Translations under genes and position numbers: made by a program | Shown here: positions 1-35,894 of the stretch, in pieces | Layout of the letters: each line of letters starts with the position of its first letter | Numbering within the stretch: position 1 is the stretch's first letter | Source of the DNA: Candidatus Margulisiibacteriota bacterium | Lineage (GTDB): Bacteria; Margulisbacteria; Riflemargulisbacteria; GWF2-39-127 | DNA length: 35,894 nt | Assembly: GCA_003242895.1 (NCBI GenBank) | Contig: QKMY01000066.1 | Location: forward strand, 1-35,894 | Direction: 5' to 3' | Notes under the pieces: generated by a model | What the model was told of the DNA's origin: nothing | Databases searched by the model: none | What the model saw: the letters and a program-made list of their open reading frames with translations, nothing else

Positions 1-1
1 T

Positions 2-91
2 AGTTCGCCTAACCTATATTCGCTTTTGCTCATGTCTTGGTCAGATTTTGATTTGATAGATTACTATCGGCTTCGGTTAGATTTTAGATGA
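2..91 (+). pseudogene. possible transposase remnant (DDE, IS4-like)
   Basis: An open frame runs from base 2 to a TGA at 89-91. It contains WSDFDLIDYYRLR, which resembles the region just before the catalytic Glu of IS4-type DDE transposases, where a YYRxRFQIEF motif is usual. After that the resemblance stops at once, so at most a small internal piece survives, perhaps continuing to the left of the window. The call rests on one short stretch of similarity recalled from the family. It could be chance. Confidence 0.3.
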
Positions 92-116
92 TTTGATTCG
101 TAAATGCCAGGACCGT

Positions 117-145
117 TTGAAGAAAGCCATTATCTTTGCTATACT
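117..145 (+). promoter_or_regulatory. sigma70-type promoter for the phosphodiester glycosidase gene
   Basis: TTGAAG at 117-122 and TATACT at 140-145 are separated by 17 bases. The predicted start near 152 leaves a leader of about 38 nt before the ATG at 190. No good Shine-Dalgarno sequence is visible in that leader. Confidence 0.55.
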
Positions 146-189
146 AAATAAGTTACTGGAAATATCCCTAAAACCCTGACGAACCATAA

Positions 190-1452
190 ATGAAAAGATT
201 AATCTACACGTTAATTCTAATAAGTATTTTCCTGCCATCTCAACTTTATGCAGTTCCTCATAAACAAATCAATAAAAACAAGCAAAGCAGTTACAACAAA
301 AAACACAGGACTTCTAACAAAAAGAATTCTTATCGCAAAAAGCCCGTTCCATATATTTGTCCGATTGATCGATTGGAAACTGTTTTAACAAAAGGGGTCC
401 AATATATCAGGATCAGAAAAAGAATTAATCGTGGTCCGATAAATATTCACGTTCTAAAAATAAATCTAACAGTACCCGGAATATGCATTGAACCTGCCCT
501 TGCAAATAACAAGGTAGGAGAGCTAGCTTCCATAAAAAAGATTGTGGACCAGAATAATGCCCTTGCTGCCGTAAACGGGTCTTTTTTTAATCCGTTTCCA
601 ACATTCCCAATCGGAAGAATGATTAGAAACGGCAACTCACTATTTAAAGAAGATAACCTATTTCAGAGATCGGTATTTGGCATAAACTATAATAATGAAG
701 CGTTTATCCAAATTCCTTACGTCAAAGATTCCGTTATTATCGATAACGATGTGACTAAAAAATTTTTTATTATGGGAATTAATCGAGAACGAAAAACCGA
801 TGACATTATTTTATTTACACCTGAATATGGCTCCTCAACTCGATCAAACAATTCCGGAGATGAAGTAGTCGTCGAAAACAACAAAGCCATATGTATACTT
901 AAAAACCAAGGAAACACCCCCATTCCAAAATCAGGATATGTCTTATCATTTCATGGGATGGCTGCGAAATATACAAACTTGATTACCCCAGGGTCAACCA
1001 TAAAAACACAACTTGATGAAGATACCAAATGGCTCAACGTAAAACAAGCGATTTCAGGCGGACCAAGGCTGCTCAAAAATGGAATAAATGTTGTTCACCC
1101 ACATTTTAATCTGGAAAACTTCAATGAAGCTTTTCGTATTCCCAGAGCAAGAACTGCCGTAGGGATAAATAGCTTTGGAGAGGTAATCTTCGTTGTTATC
1201 GAAAAAACCAAACATAGCACAGGGGTAACATTTACAGAGCTTGCCTTGATAATGAAAGATCTCGAAGCGGTTGACGCAATGGCATTGGATGGTGGAAGCT
1301 CAAGCTCTATGTATATCAGTACAGGGTATCATAGCCCAATCGGAACGAAATCATTGCCGTCAATAAATAACGCACTCCTCATTATAAAAACAATTAACAC
1401 AGTCACCATTGATAACTCAGGAAAATCTTTTGCAGAAAAAAAACAATTATAA
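190..1452 (+). CDS. exported phosphodiester glycosidase (NAGPA-domain) family protein
   Basis: A 420-residue protein with an N-terminal signal peptide (residues 1 to about 21, ending LYA). A Lys/Asn-rich low-complexity linker follows (about 24-52), then a NAGPA/DUF2233-type domain. Family landmarks visible are AVNGSFFNPF, PRARTAVGI and the C-terminal ALDGGSSSSMYI. Relatives include the human enzyme that uncovers mannose-6-phosphate by removing GlcNAc. Many bacterial members are secreted and have no known substrate, so the activity here is inferred only from the fold. It is probably periplasmic or surface-exposed. The basic linker could contact the cell wall or other polyanions. It is a single-gene unit with its own promoter at 117-145, converging on ackA with 43 bases between. 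No SD is seen before the ATG. Confidence 0.8.
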   Translation: MKRLIYTLILISIFLPSQLYAVPHKQINKNKQSSYNKKHRTSNKKNSYRKKPVPYICPIDRLETVLTKGVQYIRIRKRINRGPINIHVLKINLTVPGICIEPALANNKVGELASIKKIVDQNNALAAVNGSFFNPFPTFPIGRMIRNGNSLFKEDNLFQRSVFGINYNNEAFIQIPYVKDSVIIDNDVTKKFFIMGINRERKTDDIILFTPEYGSSTRSNNSGDEVVVENNKAICILKNQGNTPIPKSGYVLSFHGMAAKYTNLITPGSTIKTQLDEDTKWLNVKQAISGGPRLLKNGINVVHPHFNLENFNEAFRIPRARTAVGINSFGEVIFVVIEKTKHSTGVTFTELALIMKDLEAVDAMALDGGSSSSMYISTGYHSPIGTKSLPSINNALLIIKTINTVTIDNSGKSFAEKKQL

Positions 1453-1495
1453 AAATCCTTCATTTTCCCAATTCAAAGGTTTGAAGATAAAAAAA

Positions 1496-2746
1496 CTATT
1501 TTTTCTGGAATGAATATGTCATATGAAGGTGATCATCATAATAGCCTTCAATTAAAGCGACCGCGTCTTCTATCATAACAATCTCTTCATTCGTAGGAAT
1601 TACAAGAATCTTCACTTTCGAGTCATCCATTGAAATTACTTCTTCTTTTTTCACCTTATCAACGAGATTATTTTTTGCTTTATCAAACTTCATGCCAAGA
1701 AAATCTAAGCCATCACAGGTTTTTTCTCGAATAATAGGACTATTTTCACCAACTCCGGCAGTAAAAACAACAGCATCAACCCGCCCTAATACCGCAGAAT
1801 AAGATCCGATACGTTTTTTTAGTCTATAGGTCTCCATCTCAATTGCAAGCTGGCATAAATAATCGCCTTCACTGGCATACTTTACAACATCCCGTCGATC
1901 CGAATACTTACCGGTAATACCAAGGATGCCGCTCTTTTTATTCAGTATCTTTTCTACTTCTGCTTCGGTCAGATTCTCTTTTTGCATAATATAGGAAATA
2001 ATTGCAGGATCAATATTACCGCTTCTGGTTCCCATCATCGCACCTTCAAGCGGCGTAAGCCCCATTGAAGTATCAACTGAAACGCCATTCTTTACTGCCG
2101 TAATGCTAACTCCGTTCCCGATATGCATGGTAATTACATTCGTCTCCGAAGGATGCTTCCCCAGAATAACAGCAGCCCGTTTAGAGACATACAGGTGCGA
2201 AGTGCCATGAAACCCATATCTTCTAACTTTGTATTTCGTATACCATTCGTAAGGCAATGGATAAATATAAGCGTAATCAGGTATCGTCTGGTGAAAAGCT
2301 GTATCAAACACTGCGATGTGAGGGATTGTTGACAATGTTGCTTTTGCAGCTTCTATCCCAACAATATTGGGTGGATTATGAAGCGGAGCTAAAGAGGCCA
2401 CATCTTTAATTACCTGAAGTACATTGTCGTCAATAATTACCGAACTGGCAAATTTATCTGCGCCATGAACAACTCGATGAGCTATAGCAGATATATCATT
2501 AATAGAAGAAATAAGATTATTCTCCGGATTGGTAATTATTGAGATAATAGATTGAACACCCTGTAAATGATCTTTAACTGCCGTTGTCTCTTTTTTTTCC
2601 ACACCCGCACCGGATTCATACTTTATTACAGAATCCTTCTCGCCAATTCTTTCTATAAGCCCTTTAACAAGAGAGATTTTTGACTTCCAGTCGTATAAGA
2701 CAAATTTTATAGATGAACTTCCACAGTTAAGAGCTAGTATTTTCAT
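1496..2746 (-). CDS. ackA: acetate kinase
   Basis: Converts acetyl phosphate and ADP to acetate and ATP, the energy-yielding last step of acetate fermentation. The 416 residues are slightly longer than the usual 400 or so. Motifs of the ASKHA fold are present: N-terminal LNCGSSSIKF, HRVVHG, FDTAFH, RYGFHGTSH, TPLEGAMMGTRSG and FTAGVGENSP. The C-terminus carries a short extra tail ending SFQKK. The ATG overlaps the stop of pta as ATGA, so the two are translationally coupled in the order pta-ackA. Cytoplasmic. The two genes together with the class III reductase suggest an anaerobic fermentative lifestyle. Confidence 0.96.
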   Translation of the reverse strand: MKILALNCGSSSIKFVLYDWKSKISLVKGLIERIGEKDSVIKYESGAGVEKKETTAVKDHLQGVQSIISIITNPENNLISSINDISAIAHRVVHGADKFASSVIIDDNVLQVIKDVASLAPLHNPPNIVGIEAAKATLSTIPHIAVFDTAFHQTIPDYAYIYPLPYEWYTKYKVRRYGFHGTSHLYVSKRAAVILGKHPSETNVITMHIGNGVSITAVKNGVSVDTSMGLTPLEGAMMGTRSGNIDPAIISYIMQKENLTEAEVEKILNKKSGILGITGKYSDRRDVVKYASEGDYLCQLAIEMETYRLKKRIGSYSAVLGRVDAVVFTAGVGENSPIIREKTCDGLDFLGMKFDKAKNNLVDKVKKEEVISMDDSKVKILVIPTNEEIVMIEDAVALIEGYYDDHLHMTYSFQKK

Positions 2747-3765
2747 TTGGATAAAGACCTCTTTTTTTGATATTCAGCTTGGACAGCAGTAATTGCAGTA
2801 ACATTAATAATATCATCTACAGAACATCCTCTAGACAAATCATTCACAGGTTTTGCAGCACCCTGTATAATTGGTCCTAATGCAATAGCATTGGCTAACC
2901 TCTGAGTAAGCTTGTATGCAATATTACCGGCATCCAGATCAGGAAAAATCAAGATATTCGCCATACCTGCCACCTTACTACCGGGAGCTTTACTGAGTGC
3001 AACCTTAGGAACGATTGCCGCATCAACTTGCAATTCGCCATCAATAGTGAGTCCCGGATCAAGTTCTCGTGCAAGTTTGGTAGCTGTAATAACTTTCGTA
3101 ACATCGTCATGATGAGCGCTGCCTTTCGTAGAAAAGGAGAGCATCGCTACTCTTGGCTCGGTGTCAAAAAAGACTTTAAATGATTGAGCTGTTGTTATCG
3201 CAATTTGAGCCAGCTGATTTGCATTGGGATTAGGGTTAACCCCGCAATCAGCATATAAAAACGCACCATTCTCGCCTAACGTCTTATTTTCTACAACCAT
3301 AAGAAAGAAGCTCGAGATAATTGAGCAATAAGGCGCCGTACCGACACAATGAATAATCGAACGTATCGTATCTGCTGTCGTACTAATGGCTCCGGCAACC
3401 ATACCATCTGCGGCTCCCTGATCAACCATCATTGCCCCGTAAAACAATTTATCTTCTTGCAGTATCTTTTTTGCCTGCTCCGGCGTCATACCCTTCTTCG
3501 CGCGTTTCTTATGGTATTCCTTGGCATATTTCTCGAAATTATCATCAGTTAAGGGATCAACGATTGTGACTCCGGTCATATCGAAGTTATACGCTTTGCT
3601 TATTTTAGCAATCTCATTTGCGCTACCAACTAAAATGACATTGGCAATTTTCTGCTTTGTTACTGAAGATGCTGCTTCAACAACCCTAGGGTCTGTACTT
3701 TCAGGCAATACTATCGTTTTGTAAACTGACTTCGCTCTATTAATAATACTTTCTAATATTTCCAT
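2743..3765 (-). CDS. pta: phosphate acetyltransferase
   Basis: Transfers the acetyl group of acetyl-CoA to phosphate, giving acetyl phosphate for AckA. The frame is open up to 3816, but I choose the ATG at 3765. AGGTGGG lies seven bases before it, and the product (340 residues, starting MEILESIINRAK) then matches the length of the short Pta class. Family sequences include VLPESTDPRVVEAA near the N-terminus, GAADGMVAGAISTTADTIR and the C-terminal GPIIQGAAKPVNDLSRG. It lacks the N-terminal DRTGG regulatory domain of enteric Pta. Its stop overlaps the ackA start by four bases. Confidence 0.95.
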   Translation of the reverse strand: MEILESIINRAKSVYKTIVLPESTDPRVVEAASSVTKQKIANVILVGSANEIAKISKAYNFDMTGVTIVDPLTDDNFEKYAKEYHKKRAKKGMTPEQAKKILQEDKLFYGAMMVDQGAADGMVAGAISTTADTIRSIIHCVGTAPYCSIISSFFLMVVENKTLGENGAFLYADCGVNPNPNANQLAQIAITTAQSFKVFFDTEPRVAMLSFSTKGSAHHDDVTKVITATKLARELDPGLTIDGELQVDAAIVPKVALSKAPGSKVAGMANILIFPDLDAGNIAYKLTQRLANAIALGPIIQGAAKPVNDLSRGCSVDDIINVTAITAVQAEYQKKRSLSK

Positions 3766-4146
3766 GGATAATCCCACCTGTTTGATAATATTTTTGACAG
3801 CACAAATAAATAGCAAAAAAAAACACTCTCAATATATCACAGAAGTTCTATTTCGAGCAATGCAAGATCTTCCAAAAAACTAAAATTAACGCTCCATTAG
3901 CTAAAATATTTTCAGGATTTGCACTGAATCAACCAACAATACTTACATAGAGGCTCACCGTACAAATTACAATCATTTTTTATCGTTATTATTATTAAAC
4001 ATACCTCCGATCTTACAAGCCCCTGCTAGACAAAAACCATCCCTTATCTAAATTATCAGACAAGGCTCGAAATTTACAAATATTTATAAATTTTTAATTC
4101 ATCATTTTTTAGCGTATCTATCACTATATCACTATTTCATAATTTC
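3766..4146. other. intergenic region between divergent pta and nrdR
   Basis: A non-coding, A+T-rich stretch between divergently transcribed operons. It should hold the pta-ackA promoter on the minus strand; I see TTGAGA near 3830 but no well-spaced -10. At 4121-4129 TCACTATAT matches the left half of the NrdR-box consensus only. I see no tRNA, small ORF with an SD, or strong hairpin. Confidence 0.4.
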
Positions 4147-4175
4147 TTGACTCGCCCCATATTAAGTGCTAAGCT
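4147..4175 (+). promoter_or_regulatory. putative promoter of nrdR-nrdD-nrdG
   Basis: TTGACT (4147-4152) and TAAGCT (4170-4175) are separated by 17 bases. The -35 is good and the -10 weak. The -10 lies inside ATTAAG...CTTAAT, a 6-bp inverted repeat at 4161-4179, which may be an operator or chance in A+T-rich DNA. Confidence 0.45.
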
Positions 4176-4194
4176 TAATCCATACGAACCCAAA

Positions 4195-4210
4195 ACACCA
4201 CATATAGCGT
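4195..4210 (+). promoter_or_regulatory. NrdR-box-like site upstream of nrdR
   Basis: ACACCACATATAGCGT matches the NrdR-box consensus ACACTATATATAGTGT, as I recall it, at 13 of 16 positions. All three differences are C for T. It lies just before the nrdR start, downstream of the proposed promoter, so bound NrdR could block transcription of its own operon. NrdR normally uses two boxes about 31 bases apart. I do not find a good second box at that spacing. Confidence 0.45.
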
Positions 4211-4222
4211 GAGAGAATTTTT

Positions 4223-4672
4223 ATGAGATGTCCTTTTTGTTCATATGAAGAAATTAAAGTTATCGAATCTCGAGACACTAATGATGGCAAGGCTATCAGG
4301 AGAAGAAGAGAATGTCTCCAGTGTAAAAATCGATTTACCTCCTATGAACGAATAGAAGAACACCAGTTAATGGTAATAAAAAAAGACAAAAGAAGAGAGC
4401 CTTTTGATCGGGAAAAGATTTTGTCAGGCCTAATTAAAGCATCAGAAAAACGACCGGTAAGTATTGAGACCATAGAAACCACTATTAATGATATTGAGAA
4501 GAAATTAAGAGATGACATGATAAAGGAAGTTCCGACGGCCCAGATAGGCGAAATGATCATGGATAGGCTTCATAGCATTGACCAAATTGCTTATGTTCGT
4601 TTTGCTTCTGTTTATCGGCAGTTCAAGGATGTACAAGAGTTTATAAAAGAGATAAAAGAAGTGCTTTCTTAG
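4223..4672 (+). CDS. nrdR: transcriptional repressor NrdR
   Basis: Repressor of ribonucleotide reductase genes that senses dATP/ATP. The 149 residues are the normal length. The N-terminus has the zinc ribbon (MRCPFCSYEE, then RRRECLQCKNRFTSYER), giving CPFC and CLQC as ligands. An ATP-cone domain follows (about 46-136) with KDKRREPFDREKILSGL. It is the first gene of an operon with nrdD 35 bases downstream, so it probably regulates that gene and itself through the site at 4195-4210. A weak SD (GTGAGAG) precedes the ATG. Confidence 0.95.
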   Translation: MRCPFCSYEEIKVIESRDTNDGKAIRRRRECLQCKNRFTSYERIEEHQLMVIKKDKRREPFDREKILSGLIKASEKRPVSIETIETTINDIEKKLRDDMIKEVPTAQIGEMIMDRLHSIDQIAYVRFASVYRQFKDVQEFIKEIKEVLS

Positions 4673-4707
4673 AAAAAAGCGCCAAATAATTGAAGGGAGA
4701 CTGAGGC

Positions 4708-7164
4708 ATGGAAAGTATACAAATTAATAAATCAAAGATTTCAAGTATTATCAAAAGGAATAACGAGATTGTTCCCTTCGATCCGGACAAAATAATTGAG
4801 GCAATTTATAATGCAGCCAGAGCTGTCGGTGGCAGTGATTACGATCTCGCCAGAAATCTTTGCAATAAAGTTATTTCCGAAATTAATAAAAGATATCATA
4901 ACCGGTCAATTCCGGCAGTCGAAGAGTTGCAGGATATTATTGAAAAAGTATTAATCGTAAATGGTCATGCAAAAACAGCAAAAGCTTATATTCTCTATCG
5001 AGAGCAGCACCAAAGAATACGTGAAGCAAAAAATATCATGCTCGACATCGACAGAACCATGGACGGATATCTAAAACAATCCGACTGGCGCGTTAATGAA
5101 AATAGCAATGTTAACTATTCTCTTGGCGGACTAATCCTCCATAATTCCGGAGCAATCACAGCTAATTACTGGCTTAACAATATTTACTCAAAAGAAGTCG
5201 CCGATGCGCATAAAAATGGAGATTTCCATCTTCACGATCTTTCAATGTTTTCCGGCTACTGTGCAGGATGGAGCCTCAGGCAATTGATTCAAGAAGGTCT
5301 CGGCGGCGTCAAAGGCAAAATCAACTCAAAACCCGCAAACCATTTATCAACACTTATAGCACAGATGGTTAATTTTCTTGGAACGATGCAAAACGAATGG
5401 GCTGGAGCTCAAGCATTTTCTAGTTTTGACACCTATTTAGCACCATTTGTTAAACTCGACAAATTGTCATATAAAGAAGTAAAACAAAATATCCAAAGCT
5501 TTGTATTCAGCATCAATACACCTTCACGTTGGGGATCTCAAGCACCATTCACCAACATTACGCTTGACTGGACAGCTCCTGAAGACCTTAAAGGCCAAAA
5601 GGCTATAGTTGGCGGCGTTGAAGTCGATTTTACTTATGGGGATTGCCAGGTAGAAATGGATATCGTTAACAAGGCATTTATAGAAGTGATGATGGAGGGT
5701 GATTCAGACGGCAGAGGTTTTCCTTACCCGATCCCAACGTATAACGTTACACGCAGCTTCAATTGGGATAACGAAAATGCTAAGTTACTATTTGAAATGA
5801 CAGCGAAATATGGAACACCGTACTTCCAGAATTTTATTAATTCCGACCTGGACCCAAGTGACGTTCGCAGCATGTGCTGCCGCCTGCAATTAGACAAAAG
5901 GGAACTCAAAAGCCGTGGCGGAGGCTTGTTCGGAGCCGACGAATTCACTGGTTCGATTGGCGTCGTAACTATCAATCTTCCAAGGATTGGCTACCTCGCA
6001 ACCAATAAAGAAGATTTTTTTGCCAGACTAGGAACGCTAATGGACACAGCAAAAACTTCTCTTGAAACTAAAAGAAAAGTTATTACAAGCTTAATGGACC
6101 AAGGATTATTTCCTTATACAAAAAGATATTTAAAACATCTGAATAATCATTTCGCAACTATCGGGCTTAACGGCATGAACGAGTCCTGTCTCAATTTCAT
6201 GTCAAAATCGATTGCAGCCCCTGAAGGCAAAGCTTTTGCGGAGGAAGTGCTTGATTTTATGCGCAAGCGCCTCGCTGACTATCAGGAAGAAACCGGAAAC
6301 CTGTATAACCTTGAGGCAACACCTGCAGAAGGAACCTCTTACCGTTTAGCTAAAATCGACAAAGAGCGCTATCCGGATATCATTACATCCGGGGAAACAG
6401 ATCCCTATTATACCAACTCAACACAACTCCCTGTTAACTACACCGCTGATGTGTTCGAGGCCTTAGAGCATCAAGATTCACTTCAAAAAAAGTACACGGG
6501 AGGCACAGTGCTTCACGCGTTCCTTGGCGAGAATATCAGCGACATAGAAACCTGCAAAAACCTCGTAAAAAAGATCGCTTATAATTTTCATCTGCCATAC
6601 TACACAATCACTCCAACCTTCTCCATCTGCCAAGATCATGGATATATTTCAGGGGAACATTTTTCTTGTCCGACTTGCGGAATTGAATCCGAAGTTTACA
6701 GCAGAATTGTAGGATATTACAGACCTGTCCAAAACTGGAACAAAGGAAAAAAATCAGAATACGCAATAAGACAAGAATTCGATATCCCCAAAATAGAGAA
6801 ACAGGAAATAGCAATGTTACAACCGCATAACGTGACAAAAGAAGCTCTAATAAAAGAACAGCTGCCAAAACTTACCCCGATCAATTTTTATCCCGAAGCG
6901 GAAAAAGATAATTCTATTTTAGAGAACAAAATACAAAGTTTTAAATTTTTCTATAGCGATACCTGCCCGAATTGCCCTTCGGTAAAAGAATATATAGAAA
7001 AGCTTGCAGTTCCCGGAAAATTCTTTAATGCTTCCCAGCCGGATGGCCTTGAAGAAGCGAGAACAAATAATGTAATGGCTGTTCCAACCGTCATTTTTTT
7101 CGATAAAGAAGGAAAGGCTATAAATACCGCACACAGCACCGTAGAAATAGAGAAATGTCTATAG
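4708..7164 (+). CDS. nrdD: anaerobic (class III) ribonucleoside-triphosphate reductase with fused C-terminal redoxin domain
   Basis: Reduces ribonucleoside triphosphates to deoxy forms using an oxygen-sensitive glycyl radical. The 818 residues start with an ATP-cone (about 10-105, KRNNEIVPFDPDKI), the allosteric site. The 10-stranded barrel follows, with GLNGMNESCLNF in the active-site region. Near the end of the catalytic part are CPTC (654-657) and the radical site RIVGYY (Gly669). An extra domain starts at about residue 740: FYSDTCPNCPS (Cys753/Cys756), then AVPTVIFFD, which is a glutaredoxin/NrdH-like fold. Class III enzymes of the NrdD2 type are known to use redoxin rather than formate. 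A built-in redoxin therefore suggests that subtype; this is inference. nrdG overlaps its 3' end by 10 bases. The SD AGGGAG lies eight bases before the ATG. Confidence 0.95.
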   Translation: MESIQINKSKISSIIKRNNEIVPFDPDKIIEAIYNAARAVGGSDYDLARNLCNKVISEINKRYHNRSIPAVEELQDIIEKVLIVNGHAKTAKAYILYREQHQRIREAKNIMLDIDRTMDGYLKQSDWRVNENSNVNYSLGGLILHNSGAITANYWLNNIYSKEVADAHKNGDFHLHDLSMFSGYCAGWSLRQLIQEGLGGVKGKINSKPANHLSTLIAQMVNFLGTMQNEWAGAQAFSSFDTYLAPFVKLDKLSYKEVKQNIQSFVFSINTPSRWGSQAPFTNITLDWTAPEDLKGQKAIVGGVEVDFTYGDCQVEMDIVNKAFIEVMMEGDSDGRGFPYPIPTYNVTRSFNWDNENAKLLFEMTAKYGTPYFQNFINSDLDPSDVRSMCCRLQLDKRELKSRGGGLFGADEFTGSIGVVTINLPRIGYLATNKEDFFARLGTLMDTAKTSLETKRKVITSLMDQGLFPYTKRYLKHLNNHFATIGLNGMNESCLNFMSKSIAAPEGKAFAEEVLDFMRKRLADYQEETGNLYNLEATPAEGTSYRLAKIDKERYPDIITSGETDPYYTNSTQLPVNYTADVFEALEHQDSLQKKYTGGTVLHAFLGENISDIETCKNLVKKIAYNFHLPYYTITPTFSICQDHGYISGEHFSCPTCGIESEVYSRIVGYYRPVQNWNKGKKSEYAIRQEFDIPKIEKQEIAMLQPHNVTKEALIKEQLPKLTPINFYPEAEKDNSILENKIQSFKFFYSDTCPNCPSVKEYIEKLAVPGKFFNASQPDGLEEARTNNVMAVPTVIFFDKEGKAINTAHSTVEIEKCL

Positions 7165-7832
7165 GCGGGTACATTAAAACATCATTTGTTGATTACCCGG
7201 GGAAAATAGCAACAACCATTTTTCTCTCACGATGTAATTTTCGTTGTCCTTATTGTCAGAATCCAGAACTTGTTCTGGATTCTGCTGCTTTTCCGGTGGA
7301 TTTTAAAGAAATCATAGAATATCTCAAAAAATCTCAGCACCTGATTGACGCTGTCTGTTTCTCAGGCGGAGAGCCAACGATTGACCCTCAACTTTCGGAA
7401 TACATTGCTCAGGTAAAAGGACTCGGATTCCTCATCAAACTCGATACAAATGGCAGCGATCCCGAGATACTACAATCGCTGCCGATCAATTACCTCGCAC
7501 TTGACATCAAAACAATTCCAGAGAAATACACGGCATTAACAACAATTCCAGAAATAGAAAGCAAAATAACTCGCACAATAAACTACCTGATAAATGAAGC
7601 AAGCTTTGAGTATGAGTTCAGAACGACATTAGTTCCGGGACTCGTGGATGAAAATGATATGCACACAATTGGAAAACTCATACAAGGCACAAAAAAATGG
7701 TTCCTGCAGCAGTTCCGAAACACCTCGACACTTGATCCAAGCTACAAAACAGTTCAGCCGTTCAGTACTAAAGAAATTCAAAAACTCGTTGAAATAGCAA
7801 AACAATATGTCCCCGGAACATTTTCCCGCTAA
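7155..7832 (+). CDS. nrdG: anaerobic ribonucleotide reductase activating protein (radical SAM)
   Basis: A radical-SAM enzyme that makes the glycyl radical on NrdD from S-adenosylmethionine and a 4Fe-4S cluster. The 225 residues show the cluster motif CNFRCPYC (Cys27, Cys31, Cys34) followed by FSGGEPT, the SAM-contacting GGE motif. It resembles the longer activase form rather than the 154-residue E. coli NrdG. It starts inside the end of nrdD (10-base overlap), consistent with coupled translation and partnership. Its frame ends 81 bases before hisF, which has its own promoter. Confidence 0.92.
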   Translation: MSIGGYIKTSFVDYPGKIATTIFLSRCNFRCPYCQNPELVLDSAAFPVDFKEIIEYLKKSQHLIDAVCFSGGEPTIDPQLSEYIAQVKGLGFLIKLDTNGSDPEILQSLPINYLALDIKTIPEKYTALTTIPEIESKITRTINYLINEASFEYEFRTTLVPGLVDENDMHTIGKLIQGTKKWFLQQFRNTSTLDPSYKTVQPFSTKEIQKLVEIAKQYVPGTFSR

Positions 7833-7836
7833 TATA

Positions 7837-7866
7837 TTGACGATAGCTACTTTGAGGTACGATAAT
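7837..7866 (+). promoter_or_regulatory. putative promoter of hisF
   Basis: TTGACG (7837-7842) and GATAAT (7861-7866) with an 18-base spacer lie between nrdG and hisF. The predicted start leaves a leader of roughly 40 nt with AGGAG before the hisF ATG. Confidence 0.45.
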
Positions 7867-7913
7867 AATCAAAATCACCCGAAATCTAAATTTTAAATAC
7901 TTAGGAGAATTAC

Positions 7914-8750
7914 ATGTTAGCCAAAAGAATCATCCCTTGTCTCGATGTTAAAGAAGGCCGGGTTGTCAAAGGCACCAATTTCGTCGAATTGCGCGATGCC
8001 GGAGACCCGGTTGAACTAGCCAAACTCTACGATTCACAAAATGCTGACGAGCTGGTATTTCTCGATATTACCGCTTCCTCCGACAAACGGAATATCATGA
8101 TTGATGTAGTACGACGCACGGCTGATCAGGTATTTATCCCGTTCACGGTCGGAGGAGGGATCAACGATATCGAAACAATTAGAGCAATGCTTAACGCAGG
8201 TGCCGACAAAGTATCAATTAACACTGCGGCAGTAAAAAACCCGGATTTTGTCAAAGAAGCTGCCGATATCTTTGGATCTCAATGCATTGTCGTAGCCATC
8301 GATGCCCGAAAAATCAGCAGACTTACAACAGACTATAAAATAGCCCAAGATGGTAAAGCCTCAAAAATAGAAAACCTCATCGAAGAAATAAAAATTGATG
8401 AAAACAGCAATTGGGAGGTCTATACTCACGGAGGCAGACATGCTACAGGGATTGATGCAATAAAATGGGCAAAACATATGGAAATAATGGGTTCAGGAGA
8501 AATCCTACTGACAAGCATGGATGCAGACGGCACAAAAGCCGGCTACGATATCCCGCTAACCAAAGCCGTAGCAGAAGCGGTCAACATTCCAGTGATAGCC
8601 TCCGGCGGGGCTGGTACGCTCGAACATATCAAAGACGCTTGCGACATCTGTGATGCGGCACTTCTTGCATCACTTCTCCACTACAAAGAGCTCACTATCA
8701 GTGAAATAAAAGAATACCTGAAAAAGAATAACATTCCGGTAAGGAATTAA
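7914..8750 (+). CDS. hisF: imidazole glycerol phosphate synthase cyclase subunit HisF
   Basis: Cyclase subunit that uses ammonia from HisH to form imidazole glycerol phosphate in histidine synthesis. It is a (beta/alpha)8 barrel with both catalytic Asp residues in place: [12 protein letters not shown] (Asp11) and VVAIDAR (Asp130). Phosphate-binding and active-site segments [24 protein letters not shown] and ASGGAG are present. At 278 residues it is longer than the usual 250 or so because of an insertion at about 133-160 (Lys/Glu-rich), just before WEVYTHGGR. No hisH or other his gene is in the window, so it is an orphan here. The start is supported by AGGAG seven bases upstream. Confidence 0.95.
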
Positions 8751-8841
8751 CGGTCTCATTCAGACTAACAAGCTGCTTGAATAATTGTTTATCACAGAAA
8801 AAAAAACGATTACCGGATATTCTTCGTAGTTACAAAAATAG

Positions 8842-9870
8842 TTACAGAATATATGCAATATCGTTTATTAGGCGTTCTGTTGAGTCCCACCCCAAGCATG
8901 CATCAGTAATTGACTTACCATACTCATTTTCATTTGCCTTCTGCGCCCCTTCACCAATAAAACTCTCAATCATGAGCCCTTTTACCATTTTATGCAATAT
9001 TGCATTATGCTTTTTACTTCTCATAATCTCCATCGCTATTCTTGGCTGCTCCCTGTACATTTTATTCGAATTAGCATGGTTTGTATCAACAATGAGAGCG
9101 GGATTAGCAAGCGACCGGTTAGAATATAGTTCCGCAGTCCTCATTAGTTCTTCATAATGATAATTTGCAATACATTGCCCATGTTGATTAACAGCTCCAC
9201 GTAAAATTGCATGGGCTAATGGGTTTCCACTTGTTTTAACTTCATATCCGTTATAAATGAAGGCATGGGATAATTGGGCTGCTTGAATCGAATTCAACAT
9301 AACCTCAATATCTCCACTCGTTGGATTTTTCATTCCAACCGGAGTATCAAGTCCACTCACAGTCAGCCGGTGCTGCTGGTTCTCGACCGATCGCGCACCT
9401 ATAGCCGAATAACTAAGGACGTCCTCCAGATAAGGATAATTACCGGGATAAAGCATTTCATCTGCAGCAGGCAGATGAGACTCGCGCAGAGCCCTAATAT
9501 GCATTCTTCGGATGGCTTTCAAACCTTCAACTAAGTTCGGTTCTTTTTGGTGGTCTGGTTGGTGCATCATCCCTTTATAACCTTCACCGGTAGTACGCGG
9601 CTTATTGGTATAGATTCTTGGGATTAATAGCAGCTTATCTTTAACTTTTTCTTGAACATATGCTAATCGTGAAATATAATCACATACCGAATCCTCATCA
9701 TGAGCTGAACAGGGTCCAATAATTAATAGGAATATATTACTATTTCCTTCAAAAACCGACAAAATTTCTTTGTCTCGCATAGACTTCACTGTTTTTAGTT
9801 CTTTCGACAAGGGAACCATTTCAAAGATTTCATTTACACTTGGAATTTTTTGCACGTAGGTAAAACTCAT
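8842..9870 (-). CDS. aroF: 3-deoxy-7-phosphoheptulonate (DAHP) synthase, class I
   Basis: Condenses phosphoenolpyruvate and erythrose-4-phosphate, the first step to chorismate and aromatic amino acids. It is of the AroF/G/H type, with IGPCSAHD, PRIYTNKPRTTGEGYKG, AIGARSVENQQHR, PVGMKNPTSG and DTNHANSNK. About 342 residues, normal for the type. Two ATGs are possible, at 9876 and 9870. The SD GAGGAG is three bases from the first and nine from the second, so I choose 9870. I cannot tell which amino acid gives feedback inhibition. It is the last gene of the pcrA-queE-deacetylase run, 32 bases after the deacetylase stop. Confidence 0.94.
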   Translation of the reverse strand: MSFTYVQKIPSVNEIFEMVPLSKELKTVKSMRDKEILSVFEGNSNIFLLIIGPCSAHDEDSVCDYISRLAYVQEKVKDKLLLIPRIYTNKPRTTGEGYKGMMHQPDHQKEPNLVEGLKAIRRMHIRALRESHLPAADEMLYPGNYPYLEDVLSYSAIGARSVENQQHRLTVSGLDTPVGMKNPTSGDIEVMLNSIQAAQLSHAFIYNGYEVKTSGNPLAHAILRGAVNQHGQCIANYHYEELMRTAELYSNRSLANPALIVDTNHANSNKMYREQPRIAMEIMRSKKHNAILHKMVKGLMIESFIGEGAQKANENEYGKSITDACLGWDSTERLINDIAYIL

Positions 9871-9902
9871 AATCATGATCTCCTCAGTATTATCTTGATT
9901 AA

Positions 9903-10637
9903 TTAATCCAGCTTCACAAATTGTTTTTTATTATAGACTGTCTCAATCCCTAACAACTCAGATACTGTCACAAAACGAAAGCCCTTTTGTCTAAGCTTTT
10001 CGATTATGGAAGGCAATGCCTTCTCCGTGTCTTCACCACCATTATGGAATAAAATTATGTCCCCGGGTTTTGCGTTAGAAACAACTTTTTCCACAATATT
10101 TTCCCATTTATTTTCGATAATTGCTATCGGCACGTCAATATGAGGAGTGTAATCTACCGCATTAAGGCTCCAGTTAATTGTCTTAAGTCCATGAAAGTGA
10201 GCTTCCTGCAAAACCAATTGATTAAACCTGCCACCCGGCGGCCTAAAAAAAATCGGTTTAATTCCGGTAATTTTTTCTACTATCTGATTCGTTAATCGTA
10301 ACTCATTATCAATCTGAGATTTATCCATCATATCTAATCGAGTATGAGAGAAAGTGTGATTCCCGACATCATGTCCCGAACTAGCCATTCGATATACAAT
10401 ATCCTGGTTGAGCTTCACCATTTTTCCAACTACAAAAAAAGTTCCTTTAACACAATATTTATCAAGGATATCGAGAATTGGAAGTGAATACTCTGGCTTC
10501 GGTCCGTCATCAAAAGTCAATGCAACAAGAGGTGCTTTGGTCTCTGCTTTCCAGCAAGCAGAATATGGCTGCGCGAAACATACATTTGTTAGAACAATGT
10601 GCAGAAGGAAGATAGCCGGCAAGGTTCTCTTAATCAT
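9903..10637 (-). CDS. exported polysaccharide deacetylase (NodB domain)
   Basis: A carbohydrate esterase family 4 protein that removes N-acetyl groups from a polysaccharide such as peptidoglycan or chitin-like chains. It has 244 residues, with a signal peptide (about 1-22, ending CFA). The NodB motifs are TFDDGP (41-46, catalytic base and metal Asp), metal-binding His94 and His98 in GNHTFSHTR, RPPGG (132-136), and a late IILFHNGG. All catalytic positions look intact, so it is probably active in the periplasm or cell wall. The substrate is not evident. The start codon overlaps the queE stop (ATGA), so it is co-translated with cytoplasmic enzymes of unrelated role. Confidence 0.93.
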   Translation of the reverse strand: MIKRTLPAIFLLHIVLTNVCFAQPYSACWKAETKAPLVALTFDDGPKPEYSLPILDILDKYCVKGTFFVVGKMVKLNQDIVYRMASSGHDVGNHTFSHTRLDMMDKSQIDNELRLTNQIVEKITGIKPIFFRPPGGRFNQLVLQEAHFHGLKTINWSLNAVDYTPHIDVPIAIIENKWENIVEKVVSNAKPGDIILFHNGGEDTEKALPSIIEKLRQKGFRFVTVSELLGIETVYNKKQFVKLD

Positions 10638-11281
10638 TTTATTCTCATTAACTTGTGGGTTTGGGGAATAACTCGGACATCGCTCAGGTGATTTTTCGCT
10701 GTCTGATAGAACCTTAACAGATCTTCTAGGCGCGGCCCTTGTTTAATCTTGCCATAGGGTGTCACTGGCTGCAATATAAATGGAATATCCCGGCTAATTT
10801 CGGAAATTAATGAAGTAATATCAGACAATTTCTTAACATTTGTTTCTTTCCGAACAACATATTTGACAAAAACATCCTTGTCTTTTGCAATATGCAAAAA
10901 ATCAATAAATTCGTTTTCGTATCCTTCTTTGTAGTCGAGAGAAACAATATCAACCAGATCGGCAATTTCCTTAAAGTGCTGTGGCAAAGTACCGTTAGTC
11001 TCAAGATAGATAGGAAGCGGCAACAAAGGAATCAACTGCTTTATTCGATCAACTTGAAGGAGCGGCTCTCCGCCGGTTAAGGAAATCGAATGATGCCAGG
11101 ATTTGGTGAACTGCTTAACTTCTTTTGCTAATGCATCAATTTCATACTTACGTTGTTCCTGATGCTGCTCATCGCAGTAATCACAAGACAAATTACATCC
11201 GGCAAACCGAATAAAAATTTGCCTATATCCTGCATATATCCCCTCACCTTGTATCGAGCTAAAAATCTCATTTATAAGCAT
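10634..11281 (-). CDS. queE: 7-carboxy-7-deazaguanine synthase (radical SAM)
   Basis: Makes 7-carboxy-7-deazaguanine from 6-carboxytetrahydropterin in the synthesis of the tRNA base queuosine. The 215 residues begin with the QueE signature EIFSSIQGEG. The cluster motif CNLSCDYC (Cys29, Cys33, Cys36) and SLTGGEPLLQ follow. The C-terminus has FILQPVTPYG. No other que gene is in the window, so the function rests on motif similarity. Spacing is tight: one base after pcrA and a four-base overlap with the deacetylase. Confidence 0.9.
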   Translation of the reverse strand: MLINEIFSSIQGEGIYAGYRQIFIRFAGCNLSCDYCDEQHQEQRKYEIDALAKEVKQFTKSWHHSISLTGGEPLLQVDRIKQLIPLLPLPIYLETNGTLPQHFKEIADLVDIVSLDYKEGYENEFIDFLHIAKDKDVFVKYVVRKETNVKKLSDITSLISEISRDIPFILQPVTPYGKIKQGPRLEDLLRFYQTAKNHLSDVRVIPQTHKLMRIK

Positions 11282-11282
11282 A

Positions 11283-13472
11283 TTATACTTTTTCTATAGG
11301 CGCATATTTTAACATCAATGTTCTTTCTTCATCAGTGAATCTGATCGTCAATGTTGTATTAATTCCACTTCCATATAAATAGGTAACACAACCTCTGCCA
11401 AAGGTCGGATGAAGGACCTGGTCCCCAACACTATATCCACCTTCAGCCATATTGTCTTTTTCTTTATATTTCTCACTATCTCTCTTAGGAGAAAAAGATA
11501 TTCCCGAAGCAGCAATAAAATTATACTTCTTGTCATTTGTTGCTAATTTAGGGCTATTTTCTTCTTTTAGGTTCTCTTTAGAAATTTCCTTTATAAAGCG
11601 GGATATTTCGTTCGAAGCCGTATTCCCAAAAATTGTCCGTGTGATAACCGAACTCATGAACAGCAGACTTTTCGCTCGTGTCATCCCCACATAGCATAGC
11701 CGTCGCTCTTCTTCAATCTCATCTAATTCAAATAAAGACCGGAAATGGGGTAGCAACCCTTCTTCCATCCCTACCATGAATACAACCGGGAATTCAAGTC
11801 CTTTGGCACTGTGGAGAGTCATAAGCGTTACCACATCTTTATCAGAATCAGCCTCATCAATATCAGAAACAAGAGAAACGCTCATAAGAAAGTCTTCAAG
11901 AGTCGCTCCATCGTGTTCTCTTGCAACACTGACTAATTCCATAATATTTTCTGTTCTATCCTGATACTCTTTATCTTCTTGTGCAGAAAGGGCATCCAAA
12001 TATCCGGTTTTTTCTACAACTAACTCAATAAACTCTGACAAAGAATACGTTTGGGATGCCAAAGCACTTTGAAGCTCTTTAATTATCTTGTAAAAATCTT
12101 TCGCTGCTAGTGCAGCTTTTCCCTTCAAAACGTCAGTTACATTCAAGGCTTCGAACATCAGTGTCTGTCGCTCTTTTGCAAATTGCTCAAGTTTCGCAAT
12201 AGAAGTATTCCCGATACCCCTATTCGTACTGGCAAGAGCACGTAACAAACTGTAGTTATCATTCATATTATAAATAAGTCGCAAATATGCAAGAATATCT
12301 TTAATTTCTTTTCGTTCATAAAACTTAAAAGCTCCAATAATCTGGTACTTAATATTCTTGTACATAAAAACATCTTCAATTACTCGACTCTGTGCATTCG
12401 TTCGATAAAGAATAACAAAGTCTTTTAATGAATAATTATTTTCATTCATTAATAATTCAATCTGCTCAGCGACATAAGCAGCTTCTTCCCGCTCATTTAT
12501 TCCTCGATAGTGAACAACTTGTTCGTTTTCAGGATTTTCCGTCCACAGATTTTTGTCTTTTCTTTCGCTGTTATTTTTAATAACATCGTTTGCCGCTTTG
12601 AGAATATTAGGAGTAGACCTATAATTCTGTTCCAGCATGATGGTTTTCGCAGCAGGAAAATCCTTTTCAAAATTAAGGATATTCTTGCTATTTGCCCCTC
12701 GCCAGCTATAAATATTCTGATCACCATCGCCTACTGCACAAATATTATTATGTTTAGCCGCGAGCATGTGGACAATAGAATACTGGCATACGTTAGTATC
12801 TTGATACTCATCGACCAGTACGTATTTAAATCGTTCCTGATAATTGCGTAAAATATCCGGACGTTTTTTGAATAACTCAACCGTATAATATAAAATATCA
12901 TCAAAATCGAGAGCATTTTGCTGCCGAAGGACCGATTGATATGCCGGATATATTAACCCGACTTTTTTGGAAAAAACGTCATAAGCCGCCGAGACATAAT
13001 TTTCTGGCGCAACTAGTTCATTCTTAGCTGAAGAAATTGAAGATAATATTGAGTTTGGCTTAAATTGCTTATCATCGATATCTAATTCCTTAAGGATTTT
13101 CTTTATAATGCTTAATTGGTCCGAAGTATCGTAAATGACAAAATTCTTTGGCAAGCCGACATTCTCACTTTCAGTGCGCAGTATACGTACGCATGCAGCA
13201 TGAAAGGTATTGACCCACATCGCGTTAATCTCTTTTTCAGGAATAATACCGCTCAGGAGTTTAAGCACCCTGGCCTTCATTTCTTTTGCGGCCTTATTGG
13301 TAAAAGTAACAGCAAATATTTGTGAAGGATATGCTGTTTTCTGACTAAGCAGATAAGCAATCCTATGGGTTAAAACCTGTGTCTTGCCCGAACCTGCACC
13401 GGCAATTATCAAAACCGGTCCGGCGGTGGCCAAGACAGCTTCTTTTTGTTTATTATTTAGTCGTGAAAGCAT
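11283..13472 (-). CDS. pcrA: ATP-dependent DNA helicase PcrA/UvrD
   Basis: A superfamily 1A 3'-5' helicase acting in nucleotide excision repair, mismatch repair and removal of stalled complexes. Helicase motifs appear in order: Q motif LNNKQKEAV, Walker A AGAGSGKT, Ia TFTNKAAKEMK, II VDEYQDTN, III GDGDQNIYSWRGA, IV EQNYRST, V LMTLHSAKGLEFPVVF and VI EEERRLCYVGMTRAK. The C-terminal extension ends in the Tudor-like domain typical of PcrA (GDQVLHPTFGRG). About 729 residues from the ATG at 13472; an in-frame GTG at 13487 is an alternative, and neither has a clear SD. It is the first gene of a minus-strand run with queE, the deacetylase and DAHP synthase. Confidence 0.95.
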   Translation of the reverse strand: MLSRLNNKQKEAVLATAGPVLIIAGAGSGKTQVLTHRIAYLLSQKTAYPSQIFAVTFTNKAAKEMKARVLKLLSGIIPEKEINAMWVNTFHAACVRILRTESENVGLPKNFVIYDTSDQLSIIKKILKELDIDDKQFKPNSILSSISSAKNELVAPENYVSAAYDVFSKKVGLIYPAYQSVLRQQNALDFDDILYYTVELFKKRPDILRNYQERFKYVLVDEYQDTNVCQYSIVHMLAAKHNNICAVGDGDQNIYSWRGANSKNILNFEKDFPAAKTIMLEQNYRSTPNILKAANDVIKNNSERKDKNLWTENPENEQVVHYRGINEREEAAYVAEQIELLMNENNYSLKDFVILYRTNAQSRVIEDVFMYKNIKYQIIGAFKFYERKEIKDILAYLRLIYNMNDNYSLLRALASTNRGIGNTSIAKLEQFAKERQTLMFEALNVTDVLKGKAALAAKDFYKIIKELQSALASQTYSLSEFIELVVEKTGYLDALSAQEDKEYQDRTENIMELVSVAREHDGATLEDFLMSVSLVSDIDEADSDKDVVTLMTLHSAKGLEFPVVFMVGMEEGLLPHFRSLFELDEIEEERRLCYVGMTRAKSLLFMSSVITRTIFGNTASNEISRFIKEISKENLKEENSPKLATNDKKYNFIAASGISFSPKRDSEKYKEKDNMAEGGYSVGDQVLHPTFGRGCVTYLYGSGINTTLTIRFTDEERTLMLKYAPIEKV

Positions 13473-13632
13473 AGCCGTATAATACACTAAGAGCCAGATT
13501 TATACAAACGAGTTTATATGATTATTGTAGTTTACAAAGGCTATTAGCGTTTGATATTTATTCTTTTTTTTCTCACTGACAAAAACCAACAAATTCAGCA
13601 ATTTCTTAGGTCTAAAACTCTATAAAATTGTC

Positions 13633-13661
13633 CAGACACCCGAATATGAGAATGGTACAAT
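13633..13661 (+). promoter_or_regulatory. putative promoter of cca
   Basis: CAGACA (13633-13638) and TACAAT (13656-13661) are spaced by 17 bases. The start would be near 13668, immediately before GAGAGGAGG (13671-13679), the strong SD of cca. The leader is therefore very short. Confidence 0.4.
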
Positions 13662-13684
13662 AGGATAACTGAGAGGAGGCAACT

Positions 13685-14737
13685 ATGAAGGTAATCATTC
13701 CTGATTACTTAAAAAATATTATTGCCCGATTTATTGATCAAGGCTTTGATATCTATCTTGTCGGAGGTTCCCTTCGGGATATTATTCTCGGTTGCGAGGT
13801 CCAAGACTTTGACCTTGCTACCAATGCACTTCCGGATACGGTTTCAGGACTATTTTCCAAAACTGTCAATGTCGGGAAAAATTACGGAACAATTATAGTT
13901 GTTTCACAGGGACACAACATCGAAGTAACTACCTTGCGAAAAGAAAGCGGATACACTGACGCCAGACATCCTGAAACCGTTATATTTTGCAACGACATCT
14001 TCGAGGATCTCAGCCGCAGAGACTTTACTATGAATGCAATTGCCTATGATTTCAAAACAGGAAGAATAATTGATCCATTTAATGGACAGGAGGCTATCAG
14101 GGAACATGTCATAACCTGTGTAGGCAACCCAAAAGAACGGCTCAAAGAAGATACCTTAAGAATTTTTCGAGCAGCCAGATTTTCGGCGCAATTGGGATTT
14201 TCCATAGAACGTACGACACTCGCTGCCTTGCAAGAGCTATCACCTCACGTACAGCTCCCGGCAGCAGAACGAATTAAAACTGAACTGATCAAGCTATGTA
14301 AAGGGGCAAACTTCAAACAAGGACTCCATTATTTGTATGAATGGGGACTGTTTAGCCGTTTAATAGCGGCAGACCTCTCTTCTTTTCCTGAACGCATTAC
14401 AAACATACCCGAAACATTCGACCTTTGCCAGCGAATTGCCTGCTTTTTTTCCACACTACCCCGGCAAGAAATTGATGAGACATTAGAAAAGCTAAGATTT
14501 ACCAGAAAAGAAATAAAGACAATTAAGGGCTTGATAAACAACAATTTCGACTATAACTTATCAGCCTTAACAGTAAAAAGTCTGGATATAACAGGACAGG
14601 AGATAAAAGACTTAGGATTTGACGGGCCAATAATCGGAAAAATCCAACAATTTCTTCTCGCTGAGATAAAATCAAAAAAAATTGAGAATCAAAAAGATAT
14701 TTTGCTAGCTATTATAAGAAAAAGCTATCTGGAATAA
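13685..14737 (+). CDS. cca: CCA tRNA nucleotidyltransferase / poly(A) polymerase family protein
   Basis: Adds or repairs the 3' CCA end of tRNAs; some members add only A residues or poly(A). It is a class II nucleotidyltransferase with YLVGGSLRDIILG and DFDLATNA holding the two metal-binding Asp residues. RRDFTMNAIAYD, DPFNGQEAIREHVI and EDTLRIFRAARFSAQLGF follow. The 350 residues are shorter than the usual 400-450; a C-terminal HD domain is not apparent. A strong SD (GAGGAGG) is five bases before the ATG. The 3' end overlaps that of the convergent ROK kinase by 13 bases. Confidence 0.9.
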   Translation: MKVIIPDYLKNIIARFIDQGFDIYLVGGSLRDIILGCEVQDFDLATNALPDTVSGLFSKTVNVGKNYGTIIVVSQGHNIEVTTLRKESGYTDARHPETVIFCNDIFEDLSRRDFTMNAIAYDFKTGRIIDPFNGQEAIREHVITCVGNPKERLKEDTLRIFRAARFSAQLGFSIERTTLAALQELSPHVQLPAAERIKTELIKLCKGANFKQGLHYLYEWGLFSRLIAADLSSFPERITNIPETFDLCQRIACFFSTLPRQEIDETLEKLRFTRKEIKTIKGLINNNFDYNLSALTVKSLDITGQEIKDLGFDGPIIGKIQQFLLAEIKSKKIENQKDILLAIIRKSYLE

Positions 14738-15657
14738 CCGGTATTTGCAGCTACATCCAGCGCGATTTTAGCCGCACCTATGATACCCGCATGATCACCC
14801 AATTTAGCTGTCATGATGGCCGCCTTATTATAGCTTATTTCCTTAACTTTTTTTTTAATTTTAGGAAGTATATATTCACTACAGGCCTCAACAACTCCGC
14901 CACCCAGGATAACAAGTTCCGGATTCAGTAGCGCAGTCAGATTTGAGATACCAACAGCGAGATAAGAAGATACCCGTTTAAGTTCTTTTTTTACAATAGG
15001 ATTTTTATCTTTTATTGCTGATGCCAAATATGAACTTTTAACTATCGATCCACCTGGCACATCGATTCCTGCAGCAATAAGATTCTTTGTAATATTAACC
15101 TTACCGACATAAGCCTCTAAACATCCATTATTCCCGCAGCTGCATTTTGGACCTTCGGGATTAAGGATCATGTGACCAACTTCACCAGCTAGTTTATGCG
15201 TTCCAAGCCAGATACGTCCATCAACTATCACAGCTCCCCCGACCCCCGTACCGACAAAAATACCGACGACGTCTTTTCTCCCTCTCCCTGAACCTTTCCA
15301 GGTCTCGCCAATAATACCGGCATTAACATCATTTGTGATAACAACCGTCGTTTGTAATGCATCTTGGAAAATTGCTTTTAACGGAACATTCCTCCACCCT
15401 AAATTAGGGGCAAAAACAACCATACCATCTTCAGGCTTAACTAATCCGGGAACACCGATTCCAATTCCTTTGATGTCACCGATTGAAACAGATTCTTTTC
15501 GTAATAATACGCTTATTGAATCTTTTATTTGGCCAACTAATCTTTCATATGGTTCTTGCGCATCTGTTTTTATTTTTACAGTGGAGACAACCTGACCCTG
15601 TGCAGAAACCAGCCCTGCCAATATTTTTGTTCCCCCTATATCTACACCAAGGTACAT
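14725..15657 (-). CDS. ROK-family glucokinase
   Basis: A sugar kinase, most likely ATP-dependent glucokinase, feeding glycolysis. The 310 residues show the N-terminal phosphate loop MYLGVDIGGTKI, GIGVPGLV, TNDVNAG (catalytic Asp), GTGVGGAVIVDG and the ROK signature GEVGHM. The zinc motif CSCGNNGCLE follows (three Cys plus the preceding His). There is no N-terminal winged helix, so it is a kinase rather than a repressor. Specificity for glucose over N-acetylhexosamines cannot be settled by eye. It follows the PC4-like gene by 13 bases and is last in the long minus-strand run. Confidence 0.88.
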   Translation of the reverse strand: MYLGVDIGGTKILAGLVSAQGQVVSTVKIKTDAQEPYERLVGQIKDSISVLLRKESVSIGDIKGIGIGVPGLVKPEDGMVVFAPNLGWRNVPLKAIFQDALQTTVVITNDVNAGIIGETWKGSGRGRKDVVGIFVGTGVGGAVIVDGRIWLGTHKLAGEVGHMILNPEGPKCSCGNNGCLEAYVGKVNITKNLIAAGIDVPGGSIVKSSYLASAIKDKNPIVKKELKRVSSYLAVGISNLTALLNPELVILGGGVVEACSEYILPKIKKKVKEISYNKAAIMTAKLGDHAGIIGAAKIALDVAANTGYSR

Positions 15658-15670
15658 ACAACTCTCTTAT

Positions 15671-15910
15671 CTATTCTTTCTTAACTTTCGTATCTATCTC
15701 GACTTTCTTCAACATATCCATTAATTCCGGCAAAAACTCCACGCTTAAACGAACACCCTTTTTGGTAGGCTTCCACTCATCTCCATCATCGACATAGTAC
15801 TCTCTAATATCAAAATAATGGTTGTTCCGCCACTCTGTTGTGGTAACAACGTATCGAGATTTGTTATTCTTCTCTATAAACCCTATTTCTTTAATCTGAT
15901 TGTCCGACAT
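15671..15910 (-). CDS. PC4/YdbC-like ssDNA-binding protein
   Basis: A 79-residue protein resembling the bacterial branch of the transcriptional coactivator p15 (PC4) family. The key stretch is SRYVVTTTEWRNNHYFDIRE followed by DEWKPTKKGVRL, which matches the beta-sheet that grips single-stranded nucleic acid in PC4 and YdbC. A C-terminal helix (about 56-72) would form the dimer. The start is secure, with AAAGGAGG seven bases before the ATG. The probable role is single-stranded DNA or RNA binding in transcription or repair; the cellular target is unknown. It lies 13 bases before the ROK kinase. Confidence 0.78.
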   Translation of the reverse strand: MSDNQIKEIGFIEKNNKSRYVVTTTEWRNNHYFDIREYYVDDGDEWKPTKKGVRLSVEFLPELMDMLKKVEIDTKVKKE

Positions 15911-16004
15911 ATGTTTCCTCCTTTATTACTCAATAAAATAATAGCCTCGCCTACCCCAGCAAGTTATTTTGGGAGTCATAATACCTTCCCTTGTAAACTT
16001 ACTA

Positions 16005-16853
16005 TTATTCAATCAAAAGAGTAAAATCAAAATTCTTCGCCGAATGAGTTATTGCGCCGACCGAAATTCTGTCGACTCCGGTCATAGCTATACCCCTCAC
16101 ATTCTCAATGTTAACATTTCCAGAGGCCTCAATTAAAATATTATAATTATTTTTTTTACACATTTCAACTGCTTTTATTATAGTATCTATGGACATATTA
16201 TCGAGCAACACCATATCAGGTTCGAGGGGCAAAGCTTCTTCAAGCTGTTGAATATCGGTTATCTCAATCTGAATAAATGCTGCACGCGCAGCAAATTGCT
16301 TGGCTTTTTCCAGAGCTTTTGACACACTTCCGGCAGCATTAATATGGTTCTCTTTAATGAGTATCGCATCCCAAAGGCCAATACGATGATTTGTTCCTCC
16401 GCCAATTGCTACAGCGTATTTATCTAGTTTCCGCCATCCCGGAATCGTCTTTCTTGTGTCACAGATACAAGCGATAGTCCCCTTAATCATGTCCACATAG
16501 GTTCTCGTTTCAGTCGCTATCCCAGATAACCTCGACAGAAAGTTAAGAACTGTACGCTCTGCCATTAAGATAGATCGGGTTTTCCCTTCGACAGTCATTA
16601 TAACTACGCCACTATCTACAATCTGACCATCGCAAATAGCAGTTATAACGCTTAATGTCGGGTCTATTTCGAAAAAAACGTGAAGAGCGATATCAACACC
16701 GCATATAACGCCAGCTTGTTTTGTTTTAATGATAGCTCTGCTAACACTATCGTCCGGAATAGTCGCCTGAGATGTAATATCTCCACTCTTAACATCCTCT
16801 AATAATGCCATAGCTACCAGACTTTGATAATCTCGTACTTCTATCTTCGACAT
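16005..16853 (-). CDS. nadC: nicotinate-nucleotide diphosphorylase (carboxylating)
   Basis: Quinolinate phosphoribosyltransferase, which makes nicotinate mononucleotide in de novo NAD synthesis. The open frame extends to 16910, but the ATG at 16853 (MSKIEVRDYQSL) gives the family length of about 282 residues. Conserved segments are LLEDVKSGDITSQA, RTVLNFLSRLSGIAT, CDTRKTIPGWRKLDKYAV, GGGTNHRIGLWDAILIKENH, ILIEASGNVN and DRISVGAITHS. The SD is weak (AAGGA about 13 bases upstream), so the start is only fairly certain. nadA and nadB are not in the window. It sits 69 bases after the NYN gene on the same strand. Confidence 0.93.
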   Translation of the reverse strand: MSKIEVRDYQSLVAMALLEDVKSGDITSQATIPDDSVSRAIIKTKQAGVICGVDIALHVFFEIDPTLSVITAICDGQIVDSGVVIMTVEGKTRSILMAERTVLNFLSRLSGIATETRTYVDMIKGTIACICDTRKTIPGWRKLDKYAVAIGGGTNHRIGLWDAILIKENHINAAGSVSKALEKAKQFAARAAFIQIEITDIQQLEEALPLEPDMVLLDNMSIDTIIKAVEMCKKNNYNILIEASGNVNIENVRGIAMTGVDRISVGAITHSAKNFDFTLLIE

Positions 16854-16921
16854 AACGATCTTCAATTCCTTTCTCAATCTTGCTATAACGTAGAAAACAA
16901 GCCTATGCAAGTGTAAAACAA

Positions 16922-17413
16922 CTAATCATAATAAAGCAAATCTTTATCGATCGGACAATAATAATTAGCAACTGAAATTAATTCGGAGGCTGTACTTTTA
17001 GGAAAAGAGGCTACCTCTACAATAGCGCCTCTCCCTTTTAACATCGTTGTTAAATCAACGAAATCCCCATCACCGCTCACAAGCACTATGACATCCAATC
17101 GGTCGGACATCGAAATAGTATCGATCGCAATACCCATATCCCAATCACCCTTGGAAGATCCATCAGGCCTGACCCTCAATTGCTTAATTTTTATTTCATA
17201 CCCATTTCGCTGGAGCATTTCCAGAAAATGGGATTGATCGATTTCCGGAGTTTGCACGATATAAGCAATTGCCCGAATCAGTTTACGCTTAGAATTTAGT
17301 TTATCAAGTAATTTTTCAAAATTAACCCTTGCTTTATACTGGTATTTTGCAGAGTAGAATAAATTCTGCACATCAACAAAAATACCTACTCTCTGATTTC
17401 TTTTATAATTCAT
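16922..17413 (-). CDS. NYN-domain (LabA/DUF88-like) putative RNase
   Basis: A 163-residue single-domain protein of the NYN branch of the PIN-like nuclease fold. Acidic and Asn residues at the expected places are GIFVDVQNLF, KGDWDMGIAID and VSGDGDFVDL. This pattern coordinates a metal ion in nucleases of this family, so RNA cleavage is the likely activity; the substrate is unknown. The C-terminal half contains AVxVASFPKS-like LabA features. GAGGT lies before the ATG. It is 50 bases downstream of the GspE-like gene. Confidence 0.85.
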   Translation of the reverse strand: MNYKRNQRVGIFVDVQNLFYSAKYQYKARVNFEKLLDKLNSKRKLIRAIAYIVQTPEIDQSHFLEMLQRNGYEIKIKQLRVRPDGSSKGDWDMGIAIDTISMSDRLDVIVLVSGDGDFVDLTTMLKGRGAIVEVASFPKSTASELISVANYYCPIDKDLLYYD

Positions 17414-17463
17414 ATATCGACCTCAACGTGCTAATTATTAATATTTATTTATGTATTTTTAAC

Positions 17464-18555
17464 TCACGATAACGCAAGCATATGGAACTCTTTTTCTGAA
17501 ATTATACCACCATTTAGTTTTAATGTTGCTTCTTCAATGAGTGTTACATAAAAATCTTCACGAGCAGCTTTTTTCAAGGCATTCGTTCCATATGGAGGCT
17601 TAATAACAAGCTCTTTTAATTGTTCATTCATAACCAGCAGCTCAAAAACACCTATTCTGCCTTTGACCCCTTTCAACATACAGGACTCACAGCCTTCTCC
17701 CATACAATCCATACAAACTTTTGGTAATAATGTCTGAGAAACTACGCCTACTAACGAATGGGCGATCATAAACGGTTCGACTCCCATGTCATAGAGCCTG
17801 GTTATAGCAGAAATGCTATCATTAGTGTGAATAGTTGCAACAACGAGATGTCCAGTCAATGCAGCACTGCACGCCAAAGCAGCGGTTTCAGCATCACGGA
17901 TTTCACCAATAAAAATTATATCAGGGTCCATTCTCAGAATATAACGCAAACACGAAGCAAAGGATAAATCAGAATCCTTATTAAACTGTATCTGGTTAAT
18001 TTCCTCCACTACATATTCAACCGGATCTTCTACTGTAATAATGTTTTTATGTTTGGCTTTTATATCAAGCAAGGAAGCATAGAGTGTCGTGGTTTTCCCG
18101 CTACCCGTAGATCCGGATATCAAGATTAGACCATGTCTGGAACGAAGCAACTCCGAATACTTCTGCAAAATCGTTTGATGCATTCCCAAAGAAGGTAATG
18201 ACCGGAGCAAATCGTTTCTATGCAGTATCCGCATGGTTGCTCGCTCGCCGAGTATTGTGGGAATAATAATAACGCGGATATCGACTATCGGAAATTTATT
18301 TAAACCAAAAGAAAATCTTCCTTCTTGAGGAATATACTTCTTTGTTATATCTGCTTTAATCAATACTTTTAAACGGGAAAAAATCTGAGGAGCAATATCT
18401 TTGGAAATAACCTTATAATCGATAAGCTGTCCATCCACTCTGAACTTTATAGCCAGCGTATCAGCTTTCGTTTCAATATGAACATCGCTCGCATTCTGCA
18501 CTAGCGCTGCTTCGAGACAGCTATTTAAGATGAAAACTACATCATTACTTTTCAC
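17464..18555 (-). CDS. GspE/PilB/PilT-type secretion or pilus ATPase
   Basis: An ATPase of the type II secretion/type IV pilus superfamily. The 363 residues contain Walker A GSTGSGKT (148-155), the Asp box ITVEDPVEY, Walker B DPDIIFIGEIRD (211-221), the His box TGHLVVATIHTND (234-246) and a zinc-binding four-Cys group at 281, 284, 289 and 292. The zinc motif favours GspE/PilB over PilT. It lacks the N-terminal domain that docks GspE to GspL, so it is a short form. No pilin, GspF or secretin gene is nearby. The start is GTG with AGGA close upstream. It lies 10 bases after the anti-sigma kinase gene, suggesting shared control. Confidence 0.9.
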   Translation of the reverse strand: MKSNDVVFILNSCLEAALVQNASDVHIETKADTLAIKFRVDGQLIDYKVISKDIAPQIFSRLKVLIKADITKKYIPQEGRFSFGLNKFPIVDIRVIIIPTILGERATMRILHRNDLLRSLPSLGMHQTILQKYSELLRSRHGLILISGSTGSGKTTTLYASLLDIKAKHKNIITVEDPVEYVVEEINQIQFNKDSDLSFASCLRYILRMDPDIIFIGEIRDAETAALACSAALTGHLVVATIHTNDSISAITRLYDMGVEPFMIAHSLVGVVSQTLLPKVCMDCMGEGCESCMLKGVKGRIGVFELLVMNEQLKELVIKPPYGTNALKKAAREDFYVTLIEEATLKLNGGIISEKEFHMLALS

Positions 18556-18565
18556 TGCATCCTAG

Positions 18566-19024
18566 CTAGTTAATAGAATTGGCTTCTATTGCATCTGTTG
18601 AGTAAACATACTTGACAAGTTTAACGATTGTTCCTCGTCCTATCTCCGAGTCATACTCTACTTCATCCATGAGGCTTTTCATAAAAGTAATCCCTAACCC
18701 TAGCCCGACTTTCTCCGGCAAATCAGGATTATTTTCACTACCTGAAGCAGGCCTATTAATATCAAAACCTCTTCCATTATCTTTTACAATCACTTCAAGC
18801 TGATCTTTCTTTACAACAAAAACAATTTCTATCTCCCCCAGCTTGCCTGGATATGCATACTGAACTGCATTAGTACAAGCCTCAGAAACTGCAATTTTTA
18901 TATCTTCTATTTCTTCATGATTGAATTTCAGCCTATTTGCAATTCCGGAAGCAGCTAATCTCACGACTCCAACGTATTCAGATAGGCTAGGTATCTTAAT
19001 CTCAACTTTTTGATTTTCATGCAT
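18566..19024 (-). CDS. RsbW/SpoIIAB-type anti-sigma factor serine kinase
   Basis: A GHKL ATPase that binds and silences a sigma factor and phosphorylates its STAS antagonist. The 152 residues include the N box SEACTNAVQYAY (48-58), G1 DNGRGFD (82-88) and GLGLGI (107-112). There is a C-terminal tail after KLVKYV. GGAGGG precedes the ATG. The partner STAS gene is 13 bases upstream, the usual SpoIIAA-SpoIIAB or RsbV-RsbW order. The likely target is the SigB/SigF-like factor at 20744-21490, although another output cannot be excluded. Confidence 0.9.
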   Translation of the reverse strand: MHENQKVEIKIPSLSEYVGVVRLAASGIANRLKFNHEEIEDIKIAVSEACTNAVQYAYPGKLGEIEIVFVVKKDQLEVIVKDNGRGFDINRPASGSENNPDLPEKVGLGLGITFMKSLMDEVEYDSEIGRGTIVKLVKYVYSTDAIEANSIN

Positions 19025-19037
19025 TTACTTTGCCCTC

Positions 19038-19403
19038 CTACGAATTGCTATCTTTTTTTATTTCTAATATAGCCACTTTTTCATCATCAAACATCCTGAA
19101 GTTCGCTTGAGTGAGCCCTGACACTTCAAAGATTTTTTTTATTTGTGGCTTTGTACAAATAATATTAATAAATCCATTATTTTTTGCCAATTTGTTCGCA
19201 CCGCTGGCAAGAACACCTAGTCCGGTACTATCTATATACTTGACGCCCTCCAGATTAATTATCATATCTTTTTCGCCGGTTTCAATAATATCCGAAATAG
19301 CCGTCTTTAGCTGAGGATAAGTATAAACATCTACTTCTCCCGCAAGTGTTATTACTGGAACATTCTGCTCTCGTTTCACGTCGATTTTCAGATCAAGGAC
19401 CAT
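19038..19403 (-). CDS. STAS-domain anti-sigma factor antagonist (RsbV/SpoIIAA-like)
   Basis: A single STAS domain of 121 residues. The conserved phosphorylatable Ser59 lies in YIDSTGLGVL, right after the INLEGV strand. Unphosphorylated, it should bind the RsbW-like kinase and free the sigma factor. The PP2C phosphatase encoded divergently at 19651 would dephosphorylate it. The C-terminus ends in a short Lys-rich tail. GGAGG lies about ten bases before the ATG. First gene of the long minus-strand run from the promoter at 19462-19490. Confidence 0.92.
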   Translation of the reverse strand: MVLDLKIDVKREQNVPVITLAGEVDVYTYPQLKTAISDIIETGEKDMIINLEGVKYIDSTGLGVLASGANKLAKNNGFINIICTKPQIKKIFEVSGLTQANFRMFDDEKVAILEIKKDSNS

Positions 19404-19441
19404 AATGACCGTTCCTCCTTAAATAATTATGTACTAAAAAT

Positions 19442-19464
19442 AATTGAATTATAATGATTCAATT
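19442..19464. promoter_or_regulatory. 8-bp inverted repeat overlapping the -10 and start site
   Basis: AATTGAAT (19442-19449) and ATTCAATT (19457-19464) are perfect complements with a seven-base centre. The element covers the 3' half of the -10 and the predicted start of the STAS operon. That is the position of a classic repressor operator. In RNA it could also form a weak A/U hairpin. Confidence 0.45.
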
Positions 19465-19490
19465 ATAACCATACGCATTAAAAAAAGCAA
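19462..19490 (-). promoter_or_regulatory. strong promoter of the STAS/anti-sigma/GspE run
   Basis: On the minus strand TTGCTT (19490-19485) and TATAAT (19467-19462) are 17 bases apart. This is a perfect -10 with correct spacing, so ordinary housekeeping sigma recognition is likely. The start near 19455 gives a leader of about 50 nt. A second TATAAT lies 13 bases downstream. Confidence 0.6.
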
Positions 19491-19572
19491 TAAAGACAAG
19501 AATATTATCTGACAAACCCATCTTATATTTATTTTCTCTAATATTAATTGACGCATAATATATTTTCACAAA

Positions 19573-19601
19573 TTGCAGATCGCATTTAGAAATGTTAAAA
19601 T
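19573..19601 (+). promoter_or_regulatory. putative promoter of the PP2C phosphatase gene
   Basis: TTGCAG (19573-19578) and TAAAAT (19596-19601) are spaced by 17 bases. The predicted start near 19608 leaves a leader of about 43 nt before the ATG at 19651. It diverges from the STAS operon promoter about 83 bases away. Confidence 0.5.
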
Positions 19602-19650
19602 TTCTATACATCGCACTTGTTAAACTATTCTTTATTCAGGTCACTGAGAA

Positions 19651-20709
19651 ATGAACCCGATAGAAATACTATTAGAAAAAACTATCCGCTCGAAAGCATT
19701 TATAACCGCAATTACAGGAACCTTCTTCCTTTCTGCATGTATAGCATATTATTATACTTTCTTTCAACTTCATTCCGCTTACCACTTGTTCGAGTATCTC
19801 CATTTTATTTTTTCAACCTTATTGATTCTTCTATTAACCTATTGGTTTCTTCAGAAAAAAAAGGCCTTCACTAAAGATGCGATAACAACCCAGAAGCTCA
19901 AACGGCAACAAGACAAAAATATGAGAGAACTTGAGATGGCACGATTAATCCAGCAAAGCCTTTTAGGTGATCATACGTACATTACTAAAGAGATCAAAAT
20001 CATCGCTCATTGCCGGCCGGCAGAAAAGATAGGGGGGGATTTTTATAGTTTCAATGAACATACCGTTTATAATACCCTTTCCAAAACAAATCACCAAAAA
20101 GGGATTATCAAGCTTCAAAACCAGGCAGACAGGCAACTGGGCATATGTATTGGCGATGTTGCAGGACACGGAATAGCATCCGCGCTTATCATGCTACTAG
20201 CAAAATCGCTGCTCGACCAACTCATGAACAAGTTCTCTTCCCCAGCAAAAATCTTCCATTTAGCGAACAGACAAATAAAAGTCCATACAGAAAAAAGCGA
20301 TATCAGCTTTGTTACGGCTGCAATACTTCTCATAAATCTTGACAATAAAACGCTCAATTTCTCCAAAGCCGGACATACCGATTCAATTCTTTTGCGCCAA
20401 GACGGAACATTATCTTTGCTTACGGCTGAAGGAGTATTCCTTGGTATGTTCGACAATGTAGAATTCGAAGAAGTCCAAATTCAACTCCAGCCAAAAGACA
20501 AAATAATTCTCTATACCGATGGAATAATTGAAACAAGAAACTCTCAAGGAGAACTATTTGGGCTGAAAAGACTCACGAATTTACTAGAGGCAAACTACCA
20601 ATTATCACTTGAAAAGATAGTACCATTGATATATCAAGAACTATTCCTGTTCTCCCAAAAACAAGAAGTTTACGATGACAGCACGGTAGTATTGGTAGAG
20701 CTACTGTAA
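19651..20709 (+). CDS. membrane-anchored SpoIIE/RsbU-type PP2C phosphatase
   Basis: A serine phosphatase expected to dephosphorylate the STAS antagonist and so activate the sigma factor. The 352 residues have two N-terminal membrane segments (about 17-38 and 45-67) with almost no loop. A short linker containing MARLIQQSLL, the usual entry to the RsbU PP2C domain, follows. Metal-binding Asp residues are in GGDFYS (Asp130), GDVAGHG (Asp169) and DDSTVV (Asp342/343); YTDGIIE is also present. There is no PAS, GAF or HAMP domain, so the signal must come through the membrane hairpin or the linker. Transcribed divergently from the STAS gene. The SD is weak. Confidence 0.9.
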   Translation: MNPIEILLEKTIRSKAFITAITGTFFLSACIAYYYTFFQLHSAYHLFEYLHFIFSTLLILLLTYWFLQKKKAFTKDAITTQKLKRQQDKNMRELEMARLIQQSLLGDHTYITKEIKIIAHCRPAEKIGGDFYSFNEHTVYNTLSKTNHQKGIIKLQNQADRQLGICIGDVAGHGIASALIMLLAKSLLDQLMNKFSSPAKIFHLANRQIKVHTEKSDISFVTAAILLINLDNKTLNFSKAGHTDSILLRQDGTLSLLTAEGVFLGMFDNVEFEEVQIQLQPKDKIILYTDGIIETRNSQGELFGLKRLTNLLEANYQLSLEKIVPLIYQELFLFSQKQEVYDDSTVVLVELL

Positions 20710-20743
20710 CTCAAGAATCCAGACAATATGATGGTTGGCGTGT

Positions 20744-21490
20744 TTATTTCGCCATCGTTTTCTTTAACTTCTCAAGGGCATGATTAAGTAATCTTGAAAC
20801 GTGCATCTGAGAAAGGTTCAACAACTGAGCAATCTCGTTCTGGGAAAGATTATCATAAAACCTCAGATAGATTATACGCTGTTCTCTTCTATTAAGGTTT
20901 GTGGCAATTGCATCACGAAGGGTTTCTTTATTGATAACAACGTCTTCTTCATCAACCTTTTTAACGTTATCTATGAGGGCTGCTTTTGAAGATGTACTAG
21001 GATCGCCGGTACGCTCGGTGACATACGATGGGGCGTCAAGAGAAACTGTCATGTAAGCCTGTCCGGCTTCAAGGGATTCTAAAACTTCCTCTTCCGAAAC
21101 ACCAACAATTTGGCATATCTCGGCTATTGTCGGTGACCGGCCATCTTCTTTATTAACATCGAAAATTACTTTTTTCACTTTGGCATTTAACTCATGAAGT
21201 CTTCGAGGAATCTTAATAAGATGACTCTTATCACGAAAAAAATGCTTTATCTCTCCAACAATGGTAGGCGTCGCATAAGTAGCAAATTCTATATCCTGAT
21301 TGGGGTCATACCGATCAATGGCCTTCATCAATCCTATCGTCCCAACCTGAATTATATCTTCCAGAGGCTCTCCTCTGTTGAGAAATTTACGGGCAATATA
21401 TTTGACCAGGTTTAGATTTTCGGAAACAATCCTGTCTCGAAGCTCTTTTTGTCTGGTACTATAATATTCGCAAAATAGTTCCCTACCCAA
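20744..21490 (-). CDS. SigB/SigF-type alternative sigma factor
   Basis: An RNA polymerase sigma factor of 248 residues, lacking region 1.1. Region 2 contains NLVKYIARKF, EDIIQVGTIGLMKAIDRYDP and FATYATPTIVGEIKHFFRD, the hallmark of the SigB/SigF/SigG group controlled by anti-sigma kinases. Region 3 is SPTIAEICQIVGVSEEEV. The region 4 helix-turn-helix is NEIAQLLNLSQMHVSRLLNHA. The start appears to be TTG at 21490 with GGTGG eight bases upstream; no ATG fits. It is 34 bases from the convergent phosphatase gene and is the natural output of the partner-switching proteins encoded at 18566-20709. Its regulon is unknown. Confidence 0.93.
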   Translation of the reverse strand: MGRELFCEYYSTRQKELRDRIVSENLNLVKYIARKFLNRGEPLEDIIQVGTIGLMKAIDRYDPNQDIEFATYATPTIVGEIKHFFRDKSHLIKIPRRLHELNAKVKKVIFDVNKEDGRSPTIAEICQIVGVSEEEVLESLEAGQAYMTVSLDAPSYVTERTGDPSTSSKAALIDNVKKVDEEDVVINKETLRDAIATNLNRREQRIIYLRFYDNLSQNEIAQLLNLSQMHVSRLLNHALEKLKKTMAK

Positions 21491-21649
21491 TTAATTATCC
21501 ACCAAAATGAGTATTTATTTTAGAAGTCAAAAAAACAACCACATTCTAATAATTAATTATACTCTATTTCATCACAAATGATGAATAAGGCACCATGAAA
21601 AATAGCTAATTATTTTGTTTTTATGGCGGTTTCTGTAATAAAAATTACT

Positions 21650-21678
21650 TTGTATTCTATCATACATTTTGCTATAAT
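21650..21678 (+). promoter_or_regulatory. promoter giving an apparently leaderless murE transcript
   Basis: TTGTAT (21650-21655) and TATAAT (21673-21678) have a 17-base spacer, and TGC precedes the -10. The predicted start (21685-21687) coincides with the murE ATG at 21687. An in-frame TAA at 21675-21677 rules out an earlier start. An 11-base direct repeat ATTCTATCATA occurs at 21654-21664 and 21677-21687. Confidence 0.6.
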
Positions 21679-21686
21679 TCTATCAT

Positions 21687-22865
21687 ATGATATGTTTTGA
21701 TTCGCGAAAAATTAAACCTGGCGATATATTCTTATGCCTCCCAAATGCACATCCATTCATCAATGAAGCCCTCACTCGGGGAGCAAAAGAAATCACTCAT
21801 TGTACCAGACAGGAAATGGCTAAAATTGCAGCGGATTTTTTTAATAATCCGTCCCAAACCTTAACCGTTATAGGGGTAACAGGAACTAATGGGAAAACAA
21901 CAACAACCCATATCACAGCTCACATCCTCAATCTTGCAGGTTTCAAAGCACACATAATCGGAACCCTTTCAGGGAATCTGACTACTCCGGAATCTATCGA
22001 ACTGCAAGAGATCATGGCAGAAAAAATAAAACAAGGTTATACACACATTATCATGGAAGTATCTTCTATCGGTATCGACCAACACCGTGTTGATCATATA
22101 GATTTTGACATAAAATTATTAACCAATGTAACCCAGGACCATCTTGATTACCATAAAACTTTCGAGGATTACCGAAACACAAAATTATACTTTATGAATA
22201 ATTTCCCAGGAAAAACCATTTATCCGGAAGACTTTGCAGAATACAAAATAGATATTTCTTTACCACTGACAGGCAAATTCAACTATCTTAATGCCCAAGC
22301 CGCTGGTAAAATATGCGAAGAACTGGGAATCACTCAGGAAATAATAAAAAAGGGATTATCAACAGCGACTCCGGTTCCCGGACGTTTTGAATGCATTAAT
22401 CTTGGCCAAGACTTCTTTGTGTTTGTAGATTATGCTCATACTCCCGACGGCATCCAGAATATACTTGAGGGCATTATTGACTTCAGGAAGACCCATGAGC
22501 TTCAGGGCTCTATCATAACCGTATTCGGTTGTGGCGGAGACCGTGACAGGACAAAACGACCGATAATGGGATCAATTGCTGAAGAGCTTAGTGACAAGGC
22601 AATAATCACCTCCGACAATCCCCGCTCAGAAAATCCTGAAGATATTATTAGCGAGATTCTAAAAGGGATAAAAGACCCTAGCAAAATCAAAATAGAAGCA
22701 GACAGAAAAACAGCTATTCATTATGCAATTAAAAATGCCAAAAAAGGTGATATAGTTCTAATTGCAGGCAAAGGCCATGAAACCTACCAGATAATCGGAA
22801 ACCAATCTTTTCATTTTGACGATAGAGAAGAAGCTGCAATAGCCATCAAGGGATTGCAGGCATGA
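21687..22865 (+). CDS. murE: UDP-N-acetylmuramoyl-tripeptide synthase MurE (short form)
   Basis: Adds the third amino acid to UDP-MurNAc-L-Ala-D-Glu in peptidoglycan synthesis. Landmarks are DSRKIKPGDIF, the ATP loop GVTGTNGKTTTT, LTNVTQDHLDYH, FVDYAHTPDGI and the amino-acid pocket DNPRSENPEDI, followed by GKGHETYQ. DNPR is the motif of meso-diaminopimelate-adding enzymes, so mDAP is the likely substrate. The 392 residues are about 90 fewer than usual. The protein starts directly at the DSR strand, so the first 30 or so residues and part of domain 1 are missing. An upstream in-frame stop confirms the short N-terminus. murF overlaps by four bases. Confidence 0.93.
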   Translation: MICFDSRKIKPGDIFLCLPNAHPFINEALTRGAKEITHCTRQEMAKIAADFFNNPSQTLTVIGVTGTNGKTTTTHITAHILNLAGFKAHIIGTLSGNLTTPESIELQEIMAEKIKQGYTHIIMEVSSIGIDQHRVDHIDFDIKLLTNVTQDHLDYHKTFEDYRNTKLYFMNNFPGKTIYPEDFAEYKIDISLPLTGKFNYLNAQAAGKICEELGITQEIIKKGLSTATPVPGRFECINLGQDFFVFVDYAHTPDGIQNILEGIIDFRKTHELQGSIITVFGCGGDRDRTKRPIMGSIAEELSDKAIITSDNPRSENPEDIISEILKGIKDPSKIKIEADRKTAIHYAIKNAKKGDIVLIAGKGHETYQIIGNQSFHFDDREEAAIAIKGLQA

Positions 22866-23995
22866 AAGTCTCAATCGACACCCGGACATTGAAACCCGGA
22901 GATAGCTATATCCCAATAAAAGGCCAGAATTTTGACGGGCATAATTTCATCGAAGAGGCCCTGAAAAAAGGGGCAGCTGAAATACTCGACGTTGATATTG
23001 TAGACTACGCTCGCAGCTATAGAAAACAGTTCGACATACCAATTATAGCGATCACCGGAAGCAGTGGCAAAACCACAACAAAAGACATGCTCCATTCCGT
23101 ACTAAGCACAAAATATAATGTTATAAAAACAAAAGAAAATCAAAACAATGAACTAGGAGTTCCACTTACCCTTTTAGGTATTGAGGCTAATACGGAAATT
23201 GCTATTGTAGAGATGGGGATGCGCGGGTTAGGGGAGATTAAGTTTCTTTCATCCATTGCGCTGCCCAGTCATGCTATCATCTCTAACATTGGCTACACAC
23301 ACCTTGAACTCTTAGGAAGCAGAAGAAATATAGCCCGGGCAAAATCAGAAATTTTCTCGTCTTTTAAGGACACACCTGCAAAAAGGTTTGCATTTTATCC
23401 TAAAAGGACTCCTTGTATTTCCTCAGTAAGAAGACTAGCCGTAAAAAACAAATTTGATATTACCGAAATTGATAATAGTAACATTACCCAATCAAACCAA
23501 GCACTTATCACCTCAGTTGCCCTACATTTCGGGCTAACTCCGCAAGAAATTGAGCAAGGGTTAAAAAACTATAAGCCTTCAGCAAACCGGCAGGAGATCA
23601 TTACGATTAAAGATACGACCTTAGTTAATGATGCATATAATGCTAATCCTGATTCTATGATTTTTGCATTACAGGTTTTCTCGAGATACCAAGGCAGAAA
23701 AATCGCAATCCTCGGTGACATGCTTGAGTTGGGAGAGAAATCCGTTTATTTCCATATCTTGCTTGAGAAACACATAAAAAATGCCGGGATTGAGTTGCTG
23801 TTCACGCTTGGAGAACTATCAAAAAACATCAATCCTAAAGGAATTAAAACAACTCATTGCAACTCAATAGAAAAGTTAGTCACAGGGGTAATAAACAGTT
23901 TGCTCCCTGGAGACAATATCCTCTTTAAAGCTTCCAGAGGAATAAAGCTCGAAGGACCATTCAAATTGATAAAGGCTTTTTTGGAAACCAAATAA
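22862..23995 (+). CDS. murF: UDP-N-acetylmuramoyl-tripeptide-D-alanyl-D-alanine ligase MurF (short form)
   Basis: Adds D-Ala-D-Ala to the UDP-muramyl tripeptide, the last cytoplasmic ligase step. Seen in order: SIDTRTLKPGD, FDGHNFIEEALKKGA, the ATP loop AITGSSGKTTTKDML, TKENQNNELGVPLTLL, VEMGMRGLGEI, DAYNANPDSM and ILGDMLELG. At 377 residues it is shorter than the usual 450. Like the MurE before it, it begins at the DTR strand without the normal 25-30 residue lead-in. The start overlaps the murE stop (ATGA). It converges on tsf, with the bidirectional-looking hairpin at 24040-24062 between. Confidence 0.92.
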   Translation: MKVSIDTRTLKPGDSYIPIKGQNFDGHNFIEEALKKGAAEILDVDIVDYARSYRKQFDIPIIAITGSSGKTTTKDMLHSVLSTKYNVIKTKENQNNELGVPLTLLGIEANTEIAIVEMGMRGLGEIKFLSSIALPSHAIISNIGYTHLELLGSRRNIARAKSEIFSSFKDTPAKRFAFYPKRTPCISSVRRLAVKNKFDITEIDNSNITQSNQALITSVALHFGLTPQEIEQGLKNYKPSANRQEIITIKDTTLVNDAYNANPDSMIFALQVFSRYQGRKIAILGDMLELGEKSVYFHILLEKHIKNAGIELLFTLGELSKNINPKGIKTTHCNSIEKLVTGVINSLLPGDNILFKASRGIKLEGPFKLIKAFLETK

Positions 23996-24031
23996 AAAAT
24001 CGTCCCACTTCCATTAAAACTAGATAAAAGC

Positions 24032-24062
24032 AAAAAAAAGGGCACAGACGAAATCTGTGCCC
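24032..24062 (-). terminator. Rho-independent terminator of rpsB-tsf
   Basis: GGGCACAGA (24040-24048) pairs perfectly with TCTGTGCCC (24054-24062) around a five-base loop. On the minus strand the stem is followed by eight T residues (24039-24032), 28 bases after the tsf stop. In the plus direction it follows murF but lacks a continuous T run, so it mainly serves tsf. Confidence 0.9.
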
Positions 24063-24090
24063 AAATAATCTTTTCTTTTCGGAATAGTAA

Positions 24091-24681
24091 TTATTCCATT
24101 GAAAAGCGCGCAAACCTGCTAAGAGTAATGTTTTCCCCAATAATACCAATAGATTGCTTAATAAGCTCACTTACTGTCTTATCTTGATCTTTTACAAAAG
24201 GCTGTTCTAACAAACATACGTCACTAAAATACTTCTTTATTTTGCCTTCAACTATTTTATCAGCCATAGCTTCTGGCTTGCCTTCGGTAATGACTTGAGT
24301 CCGAAGTATTTCTTTCTCTTTTTCAACCACTTCCGGCGGAACATCATCAATAGATAAATATAATGGGTTGGCTGCTGCAACGTGCATGGCAATATCTTTT
24401 GCCAACGCTCTAAAGTTATCGTTTCGCGCTACGAAATCAGTTTCACAGTTCAGTTGAACTAATACACCGATAGATCCATTCATATGAATATAGGATTCGA
24501 TAACGCCATTCTTTACTTCTCTACCGGATCTCTTTGACGCTGCTGCAAGACCTTTCGTTCTAAGTATCTCCCCTGCTTTCTCCATGTCCCCATTTGCTTC
24601 AGAAAGGGCTTGTTTGCAATCCATCATACCTGCGCCGGTTTTATCTCTTAGCTCTTTAACATCAGAACTTGTAATAACCAT
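24091..24681 (-). CDS. tsf: translation elongation factor Ts
   Basis: Nucleotide-exchange factor for EF-Tu. The N-terminal UBA-like domain has VKELRDKTGAGMMDCKQAL, and the core has LNCETDFVARND with the TDFV residues that reach into EF-Tu. The 196 residues correspond to the compact form with one main core subdomain, as in Thermus and cyanobacteria, rather than the 283-residue E. coli form. It lies 49 bases after rpsB in the usual order and ends at the strong terminator. AAGGAG precedes the ATG. Confidence 0.96.
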   Translation of the reverse strand: MVITSSDVKELRDKTGAGMMDCKQALSEANGDMEKAGEILRTKGLAAASKRSGREVKNGVIESYIHMNGSIGVLVQLNCETDFVARNDNFRALAKDIAMHVAAANPLYLSIDDVPPEVVEKEKEILRTQVITEGKPEAMADKIVEGKIKKYFSDVCLLEQPFVKDQDKTVSELIKQSIGIIGENITLSRFARFSME

Positions 24682-24730
24682 AAGTTTTCATCTCCTTAAT
24701 TAAAATCACATTATATGTGCGGGGAAATTA

Positions 24731-25540
24731 TTACCCTTCGATTTCAACACTTTTGATTTCAGATTCAACTTTAGAATCAATTGCACCAGCGCTCTCTTTT
24801 TGCGCTTTGGCTTCCATCTGGCTTAGCAATGCTTCATCACTCTGTCCGGCAGATACTAATACCTTCTTACCCTCTAATACTGCGTCAGCAATGATTGATG
24901 CTAATAGTTTCACAGCCCTTATTGCGTCATCGTTTGCAGGAATCGGATGAGTTATTTCATCAGGATCACAGTTAGTATCAACAACCCCGACAATTGGAAT
25001 ATTAAGTCTATTTGCTTCGTCAACGGCAATTTGCTCTTTCTTTGTATCAACAATAAAAACTACAGCAGGTAATCTGGTCATTTCTTTAATTCCGCCTAAA
25101 TTAGTCTGCAATTTAGTCGTCACCTTGGTTAAGTGAGCGACTTCTTTACGAGGTCTATTATTAATACTTCCATCAGCGATCATTGCCTCTATGCTTCTCA
25201 ATTTTCCGATACTTTTTCTGATGGTATTAAAATTAGTCAACATCCCACCCAGCCATCGTTGATTAACGTAATACATATTGCAGCGCCCTGCTTCTTCTCT
25301 TATCGCATCCTGTGCTTGTTTTTTTGTTCCTACAAATAACACTTTCCCTCCGGCTGCTACAGCATCTCTTACGACCACAAAAGCGTCATTGATATGCTTC
25401 ATAGTTTTCTGGAGATCAATAACGTGAATATCATTTCTTTCCGTAAAAATATATCGTTTCATCTTCGGATTCCAGCGTTTTGCTTGATGTCCGAAATGAA
25501 CCCCGGCTTCCAATAATTGTCTCATTGTTGTTACTGCCAT
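24731..25540 (-). CDS. rpsB: 30S ribosomal protein S2
   Basis: Small-subunit ribosomal protein S2 with 269 residues. The N-terminus [27 protein letters not shown] is split by family landmarks at GVHFGH and [27 protein letters not shown] and [12 protein letters not shown] follow. A variable acidic C-terminal tail begins after about residue 225. AGGAGG lies five to six bases before the ATG. First gene of rpsB-tsf, transcribed through a structured leader that may serve S2 feedback control. Confidence 0.97.
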
Positions 25541-25652
25541 AAAAATCCTCCTAAGGTTATTTCCTCCACGTATGTCTTCTTTTGTCAGGCTATATCACCT
25601 TTCTGACAAAATCGATACGTGTGTGAATTAGGACATTATAAACAATGTCCGA
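25541..25652 (-). promoter_or_regulatory. structured 5' leader of rpsB
   Basis: The predicted transcript has a leader of about 112 nt. It contains two nested complementary pairs: CACGTAT with ATACGTG (outer) and TTTGTCAG with CTGACAAA (inner), spanning about 25568-25622. Nearer the 5' end is a separate hairpin, GGACATT/AATGTCC (25631-25650). S2 represses its own mRNA through leader structures in several bacteria, so this is a candidate autoregulatory element. I do not recognise a specific published leader motif. Confidence 0.5.
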
Positions 25653-25658
25653 GTGAAT

Positions 25659-25688
25659 ACTATATCACTTTGCAAATAACTACGTCAA
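25659..25688 (-). promoter_or_regulatory. promoter of rpsB-tsf
   Basis: On the minus strand TTGACG (25688-25683) and TATAGT (25664-25659) are 18 bases apart. A GC-rich imperfect palindrome at 25691-25710 lies directly upstream. Beyond it, a plus-strand TTGACT (25720-25725) faces the other way. Confidence 0.55.
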
Positions 25689-26318
25689 TAGTTAGCGCGC
25701 TGCGCGTTACAGCAAAATATTGACTTTTATCGACTCTATAAACATATATTATATTAATAAAAAGAATCATATTACATTACACAATAATGATCTATATATA
25801 GATTAAAAACATATTCATAATAATAAAAGGAAGGACAATTGAGACAAAAAAACCCCATCATTCCAATTCGTCATTTAGTAGTAGTTTGATATAATTTCTA
25901 TTGAATAAGTTAACTTTTTTTTAACAAGCACTTTACAAAGCATTTATTTTTCATATAAGATAGAAGTAAAATCTCTCTATCCCAAGCATAAAAAGGAAGG
26001 AGGCAAACAGAATATATTTCAGCAATTCCAAGGATTATAATTTATTATTTGCTTGTATATTGAGTAAAAAAACATAAAACAGATAGTGATTATATTTAAA
26101 TAATAATTTAGAACAATCAAAAAAAACCACAAGAATGCAAGTATTTTTAAATATAGTTGATATAATAATTTAAGAATTGAATTAATAATCAGATCATTTA
26201 GGAAGGAGGGGTTTAGGGAAACAACAGAACTAGTTAATTGTTTTTTTAAGTCAAGGTTCAATTTAAGGTCACTTTAAGGTTCAAAAAATAAAGATATAAA
26301 ACTAGGAGGTCACATTTA
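25689..26318 (+). other. long non-coding region upstream of the porin-like gene
   Basis: About 630 A+T-rich bases without a credible gene. Contents: a GC-rich imperfect palindrome (25691-25710), a possible plus-strand -35 TTGACT (25720-25725), and AGGAAGGA at 25828-25835. The ten-base sequence AGGAAGGAGG occurs twice (25994-26003 and 26200-26209) with no start codon nearby. AAGGT occurs three times (26253, 26265, 26276) at a period of 11-12. The gene's own SD AGGAGGT is at 26303-26309. This looks like a long mRNA leader or a region holding a small RNA. Confidence 0.5.
25932..25959 (+). promoter_or_regulatory. putative promoter of the porin-like gene
   Basis: TTTACA (25932-25937) and TATAAG (25954-25959) are 16 bases apart. 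This is the best plus-strand match in the region and would give a leader of about 350 nt. A+T richness makes false matches easy, so other start sites are possible. Confidence 0.4.
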
Positions 26319-27227
26319 ATGAAAAAGACAGGAATTATAACATTAGCATTAGGATTAGTATTCACAGCATCAGCTTTCGCTGCTGACATCACAGCAAGCG
26401 GAGTATTAGTACAATCACTTCAGGTAGGCAGCAAACGACAAGCTGCAGTTGCTGACACATACGGCTTTGGCAAAAGCAGACTTACATTAAATTTGAAAGC
26501 TGACGACAAAGTATCTGTTACTTATATCGGCAAACTCGAGTCGAATTTATCTATGGACTATATCTATGCTGATATCCTCACCGACCTCGGCAAGGTAAGA
26601 GCTGGTGTAATATATGATCAGATCGCTAACTTCGGTGGCGGCATTTACCAGACCAACACATTTTTAGCAAATACCACAACAAAAGAAAAAGGGCTTGCAC
26701 TCTATACAAAACTAGCAAATGTAAACATTGGCATATTCAACATACTTGCTCCGATAGAAGCACAAACAACAAGAGTATACGGCGCAAAACTTGATACAAC
26801 AATGGATGCGTTATATTTAGGTGCAGTAGTAAAAAGCGCAGCAACAAAGAACAAACTTGGGCTTGCCGCAGAAGTAGAAGCTTCATACAAAATTGGAGCT
26901 GGCAAGATCTCTGCCCAATACTACACTGATTTAAACAATAACTCAGCGGTATTGTTTCAAGGCGAAGCTAAAAAACAAGCGTTCTTAGGTCTTTATGGCG
27001 AATACAACTTGGCTTCATTAATCGGTTATGGCGTTGGAGTATATGCAGATTATGTTGGCGCAGCAAATACTGATACCGTATCTCCATGGGCTCAATCACA
27101 ATCAAAAATTGGAGCTAAATATTCAGTTAATCCAAAAGCCACAGTATATTATGAATTAGTTTCAACAAAATTTAAAAACGTAGATGCCGTAGGCACTTCA
27201 GGCTTAGGTTTACAAATTAATTTCTAA
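26319..27227 (+). CDS. porin-like outer-membrane beta-barrel protein
   Basis: A 302-residue exported protein. The signal peptide is clear (about 1-21, LGLVFTASAFA). The mature part alternates short polar and hydrophobic strands rich in Tyr, Gly, Ala and Lys, starting DITASGVLVQSLQVG and ending GLGLQINF. A C-terminal Phe after alternating residues is the signal used by the BAM machine in diderm bacteria. I do not recognise a named porin family, and pore size or substrate cannot be read. Codon use is Ala/Gly-rich and regular, as in a highly expressed protein. It has a strong SD and a strong terminator just after the stop, so it is a single-gene unit with a long leader. Confidence 0.75.
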   Translation: MKKTGIITLALGLVFTASAFAADITASGVLVQSLQVGSKRQAAVADTYGFGKSRLTLNLKADDKVSVTYIGKLESNLSMDYIYADILTDLGKVRAGVIYDQIANFGGGIYQTNTFLANTTTKEKGLALYTKLANVNIGIFNILAPIEAQTTRVYGAKLDTTMDALYLGAVVKSAATKNKLGLAAEVEASYKIGAGKISAQYYTDLNNNSAVLFQGEAKKQAFLGLYGEYNLASLIGYGVGVYADYVGAANTDTVSPWAQSQSKIGAKYSVNPKATVYYELVSTKFKNVDAVGTSGLGLQINF

Positions 27228-27254
27228 AACTTATTAAGTTCTTAGATACACCCG

Positions 27255-27288
27255 AGAGGCAGCATGAAAATGCTGCCTCTTTCTGTTT
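27255..27288 (+). terminator. Rho-independent terminator of the porin-like gene
   Basis: AGAGGCAGCAT (27255-27265) pairs perfectly with ATGCTGCCTCT (27270-27280) around a GAAA loop. TTTCTGTTT follows, starting 28 bases after the stop codon. Confidence 0.9.
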
Positions 27289-27289
27289 G

Positions 27290-27620
27290 GAAGATTTGGC
27301 ACTAAGGAGAGAATCTTTTCATCAACGCTAGCGCCTCTACTCCCGGGGATTTATATACTTTGAATTACCCAGGGTCTATCCACTGCACTTTTCTCTTTAT
27401 TGACTTTGAGTTTTAACACTCCTTCAATAAATCGAGTAATATATTCTCATACAGGTAGCCTTCTTTACGAAGTTGTCTGCTGCATTTACACTGACTGCTT
27501 CGGATAGGCTTCCTTCAGATTCCACCTCGCGATGGACACCATTGTCTTAGGCTAACGGTTGGCACTATCAACCTCCGTATTGAACTTTCACCAACAAGAA
27601 TGCGCCCATGCTGGGCGCAC
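27290..27620 (-). mobile_element. truncated group II intron (5' domain I fragment)
   Basis: Read on the minus strand from 27620, the sequence begins GTGCGCCCAGCATGGGCGCA, the conserved 5' end of many bacterial group II introns. Domain I landmarks follow: GGTGAAAGT, TGATAGTGCCAACCGTTAGC, then GTGTCCATCGCGAGGTGG and AATCTGAAGGAAGC. The match is recalled from the family, not computed. About 330 bases remain. There is no reverse-transcriptase/maturase ORF and no domain V or VI before the porin terminator, so it is a dead 5' remnant. The exact left end is uncertain. It starts right after a terminator T-run, the insertion habit of class C introns. Confidence 0.75.
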
Positions 27621-27652
27621 AACAAAAAGAGCGAACCATTACTGATTCGCCC
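27621..27652 (-). terminator. Rho-independent terminator after the coiled-coil gene
   Basis: On the minus strand GGGCGAA (27652-27646) pairs with TTCGCTC (27635-27629), including one G-U pair, around a ten-base loop. TTTTTGTT (27628-27621) follows. It lies 27 bases after the stop of the 126-residue gene, and the intron fragment begins at the next base. Confidence 0.75.
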
Positions 27653-27679
27653 TTACGTTTTTCTTTAATTATATACTAT

Positions 27680-28060
27680 TTACTTTCTAGCTTTCGGCTG
27701 GATCTCCAGGACATCTTCTTCCAGCATTTCCAGTTCCTGAGCGCCCATAGTGGGATCAGCCAGCAATTCTTCGTTATCATAGTTGCCGGCAAGTTCTTCT
27801 TCTGCCATTTCCGGTTCAAATGTTTCTTCCCGTAATAGCCCAACCTCTTCGGTGTCTTCTAGAATCACCTGTTTTTGAGTTTTTTTCTTAATAGGAACTT
27901 CTTGTTGAACTACCTCAGCAGGCTCATTCGCTATTTTGAGGATTATATTATTCAATTCTTCGATCCTAACATCAATACCAGCGAGCTCACTTTTTAATCC
28001 GCTTTTTTTTGCTTGCAGTTCTTTAAGCCGTTCATGAATATAATCTTCAATAGTTTTCAT
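27680..28060 (-). CDS. small coiled-coil protein with acidic C-terminus, function unknown
   Basis: A 126-residue soluble protein that I do not recognise. Residues about 1-45 form a heptad-like helix (ERLKELQAKKSGLKSELAGI and onward), predicted as a coiled coil. A short basic patch (PIKKKTQK) follows, then a long acidic tail rich in Glu with repeated EE pairs. No Cys, signal peptide or membrane segment is seen. AGGTGG lies seven bases before the ATG, and the gene ends at its own terminator, so it is very likely real. It is 51 bases after the phosphohexomutase gene and probably shares its transcript. A structural or scaffold role is possible; there is no direct evidence. Confidence 0.75.
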   Translation of the reverse strand: MKTIEDYIHERLKELQAKKSGLKSELAGIDVRIEELNNIILKIANEPAEVVQQEVPIKKKTQKQVILEDTEEVGLLREETFEPEMAEEELAGNYDNEELLADPTMGAQELEMLEEDVLEIQPKARK

Positions 28061-28111
28061 GAGTTTTCCACCTTTTTTGTTATTTCTCTTTATACTTAAT
28101 TATATCAAATT

Positions 28112-29479
28112 TCAAAAGAACCCCTTAATCGCAGCAATTAAAGCCTGAGCTCCTTCACGAGAAACATCTTCAGCAATAATTCTGATTATCGGTTCGGTAT
28201 TAGATGGGCGAATATGCACCCAATTTCGATCAAACAATATTTTTATTCCGTCCTTATCGTCGATCGGATAATGACTATATTTTTCTCTTATCCGTTTCAT
28301 GATAAGCTCCAACTCGATATCCGCCGAAAACTCAATTTTGTCTTTCACCATTATGTACTGAGGCATATCCATTACAATTCCGGAAAGCGTTTTATTCCTC
28401 GTCGCCAACAGTTCCAGGACAAAAGAAATCCCAACAAGTGTATCGCGGCCAAAGCCAATTGCCGGCACCATAACACCACCGTTTCCTTCGCCTCCGACAG
28501 TAGCTTTCTTATCTTTTAACACTTCAGAGACATTCACTTCCCCAATTCTGGTCCGGATAACAGTCGCACCATAACGTGCAGCTATCTCGTCAATACACTG
28601 TGATGTCGACAAGTTCGTAACAACAAGTCCGCCTCCGGTTGTCTGAGAAAGCATATAATCGGTTACCAGTGTGAGTGTATAATCTTCGCCGATAGGTTCT
28701 CCCTGTTCATTAAGAATTGCCAGTCTGTCCGCATCTGCATCAACAGCAAACCCGATATCAAAGGTGCCAGAGTTCATCATAGTACTCAATTCGGTAAGAT
28801 TCTGAGGTACAGGCTCCGGGTTATGAGCGAATCTGCCACTGGGCTCATGGTTGAGAACTGTAACTTCACAGCCTAACTCCTCAAGCAAAGCTGGCAATAC
28901 TACAGCACCGGCTCCATTGCAGACATCAATAGCCACCTTGAACTTTTTTGATTTAATTAAATCCGTGTTAACTACCTTAAGTACTTTATCTTTATGAATG
29001 GAGAGCCCATCCTTAAATTCAGAAAGGCTTCCCAGGTTGTTGAAGTCACGATAAGACACACGTTGACTCGATTTTCCGAGGGTATCTCTCATAGAATTAT
29101 AGATATCTATGACCTCTTGTGCTTGAGATTCATTAAGAAAGATACCATCATTACGGACAAACTTAAGTCCATTCCACATAACAGGATTATGGCTGGCCGT
29201 GATAATTAAACCACCGGCTGCATTCATTTCCCGGACCATAATTTGCACCGTTGGAGTTGGAACAACCCCGATATCAACGATATCACATCCTGTTGCCATG
29301 AGGCCAGAAATCACCGCATGCTTAAAAAAAGGACCCGATAACCTTGTATCGTAACCTAAGATAACTTTTCCACCTTTACAATATGTGCCAAACGCTAAAG
29401 CAAAATCAAGCGCAATATCAGGAGTCAGGGACTCATTCGCAATCCCTCTTACCCCGGAAATACTTATTTTAAGTGACAT
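28112..29479 (-). CDS. phosphohexomutase (phosphoglucosamine/phosphomannomutase family)
   Basis: Moves phosphate between C1 and C6 (or C2-type sugars) of a hexose or hexosamine. The 455 residues show SGVRGIANESLTP, the phosphoserine loop TASHNPVMWNGLKF, the metal loop DADADRLAI, the sugar-binding loop GEGNGGVM and the C-terminal phosphate-binding RPSNTEPIIRII. The sugar loop GEGNGG differs from the GEQSGH of classical GlmM, and resembles the loops of archaeal-type GlmM and some PMM/PGM enzymes. The substrate is therefore open. Synthesis of cell-wall GlcN-1-P or nucleotide sugars is the likely use. GAGGAGG precedes the ATG. Confidence 0.9.
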   Translation of the reverse strand: MSLKISISGVRGIANESLTPDIALDFALAFGTYCKGGKVILGYDTRLSGPFFKHAVISGLMATGCDIVDIGVVPTPTVQIMVREMNAAGGLIITASHNPVMWNGLKFVRNDGIFLNESQAQEVIDIYNSMRDTLGKSSQRVSYRDFNNLGSLSEFKDGLSIHKDKVLKVVNTDLIKSKKFKVAIDVCNGAGAVVLPALLEELGCEVTVLNHEPSGRFAHNPEPVPQNLTELSTMMNSGTFDIGFAVDADADRLAILNEQGEPIGEDYTLTLVTDYMLSQTTGGGLVVTNLSTSQCIDEIAARYGATVIRTRIGEVNVSEVLKDKKATVGGEGNGGVMVPAIGFGRDTLVGISFVLELLATRNKTLSGIVMDMPQYIMVKDKIEFSADIELELIMKRIREKYSHYPIDDKDGIKILFDRNWVHIRPSNTEPIIRIIAEDVSREGAQALIAAIKGFF

Positions 29480-29585
29480 AGTTGCATCCTCCTCTGATTA
29501 TTACTCACCATTAATTAACGAGTAATTCTATTATAATTGTACTTATAAAAAATAACTATGGTCCAGTTTTTACTGTAGAACTCAG

Positions 29586-31880
29586 CTATTCAAGATTCAA
29601 ATCATTTTTTCCAAAAACCATATCGATTTTAACATTATCATTTAGACTAGCTTTGACAAAACTCTCCGTAATCTCTTTGCCGTCAACACAGATCTTCTTG
29701 ATATCCCTCCCTGATTGACCTTCCTGCCTAATGTCCACGACAAAAACGTTAGTATCGGACTGGGTCTGAAAATGCAGCTCAGTCCAAGGAAAATCAAAAA
29801 CAGTGGCAAGCTGCAACCCTCCATTTTTAAGATTAATTCCAACTATATTGTTAATCATTGTTTCATATAAAAGTCCCGCTAACCCTGATTGCCATCCGGA
29901 CTGGGCATATCCTTCTTCTTTGGGATGCTGGCTACTGATAGTTTGTTCCGAAACAAAATAAGGTTCCCCTAAAGACTTCTCCTGATTGATTATTCTGTAT
30001 GAAGTCAATGGAATAATACTTTTCAAGGTCTGCAGCGCCTGACGATAATCGCCGCAATGGCAATCTACCTTAAATTTCAGGATATTCTCGGAAGTGCTTA
30101 TCCCACCATTCTCGCCTATTCCTGGGGGAAGTGCTGTCCACCATCCTTTATCCGGTGAGTATTCAAGAAATGCAGGTATCATCGACATATAGCCAAATCC
30201 AGTGCGCAGTTTACGTTCAATTTTCTTTTGCAATTGACTAACCGTTTCTTTCTCGGTAAGACCCGCGAGTATAGCCAGCAATTGCGGGCGAAGGAAAAAG
30301 GCACCTCCATCGTCCTCGCGGCCTCCTACGACACTGCCGTTTTCCTGGAAAGCATAAATAAAATGTTCTGTATTAAAAGCATTTTGCTTAAGGCTCTCCG
30401 CAATCTCACTCTTTAATGCAATAAGTTCTCGTATCCACTCAATGTTACCATCACTATCATCGAGACCTAAATAGTCATTGATTATCGTATAAAATCTTAT
30501 TGTCACAGGAACATGTTCAAAACTGCGACTAGTAGTCCCCGACACCATTTCGTCTACTTTAAGCAGCCCATGACCACCGCGGGATTTACCTAAGGAATGA
30601 AGCATCTCAAAAACAAACTGTAGGAGATCTTTTTCATAGCTCCAGTAGTTCTCGTCGCAAAGAAACTTAGCTTTCTTCGTAAACAACGCATATCGAAAAA
30701 TAAGTTCGGCAAAATCAAGCTGGAATTCAATATTCTTGACGGTACCCCCGGCAAAATACCCGTTTTTATCAGCTTCTTCAAAGAGTTCCCGAATATGCTC
30801 ATTAACCTTATCCTGCCCGGAAAAATACATATACCCGCGCAAGCTTAAAACCTGGTCCAGTATCCATTTATCCTTATCTTCGGAAAATAATCTGCTCCAG
30901 ACAACATTAAAAATTATTTCTTTTTTCAACCAGAAATTAAAATAACGCTCTACTTCTTTACTTGGGAGTGACAAATATTGCTTACTATAAACCTTTTCTT
31001 CTTCATCTACGCGCTTTGTAAGCTCAATAAGAAGGTTGTCAGGTGCACCATATTGATCAATAAGCGCTCTTAAATTCTGGTCTACTTGCTCCCGATTCCC
31101 ACCGGTTGCAATTCCGGAGAGCAAGGAGAATGTCTTTTCTTCATTTTTTTTGAGAATGATCTCATTCATAATAAGCCCAACCATTTCCCCGCCACAAAGG
31201 ACTGAATTACTCGTTCGCCCAATCCTTATCGGCCCGGGGCCCATAGTATCGATCGTTCTCCCAATAACTTTTCTCCGGTTACAATCGAACCCGCTGCACG
31301 TCAGGCTACTGCGGATAAAGGCCAGTGTCTCATTCTTCTTAAAAGGATTATCTCGCTGATATGCAATAACTGAATTAATATCCTTTGAGTAATAAGCTTC
31401 GTTAAAACAATTACTCTTTGCAATGCTCATATGTGAATCATTCTGCGGAGAAGTAAACTCAACAAAAGAAAACACTTTAATCTTTTTATTATCTTTATCA
31501 AGATTAGTGACCGAAACAAGTGAAGCCTCAACGATGCCCCGCTCCGGAACAAACAGAATCACCTGACTATGAACATTATTGCAAACAACTTCAATTGAAA
31601 TATATGAAAGATGATATTCGCATATAAATTTCTCATAAAACACATCCGGATTTTCTTTGATTATTGACCAGAACTTACCAGTAACTTCATCCCTGACAAA
31701 AAGATCGAACCCTTTCAGAGAACCCATAGCTACAAAGTCCCGATGTGTAAACAAATTTTCACCTGACGGAGAAAAAACCGAACAAGCTGAGTCGTTAAAA
31801 AGCATATATTGCCATTTATATGGAGGTTTTCTGTGAATTATAACCTGTTGGTAATCTTCGCTATATTTAAGGTACCTCAT
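29586..31880 (-). CDS. divergent GH94-type (glycoside phosphorylase-like) protein
   Basis: A 764-residue cytoplasmic protein resembling GH94 phosphorylases (cellobiose/chitobiose phosphorylase, formerly GT36). The N-terminal beta-sandwich (about 1-270) has the ACSVFSPSG region. The alpha/alpha barrel ends with ALPPGIGENGGIS, EPYFVSEQ and SGWQSGLAGLLYE, all matching conserved GH94 positions, followed by the terminal sandwich. The loop that should hold the catalytic Asp (DWNDG after HGLP) reads HGLLKVDEMVSG here (from His437). The upstream DQL-type substrate loop is also changed. It may be inactive, or use another residue or sugar. SD GGAG precedes the ATG; a promoter with a perfect -35 lies upstream. 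Confidence 0.75.
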   Translation of the reverse strand: MRYLKYSEDYQQVIIHRKPPYKWQYMLFNDSACSVFSPSGENLFTHRDFVAMGSLKGFDLFVRDEVTGKFWSIIKENPDVFYEKFICEYHLSYISIEVVCNNVHSQVILFVPERGIVEASLVSVTNLDKDNKKIKVFSFVEFTSPQNDSHMSIAKSNCFNEAYYSKDINSVIAYQRDNPFKKNETLAFIRSSLTCSGFDCNRRKVIGRTIDTMGPGPIRIGRTSNSVLCGGEMVGLIMNEIILKKNEEKTFSLLSGIATGGNREQVDQNLRALIDQYGAPDNLLIELTKRVDEEEKVYSKQYLSLPSKEVERYFNFWLKKEIIFNVVWSRLFSEDKDKWILDQVLSLRGYMYFSGQDKVNEHIRELFEEADKNGYFAGGTVKNIEFQLDFAELIFRYALFTKKAKFLCDENYWSYEKDLLQFVFEMLHSLGKSRGGHGLLKVDEMVSGTTSRSFEHVPVTIRFYTIINDYLGLDDSDGNIEWIRELIALKSEIAESLKQNAFNTEHFIYAFQENGSVVGGREDDGGAFFLRPQLLAILAGLTEKETVSQLQKKIERKLRTGFGYMSMIPAFLEYSPDKGWWTALPPGIGENGGISTSENILKFKVDCHCGDYRQALQTLKSIIPLTSYRIINQEKSLGEPYFVSEQTISSQHPKEEGYAQSGWQSGLAGLLYETMINNIVGINLKNGGLQLATVFDFPWTELHFQTQSDTNVFVVDIRQEGQSGRDIKKICVDGKEITESFVKASLNDNVKIDMVFGKNDLNLE

Positions 31881-31996
31881 CCGGTCTCCAGTTATAACTA
31901 CAAGACTATTAATCGTGGGACAAAAAAACTCAAGAAGGGCCTGTTAACAACGAATAAAAAGAACCGACCTTCTCAATATATCAAAAATACTCGATT

Positions 31997-32025
31997 ATGT
32001 TATAATAACCTTGTCTTTTTGTCAA
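31997..32025 (-). promoter_or_regulatory. promoter of the GH94-type gene
   Basis: On the minus strand a perfect TTGACA (32025-32020) is 17 bases from TAACAT (32002-31997). The predicted start near 31990 leaves a leader of about 110 nt before the ATG at 31880. Confidence 0.55.
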
Positions 32026-32128
32026 AACTCAATACAAATTTTATTGTAATCATTGAGTTACAGCAGAAAAAACAATAAACATTGTTATATATTTTATTTG
32101 TACCCGAGTTAAAAAGGCAGGAGGCGTC

Positions 32129-33406
32129 ATGACTACAATTAAAACTCGATTTGCACCATCCCCGACTGGACACCTTCATATTGGAGGAGCCAGAACAGCA
32201 CTCTATTCATATCTATTTGCGAAACAGAATAACGGCAAGTTCATCCTTCGAATCGAAGATACCGATAAGGAACGATCAGATGACAGATTTTCACAAGATA
32301 TTATCAATGCGTTATTATGGCTTGGCATCACATGGGATGAAGGCCCATATTATCAATCGAAAAGAATTGACATATATAACGAATATAGCAATATTCTGCT
32401 GAAGCAAGGTCTGGCCTATAAAAAAGACGAGGCTGTATTTTTTAGAATACCCGAGACGGATAGAATAGAAATTAACGATCTTATCCATGGGAAGATTACG
32501 TTCAACACAAAAGAACTAAACGATTTCGTAATCATCAAAAGCGATGGATATCCGGCTTTTCACTTTGCTGTCGTCATTGATGACGCAGTTATGGGCATTA
32601 CTCATATCATTCGAGGAGACGATCATATCAGCAACACACCGAAGCAACTGCTACTGTATCAAGCATTAGAACTCACCATACCGGTATACGCTCACCTACC
32701 GCTTATCGTGGGAAAAGATCATACTCCGCTAAGCAAAAGACATGGCGACACTGCCTTGTCGGAATACCAAAAACATGGTTATTTGCCGGACTCCCTGGTT
32801 AATTTCCTGGCAAGGATGGGCTGGGGCTACCAGAACCAGGAAATATTCAGCATGGATGAACTAATTTCTCTTTTTGATGTAAAAAAAGTCAGCAAATCCC
32901 CGGCAGTATTCGATACCATTAAACTCAACTGGATTAACGCCCAATACTTAAAAAAATCCTCACCAGACTATATCTACCAGCAAATACAGGAAAAAGTCAC
33001 TATGTCAGAACAAGAGGCACTTCCACTCATCAACCTCTTTTTACCCAAAGCCGCAAATATTAATGAGTTAGTTGATGGCATCAACTATTGCACCTCTTAC
33101 GAATATCCTTTTGAAGAAGAACTGATGGCAACCTATCTTTCTAAAGAAGACACAAATTTGCTGCTGGATGAAACGACCAAAGAACTCAAAAAAATCGATG
33201 GCTGGAATACTGAAACCATAGAAACCGCTATTCGTACCTTAGCTCAAAATAAAGGCATAAAAGCAGCACAGATAATTCACCCACTCAGAGCAGCCTTAAC
33301 CGGACGAAAAATAACTCCTGGAATTTTTGAGCTAATGGAAGTTCTAGGGAAAGAAAAAACCATTACCAGGCTGTTGAACAAAAGCTGGTTAGCTAAAAGA
33401 TCCTAG
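32129..33406 (+). CDS. gltX: glutamyl-tRNA synthetase (compact form)
   Basis: Charges tRNA with glutamate. It is a class I synthetase with RFAPSPTGHLHIGGARTALY (HIGH motif), RIEDTDKER, HIIRGDDHISNTPKQ and PLSKRHGDTALSEY (KMSKS equivalent). The 425 residues are shorter than the usual 470-490. No Cys pairs of the zinc-binding insertion are seen around residues 95-125, and the anticodon-binding region is trimmed. Whether it also charges tRNA-Gln cannot be read by eye. GGCAGGAGG gives a strong SD. It stands alone, 147 bases before the kinase gene. Confidence 0.94.
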   Translation: MTTIKTRFAPSPTGHLHIGGARTALYSYLFAKQNNGKFILRIEDTDKERSDDRFSQDIINALLWLGITWDEGPYYQSKRIDIYNEYSNILLKQGLAYKKDEAVFFRIPETDRIEINDLIHGKITFNTKELNDFVIIKSDGYPAFHFAVVIDDAVMGITHIIRGDDHISNTPKQLLLYQALELTIPVYAHLPLIVGKDHTPLSKRHGDTALSEYQKHGYLPDSLVNFLARMGWGYQNQEIFSMDELISLFDVKKVSKSPAVFDTIKLNWINAQYLKKSSPDYIYQQIQEKVTMSEQEALPLINLFLPKAANINELVDGINYCTSYEYPFEEELMATYLSKEDTNLLLDETTKELKKIDGWNTETIETAIRTLAQNKGIKAAQIIHPLRAALTGRKITPGIFELMEVLGKEKTITRLLNKSWLAKRS

Positions 33407-33489
33407 CCGGCTCGGAATATACCAGAAAAAAAGTTATAACTTACTTTTATTCTAGTACGTCATATTAATTTGATATTGTTCACTGTACA

Positions 33490-33518
33490 TTTAATTCTTT
33501 CGAAAAAAAAGCTATAAT
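33490..33518 (+). promoter_or_regulatory. putative promoter of the histidine kinase-plsC pair
   Basis: TTTAAT (33490-33495) and a perfect TATAAT (33513-33518) are spaced 17 bases apart. The leader would be about 30 nt. No clear SD is seen before the ATG at 33554. Confidence 0.45.
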
Positions 33519-33553
33519 TAATAGTAATAACAATAAAACAATATGAATATTAA

Positions 33554-34855
33554 ATGAACCAAACAAACAAAACTATAATTAACGCTAAATTTGTAATGCC
33601 TATTTTTACCTCTGGGATACTTATTATCTCGACAATAATTCCTTTTATTTCAGCAAAAACTATCATTATTCCGGTTTCACTTAAACTGTTTATCATTATA
33701 ACTTCAATAGTGTTTGCAACACTACCTTCACTCCTTAAATATAAAAAAAACCATGAAAACTATAGTCTTCTCCTCAAAAATCTTTCAGTCGCTTTTCTCA
33801 CTTCAGTATGCATCCTCCTAACCGGAGGGATAAATAGTCCTAGCTATTTTCTGCTACTCATATTGGCACTTTTCTGCAATACCGGGCTTTCCTACCGGCA
33901 TAAAATATTTTATACAAGTGGAAGCGCACTTTTTTTTATACTCTCTGCAGTGGTTTCGCAGGTTTCCTATAGTAATTATAATCTTGGTGCTTATAACGTA
34001 TTGATGCTTACACTCCAGGTGTTCATGCTTTTTATCGTCGCACTTGCTCCCGCCCTCCCCATCGGTAAGCCAGAAGCCGATCCTGTAGAACTGAAACCCA
34101 TTAAAGAAGAACATCCTCTACCGGATAAGATTCAGTCATTAGGTATCTTAGTCGGCGGGATATCGCACGAGCTAAAGACCCCGCTTACCAGTATTATGGG
34201 ATTCGCGGAACTCTCTCTTCAAAAAATCATAAAAAATGCAGCTGATATCGGCGAGATAAAAGAATATCTAAAAATCATTATTCAATCTTCAGATCACTGT
34301 CTTATCATAATTCAGGACTTACTTGATTTTGCCAGACCCGCAAAAACTGACAGAAAAGTCTTCCGTATGATAAATATTAATAATTGCATAGATAGCACAG
34401 TTAAAATTATAATACATCACATGAAAATAAAAAATATTACCATTATAAAAGAGTACGATGAAAACCTGTCCCTCGCCAAAGGCAATTATAATCAGATCAG
34501 ACAGGTACTTCTAAATTTGTTGATAAACGCCCGCGATGCGATCTATAAAAACGGCACCATAAAAATAAAAACCTTCCAGCAAGCTGATACTGTTTTCATT
34601 TCGATAGAAGACAATGGCTGCGGCTTAGATGATGAAACACTAAAACATATTTTCGAACCTTTTTTTACAACCAAAGAAAGAGGAAAAGGAACCGGACTCG
34701 GGCTACCGGTCTCGTTGGAACTGATAAAAGAGCATAATGGGAATATAATTATTGAGAGTGAACCGGAAAAGGGTACACGCGCGACAGTTTCCCTTCCGAA
34801 ATACACTGAAGCACCAACCGGAAAAGAAGCTCATGCAATTTTTAAAAATAGCTAA
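33554..34855 (+). CDS. membrane sensor histidine kinase
   Basis: A 433-residue kinase. The N-terminal 170 residues are mostly hydrophobic and hold about five or six membrane segments with very short loops, so the sensor is in the membrane itself. The HisKA domain has GGISHELKTPLTSIMGFAEL (H box). The HATPase_c domain has the N box NLLINARDAI, G1 DNGCGLDD, F box IFEPFFTTK and G2 GTGLGLPVSLELIKEHNGN. All catalytic motifs are intact. No response regulator is encoded next to it, so its partner lies elsewhere. Its 3' end overlaps the start of plsC by 23 bases, hinting at a membrane-lipid link; this is inference. Confidence 0.92.
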   Translation: MNQTNKTIINAKFVMPIFTSGILIISTIIPFISAKTIIIPVSLKLFIIITSIVFATLPSLLKYKKNHENYSLLLKNLSVAFLTSVCILLTGGINSPSYFLLLILALFCNTGLSYRHKIFYTSGSALFFILSAVVSQVSYSNYNLGAYNVLMLTLQVFMLFIVALAPALPIGKPEADPVELKPIKEEHPLPDKIQSLGILVGGISHELKTPLTSIMGFAELSLQKIIKNAADIGEIKEYLKIIIQSSDHCLIIIQDLLDFARPAKTDRKVFRMININNCIDSTVKIIIHHMKIKNITIIKEYDENLSLAKGNYNQIRQVLLNLLINARDAIYKNGTIKIKTFQQADTVFISIEDNGCGLDDETLKHIFEPFFTTKERGKGTGLGLPVSLELIKEHNGNIIIESEPEKGTRATVSLPKYTEAPTGKEAHAIFKNS

Positions 34856-35564
34856 TTATATCCGAAGCATTATTTTTTTACCTGCCACAGTAACCTTATT
34901 CATTCTTTATTCTCTCGGGGCACCTTTTCTAACTATTTCCACAAAAAACATAAAACAAGCTTACATCAGGGTTGCAAGAGTTTGGGCGCAGCACTTGCTT
35001 CGGCTAGCAGGGATTACCGTAACAGCAGAAGGATTAGAGAACGTCCCCATGGATCAAACCTGCATCTTCGTTTCAAACCACCAAAGTATGATCGATATTT
35101 TCATATGTTTCGGTTATATACCGAAGTATATTGGTTTTTTTGCAAAAAAATCGTTATTTAGTATACCTTATTACGGATGGATATTAAAAATAAGCGGCAG
35201 CATCCCTATCGACAGATCAGATGCCAAAAAAGATTTTTCTACACTAGAATCAGCAGCTCAAAAAATCAAGCAAGGCCAAGACCTTATTATATACCCGGAA
35301 GGGACCAGGTCAGGAAAACCACAACTGAACAGCTTCAAGCGAGGCTGCGTTGTCTTGGCAAGCAAATCTCAGGCAGTTATTATTCCTACGGCAATAAAAG
35401 ACAGCTATAAAGCAGTTAGAAAAGGAAGTATCCAGGTATATCCGGCACACCTGTCTATTTCCTTTGGAAAACCAGTCAAGGTTCCGGAGAATAGCACCAG
35501 AAAACAGCATATGGTTATTGTAAAAAAACTTGAGAACGAAATATCTGACATGCTCCGCAGGTAA
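34833..35564 (+). CDS. plsC: 1-acyl-sn-glycerol-3-phosphate acyltransferase
   Basis: Adds the second acyl chain to lysophosphatidate to make phosphatidate in membrane lipid synthesis. The frame is open from 34752, but I choose the ATG at 34833. It gives MQFLKIANYIRSIIF and the family length of about 243 residues, and avoids a long overlap with the kinase. One N-terminal membrane segment is seen. Motif I is SNHQSMID (H-x4-D catalytic pair), followed by PKYIGFFAKKSLF, GSIPIDRS and motif III YPEGTRS. It overlaps the histidine kinase gene by 23 bases. The SD-like GAAAAGAAG is weak. Confidence 0.93.
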   Translation: MQFLKIANYIRSIIFLPATVTLFILYSLGAPFLTISTKNIKQAYIRVARVWAQHLLRLAGITVTAEGLENVPMDQTCIFVSNHQSMIDIFICFGYIPKYIGFFAKKSLFSIPYYGWILKISGSIPIDRSDAKKDFSTLESAAQKIKQGQDLIIYPEGTRSGKPQLNSFKRGCVVLASKSQAVIIPTAIKDSYKAVRKGSIQVYPAHLSISFGKPVKVPENSTRKQHMVIVKKLENEISDMLRR

Positions 35565-35646
35565 AGAAGATTAAACTAACATTATTACCGTAAAATTTCA
35601 AAATAGCAATTCCAGATTTTATTGGGGTGCAGATACTTTCGGTGGG

Positions 35647-35894
35647 TTAAGCGACTTTTAAGTAATTATCGACGACATAATCCCATTCATTAGATAAATA
35701 ACGAGCTCGAAGAGCAACAATGCTTTGAATATTGTCTTTCCCCCAACGCATGCCTGCTTGTTTCATTCTTGATTGCACCAGAACTTTATGAGTACTGTAA
35801 TATCCTAAAATAAAGCAACTAAAACGTCCTGCATTTTCTCAAGATAACCCAACCTGAAAAGATACTTTCCATAATTAAAACAACCTAATGGATA
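35647..35894 (-). pseudogene. decayed ISKra4-like transposase (C-terminal end)
   Basis: On the minus strand, ending at the TAA at 35649-35647, a frame reads SRMKQAGMRWGKDNIQS, then VALRARYLSNEWDYVVD. This matches the C-terminal end of ISKra4-family DDE transposases, where GSGxVES...RxKxAGMRW...LALR is usual. Just upstream GYYSTHKVLV looks like a damaged GSGxVES segment. Continuation needs a frame change, and stop codons occur in every frame before the window edge. So this is a broken copy or one with several frameshifts, read into the window from the right. Confidence 0.7.

Follow-up and report, generated by a model that had tools for sequence, protein, structure and literature searches.

The window, the whole stretch of DNA analysed here (35,894 nucleotides), is one entire contig (C66) of the 3.35 Mb genome of a Candidatus Margulisiibacteriota bacterium (G000; 100% complete, 0.24% contaminated). 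On its minus strand a STAS gene is followed after 13 bases by the gene for an RsbW-type kinase, after a further 10 bases by that for a GspE/PilB-type ATPase, then after 50 bases by an NYN gene and after 11 bases by nadC. The gene for a membrane PP2C phosphatase is divergent from the STAS gene and convergent with a sigma factor gene, which in turn is divergent from murE-murF. A first-pass annotation had named the five genes from ATPase to sigma factor, and domain and motif matches find all five intact where it had placed them. The 10-base spacing between rsbW and gspE is also as it described, as is the phosphatase gene on the opposite strand (19651–20709, plus strand) between the two minus-strand parts. 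Elsewhere in the window a histidine kinase frame (33554–34855) overlaps an acyltransferase frame that starts at 34752 (the pair spanning 33554–35564).

The partner-switching circuit

The STAS protein (19038–19403, minus strand) is an anti-sigma-factor antagonist of RsbV/SpoIIAA type (PF01740, 2.5e-19; TIGR00377 over its cut-off), with SpoIIAA and RsbV as its closest solved relatives. Its motif YIDSTGLG aligns with DSSGLG of SpoIIAA and conforms to the pattern D-S-[ST]-G-L-G, with Ser59 as the predicted phosphoserine. The kinase, an RsbW-type serine kinase and anti-sigma factor (18566–19024, minus strand; PF13581, 3.6e-26), possesses the N-box and glycine boxes of GHKL kinases of the RsbW/SpoIIAB type and has RsbW (6m36, 8.5e-30) as its top solved relative. 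It narrowly misses the NCBIfam RsbW equivalog (PRK04069 RsbW, 140.0 bits against a cut-off of 145). The phosphatase (19651–20709, plus strand) is a membrane-anchored protein of SpoIIE/RsbU type, whose N-terminal part, apparently two membrane helices, precedes the SpoIIE domain (PF07228, 2.3e-47, residues 160–350). The metal-binding aspartate motifs of a PP2C phosphatase are present (GGDFY, GDVAGHG, TDG and DDST), and the solved relatives of the domain are SpoIIE and related serine phosphatases. The sigma factor (20744–21490, minus strand) belongs to the SigB/SigF/SigG family, with 258.8 bits against TIGR02980 (curated cut-off 234.35); its top solved relatives are 1l0o_C, the sigma factor of the SpoIIAB complex, and 8x6g_H. 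Its assignment as the cognate sigma factor combines the TIGR02980 score with co-occurrence with RsbW in the phylum. The claim of a complete partner-switching sigma circuit thus holds for all four components. As judged from these matches it is a conventional RsbU/RsbV/RsbW-type switch, a system of known kind, and the kinase would be expected to bind this sigma factor.

Across the phylum (74 genomes) a strong RsbW ortholog is found in about 29, in most cases paired with a STAS gene. RsbW and the sigma factor are both present in 26 genomes, both absent from 34 and found singly in 14 (Fisher 4e-8, a value that is not corrected for phylogeny and follows a few deep branches). The sigma factor gene is divergent from murE at nearly all loci examined. 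Among the seven other genomes of the same class (class-mates), the PP2C gene adjoins the sigma factor gene in six; in the seventh, G006, a contig ends within the sigma factor gene. Five class-mates keep the STAS-rsbW pair, four with rpsB-tsf nearby, and two have no clear RsbW ortholog. Six class-mates encode a second, divergent RsbW-like protein of about 140–160 residues near a match to a FliI-type ATPase (L151, L152, L154–L157).

The PP2C gene also adjoins the sigma factor gene in G032, a genome of another family, where contigs C111 and C97 share a 178-bp overlap (98%) that lies within the PP2C gene. When joined, they give the order cca / rsbW-STAS / PP2C / sigma / murE, which is that of the window without its ROK-nadC-NYN-gspE block.

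Transcription of the STAS-rsbW-gspE genes

A candidate housekeeping promoter for the STAS-rsbW-gspE operon, TTGCTT-17-TATAAT, can be read from the sequence at 19462–19490 (minus strand). Its -10 box is perfect, with TATAAT 64 bases ahead of the STAS start, and its -35 box is weak, too weak for the program scan for promoters, which missed it. A perfect 8-base inverted repeat read from the same region, AATTGAAT-7-ATTCAATT (19442–19464), overlaps the candidate -10 box. It is a possible operator, in an AT-rich region where chance origin may apply. Co-transcription of gspE with rsbW, as suggested by the first-pass annotation, is predicted, and this prediction is the part of that suggestion which stands; the STAS gene would be expected to share the transcript. 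No terminator-like site was found between gspE and the NYN gene, and the NYN-domain protein (16922–17413, minus strand; PF01936, 1.9e-33) and nadC (16005–16910, minus strand; TIGR00078, 307 bits) are possible further and last members of the operon.

The further suggestion that envelope machinery is switched with a stress response is left unproven by this analysis, since a search for SigB-type promoters (GTTT-GGGNA) before the STAS, gspE, NYN, PP2C, sigma factor and murE genes, and before the genome's own gspF, tatD, metG and pilin genes, found none.

The short extension ATPase

The ATPase (17464–18555, minus strand) is a protein of 363 residues that matches PF00437 at 1.3e-104 over model positions 9–367 of 370. 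It has complete N2 and C-terminal ATPase domains and keeps the Walker A and B, Asp and His boxes. No MshEN/N1 docking domain was found by domain search, in agreement with its description as a short GspE-like ATPase devoid of that domain. The open frame extends over no more than 365 codons, so the N-terminus of the protein is not simply mis-called. The scores fall short of the equivalogs for a full type II secretion GspE (TIGR02533, 389 of 630 bits) and a type IVa pilus PilB (TIGR02538, 338 of 676 bits), and 235.1 bits against ComGA (NF041000) compare with a curated cut-off of 300. Fold comparison of its AlphaFold2 model places it closest to the PilB, PilF and EpsE cores, with TM values of up to 0.9. 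Recent acquisition as foreign DNA was considered and rejected, as GC (38.7%) and GC3 (34%) are similar to those of neighbouring genes.

In a tree of the family the window protein forms a long branch (1.1–1.2, where the median end branch measures 0.25), as a decaying copy would. That gspE is a relic devoid of function is nevertheless highly improbable: the frame is open, the catalytic motifs and (as read from the sequence) the zinc cysteines are kept, 49 of 53 near-invariant residues are retained, the AlphaFold2 model has a pLDDT of 92, and an AGGA ribosome-binding-like site precedes the GTG start. No other short lone GspE was found in this genome.

The description of the ATPase as an orphan is correct for its surroundings, where no pilus genes were seen, and fails for the genome as a whole, which has further motors, a lone GspF and a lone GspG-like pilin. 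Elsewhere it encodes a PilT-like protein and four more motors, three of them full-length PilB-type proteins and the fourth of another type. The three full PilB motors could use or replace the window GspE.

Matches to the T2SSE family occur in 73 of the 74 genomes, and most of them have a lone gene of short or intermediate length, apart from full pilB; the idea that gspE is unique to the window locus was rejected on this count. The lone gene usually adjoins aroE or sua5. All seven class-mates have the aroE-gspE pair, as do many of the examined genomes from families without RsbW and this sigma factor; sua5 is the neighbour in many other genomes. An acyltransferase like that at 34752 in the window is often near the aroE-gspE locus in relatives. 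Because the lone GspE persists in families with neither RsbW nor this sigma factor, its basic job does not depend on the switch. In the tree the window GspE groups with the aroE-linked short family (support 91), but a clade with the family linked to sua5 and rsbW is not rejected (p-AU 0.606), so the link to rsbW may have arisen either once or twice. No gspE was found beside aroE in G000, which is consistent with a move of the gene into the rsbW operon.

Such a move need carry no regulatory meaning. The gene may simply have landed behind rsbW by a rearrangement with, or near, NYN-nadC, there to share a housekeeping transcript. The switch locus of G032, which has no gspE, and the aroE-gspE pair kept by the class-mates fit this account, as do the housekeeping type of the candidate promoter and the outcome of the search for SigB-type sites. 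Lone gspE genes that adjoin aroE or sua5 elsewhere also look as if they move among housekeeping operons. We regard a neutral neighbour as a serious possibility, and as one that falls short of being probable given the recurrence described below.

Switch genes beside filament motors

The first-pass annotation had itself named the absence of the kinase-gspE pair from relatives as the observation that would count against it. Within the class this is what was found: gspE is not beside the kinase gene in any of the seven class-mates. Outside the class the pairing is seen again, in five genomes from four further families (two of f7, and one each of f12, f16 and f18), where rsbW is followed by the gene for a small membrane zinc-ribbon protein and then by that for a GspE of 427–515 residues. 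At three of these loci sua5 is next, and the f16 locus has an extra gene ahead of gspE. No STAS gene was detected in either f7 genome. In many genomes a membrane protein of ~90–105 residues with a C-terminal zinc ribbon is encoded directly after rsbW (L140:1878-2165, L079:7460-7771, L074:5276-5566 and L131:7083-7346); class-mates have a two-helix protein of 61–63 residues in its place.

Twelve genomes of seven families, G000 included, also have a kinase-domain gene a short way upstream of pilB, in the same orientation. A second locus of G000 (L207:6146-11285 on contig C59) encodes in a row a GAF-GAF-PP2C-HATPase fusion of 968 residues, a STAS protein, a full PilB with MshEN, and PilC. In G007, kinase, STAS, PilB and PilC genes follow one another at the start of a contig, and STAS is present at both of these examined loci. 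In the ten further genomes the kinase-domain match upstream of pilB was judged by coordinates. Partner-switching genes therefore repeatedly adjoin filament motors in this phylum. The PilB-STAS neighbourhood at L207 and the recurrence of rsbW-gspE in a second group of genomes both argue against a neutral placement of gspE.

The recurrent gene order makes regulation of the motor by the switch plausible, whether through co-expression or through binding. The stronger form of this would have the partner-switching proteins act directly on the motor, with RsbW or the unphosphorylated STAS protein binding or phosphorylating GspE or the platform, so that the switch would have two outputs, sigma factor and motor. 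Direct control of filament extension by STAS or RsbW would explain three arrangements that join switch genes to GspE/PilB motors, namely (i) that of the window, (ii) the RsbW-zinc-ribbon-GspE order and (iii) PP2C or kinase genes beside full pilB, accompanied by STAS at the two loci examined. STAS proteins with outputs other than sigma factors are known, HmpV and BtrV among them (PMC8256260). The evidence for direct action is, however, that of adjacency; switch and motor are apart in all class-mates, and the lone GspE persists in genomes that lack RsbW. We consider direct action at this locus unlikely, and hold the same view of the general proposition that the partner-switching proteins of the phylum regulate type IV filament motors besides sigma factors. 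Literature searches that paired partner switching with PilB returned only a Nostoc sigma-factor paper, and none of the papers listed for RsbW and anti-anti-sigma factors mentioned PilB.

Dispersed filament genes

Behind metG-tatD, G000 encodes a lone GspF (L210, 353 residues); the same holds for class-mates G002, G004 and G006 and for genomes of other families. The gene for a GspG-like pilin adjoins metG-tatD-gspF in many genomes. In G000 this pilin gene stands alone on contig C45 (L275), and it is not adjacent to gspF in G000 or the class-mates. The metG-tatD-gspF cluster, often with the pilin gene, is conserved outside the usual pilus operons (L241–L249, L250–L252 and L210). G000 thus encodes an ATPase, a platform, a pilin and a prepilin peptidase, the components expected of a core-only type IV filament; the peptidase and other pilins may also serve the genome's full type IV pilus systems. 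A prepilin peptidase is found in 60 of the 74 genomes and ComEC in 68, a protein that is common in bacteria generally. Genomes such as G008, G013 and G028, with a single clear motor, still have weak matches to GspF, one pilin and ComEC. The distances of GspE and GspF are correlated, and most of this correlation is accounted for by the relatedness of the species (partial r 0.56, from non-independent pairs).

According to a review of type 4 filaments, the Com pilus has a membrane complex made up of platform and ATPase only, and the core of such filaments comprises pilin, peptidase, ATPase and platform (PMC10191384; see also PMC10790768). On these grounds we propose a scattered filament of Com type here. 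From their co-occurrence and dispersal we infer that GspE, the lone GspF and the lone pilin work together as a Com-like filament, whose role would be DNA uptake through ComEC.

Model

Sequence directly supports gene content, domain integrity, synteny and presence across the phylum, and the model goes beyond these. We propose that the membrane PP2C, as the signal input, would dephosphorylate the STAS protein, which in that form would draw RsbW away from the sigma factor. In addition, the operon of STAS and rsbW would encode the extension ATPase for a separate machine unrelated to the switch, a minimal type IV filament scattered over the genome and composed of the lone GspE, the lone GspF behind tatD, the lone GspG-like pilin and the prepilin peptidase. 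This filament is most likely Com-like and would serve DNA uptake through ComEC. The gspE gene most likely moved to its present place from one of its usual sites in the phylum, and would now be expressed with the switch. On balance we favour this reading, a conventional switch with the extension ATPase gene of a Com-like filament relocated into, and expressed with, its STAS-rsbW operon.

The circuit itself is familiar; an operon that joins it with a Com-like motor would be new. The locus points to a physical link, at the level of genes, between a SigB/F-type switch and a minimal pilus motor in a little-studied phylum. The lone GspE, the tatD-linked GspF and the lone GspG-like pilin offer a concrete, testable gene set for DNA uptake. 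If direct control of the motor were true, a module known mainly for sigma factors would gain another class of target.

Comparison with known systems

The RsbU/RsbV/RsbW-SigB switch of Bacillus subtilis, like SpoIIAA/AB-SigF, has the same four parts, the same conserved motifs and the same pairing of STAS and kinase genes. In contrast to the B. subtilis switch, the sigma factor gene lies here outside the STAS-rsbW operon, beyond the divergent phosphatase gene and beside murE; gspE follows rsbW, and a SigB-type autoregulatory promoter was not found at the locus.

The proposed filament resembles the Com pilus of monoderms (ComGA ATPase, ComGB platform, ComGC pilin) in its short ATPase devoid of N1, its short platform and its one main pilin candidate, and in that no PilMNOP-like set was seen beside the motor, platform and pilin genes. 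It differs in that its genes are dispersed, beside aroE/sua5/rsbW, beside metG-tatD and elsewhere, in that the ComGA cut-off is not reached and in that no minor pilins were identified; DNA uptake is here a predicted role.

In cyanobacteria, hormogonium development and motility involve the HmpU/HmpV/HmpW partner switch and a SigF-type sigma factor, and pilA depends on sigF (PMC6495340, PMC8256260). The likeness lies in the partner-switching proteins and the SigF-type sigma factor. There the regulatory link was shown by genetics, whereas here it is the gene for the extension ATPase that adjoins the switch.
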